Below are positions 1 through 64,000 of a stretch of DNA of 64,000 bases, in pieces. A model generated the notes under the pieces. The model searched no databases. It was not told the origin of the DNA and saw only the letters and a program-made list of their open reading frames with translations. This stretch comes from Myxococcus stipitatus DSM 14675 (GTDB lineage: Bacteria > Myxococcota > Myxococcia > Myxococcales > Myxococcaceae): assembly GCF_000331735.1 (NCBI RefSeq), contig NC_020126.1, positions 5,022,001 through 5,086,000 of the forward strand, read 5' to 3'. The translations under genes were made by a program, and so were the position numbers. Each line of letters starts with the position of its first letter. Position 1 is the stretch's first letter.

Positions 1-992
1 CCGCCTGTGGCACCAGATCGAATCCGTGCCGCTCCATCAGCGAGGCCATCTCCCATGCCCTGCCGGGTGAGCGCATCCTCGTCGGCCCCGGCCGCTACGG
101 AGACCTCAACAGCGATGGCGACTTCGACGACCCCGGCGAAGAAGCCGCCGAAGTCGCCACAGGCTGCCGCTGCATGATCCTCATCGACAAACCCTTGCAG
201 ATCGTCTCGTCCGCCGGCGCCGAGCGCACCGTCCTCGACGCCAACGGCGCCGTGCTGGACGTCGTCAACATCACCGCGAGCGAGGTCACCTTCGGCGGCC
301 CCAACAGGGGCTTCACCCTCACCGGGGCAGGGAAGGTGACCGATGACGATGGCATCGGTCTGGACTCCCTCGGCGGCCGCAACGTGCGAGTCATTGACAA
401 CATCGCCCAGGGAAACGGCGACGATGGCTTCCGCGTCTGGGGCGATGAAATCACCGTCAAAGACAACCTCTCCCTGGGCAACGGGTCTGGGATGACCGTC
501 ACCTCCGAGTCCGGCGCATCCGTCGTCACCGGAAACATCGCCACCGACAATGGCAAGGGCCCCGTCCACGGCCACGGCTTCACCGTCTGGCTCAAGCAAG
601 GCACCGTCAAGGACAACCACTCCGTCGGCAACCGGGCCATCGGCTTCCTCATCTTCACTTCGGGTCCTACCCAGCTCGACTTCACGGGCAACGTCGCCAT
701 CGGCAACCGCGGCGCCGGCCTCTGGCTCCGCGGCGACTTCGCCCCCGGACTCCATGGCAACAGCTTCTACGGGAACCTCGGCGAGCCCGTCGGCGGAGCC
801 TTCCAGTCCGTCCCCAACTGCGGCGTCGTCAACGACACGAGCCTGTTCCTGGATGCTACCCTCAACTACTGGGGTGCCTCGACAGGCCCCGGAGGCGACC
901 CCGCCGATGCCGCCGGTGCGGGTTCCGTGTGCGACGTGCAGGGCCAGACGCAGGTCATTCCCTTTGACGCGAGCCCCCTTCACGGAGGGTAG
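1..992 (+). CDS. Right-handed parallel beta-helix (NosD-like) protein, 5' end cut by window
   Basis: The reading frame is open from the first bases of the window (first full codon at 3) to the TAG at 990-992, so the true start lies outside. About 330 residues are visible. From about residue 60 there are short repeats of the type DNxxxGNGxxGxxV (for example IDNIAQGNGDDGF and VKDNLSLGNGSG), which is the coil pattern of right-handed parallel beta-helix proteins. Near the C terminus NYWGASTGPGGDP matches the NYWG...GP end motif common in NosD-like periplasmic beta-helix proteins. An Asp-rich stretch (DLNSDGDFDD) near residues 35-45 could bind calcium. Such proteins are usually exported and bind or process polysaccharide; no catalytic residues can be assigned, and the missing N terminus prevents checking for a signal peptide. 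Confidence 0.8.
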   Translation, partial: ACGTRSNPCRSISEAISHALPGERILVGPGRYGDLNSDGDFDDPGEEAAEVATGCRCMILIDKPLQIVSSAGAERTVLDANGAVLDVVNITASEVTFGGPNRGFTLTGAGKVTDDDGIGLDSLGGRNVRVIDNIAQGNGDDGFRVWGDEITVKDNLSLGNGSGMTVTSESGASVVTGNIATDNGKGPVHGHGFTVWLKQGTVKDNHSVGNRAIGFLIFTSGPTQLDFTGNVAIGNRGAGLWLRGDFAPGLHGNSFYGNLGEPVGGAFQSVPNCGVVNDTSLFLDATLNYWGASTGPGGDPADAAGAGSVCDVQGQTQVIPFDASPLHGG

Positions 993-1113
993 GTGAGGGC
1001 AGGGTTTCCCCTTCCCATCCACGCTGATCTCTGCGAAGGGGTCACCGCATTCGGACCCAGGCCTGGGGCGGTATATACCCCGCTCCCTTGGAATCCCTAG
1101 TATTGCAGTCAGG

Positions 1114-1143
1114 TTGCGATATTGCGGGGGCGCTGGATATAGT
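1114..1143 (+). promoter_or_regulatory. Candidate sigma-70-type promoter for the roadblock-domain gene
   Basis: TTGCGA at 1114-1119 and TATAGT at 1138-1143 are separated by 18 bases and match the -35/-10 consensus at 4 and 5 of 6 positions in an AT-richer patch. Transcription would start near 1150, only about 10 bases before the ATG at 1160 and about 50 before the ATG at 1199. A perfect 10-bp palindrome GGTATATACC lies further upstream at 1070-1079 and may be an operator or a second promoter element. Confidence 0.3.
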
Positions 1144-1159
1144 TCGCGTGGATTCGGAA

Positions 1160-2065
1160 ATGAAAAGCAACACACCTGGTTCGCCTCGGACTCACTCCAT
1201 GGAACGAGCAGCACGAGGGGCGACCCAGGTGTCGCGTCCGGTCCTACGCTCCGTGCTGCACGAAGCACTGGAGAGCGAGCTGGGCGGTGAGGTGGTGGTG
1301 AAGTCGGCCACCGTCTCCGGCCGCATCTTCGTCGTGGACCAGAAGGTCGCTTGGGCTGTCTTGAATGGCCCCGGGGTCCAGAACTTCTCGTCCCTGCTGA
1401 TCCAGAACGAGTGGGTGAGCCGGGACGACGTCGAGCAGGTCATGGCGGAGTGCCGCAAGAGCGGCGGCAACTTCTGCGAAGTCCTGGTGGCGTGGGGACT
1501 GGTTCCCCGAGACACCCTCCGCGAGCTGCTCCGTGGACACATGGCGGGCCACCTGCGCGCGCTGCTCGCCGTCCCTGACGCGCAGGCGCTCTTCGTTCCA
1601 CAGCCTCGCACCTACTCCAGCCAGTTGACCTTCAGCCTGGAGGAATTGGCGCCTCCCGTCGAGCAGCACCCCACCCACCCATCCGCTGAAAGAGATGTCA
1701 TGCCGAACGTGAAGCTGTCCCTGGAAGAGACCCTGAAGATTGAAGGTGCCTTCGCCGCTTGTCTGGTCGATGCCAAGAGCGGCATGTGCCTGGGGAGCCA
1801 GGGTGGGACCGCGACCTTCAACATCGAGACGGCCGCCGCCGCGAACACCGAGGTCGTCCGCGCGAAGATGAAGGCGATGTCCGTGCTGGGCATCAAGGAC
1901 CGCATCGAGGACATCCTCATCACGCTCGGCGAGCAGTACCACGTCATCCGCCCGCTGGCCTCGCGCGAGGGCCTGTTCTTCTACGTGGCCCTGAACCGCG
2001 CCAACGCGAACCTGGCCATGGCGCGCTTCCGTCTGGCGGAGATCGAGAAGGGTCTCCAGCTCTAG
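1160..2065 (+). CDS. DUF4388/PATAN-like plus roadblock/LC7-like regulatory protein
   Basis: A 301-residue soluble protein in two parts. Residues about 15-160 resemble the DUF4388/PATAN region common in myxobacterial regulators, with segments such as FSSLLIQNEWVSRDDVEQV and a helical ELLRGHMAGHLRALL. A Pro-rich linker follows. Residues about 185-300 look like a roadblock/LC7 fold: an N-terminal helix (SLEETLKIEGAFAA), the strand CLVDAKSGMCLGS, then long helices and a final strand-helix ending in EIEKGLQL. Roadblock proteins act as GTPase partners; MglB, the MglA GAP in myxobacterial polarity, is the known example, but no Ras-like GTPase lies beside this gene. ATG at 1160 follows GGATTCGGAA; ATG at 1199 is an equally plausible start given the promoter position. 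Domain assignment is by pattern and is moderate in certainty. Confidence 0.75.
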   Translation: MKSNTPGSPRTHSMERAARGATQVSRPVLRSVLHEALESELGGEVVVKSATVSGRIFVVDQKVAWAVLNGPGVQNFSSLLIQNEWVSRDDVEQVMAECRKSGGNFCEVLVAWGLVPRDTLRELLRGHMAGHLRALLAVPDAQALFVPQPRTYSSQLTFSLEELAPPVEQHPTHPSAERDVMPNVKLSLEETLKIEGAFAACLVDAKSGMCLGSQGGTATFNIETAAAANTEVVRAKMKAMSVLGIKDRIEDILITLGEQYHVIRPLASREGLFFYVALNRANANLAMARFRLAEIEKGLQL

Positions 2066-2214
2066 TCTCGAGCCGCGTGACTCGCGCTTGGAGTTGCCTG
2101 GGTGCAACTCCAGGCGCGAATGAAGCTGTCATCAACTCCATTCCGATCCGACGCGGGCTGGCCTACGCTCGAGCACTTCTGTGAAGAAGTGCCTGTTCTC
2201 AGCGGGGACGCCTC

Positions 2215-5070
2215 ATGCGCCAGCGTCAGCGATTCTTCATCCTCCCAGCCCTCCTCCTCGCTGTCTGCGCGGTGCTGCTGCTCTGGTTCCGCGGCGCGCC
2301 GGACACGTCTGACACGGAGCCCCAGGGCGTCACGGGAGCGCAGCCTCTTGCCACCGCGAGTGCGCCCTCGGCGCGAGCACCAGCTCCCGCCACGCCGCCC
2401 CTGGAGTCCACGCTCTCTCCGGCGGATGGATTCTTCGTCGTGCGCGTCGTCACTTCCGCGGGCCCCGTCTCGGGTGCTCGCGTTCGCGCGTGGCTTCGAG
2501 GCTCCGCCGGTGGCTCCGAGGCGAACCCCTGGCGACTGGCGAGCGAGGGTGTCTCGGGGGAGGACGGCACGCTGCGCCTGCTCGCGGGCCCGGGAGACTA
2601 TCTGCTCTCCGCGCACGCCCCGGGGCATGCCCCCGCGCGTCGCGAGGCCACGCGCCCCGTGGGTGTGGCCGAAACCGCGGTGGAGCTCTCCCTCTCGACG
2701 GGGGTGTCCCTCCAGGGGCGTGTCGTCGCGGAGGGTCGCAACGAGCCTGTTCCCTTGGCGGACATCACCCTGCGGCCCTATCCCGGCACCGCCATCGCCT
2801 GGGCCGAGCCCGTCTCGCTTCCCGAAGAGTCCGCCGTCGCCACCAGCGATGAGCGCGGGCGCTTCCAGCTCTCCAACCTGGCCCCGGGGCGCTACGCCCT
2901 CACGGCGGAGGCGCCCGGCTTCAGTCCTCGCACCCTGCGCTTCCTCCAGGTCCCCACGTCGGCCGAGCTGGTGGTCGGCCTGTGGGGCGCGGGGACGCTG
3001 GAGGGCTTCGTCGTGGGCGCCCAGGGACAGCCTGTCGCGGGGGCGGAGGTCCTCGCCTCGGGAGGTCCCGCCCCCGTGCGCGCCACGACGAGCGAGGGAG
3101 GCGGCTTCGCCATCGAGGTCCAGGCGGGGACCTGGGTCGTCACCGCGCGACAGGGGGCCTCCGTGGGGCGCATCCCGGGCTCCCTGTCCGTGGCCCCGGG
3201 CGAGACGCTGCGCGGCCTCACCGTGACGCTGGGCGCGGCCAGTGGACTCGAGGGCCGAGTCCTCGCCTCGGATGGCACACCCGTGCGGGAGGCCACGCTC
3301 GTCGCGAGCCCTTCGGGCGCCACGGGGGAGCTGGGTCGAGCCACCTGCGGCCCCGAGGGCGCCTACCGCTTGGAGCTGCCCCCGGGCGACTACGACGTGA
3401 GGGCCCAGGCTCCCGGCTTCGCCCCCACCCGGGTGTCGGCCATCGTTGTCCCCTCGGGTGCGTTCGCGCCGCTGGACGTGAAGCTCGAGGCCACCACCGC
3501 GGAGGTCGAGGGCACCGTGACGAATGCCTCCGGCCAGCCCGTTGCTCACGCGGAGGTCCGCGCCGGACCGCGTGAAGGCTTCTCGCGCAGCACGCGCACC
3601 GACGAGCAGGGGGGCTACCTGCTCACGGGCCTTGCTCCCGGTCCCACCTCCGTGAGGGCTCGGCGCGATGGCGCCCAGGGTTGGGCGAGCCGTGTCGAGA
3701 CACTCAAGTCCGGCACCCGTGCCCGCGTCGACCTGACGCTCGCCGAGTCCGGCATCGTCCAGGGCCGCGTGACGCTCGCGTCCGGCGAGCCCGTGCCCGA
3801 GCCGGCGGTGGTCCGCGCGATGCCTCGTGGCGGCGCGGGCGGCGGTGCGAACATGGCCTGGACGGAGACCGACGCGGAGGGGCTCTATCGCTTGGAGCTG
3901 CCCGCGGGCGTGTACCAGCTCACCGCCGTGCTGCCTCGCGCGCGCTTCATCTACTTCCACCAGGACGACCCCGCCGTCACCGTCCCGGAAGGCAGCTCCG
4001 TCCACCAGGACCTCGTCCTCCTCGAGGAGCGCGGCATCACGGGCACCGTCCGCGAGTCCTCCGGCGCTCCCAGCCCCTTCGCCGCGGTGGCCGCCGTGCA
4101 GGGCGGTGACTTCCCCATCACCGTGCGAGTGCTCGCGGATGAGGACGGCTCCTTCGCCATCCCCGCGCGTCCTCCCGGTGCTCCGCCGCTCGCGGCGCTC
4201 GTCGCGCACAACTCCGGCCGCGTGGCCCGGGTCGCGAACGTGGGGGAAGGGAAGGGGCCCGTGGAGCTTCGTCTCCAGGCCGCCGCGCGGGTGAGTGGTC
4301 GGGTCGTCGCGCGAACCGGCGCGCCCCCCGACGGCTTCACCCTCACGCTCACCGAGGTGGATGGAGAGGAGCTGCCCTGGGCGGGCACGGCCCCCACCAC
4401 CCGTCAGTTCCCCGGAAGCACCTTCGAGCTGCGCGATGCCCCAGGGCAGCCGCTCAAGCTCTCGGTTCGCACCCAGGACGGGCGCACGGGGGAGGCCGTG
4501 GTGTCCCTGGCTCCCGGGGGGGGCGCGGACGTGGAGATCCCCCTCACGCAGGGCGACTCCTCGCTCTCGGGTCGCGCCGTGTGGAGTCGCGAGGGAGGTC
4601 CCGCCTCGGGTGTCTCCGTGTTCCTTGACCGTCCCGTGACCTCGCGCCCGGACGCCGTCACCGGTCCCGATGGCCGCTTCCGACTGGAGGCCGTTCGCCC
4701 TGGCGCCCACACCGTCCGACTCATGCCTCCCGAGGGCCGCGTGGAGACGCGGGGAGTGAAGGTCGCGGAGGTCGAGGCCACGGACCTGGGCGACATCCCC
4801 GTCTCTCCGCGCCGGGCGACCCCTGGGACGCTGGGGGCTGGCTACAGCGAGGACCGGGGCTACGTCTCCTTCGCCTGGCTCACGCCCGAGGGACCCGCGG
4901 CCCGTGCGGGCATCGCCGTGGGCGACCGGCTCCTCGCCGTGGACGGGGTGGTCGTCCGCAATCGCCTGGAAGCGGAGCAGCGCTCCCACGGTGCACCGGG
5001 CTCGCCTGTCCGCTTGCGCCTGGTGCGTGGCGGGGGCGAGCAGGAGCTTCACGCCATCCGCGCGGACTGA
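2215..5070 (+). CDS. Membrane-anchored protein with tandem carboxypeptidase-regulatory-like domains and C-terminal PDZ
   Basis: 951 residues. An N-terminal hydrophobic helix (FFILPALLLAVCAVLLLWF, residues 7-25) is followed by an Ala/Pro-rich linker, so the bulk is probably periplasmic and membrane-tethered. The middle holds about ten domains of roughly 80 residues with the carboxypeptidase-regulatory-like pattern: GxVxxxxGxPVxxAxV, then TDExGxYxLxxLxPGxYxVxAxxPGF. Residues about 870-945 form a PDZ domain (SFAWLTPEGPAARAGIAVGD, then LLAVDGVVV). The repeats are Ig-like beta sandwiches usually found in surface or periplasmic proteins; PDZ domains bind peptide C termini. No protease catalytic site is seen, so it is more likely a scaffold than an enzyme. 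GGGGA about 9 bases before ATG 2215 supports the start. Confidence 0.85.
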   Translation: MRQRQRFFILPALLLAVCAVLLLWFRGAPDTSDTEPQGVTGAQPLATASAPSARAPAPATPPLESTLSPADGFFVVRVVTSAGPVSGARVRAWLRGSAGGSEANPWRLASEGVSGEDGTLRLLAGPGDYLLSAHAPGHAPARREATRPVGVAETAVELSLSTGVSLQGRVVAEGRNEPVPLADITLRPYPGTAIAWAEPVSLPEESAVATSDERGRFQLSNLAPGRYALTAEAPGFSPRTLRFLQVPTSAELVVGLWGAGTLEGFVVGAQGQPVAGAEVLASGGPAPVRATTSEGGGFAIEVQAGTWVVTARQGASVGRIPGSLSVAPGETLRGLTVTLGAASGLEGRVLASDGTPVREATLVASPSGATGELGRATCGPEGAYRLELPPGDYDVRAQAPGFAPTRVSAIVVPSGAFAPLDVKLEATTAEVEGTVTNASGQPVAHAEVRAGPREGFSRSTRTDEQGGYLLTGLAPGPTSVRARRDGAQGWASRVETLKSGTRARVDLTLAESGIVQGRVTLASGEPVPEPAVVRAMPRGGAGGGANMAWTETDAEGLYRLELPAGVYQLTAVLPRARFIYFHQDDPAVTVPEGSSVHQDLVLLEERGITGTVRESSGAPSPFAAVAAVQGGDFPITVRVLADEDGSFAIPARPPGAPPLAALVAHNSGRVARVANVGEGKGPVELRLQAAARVSGRVVARTGAPPDGFTLTLTEVDGEELPWAGTAPTTRQFPGSTFELRDAPGQPLKLSVRTQDGRTGEAVVSLAPGGGADVEIPLTQGDSSLSGRAVWSREGGPASGVSVFLDRPVTSRPDAVTGPDGRFRLEAVRPGAHTVRLMPPEGRVETRGVKVAEVEATDLGDIPVSPRRATPGTLGAGYSEDRGYVSFAWLTPEGPAARAGIAVGDRLLAVDGVVVRNRLEAEQRSHGAPGSPVRLRLVRGGGEQELHAIRAD

Positions 5071-5332
5071 CGGACACCGCCGAATCCCGTGGCGACGTGA
5101 CGGGGCTCGGGCCGCTCGCGCGGCGCTCCCTTGCTTCGTGGGTCTTCCGTCGAGACGGGGCGGGCGGGTGTCCTTCGCGAGTGTGCGTCGCTCCACCCGT
5201 CGAAGCCGCCCTCCTGGTGGATTCCCCCGAGGGAGCGGGGATGGGGTGGACGCCGCCCGTCGCCAGCATCCTCGTTGCTGACGGTGCATTTGGAGTAGGC
5301 TCGCCCACCGAACACCTTGGAGCGAGCACCGA

Positions 5333-7144
5333 ATGACCTTGTTCAGGAGGCCGTCCCCTCCGACGGCCGGCGAGTCGAGCCACGATTCGAGTCGCAGTGC
5401 CACCCCCACGGAGTCACCCTCCGTGCCGGAGTCGTCCAGCCCGGTCCTGAGTGCTCCTCCTCGCCCTCGGATGAACCCACAGGGCGCGGGCTCGGGACTC
5501 CCGGAGCGTCGCCCCATGGCCCCTCAGCGTCCCGCGCCCCCCTCGTCCGAGGATCCCGAGTTCCCCACCGAGCGCCGCAGCGCCCTGTCGGGTGGTGCCC
5601 CCGCGGAGCGCCGTCCCGGACCGTCGCAGCAGGGCGGGTCGCCCTCGGTCATCGTGTCGTCCTCGGAGCAGCGTCGTCCCCCGTCCGCCTCGCAGGCCAT
5701 GAGCTTCCCGGATCGCCGTCCCCAGGCCGCCGCGCCGGGGGCTCCTGCTGGAGGGCAGGACCGCCGCGTGGCGCCCCCCGCGTCCTTCGCGGGAGGGGAG
5801 CGCCGCTCCGCCGCGACGGGCTCCCGACGGGCGCTGGATGCGAACGCGGGCGGCGCGGACCGCTTCTGGCCCAACCAGCCTCGTGTGCTGGAGGACACGG
5901 GCCTCACCGCCACGTTCGTGGAGGAGCTGGTCCTCAAGGCGCTCTTCTTCGCCGGTGAGATGCGCGGCATGGACCTGGCCAGCCGCCTCCAGCTCCCCAC
6001 CTCCGTCGTCGACGACACCATCGAGGGCCTGCGCCGCCAGAAGTACGTGGACATCCGCGGCGGTGGCTCGTCCGGCGTGGGCAAGTCCACGATGATCTAC
6101 CAGCTCACGCCCTTCGTGACGGACGTGCTGCGGCAGATCCTCGAGCGCAATCGCTACAACGGCCCCGCGCCCGTCTCCTTCCAGGAGTATGTCGCCGCGG
6201 TGAAGAAGCAGACGGTGCGAGGCAATCGCATCACCCGCTCGAAGATGCAGGACAAGTTCGGCGACCTCATCATCCGCGACTACATCTACGACGGCATCGG
6301 CCCGGCGATGAACTCCGGCCGCGCCATCTTCTTCTACGGACCCCCCGGCAATGGAAAGACAGCCATCTGCCAGGGAATGGTGAACTGCTTCGACGGGGAC
6401 ATCTTCATCCCCCACGCCATCCTCATCGACGACTTCGTGGTGAAGGTCTTCGACGCCAACCTCCACAAGCCCGTGGAGGATGACGGCACGCCCTATGACA
6501 GGCGTTGGGTGCGCTGCCGGCGGCCGCTCGTTGTCGTGGGCGGTGAGCTGACGCTGGAGATGCTCGACCTCGTCTACTCGCCGGAGGTGAAGTACTACGA
6601 GGCCCCGTTCCAGATGAAGGCCAGCAACGGGATGCTCCTCATCGACGACTTCGGCCGCCAGAAGGTGTCGCCTCGGGACCTGCTCAACCGGTGGATCGTC
6701 CCGCTGGAGAGCGACATCGACATGCTCACCCTGCACACCGGCAAGAAGCTGCAGGTGCCCTTCGACGTGTTCGCCGCCTTCTCCACCAACCTGGACCCCA
6801 GCGCCCTCGTGGACGACGCCTTCCTGCGCCGCGTCCGCTACAAGCTGGAGGTGCAGCGCCCGGACGAGGAGCAGTTCCACCAGATCTTCGAGATCATGTG
6901 CCGCAAGCGCGGCGTGGCCTACAACGCCAACGCCATCGACTACCTCATCGACGCGCACTACCGGCCGCACAACCGGCCCTTCGCGGCCTGCCAGCCTCGC
7001 GACCTGCTCGACCAGGTCATCGACATGTCCTACTACCTGGGCCAGGAGCCTCGGTTGGACCCGGCGCTGCTGGACGCCGCCGTGCACAGCTACTTCGTGC
7101 GCTTCGACCGGCCGGTGGAGACCACCGCGGCCTCCGCCTCCTGA
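5333..7144 (+). CDS. AAA+ ATPase with disordered N terminus and winged-helix-like segment
   Basis: 603 residues. Residues 1-170 are Pro/Ser/Arg-rich with recurrent ERRP and DRRP motifs and look disordered. Residues about 185-270 have a helix-turn-helix look (FFAGEMRGMDLASRLQLPTS, then GLRRQKYVDIRG), as in winged-helix sensor domains. Residues about 300-590 are an ATPase core: Walker A GPPGNGKT (336-343), Walker B LLIDDFG (434-440), a sensor-1-like AAFSTNLDP, and an arginine-finger region DDAFLRRVRYKLEV. The C terminus carries the AAA lid helices. The family is AAA+; the specific role is unknown. A GGAG lies upstream of ATG 5333. It converges with the WbqC-family gene, the two stop codons lying 4 bases apart. 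The 262 bases before it contain no gene that I can support. Confidence 0.82.
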   Translation: MTLFRRPSPPTAGESSHDSSRSATPTESPSVPESSSPVLSAPPRPRMNPQGAGSGLPERRPMAPQRPAPPSSEDPEFPTERRSALSGGAPAERRPGPSQQGGSPSVIVSSSEQRRPPSASQAMSFPDRRPQAAAPGAPAGGQDRRVAPPASFAGGERRSAATGSRRALDANAGGADRFWPNQPRVLEDTGLTATFVEELVLKALFFAGEMRGMDLASRLQLPTSVVDDTIEGLRRQKYVDIRGGGSSGVGKSTMIYQLTPFVTDVLRQILERNRYNGPAPVSFQEYVAAVKKQTVRGNRITRSKMQDKFGDLIIRDYIYDGIGPAMNSGRAIFFYGPPGNGKTAICQGMVNCFDGDIFIPHAILIDDFVVKVFDANLHKPVEDDGTPYDRRWVRCRRPLVVVGGELTLEMLDLVYSPEVKYYEAPFQMKASNGMLLIDDFGRQKVSPRDLLNRWIVPLESDIDMLTLHTGKKLQVPFDVFAAFSTNLDPSALVDDAFLRRVRYKLEVQRPDEEQFHQIFEIMCRKRGVAYNANAIDYLIDAHYRPHNRPFAACQPRDLLDQVIDMSYYLGQEPRLDPALLDAAVHSYFVRFDRPVETTAASAS

Positions 7145-7148
7145 GCCG

Positions 7149-7937
7149 TCAGCCCCCCGAGGGCGCCGGAGCGAAGGGGCCCCAGGGCGAGGGCTCCAAC
7201 CACCGGCGCACCTCGTCCACCGGGACGTTGGCCAGCACGTCGATGATCGACAGGCCCTGCACGAAGCGCCCCTCGCGTCCTTGCGCGTAGGGCGGGTGCC
7301 GGAAGCGCTGCCACAACACGCGCACGTCCGCGTCCCGGAACAGGCTCACCTGCAAGTACAGCGACGAGCCCAGCCCCGAGTAGTACGTCCGGGCTTCCAG
7401 CTGGCGGCAGTACTCCACCAGCCGCGCCGACTTCTCGTCGCCCTGGCGCTCCAGGCTGGAGGCCAGGCGGATGTCCGGCTTCAGTCCCAGGGGCTCATGG
7501 AACAGCGCGGTGCTCGCCAGCAGCACGCGCAGCAGGGAGCCGGGGCCCGACTCGCGCGCCGCGCCGTCGTAGAAGGGCTCCAGCAAGGGCAGCACCTGGG
7601 TGGCGAAATGGGGCCGCTGCCCATACAGCGTCACCAGCTTGCTCAGGTGCTTGCGTGCCCACGGCTGCCGCGAGTCCACGGCGAGCTCGCCGATGAGCGA
7701 GTCGCGGTGGGGGTCCTCCAGGGGAATGGACAACCACTGGAAGCCAGGCTCGGTGGGCGGAGGTGTGGGCACGTTGGCGGGCAGTGCGACGCGGGTCCTC
7801 CGCTGCCAGCCGCGCCTCAGCCACTGCACGTTGTCGAGCACCAGCAGCGTGCCCGCGCGCGCCACCTGCTCGTAGAAGTCCACCCAGGGGAGGTAGTGCG
7901 GCTGCTCGGCGACGACGACTCCTGGGCTGCCCGGCAC
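7149..7937 (-). CDS. WbqC-family protein
   Basis: 262 residues from GTG 7937. The N terminus VVVAEQPHYLPWVDFYEQV followed by LLVLDNVQWLRRGWQRRTRV matches the opening of the WbqC family, where a Q-P-x-Y-L-P-W motif is followed by a D-x-V-Q motif and R-G-W-x-x-R. WbqC proteins occur in O-antigen and other surface-sugar loci and are thought to modify amino-sugar intermediates; the exact reaction is not settled. GTG 7937 was chosen because AGAGG lies six bases upstream and the codons before it (AGA, CCA, GCA) are unlike the rest of the gene; a GTG at 7985 extends the frame by 16 residues. It is divergent from the histidine kinase gene, and no other sugar gene is nearby, so the pathway cannot be named. 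Confidence 0.8.
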   Translation of the reverse strand: MPGSPGVVVAEQPHYLPWVDFYEQVARAGTLLVLDNVQWLRRGWQRRTRVALPANVPTPPPTEPGFQWLSIPLEDPHRDSLIGELAVDSRQPWARKHLSKLVTLYGQRPHFATQVLPLLEPFYDGAARESGPGSLLRVLLASTALFHEPLGLKPDIRLASSLERQGDEKSARLVEYCRQLEARTYYSGLGSSLYLQVSLFRDADVRVLWQRFRHPPYAQGREGRFVQGLSIIDVLANVPVDEVRRWLEPSPWGPFAPAPSGG

Positions 7938-8074
7938 GTCCGGCCTCTCTCTCGACGAGGTTGCTGGGGTGGCGCGGCCCCTCACTCGGGACCCGGCGCG
8001 GTGGATCCACCCCGCTGCTAGATTGTAACATTCCGAAGACGGGCAGGGACCTTCGCCGAGGCGGGAAGGAACGG

Positions 8075-10138
8075 ATGAAGTACCTGTGCATCAGCGCCAA
8101 CCCACACCACCCCGTGGCGGAGGAGCTTCGGCGTCAGGGCCAGGAAGTGCTCGTGCTCGGGAGTGCCGCGGAGGCGGACGCGGAGCTGGTGAATGGCCGG
8201 GCGGACGTGCTCGTCGTCGAGGCCGCGTCGCTGGTGCAGGACGCGCGCTGGCTGGACACCTTGCGAGGCCGCGCGCGGCCCTGGGAGCCGCTGGTGCTGG
8301 GCCTCGCCGAGCGCGCGACGGACGAGGACCTGTCGCCGCTGCTGTCCGCGGGCGTGGATGACTTCCTCGTCGCGCCATTCCCCGCCGAGCAGGTGCGCGC
8401 GCGCGGGGTGTTGTTGGAGCGGAGGGCCGCGCTGCGTCGGCGGAACCAGAGCTCGCAGGCGGCCGCGCGCGGAGAGATGGAGCGGCTGGCCTCCATCATC
8501 CAGACGCAGTCGGATGTGGCGCTGGCGGGGTTGGACCTGGCCGGGGTGATGCGCCTGCTGTGTGAGCGCGCGCAGGTGTTGTGCGGCGCGGATGGCGCGG
8601 CGGTGGCGCTGCTGGATGACGGGTTCGTGGACTACCGCGTGGCCACCGGCAGCCTGTGGCCGTACAAGGAGTTCCGGCTGAAGATGGAGGGGAGCCTCAC
8701 GGGCTCCAGCCTCCAGCGCGGCGAGGTGATGCGCACCGACGACACCGAGGAGGACGCCCGCGTCAACGTGCGCGCCACGCGGGCGGTGGGCGCGCGCTCC
8801 ATGGTGTGTGTGCCGCTGTGGCGGGAGGCTCGGCCGGTGGGCGCGCTGAACCTGGTCTCCCAGCGGGTGAATGCGTTCGACGACCGGGACGTGCGCACGC
8901 TGGAGCTGATGGCGGGGCTCCTGGGCGCGGCCATGGGCAACGCGGCGGAGGTGGAGGCTCGCCATGCGCTGATGGATGAGCGCGCCGCGGCGCTCACGGC
9001 CCTCCAGGAATCCCAGGCGCTGTTCGCCGCCTTCATGAATCACAGCCCCGCGGTGGCCTACATGAAGGAGGAGGGCGGCCGGCGCATCTGGGTGAACCAG
9101 CCCTACCGCCGCTTCTTCGGCCTGCCGGACGACGCGAGCCTGGACCGCCTGGACGACATGAACCTGATGCCGGAGACGTCCGCCGAGCATGTCCGGAAGG
9201 AGGACCAGGCGGTGCTCGACTCGGGGCGGCCCAGCGTGACGGAGGGGATGATTCCGTCGCCGGATGGGTCGGACCGGCACTGGCTCACGTATCGCTTCAT
9301 CGTGAACGAGCACTCCGGGCGCAGGCTGCTGGGCGGCGTGGCGCTGGACATCACGGACCGCAAGGCGATGCAGGCGCAGCTCGTGGTGGCGGACCGCCTG
9401 GCCGCGGTGGGCACGCTGGCGGCGGGCGTGGCGCATGAAATCAACAACCCGCTCGCCTTCGTGCTCTCCAACCTGTCGTTCCTCGCCGTCGAGCTCCAAT
9501 CCGTGGCGCGAGAGCTGCCCCTGGGGCGCACGTCCGAGATGGAGGAGGTGCTGCGCGAGGCGGTGGATGGCGCGCACCGCGTGCGGCAGATTGTGAGGGA
9601 CTTGAGGACCTTCTCCCGGGGCGACGACGAGGCCGCCGCGGCCGTCAACCTCCAGGCCGTGCTGGAGTCCGCCATCACCATGGCGCGCGGGGAGCTGAAG
9701 ATGCGCGCGCAGATCATCCGCGACTATCGCGACGTGCCACCGGTGGAGGGCAACGAGGGGCGCTTCGGGCAGGTGTTCCTCAACCTGCTCATCAACGCCG
9801 CGCACGCCATCCCCGAGGGCAAGCCGGAGAGCCACCAGGTGCGCGTCGTGCTGCGCTCCACGGAGGACCAGGTCATCGTGGAGGTCCATGACACGGGTGT
9901 GGGCATGGCGCCCGAAGTGCGCGCGCGCATCTTCGACCCGTTCTTCACCACCAAGCCCGTGGGCGAGGGCACCGGGCTGGGCCTGTCCATCTGCCACGGC
10001 ATCGTCACGGGCTTCGGCGGGGAGATTTCGGTGGAGAGCGAGCCGGGTCGGGGCAGCGTCTTCCGCGTGACGCTGCCCGTGGGGCCGCGCTCGCGCGAGC
10101 TGGGCCCTCCGTCCCCGCGCCTGCACCTGGCGGGGTGA
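8075..10138 (+). CDS. Sensor histidine kinase with degenerate receiver, GAF and PAS domains
   Basis: 687 residues, no membrane segment, so cytoplasmic. Residues 1-115 have a response-regulator fold but lack the key residues: the acceptor strand reads ADVLVVEA (Glu49 in place of Asp) and the conserved Lys of the K-P-F motif is Ala (VAPF near 100). Residues about 140-295 are a GAF domain, 310-430 a PAS domain, and the kinase follows: H-box [12 protein letters not shown] with His454, N-box [11 protein letters not shown]1 DTGVGM and G2 GTGLGLS. The kinase core is complete, so it should autophosphorylate; no partner receiver lies beside it. The start is set by GGGAAGGA four bases before ATG 8075; the frame is open further upstream without codon support. 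Confidence 0.92.
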
Positions 10139-10141
10139 GCC

Positions 10142-10933
10142 TTACGGGCGGGGCGTCCGGAACAGGGGCGTGAAGACGCGCGGCGCCTTCTTCTTGCGGA
10201 CGCAGCGCGTGTCCGCGCTCATGTAGCAGGCGGAGAAGGCGCGGCGACGGAGGCCGGGGCGACCTCGGCCGGAGCGGTGCCACAGGTGGTTGTGGACCAG
10301 GATGACCTCGCCGGCGAGCGCGGGGAGCGAGAGGGCGCGGCGCTCGGCGTCCTCGGCCTCCACCGCGTCAGGAGGAATGACGCCTCCCAGCTCCGTCACG
10401 AGTCCTCGCAGGTGACTGCCGGGGACGACCTCCAGACAGCCTCCGTCCTCGGGGGCGTCATCCAGCGCGGTCCACAGTTGGAGCTCCGGCTCGCGGGTGA
10501 GGCCCCACAGCCGGCCGCCGTCCTGGTGCCAGGGCAGGTTGCTGCCGCCAGCCTGGCCCTTGTGGAAGAGGATGGCGCGATACAGGACGACGTCGCCCGG
10601 GATGCGCGCGTGGACGAGGCGCTCGAACAGCGGGTTCTCCATCCACGCGAGGAAGCGCGGGTCCTTCTCCAGCTTCTCCAGCTTGCGGTAGTCCAGCGAC
10701 GGGCCCTGCCAGCCGAGGCCCAGCGGGGCATCCTCGTAGCGCCCCGTGGTCGCGTCCGGTTGGAAGAACATGCCGGGATACACCACCCGGCCGAGCATGA
10801 GGTCGTCCGCGCGTTCGCGCAGCGCCTCCAGGCCTGGTTCACCCAGGACTCTGCCCAGGCGGGCATAGCCGTGTTCAGCGTAGTGCGCGAGCACCTGGGC
10901 GATGTCGAGGTCCTTCGCGTCCTCACGAAGCAT
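10142..10933 (-). CDS. Phytanoyl-CoA dioxygenase (PhyH) family protein
   Basis: 263 residues. The double-stranded beta-helix iron site is visible: WHQD gives His136 and Asp138, and HNHLWHRSG near 216-222 gives the distal histidine, followed by the Arg-rich segment that binds 2-oxoglutarate ([12 protein letters not shown]). The surrounding [18 protein letters not shown] and [11 protein letters not shown] are typical of PhyH proteins. The enzyme should be an Fe(II)/2-oxoglutarate-dependent hydroxylase; the substrate is unknown, as this family includes lipid, osmolyte and secondary-metabolite hydroxylases. It converges with the histidine kinase gene (3 bases between stops) and is divergent from the alpha/beta hydrolase, with which it could share a regulatory region. 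ATG 10933 is preceded by GAGG. Confidence 0.88.
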
Positions 10934-11045
10934 GGCGCCTCATATCCTGGACACCCGGGGAGGTGGGAGTGTCATGGGGCTGTGGGTGGAGGGCCTTTCG
11001 GTGGCAAGGACCGCTTGCACGCCTGCCCATCCCGCCCCATCGTGG

Positions 11046-12026
11046 ATGGGCATGCCTTATCGTCGCATCACGCGTCATGTCGTCGCCCCGGACGGAACTC
11101 GAGTCGCCTGGCACACCCACCTGGGTGACCTGATGGAGCCGGCCGCGGAAGGAGTGCTGAGGCCGCGCAACACGGTGCTCCTGACCAACGGCATCGGCAC
11201 GTCGGAGAACTTCTGGCGCTACATCGTCACCAGCCTGGAGCAGGACCACCGGGTCGTGCACTGGCACTACCGGGGGCACGGCGGCAGCGAGGAGTCCCGG
11301 AGCGGCGACTACAGCGTCGGCACCCACGTGGGGGACCTGGAGCGCGTCACGGAGGAAGTGATGGCGCGGGGGGATGGCCGGCCTCCGCACCAGGTGGCGT
11401 TCTCCATGGGCGTGCGGGTGTTGCTGGAGCTGTATCGCCGCCGGCCGGACCTGGTGCCGGGGATGACGCTCATCGCGGGCCCGCCCGGCGCGCCCGGCTC
11501 GGGCTACGAGGGCCTGGCCGAGTGGGCCATGTTGTCCACGGTGCGAGAGGTCTTCCGGGTGCTGACGCCCGCGGTGCCGGTGGCCACGCCCGTGGTGCGC
11601 GCGGTGCTGGGCAGCCGCTTCGCCTATCCGCTGGCGCGCGCGGTGGGGGCGCTGCGTCCACGCGCGCCTCGGGACGACATCGACGAGTTCCTGTACGCGC
11701 TGCGCACGATGAGCCCCAAGGCGTATTGGTACACCCTGCGCGGGCTGGCGGAGGGACATGCGTGGGACGTGCTGCCGTCCGTGCGGGTGCCCACGTTCAT
11801 CATCGCGGCGCGCGATGACACCCTGGTGCCGCTGCGCGAGATGATTCGCATGCGCGACGCGCTGCCCCATGCCCGGTGGCTGCAAGTGGATGACGCGGGG
11901 CATGCGGGACTGTTGGAGGCGGGCACGGAGATCTCCGACGCCGTGCGTTCCTTCCTCGTCAACGAGCACCCGCGCGCCAGTGAGCGCTGGTCGCAGGTGG
12001 AGTCGCTTCCCTCCGCACCCGCGTGA
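11046..12026 (+). CDS. Alpha/beta-fold hydrolase
   Basis: 326 residues from ATG 11046. The triad can be placed: nucleophile Ser120 in AFSMGVR, acid Asp in IIAARDDTLVPL, and base His in DDAGHAGLLE near residue 285; NGIGTSENFWR and HWHYRGHGGS mark the oxyanion region and strand 4. It is a soluble hydrolase of the esterase/lipase type with unknown substrate. The start is uncertain. An in-frame ATG at 10974 has a much better ribosome site (GGAGGT nine bases upstream), but the codons between 10974 and 11046 have clearly lower GC at third positions and use of that start would leave only 40 bases to the divergent dioxygenase gene. ATG 11052 is also possible. Confidence 0.85.
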   Translation: MGMPYRRITRHVVAPDGTRVAWHTHLGDLMEPAAEGVLRPRNTVLLTNGIGTSENFWRYIVTSLEQDHRVVHWHYRGHGGSEESRSGDYSVGTHVGDLERVTEEVMARGDGRPPHQVAFSMGVRVLLELYRRRPDLVPGMTLIAGPPGAPGSGYEGLAEWAMLSTVREVFRVLTPAVPVATPVVRAVLGSRFAYPLARAVGALRPRAPRDDIDEFLYALRTMSPKAYWYTLRGLAEGHAWDVLPSVRVPTFIIAARDDTLVPLREMIRMRDALPHARWLQVDDAGHAGLLEAGTEISDAVRSFLVNEHPRASERWSQVESLPSAPA

Positions 12027-12416
12027 GGGCGGCCGCGGCGGGGTGTTCTCTGTTTAGCCCGCCAGGTTTGATTTTGCTTTGAGGGTGACCTCCCGCGACG
12101 CAGACATGGAGTCTGTGTCGAGTGTGTCGGGATGGAAACAGCCCCCAGAACCCAGACACGCTCAGTGGGGCCCGGCCTCACGAGACTTCCGTCCGGACTG
12201 GCGAGGCTGTCTGAGAATTCTCAAGAGCGCCGAGGGCTGAGACAGCTCTCTGATATTGGAATTCCATGGAAGCTCGTTGCGACACAGGGGCAAAACGCAC
12301 CCCTGTGTGGCAAATTGCTACTGTATTGTTGAAATATTACTCCTTCGAACAATGCAGGACGGCTTGTAGGCTCGAGGCCCCCCCGGAAGTCACCTGGTGT
12401 TTGGAGCATCCCCTAC
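12027..12416. other. 390-bp AT-richer intergenic region with palindromes, no supported gene
   Basis: This stretch is distinctly poorer in GC than the flanking genes. It carries a perfect 12-bp palindrome TGAGAATTCTCA (12212-12223), a perfect 10-bp palindrome TGGAATTCCA (12257-12266), and a longer inverted repeat at 12325-12353. Short open frames here (12132-12332 and 12266-12487) lack ribosome sites and coding bias and the second runs into the next gene in another frame. The region most likely holds the promoter and operators of the lipoprotein gene that starts at 12417. Confidence 0.55.
12325..12353. repeat. Inverted repeat upstream of the lipoprotein gene, operator candidate
   Basis: ATTGTTGAA (12325-12333) is mirrored by TTCGAACAAT (12344-12353) with a single extra G in the right arm, separated by ten bases. 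It lies 64 bases before the ATG of the amidohydrolase lipoprotein, in the most AT-rich part of the region, where a -10 element or repressor site would be expected. Confidence 0.35.
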
Positions 12417-15400
12417 ATGTCTTGGTCTTTCCGCGCATTGCTGGCGCCGCTCACGGCGCTACTTCTGGTCACGTCTGCTTGTGGTGACGATGACCCTCCC
12501 AAGAAGGATCCTGTCTGTTGTGAGCCGGATGCTGGCACCGGTGAGCCCGACGGGGGCCACCCGGAGCCGGATGGTGGTGGCAACCCGGGGCCGGGTGAGA
12601 CGGTCGTGATGTGCCCGGCGGCGGACCTGGCTCCGCCGACGACGGGCTCCTGCACGGTGGAGTCGGGTGATTCGGCGCGGTTGTTCACGGGCATCATCCT
12701 GGCGCCCGACAAGGTCTACCAGGGTGGGCAGATGCTCGTGGATGGCGCGGGCACCATCCAGTGCGTCGGCTGTGATTGCGCGAAGTCGCCGGGGGCGTCC
12801 TCGGCCACGCGCGTGACGTGCCCTCAGGCGGTGGTGTCGCCGGGCCTCATCAACTCGCACGACCACATCACGTTCCAGACGCCGCCCTATGTCGCGGCCT
12901 CCGACGCGGACGAGCGCTACGAGCACCGCCACGACTGGCGCAAGGGCAACAACAGCCACACGCGCGTCAACCAGGGCAAGCCGGTGGGCGCGGACGGCAT
13001 CCGCTGGGGCGAGCTGCGCCAGCTCATGTCGGGCACAACGTCCGTGGCGGGCTCCGGCGGGATGAAGGGCCTGCTTCGCAACCTGGATGCGCCCAACGAC
13101 TCGGAGACGGGCGGCAACCAGGAGGGACTGGGCGCGGGCTCCGGCGCGGAGTACCAGACCTTCCCGCTGGGCGATGGCGACAGCGGCCGCGAGCTGACGA
13201 GCGGCTGTGGCTATGAGCGCATCGACTCGTCGTCGGTCATCCCGGCCCTGTCGGCCTACCTGCCGCACATCGCCGAGGGCATCGAGACCTCCGCCCTCAA
13301 CGAGTTCCTGTGCCTGTCCGGCCAGCAGTCGGGTGGCAAGGACATCCTGAGCGCGCGCACGGCGGTCATCCACGGCATCGGCCTGCGCGCCGAGGACATC
13401 CAGAAGATGGCGGGCAAGGGCACCAGCCTCATCTGGTCGCCGCGCTCCAACGTGTCGCTCTATGGCGACACCGCCGCGGTGCCGCTCTACAAGTCGCTGG
13501 GCGTCAACGTGGCGCTGGGCACCGACTGGCTGCTCTCCGGCTCCATGAACATCCTGCGCGAGCTGCGGTGCGCGGACTCGCTGAACGCGACGCACTTCAA
13601 CAAGGCCCTGAGCGACGCGGAGACGTGGGCGATGGTGACGGCCAACGCGGCGCACGCGTTCCAGGCCACGCGCGCCGGTGCGCTGGCGCCGGGCAAGGTG
13701 GCGGACGTGGCCATCTTCCGCCTCAACGGGCACGCGTCCTCTCCGCACCGGGCCGTCATCATGGCCGAGGCCGCGGACGTGGTGCTGACGATGCGCGGCG
13801 GCAAGGCGCTCTACGGTGACTCGACGCTCGTCTCCGCGCTGGGCGGGACGCAGTGTGACACGCTGGACGTGTGCGGCTCCGAGCGCGCGGTGTGTCTCCA
13901 GTCGGAGATCGGCATGTCGCTCTCCGCGCTGAGCGCCGCCAACCCCGGCGCCTATCCGCTGTTCTCCTGCCAGGCTCCGACGAACGAGCCGGTGTGCGAG
14001 CCCCGCCGTGCCTCCACGAACTCGCGCTTCCCGGCCTCGGTGGCGGGCTCCACGCCGTACTCCAGCGGCCCGTCGGCGCAGGACAAGGACGGCGATGGCA
14101 TCCCGGACGCGCAGGACAACTGCCCGGCCGTCTTCAACCCCATCCGTCCCATGGACCAGGGCAAGCAGCCGGACGTGGACGGCGATGGCGTGGGTGACGC
14201 GTGTGACGTGTGCCCGTTCGCTCCGGGCACCACGGAGTGCAGCCGCCCCAACCCGAACGACGCGGACGGCGACGGCGTCATCAACGCGGTGGACAACTGC
14301 CCCACCACGGCGAACCCCGACCAGGCCGATAAGGACGGCGACGGCAAGGGAGACGTGTGCGACCTCTGCGCGACGGCCAACCCCGGCGACATGGCCTGTC
14401 CGCTGTCCATCTACGACGTGAAGCAGCCTGTGTCGGATGGCGGTTCCGCCTGGATGGGCCAGCGCGTGGCGCTGTCCGGCCTCACCGTCACCGGCGTGGG
14501 CCCCACGGGCTTCTTCGCGCAGGTGCACCCCTCCGAGTCGGGCTACCGGGGCGCGGACTACTCCGGCGGCTTCATCTTCACGAAGTCCGCGCCCGCCACC
14601 ACCGTGGTGGTGGGGGCTCGCGTGGACGTCAGCGCGACGGTGACGAACTACTTCGGGCAGGTGCAACTCGACGCGCCCACCGTCACGGTGCTGGGCAAGG
14701 CGGCGACGCCCGTGGCCCCGGAGGCCGTGACGCCCGCGGAGGCGACCACCGGTGGCTCGCGTGCGCGCGCGCTGGAAGGTGTGCTGGTGCGGGTGACGAA
14801 GGTGGAGGTGACCGACATCGCGCCTCCTCCGGGCGGCGGCGACAAGGCGCCGACGGGTGAGTTCGAGGTGACCGGCTCGCTGCGCATCAACGACTACCTG
14901 CACACGTTCTCCCTCCCCGCGAAGGGCACGCAGTTCGCGTCCATCACGGGTGTGCTGGAGCTGCGCAATGACCACTCGAAGATTGAGCCGCGCTCGGCGG
15001 ACGACCTGGTGGAGGGCACGGGGGAGGCGACGTTGATCTCCCTGGCGCCCACGGGCGTGTTCGTGCGCGCGGGCGTCAACGGCCCCACGTTCCCGGAGCC
15101 GCTGACGGTGACGCTGGGCGCTCCGGCGCCGCAGGACCTGGTGGTGTCGGTGACGTCGTCCAACCCGGCCGTCACCGTGGCGAACAACCAGGTCGTGGTT
15201 CCCATGGGTGCGCGGTCCGCCGTGGTCGTCCTGAACACCGCGGCGACGCACGAGCCGGGCCAGGAGAAGGCGACCCTGACGGCGACGCTGGCGGGGGTGT
15301 CGCTGGATGCCACGGTGCGGGTGCTCGCGGCGCAGGAGCCCTCGGCGCTGGCCATGCTCACGCCGGAGACGTCGGACGTGCGTGCGGGCGCGACGGTCGC

Positions 15401-16208
15401 CTTCACGGTGACGATGGATGTGCCTCCCGCGGTGGACACGGTGGTGAGCCTGGCGGTGCAGCCGGCCGAGCTGGCGACGGTGCCGGCGCAGGTCGTGGTG
15501 CGGGCCGACTCGCTGACGGCGAAGTTCGACCTGGTCGCGGCGAAGGTCGCGGGCGAGGGCACGGTGGTGGCCACCCTCGGGGCGCAGTCCGTGTCGGCGA
15601 AGCTGAAGGTGCAGGCCGCGCCCTCCGGTCCGGACCACATCGTCATCAGCGAGGTGGCGCCCGCGGGGCCCTCCGACGCGAGTGACGAGTTCGTCGAGCT
15701 GTTCAACCCGACCTCCCGCGTGGTGGACCTGGCCGGCTGGAAGCTCCAGTACAAGAGCGCGACGGGGAAGGCGTACATCTCGGTGTCGTTGCCGGACAAC
15801 GCGGTCATCCAGCCCCGTGGCTACTACCTGGTGGTGCACGCCAGCTACGCGGGCACGCCGAAGGGAGACGCGAGCTGGGGCACGGACTTCTCCATGTCCG
15901 CCAGCCGCACCGGGGGTGGCAACCTGCGCATCGGCCCGCCGGAGCTGACGGAGAAGCTGAATGACCCGGCGACGGTGGATGCGTTCGCCTACGGCACCGG
16001 CGACTCACCGGAGGGCAGCGCCTTCCCGTCGATTCCGGTGGCCGCGGGCTCGTACGAGCGCAAGGCGTCCGTGACGTCGACGTCGGGGACGATGGAGGAC
16101 GGGGCGGATGCGCTGCTGGGCAACGGCCAGGACTCCGGGGACAACGCCGCGGACTTCGTGCTCCGGGCGAAGCGGCAGCCGCAGAACAGCTCCAGCCCCA
16201 CGGAGTAG
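12417..16208 (+). CDS. Exported lipoprotein: amidohydrolase fused to thrombospondin-3 repeats and a lamin-tail domain
   Basis: 1263 residues. The signal ends in a lipobox (LLLVTSAC, Cys about 21). Residues about 80-470 are an amidohydrolase of the ATZ/TRZ/cytosine-deaminase type: metal motif SPGLINSHDHITF, then LPHIAEGIE, VIHGIGL, WSPRSNVSLYG and LGTDWLLSGSMN supply further His and Asp ligands. Residues about 555-660 contain calcium-binding thrombospondin-3 repeats (DKDGDGIPDAQDNCP, DVDGDGVGDACDVCP, DADGDGVINAVDNCP, DKDGDGKGDVCDLC). An OB-like domain and two Ig-like domains follow, and the last 190 residues are a lamin-tail domain (VISEVAPAGPSDASDEFVEL, LAGWKL). It probably acts at the outer membrane or cell surface on an unknown amide or deaminable substrate. 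TTGGAG ten bases upstream supports ATG 12417. Confidence 0.88.
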   Translation: MSWSFRALLAPLTALLLVTSACGDDDPPKKDPVCCEPDAGTGEPDGGHPEPDGGGNPGPGETVVMCPAADLAPPTTGSCTVESGDSARLFTGIILAPDKVYQGGQMLVDGAGTIQCVGCDCAKSPGASSATRVTCPQAVVSPGLINSHDHITFQTPPYVAASDADERYEHRHDWRKGNNSHTRVNQGKPVGADGIRWGELRQLMSGTTSVAGSGGMKGLLRNLDAPNDSETGGNQEGLGAGSGAEYQTFPLGDGDSGRELTSGCGYERIDSSSVIPALSAYLPHIAEGIETSALNEFLCLSGQQSGGKDILSARTAVIHGIGLRAEDIQKMAGKGTSLIWSPRSNVSLYGDTAAVPLYKSLGVNVALGTDWLLSGSMNILRELRCADSLNATHFNKALSDAETWAMVTANAAHAFQATRAGALAPGKVADVAIFRLNGHASSPHRAVIMAEAADVVLTMRGGKALYGDSTLVSALGGTQCDTLDVCGSERAVCLQSEIGMSLSALSAANPGAYPLFSCQAPTNEPVCEPRRASTNSRFPASVAGSTPYSSGPSAQDKDGDGIPDAQDNCPAVFNPIRPMDQGKQPDVDGDGVGDACDVCPFAPGTTECSRPNPNDADGDGVINAVDNCPTTANPDQADKDGDGKGDVCDLCATANPGDMACPLSIYDVKQPVSDGGSAWMGQRVALSGLTVTGVGPTGFFAQVHPSESGYRGADYSGGFIFTKSAPATTVVVGARVDVSATVTNYFGQVQLDAPTVTVLGKAATPVAPEAVTPAEATTGGSRARALEGVLVRVTKVEVTDIAPPPGGGDKAPTGEFEVTGSLRINDYLHTFSLPAKGTQFASITGVLELRNDHSKIEPRSADDLVEGTGEATLISLAPTGVFVRAGVNGPTFPEPLTVTLGAPAPQDLVVSVTSSNPAVTVANNQVVVPMGARSAVVVLNTAATHEPGQEKATLTATLAGVSLDATVRVLAAQEPSALAMLTPETSDVRAGATVAFTVTMDVPPAVDTVVSLAVQPAELATVPAQVVVRADSLTAKFDLVAAKVAGEGTVVATLGAQSVSAKLKVQAAPSGPDHIVISEVAPAGPSDASDEFVELFNPTSRVVDLAGWKLQYKSATGKAYISVSLPDNAVIQPRGYYLVVHASYAGTPKGDASWGTDFSMSASRTGGGNLRIGPPELTEKLNDPATVDAFAYGTGDSPEGSAFPSIPVAAGSYERKASVTSTSGTMEDGADALLGNGQDSGDNAADFVLRAKRQPQNSSSPTE

Positions 16209-16222
16209 TTGACGGGCTGGAT

Positions 16223-16258
16223 CCGGCCCCTACCGGTGGCACCCACGGTAGGGGCTGG
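16223..16258 (+). terminator. Strong GC hairpin after the amidohydrolase lipoprotein gene
   Basis: CCGGCCCCTACCG (16223-16235) pairs with CGGTAGGGGCTGG (16246-16258) through 13 base pairs including one G-U, and the loop region GTGGCACCCA can pair further. It starts 14 bases after the lipoprotein stop codon. The following AAAA is not a U-tract, so termination would rest on the stem or on Rho. Confidence 0.5.
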
Positions 16259-16292
16259 AAAACCCGGCCCGGGCGGGTCATAAGCGTTCCCC

Positions 16293-17075
16293 GTGAGAGT
16301 GGTCTCCTGGAACGTGAATGGCCTGCGCTCGGCCCATGGCAAGGGCTTCCTGCCGTGGTTGTCGAGCGCCAAGGCCCAGGTGGTGGGAGTGCAGGAGGTG
16401 CGAGCGCGCGCCGACCAGCTCCCCGACGAGGTGCGTGCTCCCCCCCGGTGGAAGACGCACTTCAACTCGGCGGAGCGCCCCGGCTACAGCGGGGTGGGGT
16501 TGTTCTCGCGCCAGGAGCCGGACGCGATGGAGACCCGCCTGGGCGTCCCGGAGATGGACGTGGAGGGGCGGCTCCAGATGGCCCGCTTCGGCAAGCTCAC
16601 GGTGGCCAACGTCTACTTCCCCAACGGCAACGGGAAGGACCGGGACCTGAGCCGCATCCCGTTCAAGCTCTCGTTCTATCGGCGCCTGTTCTCCGCGCTG
16701 GAGAAGCCGCTGCGCGACGGCGGGCGCGTGCTGGTGATGGGTGACTTCAACACGGCGCACCAGGACATCGACCTGGCGCGGCCCCGGGAGAACCGCGAGA
16801 CGAGCGGCTTCCGTCCGGAGGAGCGCGAGGAGCTGGACCGGTGGCTCCGCGCGGGCTGGGTCGACACCTTCCGGCACTTCCAGCGGGACGGCGGCCACTA
16901 TTCCTGGTGGAGCCAGCGTTTTGGCGTGCGGGAGAAGAACATCGGCTGGCGAATCGACTATGTCCTGGCCTCGCCGGGGGCCATGGCCTACGTCAAGCGC
17001 GCTGGCATCCACCCCGACGTGTCGGGCTCGGACCACTGCCCGGTGAGTGTGGACCTGGACCCGACGGTCCGTTGA
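16293..17075 (+). CDS. xth: Exodeoxyribonuclease III / AP endonuclease
   Basis: 260 residues, the usual length for ExoIII. It removes nucleotides from 3' ends and incises abasic DNA in base-excision repair. All diagnostic motifs of the EEP phosphatase fold are present: Asn7 in SWNVNGLRS, the metal-binding Glu35 in GVQEVRA, ANVYFPNGNG, the catalytic Asp151/Asn153 pair in MGDFNTAHQDIDLA, and the terminal Asp247-His248 in GSDHCPVSVDL. The W-W-S-Q-R segment (YSWWSQRFGVREKNIGWRID) is characteristic of the family. The start is GTG 16293 (MRVVSWN) with no clear ribosome site. The acyltransferase gene begins 18 bases downstream and is probably co-transcribed. Confidence 0.95.
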   Translation: MRVVSWNVNGLRSAHGKGFLPWLSSAKAQVVGVQEVRARADQLPDEVRAPPRWKTHFNSAERPGYSGVGLFSRQEPDAMETRLGVPEMDVEGRLQMARFGKLTVANVYFPNGNGKDRDLSRIPFKLSFYRRLFSALEKPLRDGGRVLVMGDFNTAHQDIDLARPRENRETSGFRPEEREELDRWLRAGWVDTFRHFQRDGGHYSWWSQRFGVREKNIGWRIDYVLASPGAMAYVKRAGIHPDVSGSDHCPVSVDLDPTVR

Positions 17076-17093
17076 CGGTTGCTCGAGGAGTTC

Positions 17094-17864
17094 ATGAACG
17101 CACTGCTGTCCATCTGGACGTGGATTGAAGTGGGCATCGTCGCGCTGGTCGGCTTCTTCGTGCAGCTCGCCATCGCCATCGTCACGTTGCCCTTCGACCG
17201 GAACCGCTATGCCGTCGGGCGGTGCTTCCGGCTGGTGGGAGTCACCGCCGCGAAGCTGACCCCGTTCTGGCGCTTCCGGGTGCATGGCGACGTGCCGAAG
17301 CACGTGGACGCCAACACGGTGGTGGTGAGCAACCACGAGTCCAACGCGGACCCGTTCCTCATCTCTCACCTGCCCTGGGAGATGAAGTGGCTGGGCAAGG
17401 CGAGCCTCTTCAAGATTCCCGTGGTGGGCTGGATGATGGGCATCGCCGGTGACATCCCGGTGCACCGGGGGGACCGCGACTCCGCCACCGGCGCGATGGC
17501 GCGCTGCAAGGAGTGGATGAAGAAGGGGATGCCCGTGATGATCTTCCCCGAGGGCACCCGCTCCAAGACGGATGAGCTGCTGCCCTTCAAGGACGGCGCG
17601 TTCCGGCTGGCCATCGAGCAGCAGGCGGATGTGTTGCCGCTGGCGGTGAGCGGGACGCGCAAGGCGCTGCCGAAGCACTCGTGGCGCTTCTCCACCTCGC
17701 GGGGCCTGGTGACGGTGGGCACCCCCATCTCGACCAAGGGGATGACGATGGACGACCTGGAGAAGCTCAAGGACCTGGCGCGCACGCAGATTCTCGCCCT
17801 GCGCGCCACGCTCCAGCCGCTCACCCGCGACCCGGCTTCACCCGGGGAGCCCAGCGCGGCGTAG
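17094..17864 (+). CDS. plsC: 1-acyl-sn-glycerol-3-phosphate acyltransferase (PlsC family)
   Basis: 256 residues. It should transfer an acyl chain to lysophosphatidic acid in phospholipid synthesis at the inner membrane. The HX4D catalytic motif is NHESNAD (His81, Asp86), and the second block is FPEGTRSK (151-158), which binds the glycerophosphate. A hydrophobic N-terminal segment (residues 7-32) anchors it. The length is close to that of PlsC. GAGGAG lies three bases before ATG 17094; a TTG at 17079 is an in-frame alternative. It follows xth by 18 bases. Other lysophospholipid acyltransferases share these motifs, so substrate preference is inferred. Confidence 0.88.
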   Translation: MNALLSIWTWIEVGIVALVGFFVQLAIAIVTLPFDRNRYAVGRCFRLVGVTAAKLTPFWRFRVHGDVPKHVDANTVVVSNHESNADPFLISHLPWEMKWLGKASLFKIPVVGWMMGIAGDIPVHRGDRDSATGAMARCKEWMKKGMPVMIFPEGTRSKTDELLPFKDGAFRLAIEQQADVLPLAVSGTRKALPKHSWRFSTSRGLVTVGTPISTKGMTMDDLEKLKDLARTQILALRATLQPLTRDPASPGEPSAA

Positions 17865-17887
17865 CTCCCTCGGGGAGGAGGGGCGGC

Positions 17888-18442
17888 TCAGACGTCCTTG
17901 TCGCTGTCGTCCGAGTCGTCTTCGTCGTTGTCGATGATGTGGCAGCCGGACTCGTCATCGAGGGCCTCCTCGATGAGGCCCTTCACCAGGTCCTTGCCGC
18001 CAATCTCGAAGGACAGGCTGACCTTGTCGCCCTCGATGGTCGCGTCCTTGTCCACGTTGAGCTTTCCGCCCAGGGCCAGCGCGCTGCCTTCCACGCGCGC
18101 GCCCTTCTGGACGCGCACCTCGCCGCCCATGGACACGGCGTCGCCCTTCACGAGGGCGCCGGGCTCCACGATGACGCGGCCGTGAATGGCCACGGCGTCG
18201 TCGACGCTGGCGCCCTTGCGGACGATGACGTTGCCGTCGATGGCGACCGCGTCCTTCACCTTGTCGCCGGCCTCGATGACCAGGTCGGTGCCCTGCACGG
18301 CGCGGCTGCCGTCCTTGCTGTCCTGCGCGCAGACGACCTTCACCTTCAGGTTGCTCGTCTTCTTGGCGGCATCGTCCGCGGCGAAGGCGGGGAAGGCGAG
18401 GGACGACACGAGGGCCAGGGTTGGAAGCAACGGCGAGCGCAT
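17888..18442 (-). CDS. Exported beta-solenoid (polymer-forming-like) protein with acidic tail
   Basis: 184 residues. A signal peptide (MRSPLLPTLALVSSLAFPAFA, cleaved near residue 21) is followed by about eight imperfect turns of a left-handed or bactofilin-like solenoid with the period G-x-V-x-V-x-x-G-A-x-V-x-D-A-V-A (for example IDGNVIVRKGASVDDAVAI and GGEVRVQKGARVEGSALAL). The last 15 residues are almost all Asp and Glu with a Cys just before (GCHIIDNDEDD). The same repeat style appears in the membrane protein at 25429-26925. It is likely periplasmic and self-associating; no enzymatic role is seen. GGAG seven bases before ATG 18442 supports the start. Confidence 0.75.
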   Translation of the reverse strand: MRSPLLPTLALVSSLAFPAFAADDAAKKTSNLKVKVVCAQDSKDGSRAVQGTDLVIEAGDKVKDAVAIDGNVIVRKGASVDDAVAIHGRVIVEPGALVKGDAVSMGGEVRVQKGARVEGSALALGGKLNVDKDATIEGDKVSLSFEIGGKDLVKGLIEEALDDESGCHIIDNDEDDSDDSDKDV

Positions 18443-18591
18443 GGGCGGGCTCCAGGGACGGCCAGGTTGTTTCTCCTACGCGTGGTGCCCCAGGGCATTG
18501 CATCGCCCCGGTGATTCTCCGGAACGCGGGCCAAGGCTTGCGCCTTGCAGTACGGTGCGGGCTGGCCCTGTCCCACACCGAGGTCTCTCCC

Positions 18592-19650
18592 GTGGCCACT
18601 CCCGTGACGCAGCCCGACGACTCCCACGACCTGACCATCTGGCTCTACGCCCTGGGGTACTTCGCGGCGTATGCCCCCTACAGCGCGTTGACGAAGGCGC
18701 TGTCGACCGGTGCGCTCCCAGGAATGGAACAGGGCATCGTCGGCTTCACGCTGCTGCCGGTGAGCGCGGTGACGTCGATGGTGGGCATGTTCGTCTTCCT
18801 ATCGCTCAAGCGCTGGTGGCGCTTCGCGTCGCGGCGCGAGGTGATGGGCGTGAAGGTGCCCATGCCCGGCGCCTGGACGTTCATGTCGGGCATGTGCTCG
18901 GCGGCCATCATCGCCACCACGACGCTGGCGTATGCGCTGGAGGGGACCTCCATTGTCTTCATGATGTTGCTGATGCGCGGCGGGGTGCTGGTGCTGGCGC
19001 CGGTGGTGGACGTGCTCAGCCGGCGGCGGGTGAAGTGGCCCTCGTGGCTGGCGTTGGGGTTGAGCCTGTCGGCCGTGATCGTCGCGTCGGCGTCGGATGC
19101 CCGGGCCATGCTGTCGGTGGTGGCCGCGGTGGACGTGGGCGTGTACCTGCTGAGCTACTTCATCCGCCTGCGGGCGATGAGCCGGCTGGCCAAGTCCGAG
19201 GACAAGGCGCTCTCCACCCGCTACTTCGTGGAGGAGCAGATGGTGGCCACGCCCTTCCTGGTGCTCATCCTCGTGCTGGCGGCGCTCTGGGGGGGCTCGG
19301 TGCCCGCGCTGGACATCCGCGAGGGCTTCCTGGGGATGTTCGCCCGAGGCCGCCTGCTGGAGGAGATGGCGGTGGGCCTGCTGTCCCAGGGCACGGGCAT
19401 CTTCGGGGGGCTCATCCTGCTGGATGCGCGGGAGAACGCCTTCTCCGTGCCGGTGAACCGGGCCTCCAGCGTGCTGGCTGGCGTGGTGGCCTCGGTGGGC
19501 TTGTCGGTGGGGATGGGGCTGCCCGGCGTGGGCGCGCGGGAGTTGATGGGCGCGGGGCTCGTCATGGTGGCCATGGTGGTGCTCGCGCTGCCCACCGTGC
19601 TCGCGGCCCGGCGGCGCGAGGCCGCCGAGCGCGCCGCCCTGGGCCGCTAG
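18592..19650 (+). CDS. EamA-like (drug/metabolite transporter superfamily) membrane protein
   Basis: 352 residues with about ten hydrophobic helices, arranged as two halves typical of the DMT superfamily. Recognisable segments are LYALGYFAAYAPYSALTKAL in helix 1, YALEGTSIVFMMLLMRGGVL, and LALGLSLSAVIVAS. Family members exchange or export metabolites or nucleotide sugars across the inner membrane; the substrate here cannot be told. GTG 18592 was chosen because GAGGT sits seven bases upstream; the frame stays open to 18421 but that stretch overlaps the start of the divergent beta-solenoid gene and has poor codon use. It converges with the universal stress protein gene. Confidence 0.78.
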   Translation: MATPVTQPDDSHDLTIWLYALGYFAAYAPYSALTKALSTGALPGMEQGIVGFTLLPVSAVTSMVGMFVFLSLKRWWRFASRREVMGVKVPMPGAWTFMSGMCSAAIIATTTLAYALEGTSIVFMMLLMRGGVLVLAPVVDVLSRRRVKWPSWLALGLSLSAVIVASASDARAMLSVVAAVDVGVYLLSYFIRLRAMSRLAKSEDKALSTRYFVEEQMVATPFLVLILVLAALWGGSVPALDIREGFLGMFARGRLLEEMAVGLLSQGTGIFGGLILLDARENAFSVPVNRASSVLAGVVASVGLSVGMGLPGVGARELMGAGLVMVAMVVLALPTVLAARRREAAERAALGR

Positions 19651-19668
19651 CCAGCGCGTCCTGGGTGG

Positions 19669-20133
19669 CTACTTCTTTTCCGCCGCGACGTGCAGCGTGA
19701 GCACGGGGCAGGTCGCGCGGGAGACCACCTTCTGCGCGACGCTGCCCAGGAGGAGCCGAGGCAGGCCGCGCCGTCCGTGGGTGCCCATGATGATGAGGTC
19801 GAAGCCTTCCTTCTCCGCCAGCTCGAGGATGGTGGAGGCGGCCTCGCCCACCATCACCCGGTGCTCGAGGGGGACTCCTGGAGGGCCCATCTGCCGGAGC
19901 AGGTTGCCCAGCTCCTTGTTCGCGGTCTCCATCGCCACCTGCTCCAGGGAGAGCGAGTTCCATCCCGGCGCGGCCACCAGCAGGTCGGGCGCCACGTACT
20001 GGGGCGGCTCCCAGGCGTGCACCACGTCCACGGAAGCACCGAAGGGACTGGCCAGGTGCAGCGCGTAGTCGACGACGGAGCGCGAGCCTTCACTCAAGTC
20101 GACGGGGACCAGGATTCGAGACGGCGCGGCCAT
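19669..20133 (-). CDS. Universal stress protein, UspA family, ATP-binding type
   Basis: 154 residues, a single Usp domain. The N terminus SRILVPVDLSEGS and the C-terminal nucleotide motif GTHGRRGLPRLLLGSVAQKV (the G-2x-G-9x-G-S pattern) followed by CPVLTL identify an ATP-binding member. Usp proteins help cells survive starvation, redox and other stress, often by binding ATP as dimers. ATG 20133 has AAGGAG six bases upstream; the open frame extends another 33 residues upstream but that part is His/Gln/Pro-rich and unlike Usp proteins. It is divergent from the short-chain dehydrogenase homologue, 182 bases away. Confidence 0.93.
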   Translation of the reverse strand: MAAPSRILVPVDLSEGSRSVVDYALHLASPFGASVDVVHAWEPPQYVAPDLLVAAPGWNSLSLEQVAMETANKELGNLLRQMGPPGVPLEHRVMVGEAASTILELAEKEGFDLIIMGTHGRRGLPRLLLGSVAQKVVSRATCPVLTLHVAAEKK

Positions 20134-20315
20134 GGGCTGCTCCTTGGCGTGGGAATGCCCCTGCACTTGGGAATGGGGCTGGGAGCGTCTCAGTGGAAGT
20201 TCCATGCCAGCGCCCGCCCGGACGCTCGCCATGGTGGCGCGCAGGGCTTGCGGGGGGGCGAGCGCGCTGCGCGTTTCGTGCGCACGATGGCCACCTGAGA
20301 CGAGGTGTCTTCTTG

Positions 20316-21173
20316 ATGCGTCCTCCCATTGACCACGGCACGGTCCTCATCACCGGTGCGTCGGAGGGAATCGCACAGGAGCTTGCGCGGCTGTTGTCGC
20401 GGCGCGTTCGCACGCTGGTCCTGGTGGACCGGGACGTGGAGCGGCTAAAGCCCCTGCGCGAGGAGCTGCTCTCCCTCTACCCCACGCTCGGCGTCATCCT
20501 GGAGCGGTGCGACGTGGGCGAGCCCCGCGAGGTCGACACGCTCCTGGCCTCCCTGGAGTCGCACTTCGTCCGCGTGGACGTGCTGGTGAACACGGCGGCC
20601 TGGGGCGGGCAGGGGCTCTTCGCCCAGGTGTCGTGGAACGGGCTGGAGGCGCTGCTGCGCGCGAATGTGTGGGTGCCCTCGCTGCTGACCCACCGCCTGG
20701 TGGTCCCCATGCTGGAGCGGGGCCGGGGTGGGGTGCTGAACATCGGCTCGGGGGCGGCGCAGCTGTTCCTGCCCGGGGCCGCGATGTTCGCCGCCACCCA
20801 GCGCTTCCTCGACGGCCTCACGGAGTCCCTGCGGCTGGAGGTGGAGGGGCGCGGCGTCGTCGTCACCCGCGTGGCTCCGGGGCCGCTGGGGGACGAGGAC
20901 GAGGCCCTGGCGCCTTTCTTCCAGATCTCCGCGCGGCGCTGCGCCCGGGACGCGCTGGCGGCATTCGAGCGCGGTGAGCCCCTGGTGTATCCGGGCCTGG
21001 GGCACCGCTGGGTGATGCGACTGTTGCCGCTCCTGCCTCGTGCCCTGAAGCGGAGCCTGGGGCGGCTGGTGCTCCGCGGCGTGAAGGGCGGCGGTGGCCC
21101 ATCGGGGCCGGGCGTGCTGCCGGTGGGGCTCGCGTCGCCCGTGCTGCTGGCGCGCGAGCCCACTCCGGCGTGA
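20316..21173 (+). CDS. Short-chain dehydrogenase/reductase homologue lacking the catalytic Tyr and Lys
   Basis: 285 residues with a Rossmann fold. The cofactor motif is intact (TGASEGIA, residues 13-20; Asp66 in ERCDVGEP; an acidic VDRD at the end of strand 2 suggesting NAD preference). The active site is not: the Y-x-x-x-K motif reads F-A-A-T-Q (Phe158, Gln162), and the usual NNAG is NTAA. The Ser of the triad is retained in NIGSGAAQ. A basic, Gly/Pro-rich C-terminal extension of about 50 residues follows. It may bind nucleotide without redox catalysis, or use other residues. The start ATG 20316 has GAGG nine bases upstream. Confidence 0.85.
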   Translation: MRPPIDHGTVLITGASEGIAQELARLLSRRVRTLVLVDRDVERLKPLREELLSLYPTLGVILERCDVGEPREVDTLLASLESHFVRVDVLVNTAAWGGQGLFAQVSWNGLEALLRANVWVPSLLTHRLVVPMLERGRGGVLNIGSGAAQLFLPGAAMFAATQRFLDGLTESLRLEVEGRGVVVTRVAPGPLGDEDEALAPFFQISARRCARDALAAFERGEPLVYPGLGHRWVMRLLPLLPRALKRSLGRLVLRGVKGGGGPSGPGVLPVGLASPVLLAREPTPA

Positions 21174-21180
21174 CGGACGA

Positions 21181-21975
21181 CTAGAGGCCGATCTCCGCCA
21201 GGCGCGCCTTGACGCGCGAGGCCTTCACGCCCGTGTTGGCCGTGCCGCGGCCCTGCGAGTTGCCGCCGAGGCCGATGTGGTGCAGGCCGACCACCTGGTG
21301 CGTGGAGGACGAGAGCACCGGCGAGCCCGAGGAGCCGCCCAGCGTGTCCGCGTCATAGGACAGGTCCGTGGTGGAGTAGTTCGCGTTCTTCACCACGCCC
21401 GGCGAGCCCTTCTTGTTCGGGGTGCAGCCGGACGTCGTGTAGTAGTCGCAGTTCTGGTGCACCACGTAGATGCTGGCGTTGGTGGCCGCGTTCGTGGCGG
21501 ACACCGTCAGCCAGCCATACACGTTGCCGGGCAACTGCCCGTTCGTCGCCGTGCAGCGCAGCGCCGTCATGTCGTCGCCGGACCACGTCTTGATGAGCGT
21601 GGCGCAGGCGTACCAGACGCGGCTGGCGGAGGCGACGCCGTCCTCGTAGTTGAACGAGGCGCGCGCACCCACGGCCTCCGACGCGCTGCCGATGCAGTGG
21701 TTGTTGGTGATGATGACGTCGGGGGACACCAGCCACGCGGTGCAGCGCGAGCCCACGGCCGGAATGGACAGATAGCCCACCGCCTTGGAGCGCGTGCGCT
21801 GCGTGCCCGTCAACGTGGTGGCGCTGACCCAGTTCACCGAGCCGACGATGACGGTGGACTCCTGCGACTGGAGCGGCTCGGTGCCATCCGCGTTCGGCAC
21901 GTCGGGGGCCTGCTCCGTACCGCACGCCGACAGCGCACCCACCAGGAACAACGCACGCATGCTCTTCGCGATCAT
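21181..21975 (-). CDS. Trypsin-like serine protease lipoprotein
   Basis: 264 residues. A signal peptide ends in a lipobox (FLVGALSAC, Cys18), so the mature protein is lipid-anchored. The chymotrypsin-fold triad can be seen: His93 in ITNNHCIGS, Asp134 or Asp135 in WSGDDMTALRC, and Ser216 in LGGSSGSPVLSS. Several Cys (79, 94, 124, 141, 176, 184) could form disulfides. It resembles small secreted bacterial S1-like or glutamyl-endopeptidase-like proteases; cleavage preference is unknown. The start is set by GGAGGAG eight bases before ATG 21975; a longer frame to 22260 has no ribosome site. Confidence 0.88.
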   Translation of the reverse strand: MIAKSMRALFLVGALSACGTEQAPDVPNADGTEPLQSQESTVIVGSVNWVSATTLTGTQRTRSKAVGYLSIPAVGSRCTAWLVSPDVIITNNHCIGSASEAVGARASFNYEDGVASASRVWYACATLIKTWSGDDMTALRCTATNGQLPGNVYGWLTVSATNAATNASIYVVHQNCDYYTTSGCTPNKKGSPGVVKNANYSTTDLSYDADTLGGSSGSPVLSSSTHQVVGLHHIGLGGNSQGRGTANTGVKASRVKARLAEIGL

Positions 21976-22334
21976 CGGGGGACTCCTCCACCACGCGCGG
22001 GATTGCGCGCGGCGTGGCCGTGGCACACCCCGTGCCAGTGTCTCGCGCCGGACGGTTTCACTCGGGAGGCCCGCACCCGCGCCCTTCGCGGTGGTGCACC
22101 CGTGCTCCTGTCCCTCGGCCCCGGTGTGTAAAGCCCCTTCGCGCACCCCGCGGCAAATACTCGTGACTTTCAGTGTTTGCTTGTTTTCCTGGGAGCTGTC
22201 TCTTTCGCGGTCAGTCGAGGCACCGGGTGTCCGGGGGCAGGACAGGGCGGTAACGCACACGGGCCGCGTCCGGCTCCCGGAGGAGGGACGCGGCCCGTCG
22301 AGGTGCCGTGGCTCCCGCGTGGGGGCGAGCGGCC
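21976..22334. other. 359-bp intergenic region: promoter side of the protease gene plus a hairpin
   Basis: No gene is supported here. The part next to 21976 should hold the promoter of the minus-strand protease gene; an AT-richer patch lies at about 22160-22205. The far end carries the 13-bp inverted repeat described separately, which follows the oxidoreductase gene. Confidence 0.4.
22259..22298 (-). terminator. 13-bp perfect hairpin after the amine/opine dehydrogenase operon
   Basis: ACGGGCCGCGTCC (22259-22271) is the exact reverse complement of GGACGCGGCCCGT (22286-22298). The 14-base interior can form a further CTCC/GGAG stem. It lies 36 bases past the stop codon of the minus-strand oxidoreductase gene and has no U-tract in that direction. 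Confidence 0.5.
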
Positions 22335-23822
22335 TCAGCCGATGATCATGTCCTCGCGCTCCAGGGCGCCCTCGGCGAAGCGGCGCAGGTTGAAGCGGGT
22401 GAAGAGCTCATCGGACTCGCCGGTGATCATCCACGCCGCCATGCGCTCGGCGACGGCGGGGGCCATCATGAAGCCGTGGCCGACGAAGCCGGACATCTGC
22501 AGCAGGTTGTCCAGCCCCGGGGTGCGGCCGAGGATGGGGTTGTTGTCCGGCGTCACGTCGTAGCAGCCGGCCCACTGGCGGAGGACCTTCACGTGGCCCA
22601 CCTGGGGGAGCTGCTCCATGAGGGCGTGGGCGAAGCGGGACACGAAGCGCAGCGTGCTGCCCATGTTGAGCCCGGGCGGCTCCTTCGGGTCGCCCATGCC
22701 GCCGACGATTTCACCGCGCATGGACTGGCTGAAGTACAGGCCCGAGTCGAGCACGGACACCAGCGGCCCCAGGAACGGCTTGAGGGGCTCGGTGCTGAGG
22801 ATTTCGTGGCGGTGCGGCTCGTTGGGCAAGTCCACGCCCACGAGCTTCGCCACCTGCGGACTCCACGCGCCGGACGCGAGCACCACGGTGTCACAGGCGA
22901 TGTCGCCGCGGTCCGTCTTCACCTTGCGCACCTGGCCGCCGCTGACCTCGAAGCCGGTGACCTCCGTGTACGTCTCCACGCGGACGCCCTTCTTGCGGCA
23001 ACCCTGCGCGTAGCCCCACAGGAAGGGCCAGGGGAAGATGACGCCGTCCTCGGGGTTGAAGGAGGCCGCCACGCAGCCCTTCATCGTCAGGCCGGGGACG
23101 ATGTCGCGCGCCGCGTCCGGGGTGACGAGCCGGGTGGGCACGCCATAGCGGTTGTGCAGCGCGACGTTGCGCTCCAGCCGCTTGGCGACCTCGGGCTTGC
23201 GCGCGAGGAAGAGGTAGCCGCCCTGGCGCAGCCAGACGTTGATGCCCATCTCCCGGGCGAAGCCCTTCATCACGTCGATGGAGCGCTTGGCCAGCTCCAC
23301 CAGCGCGGGAGTGCCCCACTGCATGCGCACGCCGCCGCCGTTGCGGCCGGACGCGCCCGCGCACAGGTAGCCGCGCTCCAGCACCACCACGTCCGTCTCA
23401 CCCGAGCGCGCCAGGTTGTACGCGAGCGCCAGTCCCATGACGCCGCCACCGATGATGACCACCTTGGCCTTGGCGGGGACGGGGCCCTCGGGCCGCAGCG
23501 CCTGGGGGAAGGCGTCCACTTCCTGGGGCACGCCGCCGATGGGCGGCAGCGACTCGTCCACGGGGGCGCTGGCCAGCAGGCTCAGCTCCGTGGGGAACAG
23601 GGGCGGGCGGGGCGTGAAGGGCACCACCGCGTCGGCCTTGAGCGCCTTCTCCTTCTCCAGCAGCGAGGCCACCGCCGACAGGCAGCTCTTGCCCTGGCAG
23701 ATGCCGGTGCCGAAACCGGTGTACCGCTTCACCGACTCCACGTCGCAATACCCGCGCGAGACGGCGTGCCGCACATCGTCCGCGGTGACGTCCTCGCACG
23801 AGCAGATCATCGACTTGCTCAT
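22335..23822 (-). CDS. FAD-dependent amine/opine oxidoreductase with N-terminal BFD-like [2Fe-2S] domain
   Basis: 495 residues. Residues 1-55 carry four Cys in the bacterioferritin-ferredoxin pattern (Cys7, Cys9, Cys42, Cys47: MICSCEDV and GICQGKSC). After a Pro-rich linker, residues about 118-490 are a DAO-type flavoprotein: Rossmann motif VVIIGGGVMGLALAYNLA, VVLERG, GASGRNGGGVR, and the C-terminal GFVGHGFMMAPAVAERMA. Homologues include sarcosine oxidase beta, HcnC and opine oxidase subunits, which oxidise secondary amines or amino acids. It is translated from an ATG that overlaps the stop of the upstream subunit gene (ATGA at 23819-23822), so the two form a coupled pair. In most relatives the BFD domain sits on the other subunit. 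Confidence 0.88.
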   Translation of the reverse strand: MSKSMICSCEDVTADDVRHAVSRGYCDVESVKRYTGFGTGICQGKSCLSAVASLLEKEKALKADAVVPFTPRPPLFPTELSLLASAPVDESLPPIGGVPQEVDAFPQALRPEGPVPAKAKVVIIGGGVMGLALAYNLARSGETDVVVLERGYLCAGASGRNGGGVRMQWGTPALVELAKRSIDVMKGFAREMGINVWLRQGGYLFLARKPEVAKRLERNVALHNRYGVPTRLVTPDAARDIVPGLTMKGCVAASFNPEDGVIFPWPFLWGYAQGCRKKGVRVETYTEVTGFEVSGGQVRKVKTDRGDIACDTVVLASGAWSPQVAKLVGVDLPNEPHRHEILSTEPLKPFLGPLVSVLDSGLYFSQSMRGEIVGGMGDPKEPPGLNMGSTLRFVSRFAHALMEQLPQVGHVKVLRQWAGCYDVTPDNNPILGRTPGLDNLLQMSGFVGHGFMMAPAVAERMAAWMITGESDELFTRFNLRRFAEGALEREDMIIG

Positions 23823-25165
23823 GACAGTCCTCCCACCAGCGCCCGCGCCGCGCGCTGTCCCGCCTCGGCGGCCTGCCGGGCGTTGCCTCCACCCGTGACA
23901 TCTCCCGCGACGTACACGTCCTGGGCCTCGGTGCGGCCCTGGCCGTCCGCCTCTACCCGGAACAACCCGCGTCCCGCGTCGAACGACACCTTCGCGCCGC
24001 CCTGACGCGCCAGCTCGAAGCTGGGGCTCACCGGCACGGACACCAGCACCGCGTCGCAGTCCAGCTTGCGCCGGCTCCCGTCGGAGGTGGTGAAGCTGAA
24101 GGCGCTCACGTGCCGCAGGCCATGGGCCTTGGGCTCGGAGCCCCGCGTCGCCAGCGCATGTCCACCCGAAGGGGGTGAACCCTGGAGGTCCACCACCGCG
24201 GCGACCTCGACGCCGTGCTCTTCCAGCAGCCGGGCCAGCGCGTACAGCTCATCGCCCCAGCCCACCAGCGCGGCGACCTCCGGGGCCACGGCGTACTGGC
24301 GCAGCAGCAGGCTGGCCGCGCGGCCCGCGTAGACGCCGGGCAGGTCGTTGTTCTCGAACGGGATGGTGGGCGGGTGGCCGCCCGGGGTCAGCAGGAAGCG
24401 CTCCGCGTAGACCTTCAAGAGGCGCACGCCGCCGGGCTCCCAGGCGCCCACCGCGAGGTAGCGACCGTCCTCGTCGTCGTACAGGCCCAGCGCCGTGGCG
24501 CGGGTGAAGACGCTGTCCTTCGCCAGCGAGCCCGCGTCCGTGATGGCCGGGGCATCCTTCTCCGGAGCGCCATGGGCCAGCCGGCCGCCCAGATGCTCCT
24601 CGCGCTCGAACAGGAGGAAGGGGATGCCTTGCTCGGTCAACTCCCGCGCGGCGGCGAGCCCCGCGGCGCCACCGCCCACCATCGCCACGCGGGTGCGCAG
24701 CGTGCGGGCACGGGGCGGAACAGGGGCCTCTTCCTTGGGCAGGAGGCCCAGGCCGGCGAGCTGCCGGGCGACCTTGGCCATCACCGTCTCCGCGACGGGG
24801 ACTCCCGCGAACATCTCGTGGTGGTCCAGCCCCTTGGGGAAGAACCAGTCGATGGTCTCGAACACGTCCACCTTCGCGGAGGGGAAGGCGTTCTGTCGCT
24901 CCAGCTTCATGCCTTCGCGAGCGGGCGTGCGGCAGGTGTAGACGTTGGGCAGGCCGTCCACCCGCATCAGACACTGCGAGCACGCGGCGGCGAAACAGAA
25001 GGGCCCGCGAGGGCGGTGGTACTTCACGGAACGGGCAAGCGTGGGCTCGCCCGCGGCGACGAGAGAGCACGCCACCGGCTCGCCTTCGATGGCGGGGATG
25101 CTCTCGCCCTCGAGGTCCACGGTGATGGCCTTGCCGCGCAACGAGGCATCTGGGAGGCGTCGCAT
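23819..25165 (-). CDS. Amine/opine dehydrogenase alpha-type subunit: [2Fe-2S] ferredoxin plus pyridine-nucleotide oxidoreductase
   Basis: 448 residues. Residues 1-95 form a ferredoxin-like domain with Cys57, Cys62, Cys65 and Cys78 (C-x4-C-x2-C then C), as in the N terminus of sarcosine oxidase alpha and HcnA. Residues about 155-445 are a two-dinucleotide-binding-domain flavoprotein (VAMVGGGAAGLAAARELTEQ; FERE; C-terminal DVYVAGDVTGGG). It pairs with the downstream FAD subunit; electrons from substrate oxidation would leave through the Fe-S centres. The substrate could be sarcosine, glycine, an opine or hydroxyproline; context does not decide. Unlike full alpha subunits it has no C-terminal BFD or aminomethyltransferase part. 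Confidence 0.85.
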   Translation of the reverse strand: MRRLPDASLRGKAITVDLEGESIPAIEGEPVACSLVAAGEPTLARSVKYHRPRGPFCFAAACSQCLMRVDGLPNVYTCRTPAREGMKLERQNAFPSAKVDVFETIDWFFPKGLDHHEMFAGVPVAETVMAKVARQLAGLGLLPKEEAPVPPRARTLRTRVAMVGGGAAGLAAARELTEQGIPFLLFEREEHLGGRLAHGAPEKDAPAITDAGSLAKDSVFTRATALGLYDDEDGRYLAVGAWEPGGVRLLKVYAERFLLTPGGHPPTIPFENNDLPGVYAGRAASLLLRQYAVAPEVAALVGWGDELYALARLLEEHGVEVAAVVDLQGSPPSGGHALATRGSEPKAHGLRHVSAFSFTTSDGSRRKLDCDAVLVSVPVSPSFELARQGGAKVSFDAGRGLFRVEADGQGRTEAQDVYVAGDVTGGGNARQAAEAGQRAARALVGGLS

Positions 25166-25299
25166 GGGTGCCGCGCAAAATGGCGTACCCGGACCGAGTG
25201 GTCAAAGCCTGTCGGCGCATGACGCACCCCGGTCATGCGTCCCATCCGACAGTGCCAGTGATGGCGCACTGGAACTTCTCTAAGAGCGCCGCTCAACGT

Positions 25300-25347
25300 C
25301 ATCGGGGACCGCCACGCGCCGTAAGGGCTTCGTGACAGTCCCCGATG
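25300..25347. repeat. 10-bp perfect inverted repeat upstream of the dehydrogenase operon
   Basis: CATCGGGGAC (25300-25309) and GTCCCCGATG (25338-25347) are exact reverse complements with a 28-base interval that includes CACG and CGTG able to extend the pairing. It lies between the 3' end of the STN/beta-solenoid gene and the start of the dehydrogenase operon, both on the minus strand, so it could be a terminator for the first or an operator for the second. Confidence 0.4.
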
Positions 25348-25428
25348 TGTCTGCTTCTCGCTGGAGAGGGCGGACCCTCGGACTACCTTGATGCGCCAGT
25401 CAATCCCGCGAATCCGGTGCGGCTCGCG

Positions 25429-26925
25429 TCAGATGGGCTGCTCGGTGCGCGGGTGGATGGGCTCCGGGATGCCCGTGCCGCGCGGCCGGTAGCCGAAGCG
25501 GGTGCGGATGACAGCGCCCAGTCCGACCAGGGCCACGAGCGAGGAGATGATGACACCCAGCACCGGCACGGAGCCCACCACCAGCGTGACCAGCAGACCG
25601 AGCGCCAGCACGATGGCCTGCGTCTTCCGTCCGCGCATCACCGGGATGCGGGCACCCACCTCGCTCGCCACCGCCGCGAAGCCCAGGGCCACGGCCAGGG
25701 GGGCCGCCATCCACAGCAGGACGGCCGCGGGGATGCCGATGATGGTGACGCACAGCACCACCGTCAGGGGAATCATCGCCAGCATGCCGAACAGGCCGGT
25801 GAGCCCGCTCTGCAGGGGCCGGGCGCGAATCTCGTCGCCCAGGAGCTTCATCCGGTTGGGGACGAACATCTGCCCCAGGAAGCCCAGACCGAAGAGCACC
25901 GCGAAGGTGAGGATGAGCGACGCCAGGCCCCCGCCGTTGTCGTCGTCCTCGTCGTCCGAGGCGTGGTTCTGCTCGGAGCCGGGGTTCCGGGACTCCTTCC
26001 AGCTCTTCTTGAGCTCCCCCTCGACGATGTTGGCGATGTTGGCGCCGCCGAAGGTGTTGATGCTGCCCTCCACGTGGGACTCGTCCTCGCGCTCCACGTT
26101 GCCGCCGAAGGACGACACGTCGCCTTCCACGCTGGCGCCCTGCTTGAGGATGACGTTGCCACCGAAGGCGTGGGCATCACCGGACACGTGGCCGTGGATG
26201 ATGAGGTTGCCTCCGAAGGCCACCGCGTCGTTCTCCACGCTGCCCTTCACCACCAGGTTGCCGCCGTACACCACGGCGCTCTGGACGAACTGGTCCTCCT
26301 TCACCTCGAGCGACTGTCCGCGCGCCACCACGTTGCGTCCACCCGAGCGGCGCGAGCGCTTGATCTCATCCCGCGTCTGCTTGAGCTTCTCGCGGATCTG
26401 CTCGCGCACCTCGTGCATCGACTCCAGGTCCACGCCGCTGAGCGCCTCGTTGACCACGGCGTCCACGTCGTCACCCACGTCGCCGGTGGACTTGGGCGGC
26501 TCGGGAGGAACCGGCGGGGCCGGCGCGGCGGGAGCCTGCGGCGCCGCGGCGGGGCTCGTCGGAGCGGGAGTGCCCTGCGCCAGGGCGTCCTTCTCCTGGG
26601 CCGTCATCGGCCGGAGGGTGGTGATGGCGCCGTCATCCTCCAGGCGCAGCGAGTAGGCGCGGGCCACGGTGCGCAGGGCCTGCTCGGCGGTGATGCCACG
26701 CAGGTGCACCTCCGCGGGGACATCCAGGTCGCCGGTGACGACGAGGTTCAGCCCGCCCTTGTTGGCGATGGTCTTGAGCGCGTCGCGAAGGCTGCCGCGG
26801 AAGCTGACGTCGATGGTCTTCGCGGCGGGGGCCGTCTGGGATTGAGGAGCCTGGGCGGTCTCGGCGAGCGAGAGGGGGGCGCCCATGAGCAACGCGGGGA
26901 TGAGGAAGCGAGGGGAGATCTTCAT
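25429..26925 (-). CDS. Exported STN-domain / beta-solenoid protein with C-terminal membrane helices
   Basis: 498 residues. A signal peptide (residues 1-21) is followed by an STN-like domain, residues about 37-105 (ISF-type strand VSFRGSLRDALKTIANKGGL, then LRGITAEQALRTVARAYSL), the short domain found at the start of secretins and signal-transducing TonB receptors. After a Pro/Ala linker and a charged helix, residues about 205-305 form a solenoid with the repeats GGNLVVKGSVENDAVAF, GGNLIIHGHVSGDAHAF and GGNVILKQGASVEGDVSSF. Four to five hydrophobic helices (about 335-480) end the protein. It is the third gene of the ECF sigma/anti-sigma operon, 7 bases after the anti-sigma stop, and is probably the envelope effector or sensor of that system. 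Confidence 0.82.
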   Translation of the reverse strand: MKISPRFLIPALLMGAPLSLAETAQAPQSQTAPAAKTIDVSFRGSLRDALKTIANKGGLNLVVTGDLDVPAEVHLRGITAEQALRTVARAYSLRLEDDGAITTLRPMTAQEKDALAQGTPAPTSPAAAPQAPAAPAPPVPPEPPKSTGDVGDDVDAVVNEALSGVDLESMHEVREQIREKLKQTRDEIKRSRRSGGRNVVARGQSLEVKEDQFVQSAVVYGGNLVVKGSVENDAVAFGGNLIIHGHVSGDAHAFGGNVILKQGASVEGDVSSFGGNVEREDESHVEGSINTFGGANIANIVEGELKKSWKESRNPGSEQNHASDDEDDDNGGGLASLILTFAVLFGLGFLGQMFVPNRMKLLGDEIRARPLQSGLTGLFGMLAMIPLTVVLCVTIIGIPAAVLLWMAAPLAVALGFAAVASEVGARIPVMRGRKTQAIVLALGLLVTLVVGSVPVLGVIISSLVALVGLGAVIRTRFGYRPRGTGIPEPIHPRTEQPI

Positions 26926-26932
26926 GGGTTGC

Positions 26933-27436
26933 TCAGGCTTCGGAGGGGGTGGGGGCGCTGCCTGCGAGACGCTTGAGACCTGCCAGGGACGTCAGGAGGA
27001 GGAATGCGAGGACGGCCGCCACGGCCAATCCCTCGGTGGACCACAGCGCGCGGGCACCACTCAGCAGGCCCTCGACGAACAACCGCCCCTCCACCAGGAG
27101 GCTTGCGACACTCGTTCCCAACCGACCGAGGGCCTGGTCGCTCATCACCAGGATTCCCAGACCCCCAATCAGCGAGGACATCAGGATGGTGAGCCCGGAC
27201 CAGACCTCGCGACGTTGAGGTACGGGCTCCGTGGCGACGCGTGCCATGACGCTCGCCACCAGGGTGGGCGGAGGGAGCGGGTCCGCCAACCGGTACAGGT
27301 CCTGCTCCATCAGCCGGTGCTCTTCGAGGACGGCGGAGCAGGCGGAGCAGTCAGCGGCGTGGTCCAGGGCGGAGCCTTCGCCTTCTTCCAGCTCGGCGAA
27401 GAGGACCTCGAGGTCGGGGCAAGGTTGCGCGCTCAT
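26933..27436 (-). CDS. Anti-sigma factor with zinc-binding (ZAS) motif
   Basis: 167 residues. The zinc anti-sigma motif H-x3-C-x2-C is at His26, Cys30 and Cys33 (LDHAADCSAC) in the N-terminal cytoplasmic part that clamps the sigma factor. Two hydrophobic helices follow (about 78-98, SGLTILMSSLIGGLGILVM; and about 133-155, AVAAVLAFLLLTSLAG), separated by an amphipathic stretch. ATG 27436 overlaps the sigma stop codon (ATGA) and has GGAGG seven bases upstream. This is the usual order for an ECF sigma factor and its membrane-bound inhibitor. Release would be triggered by an envelope signal, possibly through the downstream STN/beta-solenoid protein. Confidence 0.9.
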   Translation of the reverse strand: MSAQPCPDLEVLFAELEEGEGSALDHAADCSACSAVLEEHRLMEQDLYRLADPLPPPTLVASVMARVATEPVPQRREVWSGLTILMSSLIGGLGILVMSDQALGRLGTSVASLLVEGRLFVEGLLSGARALWSTEGLAVAAVLAFLLLTSLAGLKRLAGSAPTPSEA

Positions 27437-28062
27437 CGGGGGGCCTCCTCCGTGGTCATCTTCTTTCGCAGCTTCTCCCGGGCCCTGAAGAGCCGGGCCA
27501 TGATGGTGCCAGGAGCACACCCGAGGATCTGCGCGATCTCCTTCGTCGTGCGCTTCTGGACGTAGTAGAGCGCGAGGACTTCACGGTCGTCGACGGAGAG
27601 CGTGGCCATCGCGTCCTCGAGCGACTGGCGCTCCTCGCGGGCGATGGCGCCTTCCTCCTGCGACGCCTCGCCGCTGGGGAGGACCTCCTTCATGGGCTCC
27701 AGCTCCTCGGTGCGCACCTTGGTGCGGCGCCGGAGCAGGTCCAGGCAGAGGTTGCGAGTGATGGCCAGCACCCACAAGTCGAAGGGGCGCGAGTCGTCGT
27801 ACCGGTGGAGATTCTGGTACGCGCGAAGCAAGGCTTCCTGCGAGACCTCGGCGGCCTCGGCCTCGCTCTGGAGCAGGCGAAGCGCGAGACCGTAGACCTG
27901 GCGCTGGACGCTGCGCACCAGGGTCTCGAAGGCTGAGGGGTCACCCCGGCGGGCCGCCTGGACGTCGGCCTTCCAGGGGAGCTGGACGGCGTCATCTGCC
28001 ATCAGCATCCCGATGGCATGGGCGAGCTTCCCGGGCACGTCGTCGAGGGCGAGAGCGTTCAC
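27433..28062 (-). CDS. ECF-family RNA polymerase sigma factor
   Basis: 209 residues. Region 2 reads AFETLVRSVQRQVYGLALRL, then DLWVLAITRNLCLDLLRRR (the -10 recognition helix); region 4 reads LALYYVQKRTTKEIAQILG, then GTIMARLFRAREKLRKKM (helix-turn-helix for the -35). Regions 1.1 and 3 are absent, as in ECF sigma factors. It is the first gene of a three-gene operon with its anti-sigma factor and the STN/beta-solenoid protein. The start is GTG 28062; internal ATGs at 28008 and 28002 would shorten it by 18-20 residues without touching region 2. Such operons usually autoregulate, but I could not identify a matching promoter. Confidence 0.93.
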   Translation of the reverse strand: MNALALDDVPGKLAHAIGMLMADDAVQLPWKADVQAARRGDPSAFETLVRSVQRQVYGLALRLLQSEAEAAEVSQEALLRAYQNLHRYDDSRPFDLWVLAITRNLCLDLLRRRTKVRTEELEPMKEVLPSGEASQEEGAIAREERQSLEDAMATLSVDDREVLALYYVQKRTTKEIAQILGCAPGTIMARLFRAREKLRKKMTTEEAPR

Positions 28063-28124
28063 GTCCTCGTCTACGGCGCCGTGTCCCCTCCATTGCGTCC
28101 AAAGGATTTTCGCTCACCGCGAAA

Positions 28125-29747
28125 TTATTTCTTCCGTGATTTCGGGCGCTTGGCGGCCGTCTCGGCCCGGGCCACCTCGCGGGCGGCCTTGCGCTGACGC
28201 TGTTTTTCACGGAATCCCAGCGGGACGGAGGGGGCCTGCTCCTCCACCGGGGGAGCGGCCTTGGCGGGGGCCTTGGGCGCGGCGGACCGGGTGGAGGTCC
28301 TGCCGGAGCCCTTGGCGGTCGAAGCCCGCTCCGTGGCGTCGCGGGCGCCGGCACGGGCTTCGCGCCGGGGAGCGCGGGTGTCGTCGTCTCGGCTCTCACG
28401 CCGGGGCGAGCGGGTGTCGTCCCGGCTCTCACGCCGGGGAGCGCGGGTGTCGCGGGTGCCTCCGCGGCTCTCGCGGACCGGGGGACCGCGGCGGCTGGAG
28501 GGGGCCGCCTCGGCCTGCTCCAACTCCACGAGCTTGGGCCGCTGGGACGCGCGAATCTCCTCGGGCGTGTCCTCGGTGTACTCGAAGTGGAACAGGCGCT
28601 TGACGACCAGGGTGGCGTACGCACCGGGCGGCAGGGTGAAGGCGACGTTGGACTTCACGTGGCCCCGGTTGAGCTCGTCGGCCTGCGCGCGGCCGATGAC
28701 CAGCTTGTGCGGGAAGGAGAGGACCGGCCGCTCCTCGTGCTTGAAGAAGAGCATGCGCTCCGCTCCGGGGATGGTCAGGTCGGAGAGCTGGAGCTTCTCG
28801 CGGCCCAGCACCCAGCGCACGGCCTCCTCCACCTTCGGGTCGGTGAACCGGGTGTCCGGCGCGAGCAGGGGGAAGGTGGCGTCGCGCAGCACGCGCAGCG
28901 TCTCCGGGTCCGCGTCGCGGTGGAACAGCAGCGTGCCCGCCTGGTAGCGCATGGGGAACAGCGACTCGCGCGGCAGGAGGATCTGGAGGTAGCGCCGCAC
29001 GCCCTCGTTCCAGAGGTAGCTCTGGTACGTGAACAACTGCATGGCGCGGTAGTCCGAGTCGATCTGCAGGAAGGCGCGGGCGAAGTCCTTGGGCTCCTCG
29101 CGCAGCGAGCGCAGGACGCGGTGGTACTTCTTGGTGCCCTCGAAGGGGACGCGCGAGTCCCACTTGCCCCAGTTGTCGCGCCAGAAGGCCTTCACCTTGG
29201 CGTCCTCGGAGCGGTCCAGGTCCGACGGCTTGGCCAGGTAGTTGTGCAGCGCGGCCTCGAAGTCGCCCCGGATCAGGTCCTTGGCGATGAAGCCCTGGCC
29301 GTGCTTCAGCGAGCCGAAGCGCTGGCTGTCGAAGTAGTTGACCACGCCCAGGCGGTTGACCTCGGCGGCGGCCACGTTCAGGGGCCCCAGCGACTCCGGG
29401 CCCAGGGAGCGGACCGTCACGGAGAAGCGGTTGGACGTGATGTTGGCGGAGGACAGGGCCTTGTTCGTCCGGCCCAGGTACTTCAGGCGCAGGTCGGGCT
29501 CCTGCATGTCCACGTCCGCGCCGTCCACGGCGATGAGCTGCTCGGTGCGGCCCTGCTTGTCCTTCAGGCCGCAGTAGCTGATGGCGCCCGGCCGCAGGCC
29601 GAATGCGTCGCGCAGGCGGGTCACCGCGTCGAACGTGGACAGCTTCTGCTTGTCCATCAGGTAGACGCGGAAGCGCCCCCCGGAGACTTCATCGAACCGG
29701 TAGGATTCCTTGACGCTGAAGTCTTCGGGCTTCTGTTTGATTCGCAC
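28125..29747 (-). CDS. truD: tRNA pseudouridine(13) synthase TruD with long charged C-terminal tail
   Basis: 540 residues. The enzyme converts U13 of tRNA to pseudouridine. The catalytic motif GLKDKQGRTEQ (Asp63), NITSNRF and NYFDSQRFG (TruD usually NYFGEQRFG) identify the family; the TRUD insertion domain is present between. The core ends near residue 405. The remaining 130 or so residues are low-complexity: repeats of the type APRRESRDDTR, then Ala/Pro/Lys, ending in a basic KRPKSRKK. Bacterial TruD proteins normally stop at about 350 residues, so the tail is unusual and looks disordered and RNA-binding. The start is GTG 29747 with a G-rich ribosome site. It is divergent from the cyclase-kinase operon. 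Confidence 0.92.
   Translation of the reverse strand: MRIKQKPEDFSVKESYRFDEVSGGRFRVYLMDKQKLSTFDAVTRLRDAFGLRPGAISYCGLKDKQGRTEQLIAVDGADVDMQEPDLRLKYLGRTNKALSSANITSNRFSVTVRSLGPESLGPLNVAAAEVNRLGVVNYFDSQRFGSLKHGQGFIAKDLIRGDFEAALHNYLAKPSDLDRSEDAKVKAFWRDNWGKWDSRVPFEGTKKYHRVLRSLREEPKDFARAFLQIDSDYRAMQLFTYQSYLWNEGVRRYLQILLPRESLFPMRYQAGTLLFHRDADPETLRVLRDATFPLLAPDTRFTDPKVEEAVRWVLGREKLQLSDLTIPGAERMLFFKHEERPVLSFPHKLVIGRAQADELNRGHVKSNVAFTLPPGAYATLVVKRLFHFEYTEDTPEEIRASQRPKLVELEQAEAAPSSRRGPPVRESRGGTRDTRAPRRESRDDTRSPRRESRDDDTRAPRREARAGARDATERASTAKGSGRTSTRSAAPKAPAKAAPPVEEQAPSVPLGFREKQRQRKAAREVARAETAAKRPKSRKK
28355..28455. repeat. Tandem repeat of about 33 bp within truD, three copies
   Basis: Three imperfect copies (about 28355-28390, 28391-28423, 28424-28455) share the core CGCCGGGG-AGCG-GGGTGTCG and encode the RRESRDDTR-type units of the TruD tail. 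Such in-frame repeats can expand or contract by slippage, so copy number may vary between strains. Confidence 0.65.
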
Positions 29748-29935
29748 GGGCCCCCCTTACCAGTGTGGGCCTCTAGAGAGAAGCGGGGCGGTAGGGCTTG
29801 GGTGACGCGCCGTCCCAGGTCCGGGACCCTGACCAGCCGTGCAGCCCTCCGGGGGGCAGCAGGCCTGGGGGGTGTGCCAGACGTTCCCCGCGCGCGAAAG
29901 GCTCTGGTAGTGTCCGGGCCGGTGAGGATTCGCGC

Positions 29936-31597
29936 GTGAGCCAGGTTCCCGCCCCATTCGCCCCGAAATCCGGGCAGCTTCGAGGCCCCCGACTGACCGG
30001 GCGCTTCGCGGACGGCACTCTGGGGGAGTTCCCCCTGGGGCCGCTGACGTCGCTCGGCCGGCATCCGTCCAACACGCTGCGCCTGGTCGACCGGGAGGTC
30101 TCCAAGGAGCACGCGACCATCGAGCGGGTCGGCAAGGAGTTCGTCCTCAAGGACCTGGGGTCCTCCAACGGGACGTTCGTCAACGGCAAGCGGGTGAAGG
30201 AGCTGCGGCTGCGGGACGGGGACGAGATTGCCCTGGGAGGCTCGCGGCTCATCTTCCACAGCGGCGACCCCGCGGTGAACCCCAACGCGCCCACCGCGCC
30301 GGGGGTGACGGTGGTGGCTCAGTCGGTGTCCATGCCCGCCTTCCTGGCGCAGATGGACCAGGTGCCGCAAAACTTCCGCCCCGTCGAGCAGATGACGGAC
30401 GGGGAGGCGCTGCGCCGCGACTACGAGAAGCTGCGCATCGCGCACGAGTTCCACCGGCAGGTGGGCTTGCAGGGCACCCAGACGGGCCTGTTCGAGCAGA
30501 TCCTCAAGGTCGCCTTCCAGCTCCTGGCCGCGGACCACGGCGTCATCCTGAAGGTCGCCGGGGATGGGGAGTTCATCCCGGCGGCGGTGCACCACCGCAC
30601 GGGCAAGCCGGTCAACGTGATGCTCTCCGACACCGTGCTCAAGCGCGTGGTGGAGACGGGCAAGGCGGTGCTGACTGCGGACGCCATCATCGACGAGCGC
30701 TTCTCCGCGGCGGAGAGCATCGTCGCGCAGGGCATCCGCTCCGCCATGGCCGTGCCGCTGATGGTGAACTCGAAGATCCAGGCGGTGCTGTTCCTGGACA
30801 GCCGCCAGCAGATCAACGCGTTCTCGGAGAAGGACCTGAACATCCTCTCCGGCATCGCCTCGCAGGCGAGCATCGCGCTGGAGAACGCCGCGCTGGGTGA
30901 GCAGATCCGCGCGGAGGCCGTCACGCGCGCGGAGCTGAGCCGCTTCCTGTCCAAGGCGGTGGCGGACGCGGTGATCTCCGGCGAGACGGAGGACCTGCGA
31001 CAGAGCCGGTTGGCGGAGGTGAGCTGCCTGTTCGCGGACATCCGAGGCTTCACCACCATCTCCGAGAACGAGTCGCCGCAGGAAGTCGTCTCCATGCTGA
31101 ACATGTTCTTCTCGTCGATGGCGGACGTGGTGTTCCGCTACGAGGGGAACCTGGACAAGTTCATCGGCGACTGCGTGATGGCGGTATGGGGCCCGCCGCT
31201 CTCGCACCCGGACGACGCGGCGCGGGCGCTGCGCGCGGCGCTGGAGATGCAGGACGCGGTGGAGGGCATCAACCGCCAGCGCGTGGAGGCGGGCAAGGCG
31301 CCCATCGAGGTGGGCATCGGCATCAACACGGGTCAGGCGGTTGTCGGCTACATGGGCAGCGCGGAGCGGCACGAGTTCACGGCCATTGGCGACACGGTGA
31401 ACACGGCCTCGCGGCTGTGCGGCATGGCCAAGAGCGGTGAGGTGCTCGCGTCCGAGACGACGGTGCGCAAGGCCGGTGCGGGCTTCGACGTGGAGGAGCT
31501 GCCGGCGCTCACCGTCAAGGGCAAGGAGAAGGCGGTTCCGACCTACCGAGTCCATGGCGTGGAATACACGACCGCCGCTTCCCCGCGCCGCGCATGA
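29936..31597 (+). CDS. FHA-GAF class III adenylate cyclase
   Basis: 553 residues, no membrane segment. Residues 22-108 are an FHA domain (GR at 41-42, SKEH at 56-59, GSSNGT at 75-80), which binds phosphothreonine. Residues about 185-320 are a GAF domain. Residues about 360-545 are a class III cyclase with both metal aspartates (Asp368 in FADIRGFT, Asp412 in FIGDCVMAVWG), Lys408 consistent with ATP as substrate, and the transition-state pair Asn489/Arg493 in GDTVNTASRL. It should make cAMP in response to a phosphoprotein and a GAF ligand. The start is GTG 29936 with GAGG eight bases upstream. Its stop overlaps the ATG of the Ser/Thr kinase gene (ATGA), so a kinase whose phosphothreonine could be read by the FHA domain is co-translated. 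Confidence 0.92.
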   Translation: MSQVPAPFAPKSGQLRGPRLTGRFADGTLGEFPLGPLTSLGRHPSNTLRLVDREVSKEHATIERVGKEFVLKDLGSSNGTFVNGKRVKELRLRDGDEIALGGSRLIFHSGDPAVNPNAPTAPGVTVVAQSVSMPAFLAQMDQVPQNFRPVEQMTDGEALRRDYEKLRIAHEFHRQVGLQGTQTGLFEQILKVAFQLLAADHGVILKVAGDGEFIPAAVHHRTGKPVNVMLSDTVLKRVVETGKAVLTADAIIDERFSAAESIVAQGIRSAMAVPLMVNSKIQAVLFLDSRQQINAFSEKDLNILSGIASQASIALENAALGEQIRAEAVTRAELSRFLSKAVADAVISGETEDLRQSRLAEVSCLFADIRGFTTISENESPQEVVSMLNMFFSSMADVVFRYEGNLDKFIGDCVMAVWGPPLSHPDDAARALRAALEMQDAVEGINRQRVEAGKAPIEVGIGINTGQAVVGYMGSAERHEFTAIGDTVNTASRLCGMAKSGEVLASETTVRKAGAGFDVEELPALTVKGKEKAVPTYRVHGVEYTTAASPRRA

Positions 31598-34275
31598 CGA
31601 CGACCCAGGAGTGTCCCAACTGCGGGACCCAGCACGACACCCGGGTCTACGTCAGCGGCCAGAAGTTGACGTGCCGCTGCGGCATCCGGTTCGAGGTGCG
31701 CCGCCAGGACGGGGGCAGCGCGCGGCCGGGGACGCAGAACGCCTCGTCGATTTCGAGGGACATCGGGTCGAACACGACGTTCGCGCCGCATCGCACGCGA
31801 GACGAGCACACGCGAGACACCGTGGTGCCGGGGCTGCGCGAGGATGAGCACATCTCGAGTGCGCCCTACGCCAATGGCGGGGCGCTCCGGGATGCCACCC
31901 AGCCGCCGCCGTCGCGGGACTCGCGTGAGGCCGTGCAGGACTCAGGGCCGGGCAATTCGAAGGTGGGGCAGGGGAGTGGCATGCGGTCGAGTGGTGTGTC
32001 GCGCTCGGGAGTGGTGCCGGGCAACCCGTCGACGGGAGTCCCGGGCGACGAGGGTGGCGCGGTGAGCGAGGCTTCGCCGGAGCGGTCGTCCGACAACACC
32101 GCCGCCGGACCTTCGGCGGCCGAAGCGGGCGTCAGCGTCGCCGGGCACACGGAGCTGGCGGGTGGAAGCTCGCCGACGTTCGTCTCGGGGGGCATTGCCT
32201 CTCCGAGCGGCGTCCAGCTCCCGGGGGTCGCGGTGGGCGGCGAGTCGTCGAGTCATGGCGGGAGCGCGGGCTCGGCGTCGGGGCGGGAGGACGCGTCCGC
32301 GCGCGCGGACGCGCTGCCAGGAGTTCCCATGCCGGAAGGCGATTCGAGGGAGGTCCCCGGTGGCGGGGAGGGGCCGAGTGGCGTGGCCCTGCCCTCGTCG
32401 GCCTCGCGCATGGACGAGCCCGTGGGGGCGACGCTGGTGCGCTCCGCGGTGCCCACGGGGCGCGGCCAGGCGGACTCGGACATGGACGTGCACGCCGTGG
32501 AGACCTTCGTGGCGGCGGCCCGGGTGTCGCTGCCCGGGTTCGAGCTCCAGGAGATGCTGGGGCGCGGTGGCATGGGCGAGGTGTGGCTCGCGCGCCAGAC
32601 GTCGCTCGGGCGCACGGTGGCGGTGAAGCTCCTGCCGCCGAAGCTGGCGAAGGACCCGGAGTTCGTCGCGCGGTTCGAGAAGGAGGCCACGGCGCTCGCC
32701 GCCCTCAATCACCCGAACATCGTGCAGATCATCGACCGCGGCGTCGCGGGCGAGCACTACTACTTCGTGATGGAGTTCGTGGAGGGGCGCTCGCTGCGCG
32801 AGGCCATCTCCGCGAGCGCGCTCACGCCGCAGCAGGGCCTGAAGCTGCTGCTCCAGGCCGCGCGCGCCATCGAGTGCGCGCACGACAAGGACATCATCCA
32901 CCGCGACCTCAAGCCGGAGAACATCCTCCTGGACGGGCGCGGCAACGTGAAGGTGGCGGACTTCGGACTTGCGGGCATTCGCCAGTCGGAGTCCCGGCTG
33001 CAGCTCACCGCGACGGCGGTGGCCATGGGCACGCTGAACTACATGGCCCCGGAGCAGCGGCGCGACGCGAAGAACGTCGACGGCCGCGCGGACCTGTTCT
33101 CGCTGGGCGTGGTGCTCTACGAGGTGCTCACCGGAGAGCTGCCGTTGGGGCGCTTCAAGCTGCCCTCGCAGCGCGTTCCGGGGCTGGACCCTCGTGTGGA
33201 CCTGGTGGTGGAGCGTCTCCTGGAGACAGACCCCGAGGCCCGCTACGCGAAGGCGGGGGACCTCTGCGCGGCCCTGGAGGTGATGATCTCCACGTCGTCC
33301 GTGCCCGGGGGCTTGGCGGCGGGGCTCATCACGGATCGCCAGCCTCGGACGAGGCGCAGGTCCGCGAGCCAGCTGGCGCGCCGCTTCCGCACGGGCTGGC
33401 GCGGCATGCGCGCGGGCTTGACGGTCGTCGGCGCGGCGGCGCTGATTGGCATCGTGGCCAAGCTGGTGCCGGTGAGTGTGCACGTCGGCAAGGACGACAA
33501 CGTCGTCATCGGCACCCAGGGCGTGAAGGTCCGCACGGGCACGAAGGCGTGGCCGCCGAACACGTACCGTGAGGCCTTCGCCACGGCGAACCTGGTGGAG
33601 TCGAAGACGCCGGAGGGCGAGTCCCGCTTCGAGGTCTCCTTCGACGACAAGGGCACCGAGGAACTCAACCTCCACAGCGGTGACTGGAAGCTCCAGGACG
33701 GCCAACTGCGCGCGTGGCAGGGCGGACAGGACGCGGGGGGACGGCGGCTGGTGCCTCGCGCCTATGTGGCGCACCGCTACTTCGCGGCCGACAACTTCGA
33801 CGCGCAGGTGGTGATGGACGTCAAGCCGCTCGGGAAGGAGTACCCCGAGGAGCCAGACGCGCAGCACTACGGCGAGCTGTCCTTCCGCATCAAGGACCTC
33901 CAGGTGTCGGCCTTCGCCATCCCCGAGGTGGGCATGCGCCTGGCGTGGCGCTACTTCACGGAGGATGGGCAGGAGGTCGTCGGCAACAGCGCCCAGGACA
34001 CCGACGGGCTCGTCGAGGACGAGATGCCGTTGCCCACGACGGGGCCGTATGTGGTGCGTCTGAAGCTGAGTCCGATGAAGGGCGGCGTCGTGCTGGCGGA
34101 AGGCTTCCTGGGCCGGCAGCGCTTCGCTCGGAAGCTGTTGCCGGGCCTGGCCCACCGCGTGGGCAAGGTGGCGGTGGGCTGCCGCAACCTCGCCTGCACC
34201 TTCGATGACTTGAAGGTGCGGGGCCAACTGGAAGCCCGTCCCCCGCGCAAGGTGGCCTCCGGCCAGGAGCAGTAG
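31594..34275 (+). CDS. Transmembrane Ser/Thr protein kinase with N-terminal zinc ribbon and C-terminal lectin-like sensor
   Basis: 893 residues. Residues 7-31 form a zinc ribbon (CPNCG then TCRCGIRF). Residues about 40-300 are Ser/Gly/Pro-rich and probably disordered. The kinase domain spans about 313-575: Gly loop GRGGMGEV (322-329), VAVKLL (Lys344), HRDLKPEN (catalytic Asp438), ADFGLAG and the APEQ activation-segment motif. One membrane helix (about 609-632, TVVGAAALIGIVAKLVPVS) is followed by a 240-residue external domain with the beta-sandwich pattern of concanavalin-like lectins or keto-hydrolases (EAFATANLVES, WKLQDGQLRAWQ, HRYFAADNFDAQV, LACTFDDLKVRG). All residues for activity are present. 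It overlaps the cyclase gene by four bases. Confidence 0.92.
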   Translation: MTTTQECPNCGTQHDTRVYVSGQKLTCRCGIRFEVRRQDGGSARPGTQNASSISRDIGSNTTFAPHRTRDEHTRDTVVPGLREDEHISSAPYANGGALRDATQPPPSRDSREAVQDSGPGNSKVGQGSGMRSSGVSRSGVVPGNPSTGVPGDEGGAVSEASPERSSDNTAAGPSAAEAGVSVAGHTELAGGSSPTFVSGGIASPSGVQLPGVAVGGESSSHGGSAGSASGREDASARADALPGVPMPEGDSREVPGGGEGPSGVALPSSASRMDEPVGATLVRSAVPTGRGQADSDMDVHAVETFVAAARVSLPGFELQEMLGRGGMGEVWLARQTSLGRTVAVKLLPPKLAKDPEFVARFEKEATALAALNHPNIVQIIDRGVAGEHYYFVMEFVEGRSLREAISASALTPQQGLKLLLQAARAIECAHDKDIIHRDLKPENILLDGRGNVKVADFGLAGIRQSESRLQLTATAVAMGTLNYMAPEQRRDAKNVDGRADLFSLGVVLYEVLTGELPLGRFKLPSQRVPGLDPRVDLVVERLLETDPEARYAKAGDLCAALEVMISTSSVPGGLAAGLITDRQPRTRRRSASQLARRFRTGWRGMRAGLTVVGAAALIGIVAKLVPVSVHVGKDDNVVIGTQGVKVRTGTKAWPPNTYREAFATANLVESKTPEGESRFEVSFDDKGTEELNLHSGDWKLQDGQLRAWQGGQDAGGRRLVPRAYVAHRYFAADNFDAQVVMDVKPLGKEYPEEPDAQHYGELSFRIKDLQVSAFAIPEVGMRLAWRYFTEDGQEVVGNSAQDTDGLVEDEMPLPTTGPYVVRLKLSPMKGGVVLAEGFLGRQRFARKLLPGLAHRVGKVAVGCRNLACTFDDLKVRGQLEARPPRKVASGQEQ

Positions 34276-34297
34276 CGCCCTCGTCGAAAGACGGGCG
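34276..34297 (+). terminator. GAAA-loop hairpin directly after the kinase stop codon
   Basis: CGCC-CT-CGTC (34276-34285) pairs with GACG-GGCG (34290-34297) around a GAAA tetraloop, with CT bulged. It starts at the base following the stop codon of the cyclase-kinase operon. No U-tract follows, so it may act as a terminator or a 3'-end stabiliser. Confidence 0.4.
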
Positions 34298-34505
34298 GAC
34301 CCACTGTGTCGCGGCGAACAGGAGCGGCGGGGGCACGGACCTGGCCTCGGGCGTTCCGCACACAAGCCTCATGTTTCGGACACCCCGGGCGTCGCTCCGG
34401 GTGACCCGCCCCGCGTGGCCTTGCGCGCCCTGTCCTCGCGCCCCACCTTTCCTCGCTGTCCATGGCCGGTGCAACGGGCTCGGGCCCGGCTGCCGGAGGG
34501 AAGGA

Positions 34506-35360
34506 ATGAGCTTCTGGCGCGTCCTCGTTGCGCCCCTCTACGCCGCGTTCCTCGCGGCGCTCGTGTCGGCTGCGTTCAGTCAGGGACGACGATGCGTGGC
34601 GTCGCGGCCCCCTCGAGGACTGGCCCTCTGGTTCGGCCTCCTGGCGCTGGGGGCGCTCTGGACGCAGGACGTCCTGTCGTCCGAGGCCGTCGACAGGTCC
34701 GTGGCGCTCGCGCTGGTGATGCTCTCCGCCTTGCTGGCGGTGCGGGGCTCTCGCGTGCGGTTGAGCGCGGATGGGCTGGGAGGCACGGCGCCGAAGTCCT
34801 TGGATGACGCGGTGGCGGCGCTGCGCTCCGGAGAGGCGCGAGGGTGGGGTGTCTTCCAGGGGACGCTCGACGCGGACGAGGTCCTCTCCTCTCCGGGAGG
34901 TGTCGCCTGTGCGTTCTTCGAGTCCGAGGTCCGCAGCGTGGCCGAGCACGGAAGGAAGGGCGCGCTCCTGTCCCACGAGCGGGGCTACTCCCCCACGCTG
35001 ATGCTCCGGGGTTCACATTCACGGGCGCACGTGTGTTTCTCCCCGGCCTCCGTGATGGCGCCCGTGTGTCCGCGCCAGTGCACCAGCCCTCCCTGGACGC
35101 CGCTCGAGGAGCCCTCCGCGTTGTCGTGGGAGCGCGTGGGGATGCCGGGCGAGGTCTGCTTCGTGGTGGGGGAGCTGAGCCGCGGTCCCCGCGAGGGGAC
35201 GTACATCCTGCGCGGTCAGAAGCGCCGAGCGGCGCTGCTGGTGATGGGCTCCGAGCTCGAGTCCCTCCGCACCCGACTGTCCCGCAGGGCCTGGCTGCAC
35301 TTCGCGGCGGCCGGAGCGATGTCCATGGCCGCCGCGGTGGTGCTCTCGCGCTCGATGTGA
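34506..35360 (+). CDS. Membrane protein of unknown function, GIDE-like middle region
   Basis: 284 residues. Hydrophobic segments lie at about 3-22 (VLVAPLYAAFLAALVSAAF), 38-55, 66-82 and at the C terminus (FAAAGAMSMAAAVVLS, 264-279). The central soluble part contains GVFQGTLDADEVLSSPGGVA followed by CAFFESEVRS, a pattern that recalls the GIDE/MULAN family of membrane proteins (strand, SP-x-G-x-x-C, aromatic). The resemblance is weak and the family assignment is tentative. Cys residues are frequent (six in the soluble part). The start is clear: GGAGG six bases before ATG 34506. It follows the kinase gene by 230 bases and converges with the unknown 775-residue protein. Confidence 0.7.
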   Translation: MSFWRVLVAPLYAAFLAALVSAAFSQGRRCVASRPPRGLALWFGLLALGALWTQDVLSSEAVDRSVALALVMLSALLAVRGSRVRLSADGLGGTAPKSLDDAVAALRSGEARGWGVFQGTLDADEVLSSPGGVACAFFESEVRSVAEHGRKGALLSHERGYSPTLMLRGSHSRAHVCFSPASVMAPVCPRQCTSPPWTPLEEPSALSWERVGMPGEVCFVVGELSRGPREGTYILRGQKRRAALLVMGSELESLRTRLSRRAWLHFAAAGAMSMAAAVVLSRSM

Positions 35361-35379
35361 GCCCGAGCGCACCCGAGGC

Positions 35380-37707
35380 TCACGGCACCGTGGGGCCAAG
35401 CGCCGTGGAGAACACGAGCTGCTCCTGGCTGTCCGCCAGCCGCACCGTGAAGGTGCGCTCGATGCCACCCAGGCCGCGCGGCGTGCTCTTGGCGATCTCG
35501 GCCAGCACGGCGCCCGCGGTGCGCAGGTGGAAGCCCGTGTTCCAAAGGCTCTCCAGGTCGCTGTGCACGGTGCGCAGCTCCTCGCCGCTGCGGCGCTCCT
35601 CGATGGACTTGCGCAGTCGCACGAGGCCATCGGCGAAGCGGCGGCACTTGGCCAGTGTGTTGCGGTTCTTGTCGGTGATCTCCGCGAAGCTGAAGTTCCC
35701 ACCGGGCGGCTGCCACGTCATCTCGCGCAGCAGCAGGCCGGAGGCGAGCTGCTTCACCGTGGAGTCCCGCTGGATGAACCACGCGGCGATCTGCGCGGCG
35801 CGCGTGGGCGAGAGGTCTCCGGACAGGAAGCTGCCCTTGTTCATCACCTCGGTGAGGTACGACTCCCAGATGGGCGCGTAGACGAGCTTGCGGAACTCGG
35901 CGGAGACACGGGCCGTCTGCTCGCTCCACGGCATGGCGCGCGCGAGCGCCCGGGCGAAGAGCTTGACGTCGAAGCCCTGGATCAAGGGCACGAGCTCCCG
36001 CAGCATCGCATCGGACACCTTGAGCTCGACCTGGGTCTGCACGTCCGTCTTGCCCAGGTGTGCCTCCAGCGTGGACGTCACCTTGGAGGCATCGTTGGCA
36101 TCCAGCACGCCCCACACGACGGCGTCATCCACCGCCTGCTGGAGCTCCTGCTTCGTGAGCTTCTTCTTCTGGCCCCACAGCAGCATGTGCAGGCCGTAGC
36201 GGAAGTCGGACGCGGCGGGGGCGGGAGAGAACGACTCCATGTCCGCCTGGAAGTCCACCATCCAGCGATTGCGGTGGCCCAACAGCGCGTCTTCGTACGC
36301 ACGACGCCCCAGGAACGCCTGCCGCCGCGCGCCCTGCGTGTTCTCCTGGGAGACCCATGTCTGCTTGAGCGTGTTGCGCGACTTGAGCACCTCGAAGGTG
36401 CCCACGGTGAGCGAGAAGCCCACGGTCTGCTGGAGCGTGAAGGACGCGGAGTTGAGGTAGTTCTTCAGCGTGAAGGTGCCGGCGTTGGCGGGCTCTCGCA
36501 GCCACGCCATCAGGTCCACCAGGTTGCCGCGCAGGAGCGAGCCGTGGAAGCGCAGCGCGATGGCCTCGTCCAGGTCGACTTCCAGCAGCGTCGCGGACTC
36601 GGAGATGCGCAGGTACTCGTACTGGAACGCGCTGGCGACGCGCGCCTTCACCACCTTCTCCAGCGCGGACTCGACCTTCTGCTTGAACTCGTCCCACTCC
36701 TGCTTCAGGTGGTCCAGGTTGATGATCTGCGGGTCCAACCCCAGCCGCTCCAGCACCGCGCGCAGCACCGCCTCCTCCTCGGGCGAGAGCACCTTGCGGA
36801 GCGCCTTCTCGATGAACTCCTCCACCTTCGACTCGGCCTGGCCCGCGAGCGCGCTCAGCACCTCCTTGAGTCGCGCCTGCACGGCCTCGGGGTCGGAGAA
36901 CGCCACGGTGATGCCCAGCCCCGCACCGCTCGAGGCTTCATGGGACTTCGCCTTGCGCACCGCCAGTTGGATGCGGCCCGGGCTGGGGCGCGAGAAGCTG
37001 AGCTGGTAGTCGTCGACCAGCGACACCCGGGCCCGCACCAGGGCCACGATGGAGCTCTTGAGCTCGATGAGCTCGCTGTTCCGGACGAACGCCAGGTCCG
37101 ACAGGTTGGACGTGAAGAGGTCCGCCCAGCCCAGGTCCAGCCCGGTCTCGAGCATGCCGCGCACGCGCCATGCGACCGCGTCCCCCGTCGCCATCTTCGT
37201 CAGGTCGGTGGACAGCACCAGCAGGCGCGGCTGCGCCAGGTCCTCCTTCGCGGCCTCGCGCATGTTTCGCGTCAGGGGATGCGCGCGATAGTCGCTGAGC
37301 GTGGCGGACAGCTCCGTCTGCCCGTTGACGGTGACCATGGACCAGCCACCCGACGCCGCGGCCTTGATGCGCGCGGTGGCCTGGTAGCGCATCCACCCCG
37401 TGTTCCCACCCAGGATGAGCTGCGGACGAGGCATGTCCGAGGGAGGCGCGTTCGCGGGCGGGGCCTCTCCCACCACGCCGTTCTCGTCCACGTCGCCCAC
37501 CGAGTTGAAGTTGCGCACGGTGGCCTCCGCGCTGGCCTCGAAGGAGAGCGCGAAGTCCGCCAGGCTCAGCTTGGGCGGCAGGATTCCTCCGCGCGTCAGG
37601 CCCTCCTGGGCCAGCGTCACCCGGATGTCCTGCTCCTGCAGCTTCACATCGGGAATCTTCTCCGCCAGCTCCGCGGGCAGGTTGGCCAGCGACTCAATCA
37701 CTCTCAT
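35380..37707 (-). CDS. Large protein of unknown function (775 residues)
   Basis: I do not recognise this protein. It has no signal peptide and no membrane helix, so it is probably cytoplasmic. Residues 1-250 are beta-rich (FALSFEASAEATVRNFNS, LVDDYQLSFSRPSPGRIQLAV). Residues about 265-360 are highly charged and helical (EVLSALAGQAESKVEEFIEK, then EWDEFKQKVESALEKVV), consistent with a coiled coil. The C-terminal half is mixed and includes RYGLHMLLWGQKKKL and WFIQRDSTVKQLASGL. GGGGGAG five bases before ATG 37707 gives a firm start. It lies 135 bases downstream of a sigma-54 activator on the same strand and could be in its operon. Confidence 0.75.
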   Translation of the reverse strand: MRVIESLANLPAELAEKIPDVKLQEQDIRVTLAQEGLTRGGILPPKLSLADFALSFEASAEATVRNFNSVGDVDENGVVGEAPPANAPPSDMPRPQLILGGNTGWMRYQATARIKAAASGGWSMVTVNGQTELSATLSDYRAHPLTRNMREAAKEDLAQPRLLVLSTDLTKMATGDAVAWRVRGMLETGLDLGWADLFTSNLSDLAFVRNSELIELKSSIVALVRARVSLVDDYQLSFSRPSPGRIQLAVRKAKSHEASSGAGLGITVAFSDPEAVQARLKEVLSALAGQAESKVEEFIEKALRKVLSPEEEAVLRAVLERLGLDPQIINLDHLKQEWDEFKQKVESALEKVVKARVASAFQYEYLRISESATLLEVDLDEAIALRFHGSLLRGNLVDLMAWLREPANAGTFTLKNYLNSASFTLQQTVGFSLTVGTFEVLKSRNTLKQTWVSQENTQGARRQAFLGRRAYEDALLGHRNRWMVDFQADMESFSPAPAASDFRYGLHMLLWGQKKKLTKQELQQAVDDAVVWGVLDANDASKVTSTLEAHLGKTDVQTQVELKVSDAMLRELVPLIQGFDVKLFARALARAMPWSEQTARVSAEFRKLVYAPIWESYLTEVMNKGSFLSGDLSPTRAAQIAAWFIQRDSTVKQLASGLLLREMTWQPPGGNFSFAEITDKNRNTLAKCRRFADGLVRLRKSIEERRSGEELRTVHSDLESLWNTGFHLRTAGAVLAEIAKSTPRGLGGIERTFTVRLADSQEQLVFSTALGPTVP

Positions 37708-37842
37708 CGGACTCCCCCTCGAACCGAATGGTGTGCGGCCCCAGCATGCTCCAGGTTGTCCCAGGAGGCACGCCTTGTCGGCTTCGAGGAGGAATTCCAG
37801 GCTGGCCCGGCTGTCAGCGAGGAGGGCTGCCGACGGAGCGCG

Positions 37843-39357
<1,515 letters not shown>

Positions 39358-39429
39358 GGTGGGCAGGGGCGGGAGGATGAAGGCCGAAGCGTCACCATAG
39401 CATTCACCTGGCATCGTTCGGCCCACCTC

Positions 39430-40263
39430 TCAGGCCGCGCGGCCCAGCAGCAGGCGCTGGCCTTCGCGCGCCGGCTCGCACACGGGGAAGATGGAGCGGG
39501 CCTGCTCGGCCATGTCCTCCAGCACCTCGTCCGAGTGCGCCGGGTCATGGTGGAACAGGCACAGTCGGCGCGCACCCACCGCCTTCGCCACGCCCGCCGC
39601 GTCCATCATCGTCGAGTGACCCCAGCCCTTCTTCGGGATGCCCCGGCGGCCGTCGTACTCCTCCGGCGTGTACTGCGCATCCAGGCACAGCACGTCCGCA
39701 CCCTCGAGCATCCGCGCGACGTCCGGCGCGATGTCCTCCATCCGCAGCTCCACGTCGGTGGCGTAGACGAACGAGTGACCATCCGCCTCCACGCGATACG
39801 CCAGACACCCCTGCGGGTGGGGCACGTCGATGGGCGTCACCTTGAACGGGCCCACCTCCACCGTCTTGCCGTGCAGCGCCGACAGGAAGTCCATGCGCGA
39901 GCGCATGATGCTCAGCGGCACCGGGAAGTGCGGAGGCTGCATCTGCGCCGCCAGCTCCGACTGGAGTCCCTGCGCGCCGTTGGCCCCCGGGCCGTACAGC
40001 GTCAGCTCGGAGGTGGGCAGGTACGCGGGCGTGAAGAAGGGGAAGCCCTGCACGTGGTCCCAGTGCAGGTGCGAGAAGAACATCGCGACCTTGTGCGGCG
40101 TGGCCTCGCGCATCATCGACTCGCCCAGCGCGCGGATGCCCGTGCCCGCGTCGAAGATGAGCCGGTGGCCCTGGCTCGTCACCTCCACGCACGCCGTGTT
40201 CCCACCGATGCGCGAGCCCGAGACCGCGATGCTTCCCCGAACGCCGTAGTACCGGACTTCCAT
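39430..40263 (-). CDS. MBL-fold metallohydrolase
   Basis: 277 residues. The metal motif is SHLHWDHVQGFPFF (HxHxDH), with further ligands in DVPHPQG, YATDVEL and the C-terminal LFHHDPAHSDE. The opening MEVRYYGVRGSI...GGNTACVEV is typical of a subfamily of MBL-fold hydrolases related to phosphodiesterases and RNase Z. The substrate is unknown. GGAGG six bases before ATG 40263 sets the start; the frame runs on another 55 codons upstream without support. It is divergent from the orphan parA gene, with 257 bases between, and is the first gene of a possible MBL > sigma-54 activator > unknown-protein transcript. Confidence 0.87.
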   Translation of the reverse strand: MEVRYYGVRGSIAVSGSRIGGNTACVEVTSQGHRLIFDAGTGIRALGESMMREATPHKVAMFFSHLHWDHVQGFPFFTPAYLPTSELTLYGPGANGAQGLQSELAAQMQPPHFPVPLSIMRSRMDFLSALHGKTVEVGPFKVTPIDVPHPQGCLAYRVEADGHSFVYATDVELRMEDIAPDVARMLEGADVLCLDAQYTPEEYDGRRGIPKKGWGHSTMMDAAGVAKAVGARRLCLFHHDPAHSDEVLEDMAEQARSIFPVCEPAREGQRLLLGRAA

Positions 40264-40520
40264 GACGAGCCTCCTCGAAAGGTGGAGGGCATCCCCGGGA
40301 CGCCCTGATGCCCTGTGCTTGAGCACGCGTGATGCCATGTTCAAGTGCCTGGAATTATTGACGAGAGGTCTGACTCTGTGAGCCAGTGCACCAATCTGGA
40401 TCGCCCCCGGATGGTGCGGCCGTACCATTCCGGCGCGTCGAGGCTGGGAGGCTTTTCCGGGCTCTTTCGAGGGCCCTGGGCGTGGTCGCCGGCGTGGGCA
40501 ATCCGGTGTAGGAGAGGCCC

Positions 40521-41285
40521 ATGGCGTTGATTGCGTTCTGCACCATCAAGGGAGGCGTGGGGAAGACCACGCTGTGCGCGCACGTGGCGTCGGCGTTGGC
40601 GGACGCCGGGAAGCGGGTGCTGCTCCTGGACCTGGACCCGCAGGCGCACGCGTCGCTCGTGCTGGGGCTGGAGAGCCGTGAGGGCCCGTGTGTCGCGGAA
40701 GCGCTGGGGCCTCGGCCGAAGTACCGGATGGATGAGGTGGTGGTGGCGTCGCCCAAGCGGCCCACGCTGTTCATCGCCCCGGCGGCGCCGCGCATGGCGG
40801 CGTTGGAGCGAGAGCTCTTCCAGTGGGGCCACCGGCTCCAGGCCCTCCCTCGGGCGTTGAAGACCTTGAGCTGGACCCCGGACGTCATCCTCGTGGACAC
40901 GCCGCCGAGCATCGGCGCGTACACGGAGGCGGTGCTGGCGCACTCGGACCTGGTCGTCGCGCCCGTTCCCACGGGGGCCTTCGCGCTCCAGGGGCTGGGA
41001 GAAATCGAGACGGCCTGGCGCGACGTGCGCGAGCAGCAGGGCGGCGCGCTGGTGGCGGTGGTGAACCTGTGGGACCGGCGCACCACGGCGACGAACGAGG
41101 CGATGGAGGAGGCGCTGAAGGACTCCACCGTGCCGGTGCTGCGCGCGAGGATCCCGCGCTCGGAGTCCATCAACCAGGCGGGGCTGGGCTACGAGGTCGT
41201 CTTCGACACGAGCCCCGCGGCGCCCGGCGTGGAGGAGCTGCGGGCGCTGGCGCAGGAGTTGGCGAAGCGCGTGGGCCTGCGCTGA
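40521..41285 (+). CDS. ParA/MinD-family ATPase without an adjacent ParB
   Basis: 254 residues. The deviant Walker A motif is KGGVGKTT (residues 10-17), with signature Lys10, Walker A' LLLDLDPQAHAS and Walker B ILVDTPPSIG. The protein is close to the minimal ParA length and has no N-terminal DNA-binding extension. ParA-type ATPases position DNA or protein cargo by dynamic nucleoid binding. No ParB, parS-like palindrome cluster or cargo gene lies beside it, so it is probably an orphan positioning ATPase. GGAGAGG just upstream of ATG 40521 supports the start. It is followed by a hairpin and then the convergent rnk gene. Confidence 0.9.
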   Translation: MALIAFCTIKGGVGKTTLCAHVASALADAGKRVLLLDLDPQAHASLVLGLESREGPCVAEALGPRPKYRMDEVVVASPKRPTLFIAPAAPRMAALERELFQWGHRLQALPRALKTLSWTPDVILVDTPPSIGAYTEAVLAHSDLVVAPVPTGAFALQGLGEIETAWRDVREQQGGALVAVVNLWDRRTTATNEAMEEALKDSTVPVLRARIPRSESINQAGLGYEVVFDTSPAAPGVEELRALAQELAKRVGLR

Positions 41286-41295
41286 CGCGGACGTG

Positions 41296-41332
41296 AAAAG
41301 GCGCCCGCCCCTGGGATACGGGGACGAGCGCC
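41296..41332 (-). terminator. Intrinsic terminator of rnk
   Basis: Read on the minus strand, GGCGC at 41332-41328 and CCCC a few bases on pair with GGGG and GCGCC, and the stem is followed directly by TTTT (AAAA at 41296-41299 on the plus strand). It lies about 20 bases past the rnk stop codon. Because it sits between convergent genes it may also stop transcription of parA. Confidence 0.6.
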
Positions 41333-41352
41333 GCTTCGACGTCGAGCGTGCT

Positions 41353-41769
41353 TCAGATGTGGAACTGGCCCGCGGCCTCGGGCTGGTAGGGCACCGCGAC
41401 GATGCGCAGCCGCTTGGTGCGGCCACCCGGCAGCGGCCAGGCGATGGACTGACCGACGGACAGGCCAATCAAGGCGCTGCCGATGGGGGCCAGCACGGAG
41501 ATGCGGCCATCGTCGGTGTTCGCGTCGCGCGGGTAGACGAGCGTCACCTGCCGCTGCTCACCCGTCTGCTCGTCCTCGAAGAGGACGGTGCTGTTCATCG
41601 TCACCACGCTGGGGGGGACTGTCTCCGAGCGAACGACCTTGGCCCGGGACAGTTCCGCGTCAAGCATGTCCGCGAGCTCGGCCAATCGGCCCCCTCCATG
41701 GTGGTCGATGACCTGGCGCAGACGCTCCAAGTCGGTCTCAGTCACGATGAGGGACTGCTCGCTGGTCAT
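41353..41769 (-). CDS. rnk: Rnk-type regulator, GreA/GreB-like C-terminal domain
   Basis: 138 residues, the length of E. coli Rnk (nucleoside diphosphate kinase regulator). The N-terminal helical part is short (SLIVTETDLERLRQVIDHHG), unlike the long coiled coil of GreA, and the C-terminal FKBP-like domain is recognisable: VTLVYPRDANTDDGRISVLA, then PIGSALIGLSVGQSIAWPLP and TKRLRIVAV. Rnk binds RNA polymerase near the secondary channel and competes with Gre factors. Myxobacteria carry several such Gre-like proteins, so a different Gre paralogue is possible. A good intrinsic terminator follows. Confidence 0.87.
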   Translation of the reverse strand: MTSEQSLIVTETDLERLRQVIDHHGGGRLAELADMLDAELSRAKVVRSETVPPSVVTMNSTVLFEDEQTGEQRQVTLVYPRDANTDDGRISVLAPIGSALIGLSVGQSIAWPLPGGRTKRLRIVAVPYQPEAAGQFHI

Positions 41770-41836
41770 GTCAGACGTCTCCGGGCAAAAAGAATGAGAA
41801 TAAGGCCAATCTCTGTCTAACGGTTGGAAGAAAGCA

Positions 41837-44641
41837 TTATTCCCGAGCCGTCTGCGCGGGGCGGGTCAGGACCCACCACTCGATGCCCTGGGCGCCGTCA
41901 TCCGCGAGGAAGAACACCTGGGTGTCGGCGGCGGTGAAGAAGTAGGGCGCCGCGCCTTGTCCACCGGGGGCCAGCTCCTGTCGCAGCCGCGTTCCCTCCT
42001 CGGTCCCCGAGGTCTCCCACAGCTCGGAGCCCAGCGTGCCGTTGTCCGCGTGGAGGAGCGCGCGTGAGCCCACGGAGGTCATCCACCGGGGCTCGGAGCT
42101 CCCGGGGCCCGGCCAGACGTCCTTGAGGAGGCGGGCCTGGGTCGGGTGGGTGCTGGCCTTCCACAGCTCGACGCCGTGGGTGCCGTCCTCGGCGCTGAAG
42201 AGGACGCTGGAGCCCAGGGCGCTGAACCACAACGGATAGGAACCCTCGGGGCCTGGATTCACATCCCGCACACGGGAGGTCCCGGCGGAGGTGCCATCGC
42301 TGAGCCACGGCTCACGGCCCGCCGTCGGGTCGGTGGCCGCGAAGAAGAGGACTCCGCCCGCGACGGTGAAGAGGCTCGCGTAGGAGCCCACCTCTCCGGG
42401 CCAGATGTCGAGGAGGAGCTGCGTGCCGGACTCGCTCCCGTCGCTCACCCAGGGCTCCTCGCCGTGGGCGCCGTCGTTGGCGGTGAAGAAGAGGCGCGAG
42501 CCCAGCGCGGTGAGGGAGGTCGGGAACGAGCCCGCGGGACCGGGGAGGATGTCCTTGATGCAGCGGGTGCCGGTGACGGTGCCGTCGCTGACGCCGAGCT
42601 CCCAGCCTTGCTCCGGAAGGTTCGCGATGAAGTAGACGCGCGAGTCCATGGCGGTGAGGTAGCGAGGTGAGCTGTCGTCGATTCCAGGCGCGAGGTCCCT
42701 GACGAGCCAGGTCCCCTCCAGGGTGCCGTCGGTGCGCCAGAGCTCCTCGCCGTGCCGGGCATCGCGTGCGTTGAAGTACGCGACACCGTCCACCACGACG
42801 GGGCTTCCTTCTCCCTGGCTGCTCGCGAGGCCGGGGGCGATGTCCTTCACGAGGACGGTGCCTTCACGCGTGCCATCCGTTCGCCAGAGCTCGCGGCCAT
42901 GGGTGCCGTCATCGGCGAAGAAGAGGACCCATGAATCCAGGACGAAGAAGTCGGAGGGCTCCGAGGACTGGGGGCCTGGGCGCACGTCCTTGAGGAGCGA
43001 CGTGCTCTCGGGCGTGCCTCGAGTCCGCCAGAGCTCCAGTCCGACGCTGCCGTCGTTCGCATCGAAGTAGAGCGTGTCGCCGCGCGCGGTCCACGCGTGA
43101 GGGGGCTCTCCGCCGGGACCGGGGAAGATGTCCTGCACGAGTCGCGCGAGCGGGGAGCTGGCCTCGTGTTCCTCCTCGGCCCACCGCAGGCGCTTCGAGG
43201 CCACGCGGAACGTGTAGCCCACGTCGCGGGCCCACAGCTCCGCGCCGGTGGCGCGCACGTTCGCGGTGAAGAAGACCCTCCGGCCGCTGACGGTGAAGTC
43301 GCGAGCGCTGGAGGAGAAGGCCCCGGGCGCGAGGTCCTCGATGCGCGAGGTGCCCCGCGCGGCGCCATTGCTGCGCCACGGCTCATGGCCCGTGCCGGGC
43401 TCGCGGGCGGAGAAGTAGAGGCGGCCGTGAGTCTCTCGAAGGAACGCGATGGCGGAGCCCTCCGGGCCTGGGACGATGTCCTTCACGAGCACCGTGCCCT
43501 CGGGTGTTCCATCGCTGCGCCACAGCTCGTCCCCGTGTTCGGCCGTCCAGGCGGAGAAGTAGAGGCGTCCGTCCATCGCGGTGAGCTCTCGAGGATGGGA
43601 GCCCAGGGGCCCTGGGGCGATGTCGCGCACCAGGAAGGTGCCCTCCGGGGTGCCATCGCTGCGCCACAGCTCGTCGCCAAGTCCGGGGACCTGGGTGACG
43701 AAGAAGAGAAGCGGGCCCGCCACGAGGGTGCGAAGTGGCTCGCTGAACTCCGGCAGCGGGACCTCGATTCGCTTCGTCGTGCCCTGCGTGCTCCCGTCAC
43801 TGGTCCACAGCGCGAGCGAGCGGAGGGTCTTGTCGGAAGCGTCCATGGGCTCCTGGCCCATGAAGAAGAAGAGGTGGGAGCCCGCGACGGCGAGCGCGCG
43901 GGGCCGGACGCCGAGGCCGGGTGGGGCGTGGATCTCCTGGACGGCGGTGGTTCCCTCGGGTGTGCCGTCGCTGCGCCACAAGGTCCGGTCCACGAAGAAG
44001 TACAGCAGTCCGTTCGCGGGGGTGAGGAAGGAAGGGGTTGCCCCGGGGGGGCCCGGGTCGATGTCCTTGACCCGCGTGGTTCCCTCGGGAGTGCCATCCG
44101 TTCGCCACAGCTCGGTGCCGGAGTGGCCGTCGTTCGCGAGGAAGAAGAGCTGTTGCCCGAGCACGGTGAGGCTCTCGGGAGAAGAGCCCTTGCGGCCGGG
44201 ACGCAGGTCCATGACGAGCCGTGTGTTGGAGGGCTTGCCCTCGCTTCGCCACAGCTCTTCGCCGTGGACTCCGTCATTCGCGACGAAGAAGAGGGTGTTG
44301 CCCAGGGCCGTGAGCTCGCGAGGCTCCGAGCCCAGGGGCCCCGGTCGCACGTCCTGGACGAGGCGTGTTCCCTCGTCCGAGCCATCGCTCTTGAAGAGCT
44401 CGGTGCCGCGAGTCCGGTCCGAGGCCGCGAAGAAGAGCACACCGCCCACATCGGTCAGTGAATGGGGCCCCGCGCTCAGTCGACCGCCGGCGATGTCGTC
44501 GATGGGGTAGGGCGCCGACATCGTGTCCTCGCTCCCGCCGAGCTTCGCGCCCGAGGCCTCGGGGCTTCCTTCGCTGCCGCAGCAGAGCGAGGAGACCAGG
44601 AGGGTCATGCACAGCGAGCAGGGCACGAGGGGCAGGTTCAT
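41837..44641 (-). CDS. Exported ELWxxDGT-repeat protein
   Basis: About 934 residues. A hydrophobic signal (residues 5-20) leads to a Cys-Cys pair (SSLCCGSEG), probably a non-canonical lipobox. The rest is about 17 tandem repeats of roughly 46-50 residues. Each has the form LFFxAxDxxxGxELWRSDGTPEGTxLVxDIxPGPxGSxPxxLTxxGxx; clear copies include ELWRTDGTPEGTTRVKDIDP and ELWRTDGTLEGTWLVRDLAP. One copy near residue 460 is interrupted (ELWARDVGYTFRVASK). The repeat is known as the ELWxxDGT family, a predicted beta-propeller or beta-solenoid of unknown function in secreted myxobacterial and planctomycete proteins. ATG 44641 is 13 bases past GAGGAA; GTG 44650 is closer to it and is an alternative. 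Confidence 0.88.
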   Translation of the reverse strand: MNLPLVPCSLCMTLLVSSLCCGSEGSPEASGAKLGGSEDTMSAPYPIDDIAGGRLSAGPHSLTDVGGVLFFAASDRTRGTELFKSDGSDEGTRLVQDVRPGPLGSEPRELTALGNTLFFVANDGVHGEELWRSEGKPSNTRLVMDLRPGRKGSSPESLTVLGQQLFFLANDGHSGTELWRTDGTPEGTTRVKDIDPGPPGATPSFLTPANGLLYFFVDRTLWRSDGTPEGTTAVQEIHAPPGLGVRPRALAVAGSHLFFFMGQEPMDASDKTLRSLALWTSDGSTQGTTKRIEVPLPEFSEPLRTLVAGPLLFFVTQVPGLGDELWRSDGTPEGTFLVRDIAPGPLGSHPRELTAMDGRLYFSAWTAEHGDELWRSDGTPEGTVLVKDIVPGPEGSAIAFLRETHGRLYFSAREPGTGHEPWRSNGAARGTSRIEDLAPGAFSSSARDFTVSGRRVFFTANVRATGAELWARDVGYTFRVASKRLRWAEEEHEASSPLARLVQDIFPGPGGEPPHAWTARGDTLYFDANDGSVGLELWRTRGTPESTSLLKDVRPGPQSSEPSDFFVLDSWVLFFADDGTHGRELWRTDGTREGTVLVKDIAPGLASSQGEGSPVVVDGVAYFNARDARHGEELWRTDGTLEGTWLVRDLAPGIDDSSPRYLTAMDSRVYFIANLPEQGWELGVSDGTVTGTRCIKDILPGPAGSFPTSLTALGSRLFFTANDGAHGEEPWVSDGSESGTQLLLDIWPGEVGSYASLFTVAGGVLFFAATDPTAGREPWLSDGTSAGTSRVRDVNPGPEGSYPLWFSALGSSVLFSAEDGTHGVELWKASTHPTQARLLKDVWPGPGSSEPRWMTSVGSRALLHADNGTLGSELWETSGTEEGTRLRQELAPGGQGAAPYFFTAADTQVFFLADDGAQGIEWWVLTRPAQTARE

Positions 44642-44863
44642 GCGTGGCACCGTTCCTCGCGCGACACCGCGCGCGTTGGGGCGCCAAAAGTGGCCTTGTT
44701 GTCACCGTTGGGAATCCTCCTGAGAGGGTGACGGGGTGATGAGAAGGCAACGGTGCCCTCGGAGGTGTGCAGTGACGCTGCGGCGCGAGGGCGAGGCGCG
44801 TTTCGCACGTGTGCAGTGGGCTGCACAGAAGTCGCACCACGTCGTCAGTCTTTCCAACACTTG

Positions 44864-45055
44864 GTGTTGCGGCCGCTGACCAGCGAAGTCGCCGACTCCA
44901 TTCTCGAACACGCGAGGTCCACGGAGAACATCATCCCGAAGCTGGACCGGGCCATCGTCGCGCTGTGGGGTTGCCCGCTCGACAAGCTCGACCACCGAGT
45001 CACGGTGGCCGAGCTCGTCGCGGACGGCTTGAAGCTCCAGACGTTCGAGGCCTGA
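44864..45055 (+). CDS. Possible small protein of 63 residues
   Basis: A frame from GTG 44864 to TGA 45055 has about 90% G or C at third codon positions, like real genes here, and encodes a helical, charged protein (SEVADSILEHARSTENIIPK, then LDKLDHRVTVAELVADGLKL). The frame extends upstream to 44753 but that part (Cys/Arg-rich) lacks coding bias. No ribosome site is obvious before GTG 44864 and no family is recognised. It lies between the divergent start of the ELWxxDGT gene and the 3' end of gltD. Confidence 0.4.
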   Translation: MLRPLTSEVADSILEHARSTENIIPKLDRAIVALWGCPLDKLDHRVTVAELVADGLKLQTFEA

Positions 45056-45067
45056 ACCCGCCCTCGT

Positions 45068-46528
<1,461 letters not shown>

Positions 46529-46531
46529 GGT

Positions 46532-51088
<4,557 letters not shown>

Positions 51089-51320
51089 CAACTTCCCCTT
51101 TCTCCCGCGTGACGCGAGAGGTCATTGCTGTGTCGCTCCAGGCTAACGCGTTGCGTTGACTCGCGTAAAGACGGGGCCCCTCGGAGGAAGGGTGGGCCTG
51201 GGGGCCCGGCCGCTTTCTGTCGCGAAGGCGACGGATGTCCACCCGTGGGCGAGGACCCGACCCGGGAGGGAGGGGTGGGGGGCCCGCACGAGGGAGGTCG
51301 GCGACCCGGGGGAATCCGCT

Positions 51321-51821
51321 ATGAAGCGGCGCATGCCCTATTCCCCCATCATCGGCACCCTCGGCTACGTCATGTCCGAGGACAGGCAGCGCGTGCTGCT
51401 CATCCATCGCGTCGCGAGACCGGATGACGCGCACCTGGGCAAGTACAACGGGCTGGGCGGGAAGATGGAGCGCGATGAGGATGTCGCCGCCTGCATGCGC
51501 CGCGAGATTCGCGAAGAGGCGGGCATCGAGTGCACGCGCATGGTGCTGCGCGGCACGCTCTCCTGGCCGGGCTTTGGCAAACAAGGTGAAGACTGGCTGG
51601 GCTTCGTGTTCCGCATCGATGCCTTCGAAGGCACTCCCTTCGAGCGCAACCCCGAAGGCACGCTGTCCTGGGTCCCGCTGACGGAGCTGCCCCGCTTGCC
51701 CATGTGGGACGGGGACAGGCACTTCCTGCCCCTCGTCTTCGACGAAGACCCTCGCGTGTTTCACGGCGTGATGCCGTATTCAGGAGGACGCGCGTTGAGC
51801 TGGAATTACACGCGACTTTGA
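51321..51821 (+). CDS. Nudix hydrolase, MutT/8-oxo-dGTPase-like
   Basis: 166 residues. The Nudix box is complete at residues 46-68 (G-G-K-M-E-R-D-E, then REIREEAGI), and the opening GTLGYVMSEDRQRVLLIHRV plus the C-terminal MPYSGGRALSWNYTRL resemble the MTH1/MutX group that hydrolyses oxidised purine nucleotides such as 8-oxo-dGTP. The acidic substrate-binding region LPMWDGDRHFLPLVFDED is also like that group. ATG 51321 follows a GGGGG site at eight bases; the frame extends upstream without coding bias. It is divergent from gltB. Confidence 0.9.
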   Translation: MKRRMPYSPIIGTLGYVMSEDRQRVLLIHRVARPDDAHLGKYNGLGGKMERDEDVAACMRREIREEAGIECTRMVLRGTLSWPGFGKQGEDWLGFVFRIDAFEGTPFERNPEGTLSWVPLTELPRLPMWDGDRHFLPLVFDEDPRVFHGVMPYSGGRALSWNYTRL

Positions 51822-51852
51822 TGCGCGGGGTCGTCGAAGCCCCCTGCGCGCA
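51822..51852 (+). terminator. GC-rich hairpin after the Nudix gene
   Basis: TGCGCGGGG (51822-51830) pairs with CCCC and GCGCA (51841-51852) with three bases bulged in the right arm. It begins at the base after the Nudix stop codon and separates that gene from the iron locus. There is no U-tract. Confidence 0.4.
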
Positions 51853-51952
51853 GTGCGTGTATTTGCCGCCCTGATGAAACAAATGCGGCGTTGTTCGCTC
51901 CGTGCGTTGACGGCTCCACGGGAAACGACGTACTCCTGATGCCGCGTGAAAG

Positions 51953-51967
51953 TGAGAATGATTCTCA
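51953..51967. promoter_or_regulatory. Fur-box candidate at the 5' end of tonB
   Basis: TGAGAAT-G-ATTCTCA is a perfect 7-1-7 palindrome that matches the Fur core TGATAAT-N-ATTATCA at 12 of 14 half-site positions; the GAGAAT/ATTCTC form is common in Gram-negative Fur sites. It covers the first codons of the tonB frame, where bound Fur would block transcription start or elongation, and every gene downstream is an iron-uptake gene. A TTGACG about 41 bases upstream (51907-51912) may be the -35 element. Confidence 0.6.
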
Positions 51968-52818
51968 ATTTCGGTCTTCCGGCCCTGGAGAGTGAGCGAC
52001 CCGCTGAGCCGCGGGTGGTGGTCTCCTCGCGACTCTTCCGCATGGGAGAGGTCGCGGAGCGGGAAGGGCTCTGGACCCGATGGGGCTGGGCGCTCGTGAC
52101 GGCGGTGGTGGTCCACGCGGGAGTGGTCGCGGCGGGCATGGCCATGCCGGCGAGTGCGCCGGAGTTCCCCCCGGCCGCCGAGGAGCCGGAGCTGGTGTTG
52201 CTCGCCTTCGCGCCACCTCCTCCCGCCCCGTCGTCGGGCGCGGCCCGCTCGGTTCCCGTGGAGCGAGCGGCGCGTCCCTCCCGTCCCCGCGTGGCGCGGC
52301 CGGTGATGGAGACGTCCATCCAACCCCAGCCGAAGCCGGAGGTTGTCGAGCCCCCGGTCGATGAGACTCCGCCCGTCGCGAATGACGCGCCGAGCACCCC
52401 CGAAGCCGTGGCGGATGCGCCGGCGGACTCGAGCCCCGTCCCGTCCGTTGCGGGGGGCGTCGTGGGCGGTGCGGTCGGGGGAACCCAGGGCGGCATCGTG
52501 GGCGCCACGGGAACGCTGGGTGACGCGGTGGGGCTGGGCCAGGTGCTCCGTCCGCCGTCCGTGTTGAAGCAGCCCCGGCCGGACTATCCGCGCCGCGCCA
52601 AGAGCGAGGGCGTCCAGGGCCTCGTGCTGGTTCGCATCATCGTCGGAGTCGATGGTGAGGTGGAGGCCGAGCACACGCGCGTGCTGCGCTCCATCCCCGC
52701 GCTCGACGCCGCCGCCATCGAAGCCGTCAACCGTTGGCGCTTCACGCCCGCCATCGGGCGCCAGGGCAAGCCCGTGCGAGTCATCCTCGAGCTGCCCATC
52801 CAGTTCACCTTGAAGTGA
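51958..52818 (+). CDS. tonB: TonB-family energy transducer
   Basis: 286 residues from ATG 51958. A single N-terminal membrane helix (WGWALVTAVVVHAGVVAAGM) is followed by a Pro-rich periplasmic spacer (QPQPKPEVVEPPVDETPP) and a C-terminal TonB domain with the family signature PRPDYPRRAKSEGVQGLVLV, VDGEVEAEHTRVLRS and NRWRFTPAI. It would couple the proton-motive force to outer-membrane receptors, here most obviously the one at 54239. Its start is uncertain: GTG 51946, ATG 51958 or ATG 52042 are possible, and the first two overlap the Fur-box candidate. The next gene starts 8 bases after the stop, or overlaps it (GTGA) if GTG 52815 is used. Confidence 0.87.
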   Translation: MILNFGLPALESERPAEPRVVVSSRLFRMGEVAEREGLWTRWGWALVTAVVVHAGVVAAGMAMPASAPEFPPAAEEPELVLLAFAPPPPAPSSGAARSVPVERAARPSRPRVARPVMETSIQPQPKPEVVEPPVDETPPVANDAPSTPEAVADAPADSSPVPSVAGGVVGGAVGGTQGGIVGATGTLGDAVGLGQVLRPPSVLKQPRPDYPRRAKSEGVQGLVLVRIIVGVDGEVEAEHTRVLRSIPALDAAAIEAVNRWRFTPAIGRQGKPVRVILELPIQFTLK

Positions 52819-52826
52819 CGAAGGCC

Positions 52827-54107
52827 ATGGTTCTTCCGTTTCGCAAGACGCTCTTCTGGATTCACCTCGCCGTGGGCATCGTCACCGGCATCGTCGTGGC
52901 CATCATGTCGGTGACGGGCGTGGCCCTGGCCTTCCAGCCGCAGGTCATCGCGTGGGCGGAGTCGGAGGCTCGCACCGTGCCCGCTCCGGGCGCGGATGCC
53001 CGCAGGCTCACCGTCGAGGAACTGCTGGCGAAGGTGCGCGAGGCCCGGCCGGAAGCCCAGGTGTCTGGCATCACCGTGTATCCCTCCGAGACGGCGTCCG
53101 CGCAGGTGGCGCTGGGCCGCACGGCGGTGCTCTACGTGAATCCCTACTCGGGTGAGGTGCTCGAGAGCGGGTCGAAGGGGTGGCGTTCGTTCTTCCACCT
53201 GATGGAGGAGTGGCACCGGTGGCTGGCCACGGGCGGCGACAACCGCGCCGTGGGCAAGGCCATCACCGGGGCGTCCAACGCGGGCTTCCTCTTCCTGGCG
53301 CTGTCGGGTCTCTACCTGTGGTGGCCGCGCAACTGGTCGCGCAAGGCCGTGCGCTCCGTGGTGTGGTTCCGCGGTGGGTTGAAGGGCAAGGCTCGCGACT
53401 TCAACTGGCACAACGTGATGGGCTTCTGGATGCTGCCCGTGCTCGTCGTTCTCACGGCGTCCGGCATGGTCATCTCGTACAAGTGGGCGAGTGACCTCGT
53501 CTACACGGTGACGGGCAACGCCGTTCCCGCGCAGGGCGGCGGAGGCGTGAAGGTCCCCGCTCCGGAGACCGGCACCGAGCGCAAGACGGTGAGCGCGATG
53601 GTGTCCACCGTCCAGGAGCAGGTCCCCACGTGGGCGAGCATCACCTACCGAATCCCGTCGCCGCCCAAGGGCGCGCAGGGCAAGCCGTCGGAGCAGCCCG
53701 GTGGCCCGAAGGGTGGGGGCGAGCCTCGTGGGGGTGAGCAGGGCAAGCCGTCGGAGCCCCCGGGCCCGCCGAAGGCCGACGCCGTGTCGTTCAGCGTGAA
53801 GGAGAAGGACGCCTGGCCGCTGTTCTCCTCCACGCAAGTCTCGGTGGACCCCTTCACCGGACAGGTGGCGAAGCGCGAGGGCTATGCGGACCTGAACTCG
53901 GGCCGCCAGATGCGCTCCTGGCTGCGCTTCCTCCACACGGGTGAGGCGCTGGGGTGGCCGGGCCAGCTCATCGCCGCCATCGCCTCGTTGGCGGGGGCCT
54001 TCCTGGTGTGGACGGGCTTCGCCCTGTCGTGGCGGCGCTTCTTCCCTCGACGCCAGCCGCGCGCCGAGGTGCCCGCGTCCACGGGCGAATCGGAGACCCC
54101 CGCCTAG
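52827..54107 (+). CDS. PepSY-associated transmembrane protein, iron-uptake type
   Basis: 426 residues with four membrane helices: one at about 10-35 (IHLAVGIVTGIVVAIMSVTG), two around 140-165 and 195-220 (LPVLVVLTASGMVIS), and one near 380-405. Conserved histidines sit at the helix ends (FWIHLAVG, EEWHRWLA, NWHNVMGF). The family is found beside siderophore receptors and is thought to take part in iron release or reduction at the inner membrane. A Pro/Gly/Lys-rich insert (about residues 283-315) in the periplasmic loop is specific to this protein. It lies directly after tonB. Confidence 0.88.
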   Translation: MVLPFRKTLFWIHLAVGIVTGIVVAIMSVTGVALAFQPQVIAWAESEARTVPAPGADARRLTVEELLAKVREARPEAQVSGITVYPSETASAQVALGRTAVLYVNPYSGEVLESGSKGWRSFFHLMEEWHRWLATGGDNRAVGKAITGASNAGFLFLALSGLYLWWPRNWSRKAVRSVVWFRGGLKGKARDFNWHNVMGFWMLPVLVVLTASGMVISYKWASDLVYTVTGNAVPAQGGGGVKVPAPETGTERKTVSAMVSTVQEQVPTWASITYRIPSPPKGAQGKPSEQPGGPKGGGEPRGGEQGKPSEPPGPPKADAVSFSVKEKDAWPLFSSTQVSVDPFTGQVAKREGYADLNSGRQMRSWLRFLHTGEALGWPGQLIAAIASLAGAFLVWTGFALSWRRFFPRRQPRAEVPASTGESETPA

Positions 54108-54137
54108 GACTCTTCCCCGGGCGGGCGAGGTTCCCGC

Positions 54138-54165
54138 GGCACCTTCGGGTGCCAGCTTATTGATT
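54138..54165 (+). terminator. UUCG-tetraloop hairpin after the PepSY gene
   Basis: GGCACC (54138-54143) and GGTGCC (54148-54153) pair around a TTCG loop closed by C-G, one of the most stable RNA tetraloops, followed by AGCTTATT, a weak U-rich tail. It should end the tonB-PepSY transcript 30 bases past the stop codon and implies that the receptor gene has its own promoter. Confidence 0.55.
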
Positions 54166-54175
54166 CTAATAATCG
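54161..54175. promoter_or_regulatory. Weak Fur-like site before the receptor gene
   Basis: TGATTCT-A-ATAATCG matches the 7-1-7 Fur consensus at 10 of 14 positions but is not a good palindrome. It lies in an AT-rich patch 64 bases before the receptor ATG, directly after the terminator, where a regulated promoter is expected. Confidence 0.25.
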
Positions 54176-54238
54176 TCGTTTCCGCGAATTTCTATTGAGA
54201 GCCCGGCGCCACGAGTGCGGCCGGGAGTGGAGAAGTCC

Positions 54239-56536
54239 ATGTCGTTCAGCAAGTCGCGTAGCGCTGGCATCCGGTCGAGTGTGGGGCACGTGGGTGGAGT
54301 TCGGGCGGCGCTGAAGCCGTGGGGGCCGGCGGTGGGGTTGGTGTCCGCGCTGGCGGCGGGTGGCGCGGTGGCGCAGGAGCCCGCGGCGGAGACGCCTCGC
54401 GCGGAGGCGCCGGTGGAGGCCTCGGCGGCCCCTGCCGAGCAGGCGCCCGCGTCGACGGAGTCCCAGCAGGGCACGGAGGGCCGCTTCGTGCTGCCCACCC
54501 TGGAGGTGCAGGGGGAGACGGAGAGCTATCAGGTCCGTGAGAGCGCGCTGCCCAAGGTGCAGAAGGCCCTGGTGAACACGCCGCAGTCGGTGACGGTGGT
54601 GCCCGAGGCGGTGATGGAGGAGCAGCGGGCGACGACGGTGCGGGACGCGCTCCGCAACGTCTCCGGCATCACGATGAGCGCAGGCGAGGGGGTCCGCCAG
54701 GGTGACTCCTTCATGCTGCGGGGCTTCTCCGCGCAGAACGACGTGTCCCGCGATGGTGCCCGTGACCTGGGCTGGTTCACGCGCGACACGTTCAACCTGG
54801 AGGGCGTGGAGGCGTACTTCGGTCCGTCGTCCGTGCTCTTCGGCCGTGGCTCCGCCGGTGGCGCCATCAACCTGGTGACGAAGAAGCCCAAGCGCACGTC
54901 CTTCCAGGAGGTGGCGCTCAGCGGCGGCACCGCGCCCACGGGCCGTGTCGACGCGGACATCAACCAGGTGCTGTCCGAGGACCTCCAGCTCCGCCTGAAC
55001 GTCATGGGCCAGCTGTCCTCGACGGCGGGCCGCGACGTGACGAAGGACAACCGCGTGGGTGTGGCGCCGTCGCTGCGCTACAAGCTCGCGGAGCGCACCA
55101 CGCTGGAGATGGACTACATGTTCCAGCGGGAGGACGGCATCCCGGACTACGGCGTGCCGTACTTCAACGGCAGCCCCGTCACCGAGTCGCTCGACGTGCC
55201 GCGCGAGAACTTCTACGGCGTGAAGTCCGACAAGGAGCGCGTGGACGCGCACGTCGCCACCGCCCGCGTCACCCAGGGCCTGGGCGAGTCGCTCCAGTTC
55301 ACCAACACGCTGCGCTTCGGCCGCGTGGACCGCTTCGCCAGCCCCACCGCGCCGCGAGGCCTGACGCCCGCGGGGGCCCCGACGACCATCGGCCGGCAGC
55401 GCTTCCAGACGGAGACGGACAACTCGTACCTCGCCAACCAGGCCGCGGTGGGCGGTGAGCTGACGACGGGCTTCCTCGAGCACAGCGCCAACGCGGGCGT
55501 GGAGCTGACCTGGGAGAAGCGCAGCCAGGGCCGCTTCAACCTCAACGCGGTGGGCCTGCCGACGGGCCCCAACCTCCCGGCGGACCTGTTCAACCCGGAC
55601 TCGGACCCGGACCTTTCCGCGGTGTCGCCCGTGTTCTCCAGCGCCAGCGTGAGCGTGCAGCGGACGCTGGGCCTCTACATCGCCGACCAGATCGAGCTGG
55701 GGCCCTATGTGGAGCTGCTGGGCTCGGTGCGCTGGGACGTGTTCAACACGGACTACGTCTCCACGGCCGCCTCGGGCGCGAAGACCCGGCTGCAGAGCAG
55801 CGACCACCTCCTCAACTGGCGCGCGGGCGTGGTCCTCAAGCCGGTGGAGAAGGTGAGCGTCTACGGCATGTACGGCACCTCCGCGAGCCCCTCCGCCGAG
55901 CTGGGCACGCTGGCCGCCGACACCGTGAGCCTGGACCCGGAGAAGAACACCATCATCGAGGCGGGCGCGAAGGCGGACCTGCTCGAGGATCGGCTGGGGC
56001 TCACCGCCGCGGTGTTCCGCATCAACAAGACGGACGCGCGCGTGCCCAACACCAACCCGGAAGGGCCGCCGCAGGTGCTCGCCGGTGAGCAGCGCGTGCA
56101 GGGCCTCAACCTGGGCGTGGCCGGCACCATCGTCGAGCGCTGGAAGGTGCTCGCCAACTACACGCTGATGGACTCCGCCATCGTCGAGCACACGACGCCG
56201 CACATGGTCGGCCAGCGGCTGCCCAACACGCCGCGCCACAGCCTCTCGCTGTGGACGACGTACTCCCCCCTGAAGGACTTCACCTTGGGTGGCGGCGCCA
56301 TCTACCAGGACGTCACGAGCGTCAACAACCCGACCTCGGCCACCGCGGTGACGAACTACGTGCCGAACTTCTGGCGCTTCGATGCCTTCGCGAGCTACGC
56401 GTTCGGCAAGGCGCTGGTCCAGCTCAACGTCTACAACCTCACCGACACGCTGTACTACGACCAGTACTACGCGGGTCACGCCGTCCCCGCGGAGGGCATG
56501 TCGGCCCTGCTGACGGCTCGCTACCGCTTCGACTGA
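54239..56536 (+). CDS. TonB-dependent siderophore receptor
   Basis: 765 residues. An N-terminal signal (ending near VAQEP, residue 45) and an Ala/Pro/Glu linker precede the TonB box region. The plug domain (about 85-210) has NTPQSVTVVPEAVMEE, LRNVSGITMSAGEGVRQGDS and VEAYFGPSSVLFGRGSAGGA, all hallmarks of siderophore receptors of the FhuA/FepA group. A 22-strand barrel follows, ending in ALLTARYRFD. It imports ferric siderophore across the outer membrane with energy from TonB. ATG 54239 has GGAGA five bases upstream. It sits between the tonB-PepSY genes and the piuC-type hydroxylase. The siderophore itself cannot be told. Confidence 0.93.
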   Translation: MSFSKSRSAGIRSSVGHVGGVRAALKPWGPAVGLVSALAAGGAVAQEPAAETPRAEAPVEASAAPAEQAPASTESQQGTEGRFVLPTLEVQGETESYQVRESALPKVQKALVNTPQSVTVVPEAVMEEQRATTVRDALRNVSGITMSAGEGVRQGDSFMLRGFSAQNDVSRDGARDLGWFTRDTFNLEGVEAYFGPSSVLFGRGSAGGAINLVTKKPKRTSFQEVALSGGTAPTGRVDADINQVLSEDLQLRLNVMGQLSSTAGRDVTKDNRVGVAPSLRYKLAERTTLEMDYMFQREDGIPDYGVPYFNGSPVTESLDVPRENFYGVKSDKERVDAHVATARVTQGLGESLQFTNTLRFGRVDRFASPTAPRGLTPAGAPTTIGRQRFQTETDNSYLANQAAVGGELTTGFLEHSANAGVELTWEKRSQGRFNLNAVGLPTGPNLPADLFNPDSDPDLSAVSPVFSSASVSVQRTLGLYIADQIELGPYVELLGSVRWDVFNTDYVSTAASGAKTRLQSSDHLLNWRAGVVLKPVEKVSVYGMYGTSASPSAELGTLAADTVSLDPEKNTIIEAGAKADLLEDRLGLTAAVFRINKTDARVPNTNPEGPPQVLAGEQRVQGLNLGVAGTIVERWKVLANYTLMDSAIVEHTTPHMVGQRLPNTPRHSLSLWTTYSPLKDFTLGGGAIYQDVTSVNNPTSATAVTNYVPNFWRFDAFASYAFGKALVQLNVYNLTDTLYYDQYYAGHAVPAEGMSALLTARYRFD

Positions 56537-56551
56537 GAGAGGTTCGCGGTC

Positions 56552-57232
56552 ATGATGTTGCACATCCCAAACGTCCTGACCGCGGCCGAAGTGGCTCGCT
56601 GCCGCACGGTGATGGAGAAGGCGGACTGGACGGACGGCCGGGTCACGGCGGGCCACCAGTCCGCGCAGGTGAAGCAGAACCTCCAGCTCCCCGAAGGGGG
56701 CGCGGCCGCGCGCGAGCTGGGGGACCTGGTGCTGGCGGGGCTGGAGCGCAGTCCGCTCTTCATCTCCGCCGTGCTGCCTCAGCGCGTCTTCCCGCCGCTG
56801 TTCAATCGCTACGAGACGAACATGCACTTCGGCTCGCACGTGGACGGCGCCATCCGGCCCATTCCGGGGACGGCGCAGCGCGTGCGCACGGATGTGTCGG
56901 CCACGCTGTTCCTCTCGGAGCCGGACAGCTACGACGGGGGAGAGCTGGTGGTGGAGGACACCTACGGCCACCACGCCGTGAAGCTACCGGCGGGGGACCT
57001 CATCATCTACCCGTCCACCAGCCTGCACCACGTGACGCCCGTCACGCGGGGCGCGAGGCTGGCGTCGTTCTTCTGGATTCAGAGCCTGGTGCGGGACGTG
57101 TCGAAGCGCGCGCTGCTGTTCGACATGGACACCGCCATCATGCAGCTCAACCAGGAGGTGCCCAAGAGCCCCTCCCTGGTCATGCTGACGGGCGTCTACC
57201 ACAACCTGCTCCGCCAATGGGCGGAGCCCTGA
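56552..57232 (+). CDS. piuC: PKHD-type Fe(II)/2-oxoglutarate hydroxylase, PiuC family
   Basis: 226 residues, the usual length. The iron site is His96/Asp98 (GSHVDGAI) and His159 in [13 protein letters not shown], with Arg169 for 2-oxoglutarate. The opening [13 protein letters not shown] and the middle [18 protein letters not shown] are diagnostic. PiuC/YbiX-type proteins are encoded next to siderophore receptors and are iron-regulated; their substrate is not established. GAGG nine bases before ATG 56552 and the 15-base gap to the receptor gene indicate a shared transcript. It converges with the helicase gene. Confidence 0.92.
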
Positions 57233-57241
57233 GTCAGCGGT

Positions 57242-58960
57242 TCAGGTCCGGTCCTTGCGGATGAGGACCTTCCGGCCGCGAATCGTCGCCGCCTTCAGCG
57301 CCGCGATGACGCGGTTGGCGTCGGGCTCCGGGACCTCCACCAGCGAGAACGCGTCGGTGATCTGAATCGCGCCGATGCGGGACGAGTCCAGCCCGGCCTC
57401 ACCCGCGATGGCGCCCACCAGGTCCGCGGGGCGGATGCCTGCTTGTCGGCCCGCGCCAATCCAGAGGCGCGTGGTGTCCCAGGAGCCCTGCTGCGGACGG
57501 CGAGGACCGCTCCCACGCTCGGGGCGACCACTCGGCCTGCCACCGGGACCCGTGGGGCGGCCCGGCCGGTCCTTGCGCTCCTGGAGCGGAGCGACGGCGG
57601 GAATCTCTTCCTCTTCCTTCGCGCGGCCCTCGTCCTGGGCATCCTGGAGCAGCTTCACGGCCGCGGCGGCGATGTCGAGCGGCTCGAACTCGCCGGCCAG
57701 ATCCTCCACGAGGCTCCGGAACGAGTCCTGGCCACCGGCCACCAGCACCTCGCGCAGGGTGGCGCGCAGCAGCTCCTGCCGCTTGGCGCGCAGGTCCGCC
57801 ACGGTGGGGACGGTGGCGACCTGGATGCGCTGGCCCGTCACCTTCTCGATGTTGCGCAGCAGCCGGTGCTCGCGAGGCTCCACCAGCGTGATGGCCACGC
57901 CCTCCCGGCCCGCGCGGCCGGTGCGGCCGATGCGGTGCACATACGCCTCCGGGGCGTTGGGCACGTCGAAGTTCACCACGTGGGAGAGCCGGGGGATGTC
58001 CAGGCCTCGCGCGGCGACGTCCGTGGCGACGAGCAGGTCGGTGCCATGCGACTTGAGCTGCTTGATGACGCGATCCCGCTGCTCCTGCGTCATGCCGCCG
58101 TGGAGCGCGTGGGCGCGCCAGCCCCGGCCGTTGAGGGACACGGTGAGGTCATCCACCTCCGTGCGCGTGCGGCAGAAGATGATGGCGGCGGTGGGGGACT
58201 CCACGTCGAGCAGGCGGCCCAGCGCGGCGATCTTGAACGCGCGCGGCACGACGAACGCGGTCTGCTGGATGCGCGGCAGCTCACCCGGCTCCACCTTCTC
58301 CTTGGCGATGCGCACACGCACCGGCTGCCGCAGGTGGCGCTCGGCGATGCTCGCGATGCGCGGGGGCAGGGTGGCGGAGAAGAGGGCGGTCTGCCGGTCC
58401 TCGGGCGTCCCGGAGAGGATGGCCTCCAGGTCATCGGCGAAGCCCATGTCCAGCATCTCGTCGGCCTCGTCGAGGACGACGGTCTGCACGTGGTCCAACT
58501 GGAGCGTGCCCCGGCGCAGGTGGTCCAGCGCGCGGCCGGGCGTGGCGACGACGACGTCCACGCCGCGCTTGAGGACGCGAAGCTGCTGGCCGATGACCTG
58601 CCCGCCGTAGAGCGGGAGGACGGTGGCGCCCAGCTTCTGGCCGTAGCGGTGGATGGCCTCGGACACCTGCATGGCCAGCTCGCGCGTGGGGACGAGCACC
58701 AGGGCGGAGGTGGTGTGCGGCCGGGCCTTGCCCGGGGTCAGGTGGTGCAGGAGCGGGAGCGCGAAGGCGGCCGTCTTGCCGGTTCCGGTGGCGGCGATGC
58801 CCAGCAGGTCCTTCCCAGCGAGCAGGGGCGGGAGGGACGCGTGCTGAATAGGCGTGGGTTCCTCGTAACCGAGGGACGTGAGCGCCTCCACGAGCTGGGG
58901 CTTCAGGCCCAGGGATTCAAAGGTGGCGTCGGGGGGGGCGGACGGCGGTGCGGAAGTCAC
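57242..58960 (-). CDS. DEAD-box RNA helicase with C-terminal DbpA-type RNA-binding domain
   Basis: 572 residues from GTG 58960. The full helicase set is present: Q motif (TFESLGLKPQ, PTPIQHA), motif I ATGTGKT, Ib TPGR, II VLDEADEML, III SAT, IV IIFCRT, V ARGLDIP and VI HRIGRTGRAGR. After an acidic and Arg/Gly/Pro-rich linker (about 450-490), the last 75 residues form a DbpA-type RNA-binding domain (RLWIGAGRQAGIRPADLVGA, then FSLVEVP). This architecture is that of CsdA/DeaD- and DbpA-type enzymes that remodel rRNA or mRNA. The frame extends to 59023, but those codons (AGA, ATT, CTT, CGA) are atypical. It lies 106 bases downstream of the Dbr1-like gene on the same strand. Confidence 0.93.
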   Translation of the reverse strand: MTSAPPSAPPDATFESLGLKPQLVEALTSLGYEEPTPIQHASLPPLLAGKDLLGIAATGTGKTAAFALPLLHHLTPGKARPHTTSALVLVPTRELAMQVSEAIHRYGQKLGATVLPLYGGQVIGQQLRVLKRGVDVVVATPGRALDHLRRGTLQLDHVQTVVLDEADEMLDMGFADDLEAILSGTPEDRQTALFSATLPPRIASIAERHLRQPVRVRIAKEKVEPGELPRIQQTAFVVPRAFKIAALGRLLDVESPTAAIIFCRTRTEVDDLTVSLNGRGWRAHALHGGMTQEQRDRVIKQLKSHGTDLLVATDVAARGLDIPRLSHVVNFDVPNAPEAYVHRIGRTGRAGREGVAITLVEPREHRLLRNIEKVTGQRIQVATVPTVADLRAKRQELLRATLREVLVAGGQDSFRSLVEDLAGEFEPLDIAAAAVKLLQDAQDEGRAKEEEEIPAVAPLQERKDRPGRPTGPGGRPSGRPERGSGPRRPQQGSWDTTRLWIGAGRQAGIRPADLVGAIAGEAGLDSSRIGAIQITDAFSLVEVPEPDANRVIAALKAATIRGRKVLIRKDRT

Positions 58961-59066
58961 GGCGGGGCTTGTACCACCGGGTTCCACTCTCGTGGCTCGA
59001 AGAATCGCTCTTCTGTCCCACATCTATCGCACACGTCGTGTCGTGGACGGTCCGCCCAGGGGGGCC

Positions 59067-59918
59067 TCAGGCCGGTTCCGGGGTGCCCAGGTGGGTGATC
59101 TCCCGAATCCCGAGAGAGGAGACCTGGAACACGGCGAAGGCCTCGGCCCCCTGCTCCACGCTGGCCAGGCAGCACACCTGGGAGGGGGGGCCCGAGGTGT
59201 GGGCGAGTACGCCCCGATAGCCCTTGTGCAGGTGGCCGCAGAGCACGAGCCGGGGTTGGAGCGCCTCTGTCAGGAGCCGTGCGTACTCGTTGCCCACGGC
59301 GTCCGCGTCGGGGCTGCGGCGCTGTTGCGCGAAGGCTCCTCGGTCCTGGGTCGCGATGATTCCGGAGGGCCAGTCGTGGACGACCAGCACGTCCGCGCGG
59401 CCGAACGCCAGGGCGCGCTCGATGTCTTCTTCGTGGAAGAAGGTGAAGGCCTTGTTCGACACGGAGCCCAGCAGGGACAGCGGCGGGTGGGGCTTCTGGA
59501 AGGAGGCCGCGTCGTGGATGCCGGAGACGCCGACGACGCTCAGGCCGTTCAGGTCGACGGCGCTCGAGCGCCCCAGGTAGTGGCAGTTCGGCGCGAGCTG
59601 GAAGCCGCGTGGCTCGGTGTCCAGGTAGCCATGGGGCTCGTGGTTGCCGCCGATGAAGTGGACGGGCCAGGGGAAGTGACGGCGCTTCTGGTGGTAGTCG
59701 GCGAAGTCGCCCAGGTGCTTGTGGCGCGCGGGGGCGGCCATGGTCGCCAGGTCGGCTTCGTCGCGGTGGGGCTCGAAGTCACCCACCTGGAGGACGAAGT
59801 CCAGCTCGTGTCGGGCGCGCTTCGACCACGCCTGGAGGAAGGACACCATCCGGTGCATGCGCCCATGCACGTCGCCCACGGCGGCGAAGCAGAAGCTCTC
59901 GAGGGAAGGGAGGGGCAT
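59067..59918 (-). CDS. Metallophosphoesterase resembling RNA lariat debranching enzyme Dbr1
   Basis: 283 residues. All calcineurin-like metal motifs are present: GDVHG (Asp16, His18), GDFE (Asp47), GGNHE (Asn92, His93), VVHDWP (His181) and GHLHKG (His229, His231). Beyond the generic fold, long segments follow eukaryotic Dbr1: RDEADLATMAAPARHKH (Dbr1: R-N-E-A-D-L, then M-A-x-P), FIGGNHE with a Leu/Pro-rich stretch, APNCHYLG (Dbr1: APN-x-YYLG), VVGVSGIHD (Dbr1: G-x-SGI) and HDWPSGI (Dbr1: SHDWP-x-x-I). Dbr1 cleaves 2'-5' phosphodiester bonds of branched RNA. One difference is that Dbr1 has Cys in the first motif (GCxH) where this protein has Asp16. The start lies 10 bases after the stop of the USP-phospholipase D gene. 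The comparison is from memory of Dbr1 sequences. Confidence 0.85.
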   Translation of the reverse strand: MPLPSLESFCFAAVGDVHGRMHRMVSFLQAWSKRARHELDFVLQVGDFEPHRDEADLATMAAPARHKHLGDFADYHQKRRHFPWPVHFIGGNHEPHGYLDTEPRGFQLAPNCHYLGRSSAVDLNGLSVVGVSGIHDAASFQKPHPPLSLLGSVSNKAFTFFHEEDIERALAFGRADVLVVHDWPSGIIATQDRGAFAQQRRSPDADAVGNEYARLLTEALQPRLVLCGHLHKGYRGVLAHTSGPPSQVCCLASVEQGAEAFAVFQVSSLGIREITHLGTPEPA

Positions 59919-59928
59919 GGAGGAAGGC

Positions 59929-62685
59929 TCAGCCGACGAGGGAGGGCCAGTTGCGACCGACCCAGGCCCGTTGCTCGACTTCTTCGCGCCAGCGCGAGTC
60001 CTCGCGGTCGATGCGCCGCGATGTGGCGAAGAGGGGCGTCAGGGCTTCGAGCATCCGCTCCGCGAAGGGTGGGTCCTCGACGATGAGCAGGGCCTCGCTC
60101 TCCCAATAGGCGGCGGTGACGTCCAGGTTCGCGCTGCCGACCGCGACCGCCGTGGTGTCACAGACGAGGAGCTTCGCGTGGACGTGGGGACAGAGTTGCT
60201 CCAGCGCGGGTTCCCACGTCGGCCGGGTGGGCAGGGCCAGCTCGTAGGCGATGGCGCCCGCGGCGATGACCGCGTCCAGCCGGCTGCGCACGTAGTGGTC
60301 CGCCACTTCACGGAGGGCTCCGCCCGGGAAGTAGGTCCGAGCGTCTCCGTAGTGAGGACGGACGCTGCCGAAGAGAATCTCCACGCGCACGCCCCGGCGC
60401 ACGGCGGCGATGAGGGCGTTCTGGATCTCGAGCAGCAGGGGGAAGGTGTTCACCAGCACGAGCCGTGAGCGCGCATGGCGGATGAGCGCGAGCTGTGTAT
60501 CGAGCGTGTGTGTATCCCGGAGTCCCTCGTGGAGGACCAGTCTCGCCGCCATCGTCCCCTCGGGAGCTGACTCCGGGATGTCGAACGGTTCGCCGCCGGC
60601 CCGGGCCCACTCGGCCAGGAACGCGCGCTCGAGGTCGCCGACGAGGGGGCCCTTCAGCCGGGCGCCGCAGTCGAGCCAGGGGATGTCTCGATAGGGCGTG
60701 TCCCGGTGCAGGTCCACCTCGTCGAAGCCCGTGTAGTAGGGCGCGCCGAGGTTGCGTCCGGAGACGAAGGCCCGCGTGGAGTCGATGAGCGTCAGCTTGC
60801 GGTGGTTGCGCTGCTTGAGCTCGGAGAGGCTCGGGACACCGACGAGCGGGGCAATGGCGCGCACCTCCACGAGCGGTGTCTCCGACAGGGAGACGAGCGC
60901 GGGGTTGAGGGCGCCGAAGGAGTCATGGCCGCTGTAGAGCGCATCCGCGAGGAAGCGCACGCGCACGCCTCGCGATGCGGCGCGCTTCAGGGCCTCCGTG
61001 ATGCGGGCCGTGATGGCGTCGTCCTCGACGATGTAGCACTGCCAATGGAGGGTGCTCCGGGCCGCGTCGATGGCGGCCAGGAGGGATTCACGAGCGAGCC
61101 GGTTGTCGAGCTCGAACGCGATGTCATGCCCTCCCCGTCGAGGGCCGCAGCCCGCGAGCACCAGCTCGCGGGCGAATGCCCCTGGCTCATCGGGAATGGG
61201 GAGCGGCTCCAGCGGCGTGGTCCGCGACAGCGCCACGCACTCCTCGGGGCTCAGGGTGCGGAGGTGCGGATGGACAGGTTTGTATGAATCGCGCGTGAGG
61301 ACAGCGGCGATGGGGATGTGCGCGGCGGCGAGGCGAGTCGCGACTCGCAGGAGCCGCTGGCCATCGACCTGCCTGGGGACATCATCGGCGCGCGCATCGT
61401 CGAGCCATGCGCTGGCATCGAGCAGCAGCGGCCAGGGGAGGTCGGGCAGCTTCTCTCGCAGGTGTGCACGCTGCTGGGCAAGGGAGTCGCTGTCGCGCAG
61501 CCGCACGAAGACCAGGTGATAGCGCTCGGCCGCCAAGGCTCGGGCCGCGTCGAGCGCCTCCTCGTCCACCAGGCTGTCCACGAGGAGCACGGGCTTCTCG
61601 GGGGCCAGCACGTAGCAGGGCGTCAGGTGTCGGGGGGCCGAGGCTCCCGCGAAGGAGAACGCGAGGGCATGGGGTCCTCTCGTGTGCTCGAACCAGGAGG
61701 CGTCGAGCACGGCGGTGCCTCCCTCATGCCCGCCGTGGCCCAGGGTGTTTCCTCCCTCGAAGAGCGTGAGGTCTCCGGCGTCGGGAACGGAGACGCTCGA
61801 CATGAAGCCCACGCGCTCCACGGCGAAGCGCGGCGCCAGCCCAGGAGCCGAGAGGGAGTCGGAGACCGCGTAGGTGTCCTCGAACAACGGGGACGAGGGC
61901 TGCGCGCGGGGCAGCATCAGAAGGGGGACCCGAGCCTCCTGGAGGGCCTTGGCGCCGAACAGGCCCAGCATCAGCGCCTCCACATCGGCGAGGGCATCGG
62001 CTGGAACGAGCAGGAGGTCCGCGCCGGAGCGCAGCGCCGCGACGTCGAAGACCTCGGCGCGACTGTGGGCGGGGTTCTCGGTGAGGGCTTCGACGTGGAG
62101 CAACTGGTCGATGCCCAGGGCCCGGCTCAGGGCCTGGAGATGCGAGACCTGCTCGGGCTCCAGCTCGGACGTGAGCGCGACCAACTCGGAGCGCACGGCA
62201 CAGCGGGAGAGGAACGTGGCCACGGCGCCGAGTCCCCGTCCATCCGGCGCGACAGCCACCGCCGTGCGAGCGGGCGTGGCGGGAGAGGGCGCGGCCGCCT
62301 TGCCGATGGAGAGCACGGGGAGGTGCTCCCGCAAGCAGAGCATGAGCATGGCGCCCACGCGGGCTCTCGGCGACGTATCGAGATGCGGACCGAAGACGAC
62401 CAACTCCGCGCCGTGCTTCGTGGCCACGTGGACGATGCCCCCGGTGTCGAGGTGCGTCTCCAGCGCGCCGCTCACCTGGATGCCGGCATCCCAGTCATGC
62501 AGGGCGTGGCGAAGGCGGTCCAGCACGGTGAGGCTGGCGGGCGGAGGTGCCTCCAGCTCACTGCGCTCGGGCACGAGCCCGTACAGATAGACGGCCTCGG
62601 GAGCGGCGGTCAGCCGCTGGACCCAATGAATGACCTGCTCGGACTCCGAGCCGGCATCGAAGACGACCACGAGACGACGGAACAT
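59929..62685 (-). CDS. Universal-stress-domain / phospholipase D (cardiolipin synthase-like) fusion
   Basis: 918 residues. Residues 1-275 contain two tandem Usp-like domains (FRRLVVVFDAGSESEQ; AELVVFGPHLDTSPRARVGA; RTAVAVAPDGRGLGAVATFL; ADLLLVPADALADVEALM). Residues about 300-500 are of unknown type. The C-terminal part (about 530-918) is a phospholipase D core with two HKD motifs: His628/Lys630/Asp635 (NHRKLTLID) and His836/Lys838/Asp843 (HVHAKLLVCD), each followed by GR-N or GS-N (SGRNLG, VGSANLD). It is most like cardiolipin synthases but lacks their N-terminal membrane helices, so other phosphodiesters, including nucleic acid, are possible substrates. It heads the minus-strand gene set with the Dbr1-like and helicase genes. 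Confidence 0.88.
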   Translation of the reverse strand: MFRRLVVVFDAGSESEQVIHWVQRLTAAPEAVYLYGLVPERSELEAPPPASLTVLDRLRHALHDWDAGIQVSGALETHLDTGGIVHVATKHGAELVVFGPHLDTSPRARVGAMLMLCLREHLPVLSIGKAAAPSPATPARTAVAVAPDGRGLGAVATFLSRCAVRSELVALTSELEPEQVSHLQALSRALGIDQLLHVEALTENPAHSRAEVFDVAALRSGADLLLVPADALADVEALMLGLFGAKALQEARVPLLMLPRAQPSSPLFEDTYAVSDSLSAPGLAPRFAVERVGFMSSVSVPDAGDLTLFEGGNTLGHGGHEGGTAVLDASWFEHTRGPHALAFSFAGASAPRHLTPCYVLAPEKPVLLVDSLVDEEALDAARALAAERYHLVFVRLRDSDSLAQQRAHLREKLPDLPWPLLLDASAWLDDARADDVPRQVDGQRLLRVATRLAAAHIPIAAVLTRDSYKPVHPHLRTLSPEECVALSRTTPLEPLPIPDEPGAFARELVLAGCGPRRGGHDIAFELDNRLARESLLAAIDAARSTLHWQCYIVEDDAITARITEALKRAASRGVRVRFLADALYSGHDSFGALNPALVSLSETPLVEVRAIAPLVGVPSLSELKQRNHRKLTLIDSTRAFVSGRNLGAPYYTGFDEVDLHRDTPYRDIPWLDCGARLKGPLVGDLERAFLAEWARAGGEPFDIPESAPEGTMAARLVLHEGLRDTHTLDTQLALIRHARSRLVLVNTFPLLLEIQNALIAAVRRGVRVEILFGSVRPHYGDARTYFPGGALREVADHYVRSRLDAVIAAGAIAYELALPTRPTWEPALEQLCPHVHAKLLVCDTTAVAVGSANLDVTAAYWESEALLIVEDPPFAERMLEALTPLFATSRRIDREDSRWREEVEQRAWVGRNWPSLVG

Positions 62686-62882
62686 GGTGTGTGCACTTCC
62701 CGGACAACCGGCCGCCCATTATGCCCGGTCCCACGTCAAACCCCAGGGGTATCACCCTGGAGCTTCACTCTTGGAACAGGAGGGCGTGCCACCTCGGGCG
62801 TGAGGCACCACGCGGCGGATGCAACTGGTTGCTATAGGCAATGAGTATGCCTTTGCGGGGAGGCCAGGTATTCTTGTTTGCC

Positions 62883-64000
62883 ATGACCCTCTCATCGCGC
62901 TGTAGGAGTCGTCTGTGGCTGGCGCTCGCCGTCGCGAGTGTCGTGGGCTGTGGAAGTGAGCGACCGGATGAGGCGCCCTCGGGCGCGGTGGCGTCGCGCG
63001 GAGATTCGCAGGTGAGCTTCGCGCTGGGCATCTCGGACTCCGACCCGGACACCTTCACCCATCCCGCGTGGGACGGGCTCAACGTGAAGCGTGCGCGAGT
63101 GGTCGTGCCCTATGACGTGGCGCTGCGTCCCACCACGGATGCGAGGAGACAGAGGTTCGAGGCGTGGTTGCAGGCCGCGGCGGCGAAGTCGGTGGAGCCG
63201 TATGTCACCCTCGGCCCGAGCGACCAGCACAAGGCTGCCAATGGCAAGTATCTGGCGCCCACGGATGGGGAGTACCGTGCGGCCTTCGAGGCCTTCCACG
63301 CGACCTATCCGGCCATCACCCTGGTGGGTGCCTGGAACGAGCCGAACTTCCCTGACTCCGTCCTCCAGAGTGGCGTCCCACTGGACCAGCCCACCTGCGC
63401 CAGCGAGGACCTGGAGAACTGTGGCCCCCTGCGCGCCGCGTTCTATTACCGGCTGGTGGTGAGCATCTGTCCGACGTGCACCGTGGCCGCGGGCGAGTTC
63501 GACGCCACACCCGGTGACTCATACTGGGACCGCTACCGCCTCTTCCTCCGGGGCCACCGCCCCAAGCTCTGGAGCATCCATCCCCACCACGACGCCAACC
63601 GCTATCAGGCGAGCGGCGCGCACTGCGTGCCCGGGGACTCGAGTTGTACGACGCGGACGTTCTTGGGTTGGCTGCAGGGCCTCGACGCCTCCTGGGACGT
63701 CGGGCACATCTGGCTCACGGAAGTGGGGGCCTTCTACCGGAACGCCAACGGGCAGGTGTTCGGCGACGTGTCCCAGCGTGACACGACGAAGTTCATCTTG
63801 AGACTGCCGAGCCTGAGCGCACGAATCACTCGCATCTACTACTACAACCATTCGAACCAGTGCTCGACGGCGGACCGCTGTGCGACGCAGGACCGGGGCA
63901 TCATCGCGCCGGAGCCGTGGGATGGAACCCCGCTGTCGTATGACACCGCGGGGCGCATCCGCTCCGCGTATGCCGTGCTGAGGGACCGGGATACCCACGG
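62883..64000 (+). CDS. Secreted glycoside-hydrolase-like lipoprotein, 3' end cut by window
   Basis: The frame from ATG 62883 is open to the window edge (372 codons visible). The signal ends in a lipobox (AVASVVGCGSE, Cys23). The mature part looks like a TIM-barrel glycoside hydrolase of clan GH-A: acid/base motif GAWNEPNFPD (Asn-Glu-Pro), then a second Glu in IWLTEVGAFYRN as candidate nucleophile, with SIHPHHDANRY between. Several Cys (near 167, 174, 190, 193, 233, 239) could form disulfides. Substrate is unknown; GH39- or GH5-like families are the best guess. ATGs at 62841 and 62847 are in frame upstream. It is divergent from the USP-phospholipase D gene. Confidence 0.8.
   Translation, partial: MTLSSRCRSRLWLALAVASVVGCGSERPDEAPSGAVASRGDSQVSFALGISDSDPDTFTHPAWDGLNVKRARVVVPYDVALRPTTDARRQRFEAWLQAAAAKSVEPYVTLGPSDQHKAANGKYLAPTDGEYRAAFEAFHATYPAITLVGAWNEPNFPDSVLQSGVPLDQPTCASEDLENCGPLRAAFYYRLVVSICPTCTVAAGEFDATPGDSYWDRYRLFLRGHRPKLWSIHPHHDANRYQASGAHCVPGDSSCTTRTFLGWLQGLDASWDVGHIWLTEVGAFYRNANGQVFGDVSQRDTTKFILRLPSLSARITRIYYYNHSNQCSTADRCATQDRGIIAPEPWDGTPLSYDTAGRIRSAYAVLRDRDTH

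Follow-up and report, generated by a model that had tools for sequence, protein, structure and literature searches.

Introduction

Dbr1 is the eukaryotic enzyme that opens RNA lariats, CWF19L1 (Drn1) is its non-catalytic partner, and retron msDNA is a branched RNA-DNA molecule with 2'-5' branches. In the part of PMC10470207 available to us, Dbr1 is described as the sole known enzyme selective for the lariat 2'-5' linkage, with a cysteine and a recognition loop that are unique to it, and its uniqueness is traced to that Cys replacing an Asp conserved in every other metallophosphoesterase. According to the available part of PMC4176325, the Entamoeba histolytica enzyme requires Cys14 (C14A and C14S are inactive), its loop of residues 130-158 with the invariant Arg158, and its C-terminal domain, while Tyr64 stacks on the branchpoint base. 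Eukaryotic DBR1 also debranches retron RT-DNA in vitro, exposing the RT-DNA to RecJ (PMC8989520, in part), and yeast DBR1 serves merely as a reagent in the portion of PMC12039810 available. Across the open-access literature that we searched, the titles and abstract openings among the matches listed named neither a bacterial Dbr1 nor a bacterial enzyme removing the 2'-5' branches of msDNA, and no open-access paper joining retron, type XIII and Myxococcus was found.

Here, we describe a dbr1-like gene from Myxococcus stipitatus DSM 14675, contained in a 64,000-nucleotide stretch of the genome (NC_020126.1, positions 5,022,001 to 5,086,000) that we call the window. The gene and its relatives of the same type are referred to as A (A-like in other lineages), a second Dbr1-like protein of the same genome as paralogue B, and a further set of proteins from other Myxococcota as group C; their coordinates and those of the features discussed below are given in Table 1. 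Within the Dbr1/CWF19L1 group, the gene represents a branch that is bacterial and of the Asp type, with debranching as a candidate role. A near-complete Dbr1 active site with Asp in place of Cys provides a natural comparison for the rise of branch specificity and of the Cys site, and a bacterial family bears on the origin of both Dbr1 and CWF19L1.

Table 1. Features of the dbr1-like locus and of paralogue B (window positions unless a contig or locus is named)
Feature	Position	Strand	Remarks
dbr1-like metallophosphoesterase gene, A	59067..59918	minus	283-aa ORF; Dbr1 is the best solved relative
Asp16 of GDVHG, site of Dbr1 Cys14	59871..59873	minus	From residue table
Dbr1-like block R52-x-EADL-x2-MA-x-P63	59730..59765	minus	Block pattern absent from 28 other metallophosphoesterase domains
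Segment P-x-[KR]-[YH]-x3-GDF with Dbr1 Tyr64 position	59703..59732	minus	His66 in window protein
FIGGNHE, residues 88-94, with metal ligand Asn92 and catalytic His93	59637..59657	minus	
Stretch at the place of the Dbr1 lariat-recognition loop, residues 132-159	59442..59525	minus	28 aa in alignment
HDWP metal-ligand motif	59367..59378	minus	
GHLH, last two metal-site histidines, His229 and His231	59226..59237	minus	
Upstream gene, 918-aa protein with universal-stress-protein (Usp) domain at start and phospholipase-D-like (PLD-like) domains at end	59929..62685	minus	
Downstream DEAD-box RNA helicase of the DeaD/CshA/DbpA kind	57242..59023	minus	
Paralogue B, second Dbr1-like protein, outside the window	C1:3803929-3804672	plus	34% identity to A
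Paralogue B, further loci	L002:1495-2409, L034:6924-7835		

Sequence and structural relationship to Dbr1

An earlier note on this DNA, made from the letters alone, had proposed that the open reading frame encodes a bacterial homologue of Dbr1. The exact frame is open and lies on the minus strand, which that note had left unstated, and the Dbr1 blocks that it listed are all present in the order it gave (R52-x-EADL-x2-MA-x-P63, FIGGNHE at 88-94, APN-x2-YLG at 109-116, G-x-SGI at 130-134 and HDWP-x-x-I at 181-187), as is Asp16, seen in GDVHG, in the first metal motif where Dbr1 has Cys. When searched as regular expressions, five patterns (block 1, [GA]GNHE, FI[GA]GNHE, H[DE]WP and [YF]LG...SG) each matched none of 28 other metallophosphoesterase domains from the same genome. 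Not every family member has the block-1 pattern, which matches 17 of 40 core rows of our alignment and is missing from three A-like rows and from every B, C and CWF19L1 row. The dbr1-like gene is under purifying selection (dN/dS of 0.17-0.30 in four comparisons), and a scan for promoters and terminators found nothing.

Searches against solved structures place the window protein next to Dbr1. By phmmer against the PDB, Entamoeba Dbr1 came first (1.9e-31) and five distinct Dbr1 sequences were recovered, followed by CWF19L1 at 0.18 and then noise. A profile built from 12 orthologues matched Dbr1 at 8.2e-41 and CWF19L1 at 5.7e-6 and 1.9e-4; at E<=1 it otherwise retrieved nothing but cytochrome P450 rows. 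An AlphaFold2 (AF2) model computed from 47 aligned bacterial and viral-contig sequences reached a pLDDT of 94.2 and a pTM of 0.92, an earlier model from 12 close sequences having been poorer (pLDDT 77). Structure search had been named in advance as a check, and Dbr1 ranked first in it, well ahead of generic phosphoesterases: Foldseek returned Dbr1 at 3.1e-25, CWF19L1 at 5.6e-17 and LpxH third at 5.6e-9, and VIA-align placed eight Dbr1 entries at Z-scores of 31.6-32.1 (256-257 residues aligned) and CWF19L1 at 24.5 and 21.9, with the other 40 of the 50 entries among the matches listed at 18.6 or below. The structural alignment spans Dbr1 residues 5-266 (257 residues), which is the whole catalytic domain with the loop region and almost none of the C-terminal domain. 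A fold search against viral models returned phage and giant-virus metallophosphoesterases, one of them named an RNA lariat debranching enzyme, with E-values weaker than that of the PDB Dbr1 match.

That the Dbr1 likeness is mere superfamily background, and the protein a generic bacterial nucleotide phosphoesterase, seems to us barely credible. Above cut-off, Pfam gives the window protein only general Metallophos models and NCBIfam gives no match, which speaks for this view, but phmmer, the profile, Foldseek, VIA-align, the motif patterns and the quick tree described below all contradict it. Pfam does contain a family for the Dbr1 C-terminal region, and this family is not among the matches of the window protein at E<=1. 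Profile search, AF2 structure search and quick tree thus agree on homology specific to Dbr1 and beyond the superfamily level, and sequence, structure model and tree all put the window protein in the Dbr1/CWF19L1 branch of the metallophosphoesterases, as one of its bacterial members.

Active-site residues

Active-site positions were compared across a 40-row table that uses the Entamoeba Dbr1 numbering of PMC4176325, in the part available. Residues H16, D45, N90, H91, H180, H230 and H232 of Dbr1 are kept in all 18 A and A-like rows. At the alpha-site position, 39 of the 40 rows, every bacterial row included, have Asp, and Entamoeba Dbr1 alone has Cys. The position of Tyr64 is occupied by Tyr in six of seven A rows and in nine of 11 A-like rows of other lineages, by His (His66) in the window protein, and by Arg in each of the 10 B rows. 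Lengths of the stretch corresponding to the recognition loop, which depend on the alignment, are 24-29 aa for A and A-like proteins (28 for the window protein), 29 for Entamoeba Dbr1, 26 for B, 22 for group C and 11-13 for CWF19L1. The loop residue Arg158 is not conserved (the residue-table alignment has a gap opposite it, and in the phmmer alignment the window protein has Glu there), and the Dbr1 C-terminal domain (residues 262-354) is absent from the window protein, which ends at residue 283.

The window protein has the fold, the catalytic His and all but one of the metal ligands in common with Entamoeba histolytica Dbr1 (4peh, 5k77, 5k78 and further structures), together with the R-x-E-x-D block, the loop length and HDWP, and most of its relatives also have the PxKYxxxGDF segment; it is unlike Dbr1 in its Asp for Cys14, its lack of the C-terminal domain, its unconserved Arg158 and an overall identity of 27-28%. 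Because of the Asp in place of the invariant Cys and the missing C-terminal domain, we describe the protein as Dbr1-like and not as Dbr1. The earlier designation as a homologue of Dbr1 is supported in part: the homology is specific to Dbr1, while the invariant Cys and the C-terminal domain are missing and the careful tree (below) makes the protein, with weak resolution, a relative of the Dbr1 and CWF19L1 pair and not the orthologue of Dbr1 alone.

With the metal ligands and catalytic His kept and the usual Asp in the alpha site, the window protein should be an ordinary two-metal phosphodiesterase. The N-terminal domain of CWF19L1/Drn1 (8ro2, 8ro1) has the second-nearest fold and falls on the same tree branch, but it lacks the metal ligands and catalytic His, all of which the window protein retains, and its loop is shorter. 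This difference makes it very improbable that the window protein binds RNA or assists another protein without being a catalyst itself, in the way that Drn1/CWF19L1 serves Dbr1, even though CWF19L1 is the second-nearest solved relative and paralogue B has lost its catalytic His. Paralogue B, like A, has Dbr1 as the best match of its profile (1.3e-27, followed by CWF19L1 at 7.4e-12); where A has GGNHE, all 10 B rows have GGNNE, a replacement by which the catalytic His is lost and the metal ligands are kept, and B has Arg at the Tyr64 position.

Phylogeny

Two trees were built. A search of the genome found 35 metallophosphoesterase domains, the window gene and paralogue B among them, and the quick tree used 28 of the 33 others, five being without a locus. 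All 28 fell on one side of a branch with an SH-aLRT of 98, and A, B, C, Dbr1, CWF19L1 and the viral, haloarchaeal and Streptomyces-phage rows fell on the opposite side. A tree against generic phosphoesterases was also a check named in advance, and in the quick tree the window protein grouped with the Dbr1/CWF19 side.

The careful tree comprises 43 rows, from which Strphage_L191 and 24 of the 28 own metallophosphoesterases were left out; most Myxococcaceae loci from our scan of GTDB contigs are absent from both trees. Eukaryotic Dbr1 joins CWF19L1 (88/73) in it, and this pair is sister to the bacterial A and B rows (88/70), with a viral protein linked to BREX genes and group C outside A, B, Dbr1 and CWF19L1. 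The data do not reject an alternative in which 16 A-type rows form a clade with Dbr1 (p-AU 0.204). The four own outgroup metallophosphoesterases are not one side of any branch: two of them, on branches of 5.4 and 3.95, sit with group C and the haloarchaeal protein among the basal rows, outside the group that unites A, B, Dbr1 and CWF19L1 with the viral protein (91/76), so that the careful tree alone does not repeat the clean split of the quick tree. Both trees are flagged for meeting long branches (in the careful tree, Dbr1 with CWF19L1) and for odd composition of the Dbr1, CWF19L1, viral and two cyanobacterial rows. The gene belongs in the Dbr1/CWF19L1 group, and the order in which the bacterial family, Dbr1 and CWF19L1 branch within it is weakly resolved. 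One-to-one orthology of A with Dbr1 and of B with CWF19L1 was considered and is not seen in the careful tree.

Group C (L048, L193-L197) carries IKGNHE-like and GHHH-like motifs and lies on the Dbr1 side of the quick tree, far from Dbr1. Like A, group C and a metallophosphoesterase of the Halorubrum plasmid pHLAC01 fall on the Dbr1 side of that tree; unlike A, they have a loop of 22, no WP after the ligand His and far branches.

Distribution

Within the order, a match (A, B or weaker) was found in 73 of 145 genomes, with A at E<1e-100 in 30 of the 145, and 23 of 27 genomes from the genus of the window carry A at that threshold. Across the phylum, the A profile matches 76 of 195 genomes, a figure that counts in B and C genes. 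By hand count, a B-like match is present in all 59 genomes of six core Myxococcaceae genera, and A in 30 of them. The scan of GTDB contigs, which used an alignment led by Entamoeba Dbr1 and only two peptide patterns, so that distant homologues such as those of Asgard archaea lie beyond its reach, gave 49 loci. Outside Myxococcaceae, A-like loci were found in cyanobacteria (three), Sulfidibacter (Acidobacteriota), Planctomycetota (two), two Myxococcota metagenome-assembled genomes (MAGs) without a stated family, an Ardenticatenales MAG (Chloroflexota) and Planobispora (Actinomycetota), and related genes are patchy across six phyla. One cyanobacterial protein, L070, shares 37% identity with Entamoeba Dbr1 and 51% with the window protein, and its own genome is one of the two among 386 sampled cyanobacteria with the gene at E<1e-100; nine further matches in that sample were weaker (E 2.7e-6 to 4.2e-4) and are not included among the carriers. 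An origin from phages or plasmids was also considered and set aside: tblastn with the window protein gave only weak matches, in six phage and two plasmid records, and the Streptomyces-phage metallophosphoesterases are distant. Two contigs titled Comamonas sp. KCTC 72670 (L086, BNCN01000008; L091, BNCN01000003) hold A and B genes at Myxococcus-level identity, and the title looks wrong.

Gene neighborhood and phage defense

The stop of the upstream Usp/PLD-like gene lies about 10 bases before the start of the dbr1-like gene. Among 16 myxobacterial loci, a Usp/PLD-like gene is found within 4 kb of the dbr1-like gene in seven, adjoining it in five, and a DEAD-box helicase stands beside the gene in the same seven. 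As the PLD-like and helicase neighbors are kept in only these seven of 16 loci, neither was retained as an operon partner. Across 27 loci, the neighbors, whose families were named by eye, include an ABC-type ATPase in nine (with two Myxococcota MAGs among these), PLD-like proteins in eight (one planctomycete), kinase-like proteins in five and one further family in six. The simple gene caller recovered the dbr1-like gene itself in 21 of the 27 loci, so some neighbors may have been missed too. Neighbors shared outside the relatives of Myxococcus belong to common families, and the gene seems to stand alone.

A viral contig (L119:175-5771; IMGVR_UViG_3300001567_000262) carries a deep Dbr1-like relative immediately downstream of BREX pglZ and brxL, with genes resembling Fic-like and ParB-like ones nearby. 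Of the PADLOC models, those A, cyanobacterial, actinomycete, chloroflexal and BREX-linked proteins that were scanned match a single one, the phage-defense candidate PDC-S10; its match to the window protein is weak (1.3e-8, 32.4 bits) and partial, covering residues 174-234 only. These observations, along with the patchy spread over phyla, would fit a gene for phage defense, or one carried as cargo by mobile elements, whose product attacks foreign nucleic acid or processes it independently of retrons. We consider this reading distinctly unlikely, since only common neighbor families recur across lineages, the BREX-linked protein is a deep relative and not an orthologue, and the nearest PADLOC model, PDC-S10, is matched only in part.

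Retrons and co-occurrence

The genome has two reverse transcriptases (RTs), both best matched by the PADLOC model for type XIII retrons (491.7 bits against 286.0 for the next model, and 373.1 against 321.3), and we take the genome's own RT to be of the Mx162 type. The earlier note had suggested checking for a retron, and one is indicated by these two type-XIII retron-type RTs, Rfam having found no msr-like RNA at either locus. The RTs lie at 0.15 and 7.49 Mb, not adjacent to the dbr1-like gene at 5.08 Mb; the distance from RT to gene is at least 0.7 Mb in this genome and in Sulfidibacter, and in draft carriers the two are on different contigs, as judged from contig numbers in the accession numbers and confirmed for G195. 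Group II intron lariats, also put forward as a substrate in the earlier note, found no support here: no group II intron (RF00029) was detected in the genome, with 150 of 303 first-look candidates scored and four of 14 control genomes positive, making intron lariats an unlikely native substrate in this genome.

Within the order, an RT at E<1e-60 is present in all 30 carriers of A and in 39 of the 115 other genomes, as counted from hand-copied lists. All 59 genomes of the six core genera have an RT by hand count, and shared descent may therefore explain the link within the order. The gene is not a required part of a retron, being unlinked and missing from the 39 genomes of the order that have an RT without it. 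In eight Myxococcaceae genomes (G069, G071, G046, G043, G048, G047, G080 and G082), the part of the Mx162-type RT that aligns contains a single stop codon, which may lie at the gene end.

Outside the Myxococcaceae loci, seven of 11 carriers have a type-XIII retron RT. In six of 10, the RT is 43-52% identical to the Mx162-type RT, and the eleventh carrier, G376, also has one; of the four carriers without a type-XIII RT, one lacks any RVT_1 match. RT_XIII is the best model for all seven outside RTs, clearly in six and narrowly in L204, from G201, whose RT has two in-frame stops and was scanned as a 190-aa piece. NAxxH and VTG are marks of retron RTs, and the open RT frames of the outside carriers hold both, with YADD.

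At a cut-off of E<=1e-60, chosen after the scores were seen, an RT of this kind is found in 20 of 386 sampled cyanobacteria, both carriers included (18 of 384 others; Fisher p 0.0026), and in eight of 396 sampled Acidobacteriota, the carrier included (seven of 395 others, their non-carrier status being assumed; Fisher p 0.020). The two tests combined give p 0.0006, in statistics that ignore kinship, genome size and MAG quality. At E<=0.001 the backgrounds rise to 69 of 386 and 45 of 396, with p about 0.03 and 0.11 by hand calculation. The 11 carriers are not independent, because the genes of G200 and G202 are near-identical and the cyanobacterial carriers form one clade; the carriers are large genomes, several of them MAGs, and two RTs of non-carrier cyanobacteria (L205, L206) are also of type XIII. 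The co-occurrence outside the family is more telling than the link within the order, and we treat the association with retrons as no more than a lead. It points to one candidate msDNA debrancher and to the kinds of strains in which to test it.

Proposed function

The Tyr64 segment found in most relatives, with a loop of lariat-recognition length, suggests that the likeliest substrate is a branched or 2'-5'-linked nucleic acid. The best explanation of our analysis, one that we put slightly short of evenly probable, is that the protein acts on such a substrate and, under certain conditions, debranches or turns over retron msDNA or its branched RNA remnants. Against this explanation stand the Asp in place of Cys14, the missing C-terminal domain, the unconserved Arg158, the His of the window protein at the stacking position, the RTs lying far from the gene and the outside carriers without a type-XIII RT. 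By analogy with Dbr1, a metal-bound water would attack the 2'-5' phosphodiester and His93 would act as the acid, protonating the 2'-oxygen. The two type-XIII retrons are the only candidate source of branches found in the genome, and the cross-phylum co-occurrence suggests retron msDNA or its branched RNA remnants as the putative target. As DBR1 acts on RT-DNA in vitro, the turnover of msDNA could be under the control of such a bacterial enzyme. The debranching would not be constant, since msDNA of M. xanthus was isolated in branched form (PMC6868368, in the part available) and an M. xanthus strain, AM003 (L085), carries an orthologue.

A Dbr1-like fold with another job is a sizeable possibility that we rate below an even chance: the protein would be a two-metal phosphodiesterase or phosphatase acting on an unbranched substrate, such as a 2'-5' signaling oligonucleotide (cyclic or linear) or an RNA end, and the Cys and C-terminal domain would have been gained in eukaryotes together with lariats. 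The Asp in the alpha site of all bacterial rows, the absent C-terminal domain, the lack of physical linkage to retrons and the careful tree, which sets Dbr1 with CWF19L1 apart from the bacterial family, weakly (88/73), all speak for it. Against it are the co-occurrence with type-XIII retrons and two features that Dbr1 uses to recognize the branch, the Tyr64 segment and the long loop, both kept in most A-type rows across phyla. Debranching of msDNA or branched RNA remnants remains our preferred reading. In a more specific form that is possible but on balance unlikely, the protein would be a prokaryotic, Asp-type debranching enzyme that cuts the branch of type-XIII msDNA, perhaps on phage infection, and that was gained separately by retron genomes; it would belong to the bacterial stock beside which eukaryotic Dbr1 and CWF19L1 originated, and eukaryotes would have added the Cys and the C-terminal domain.

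Elsewhere in the window, a 956-aa open frame at 54104-56974 on the minus strand runs antisense to a gene at 54215-56536 that resembles a TonB-dependent receptor, and is probably a high-GC shadow frame.
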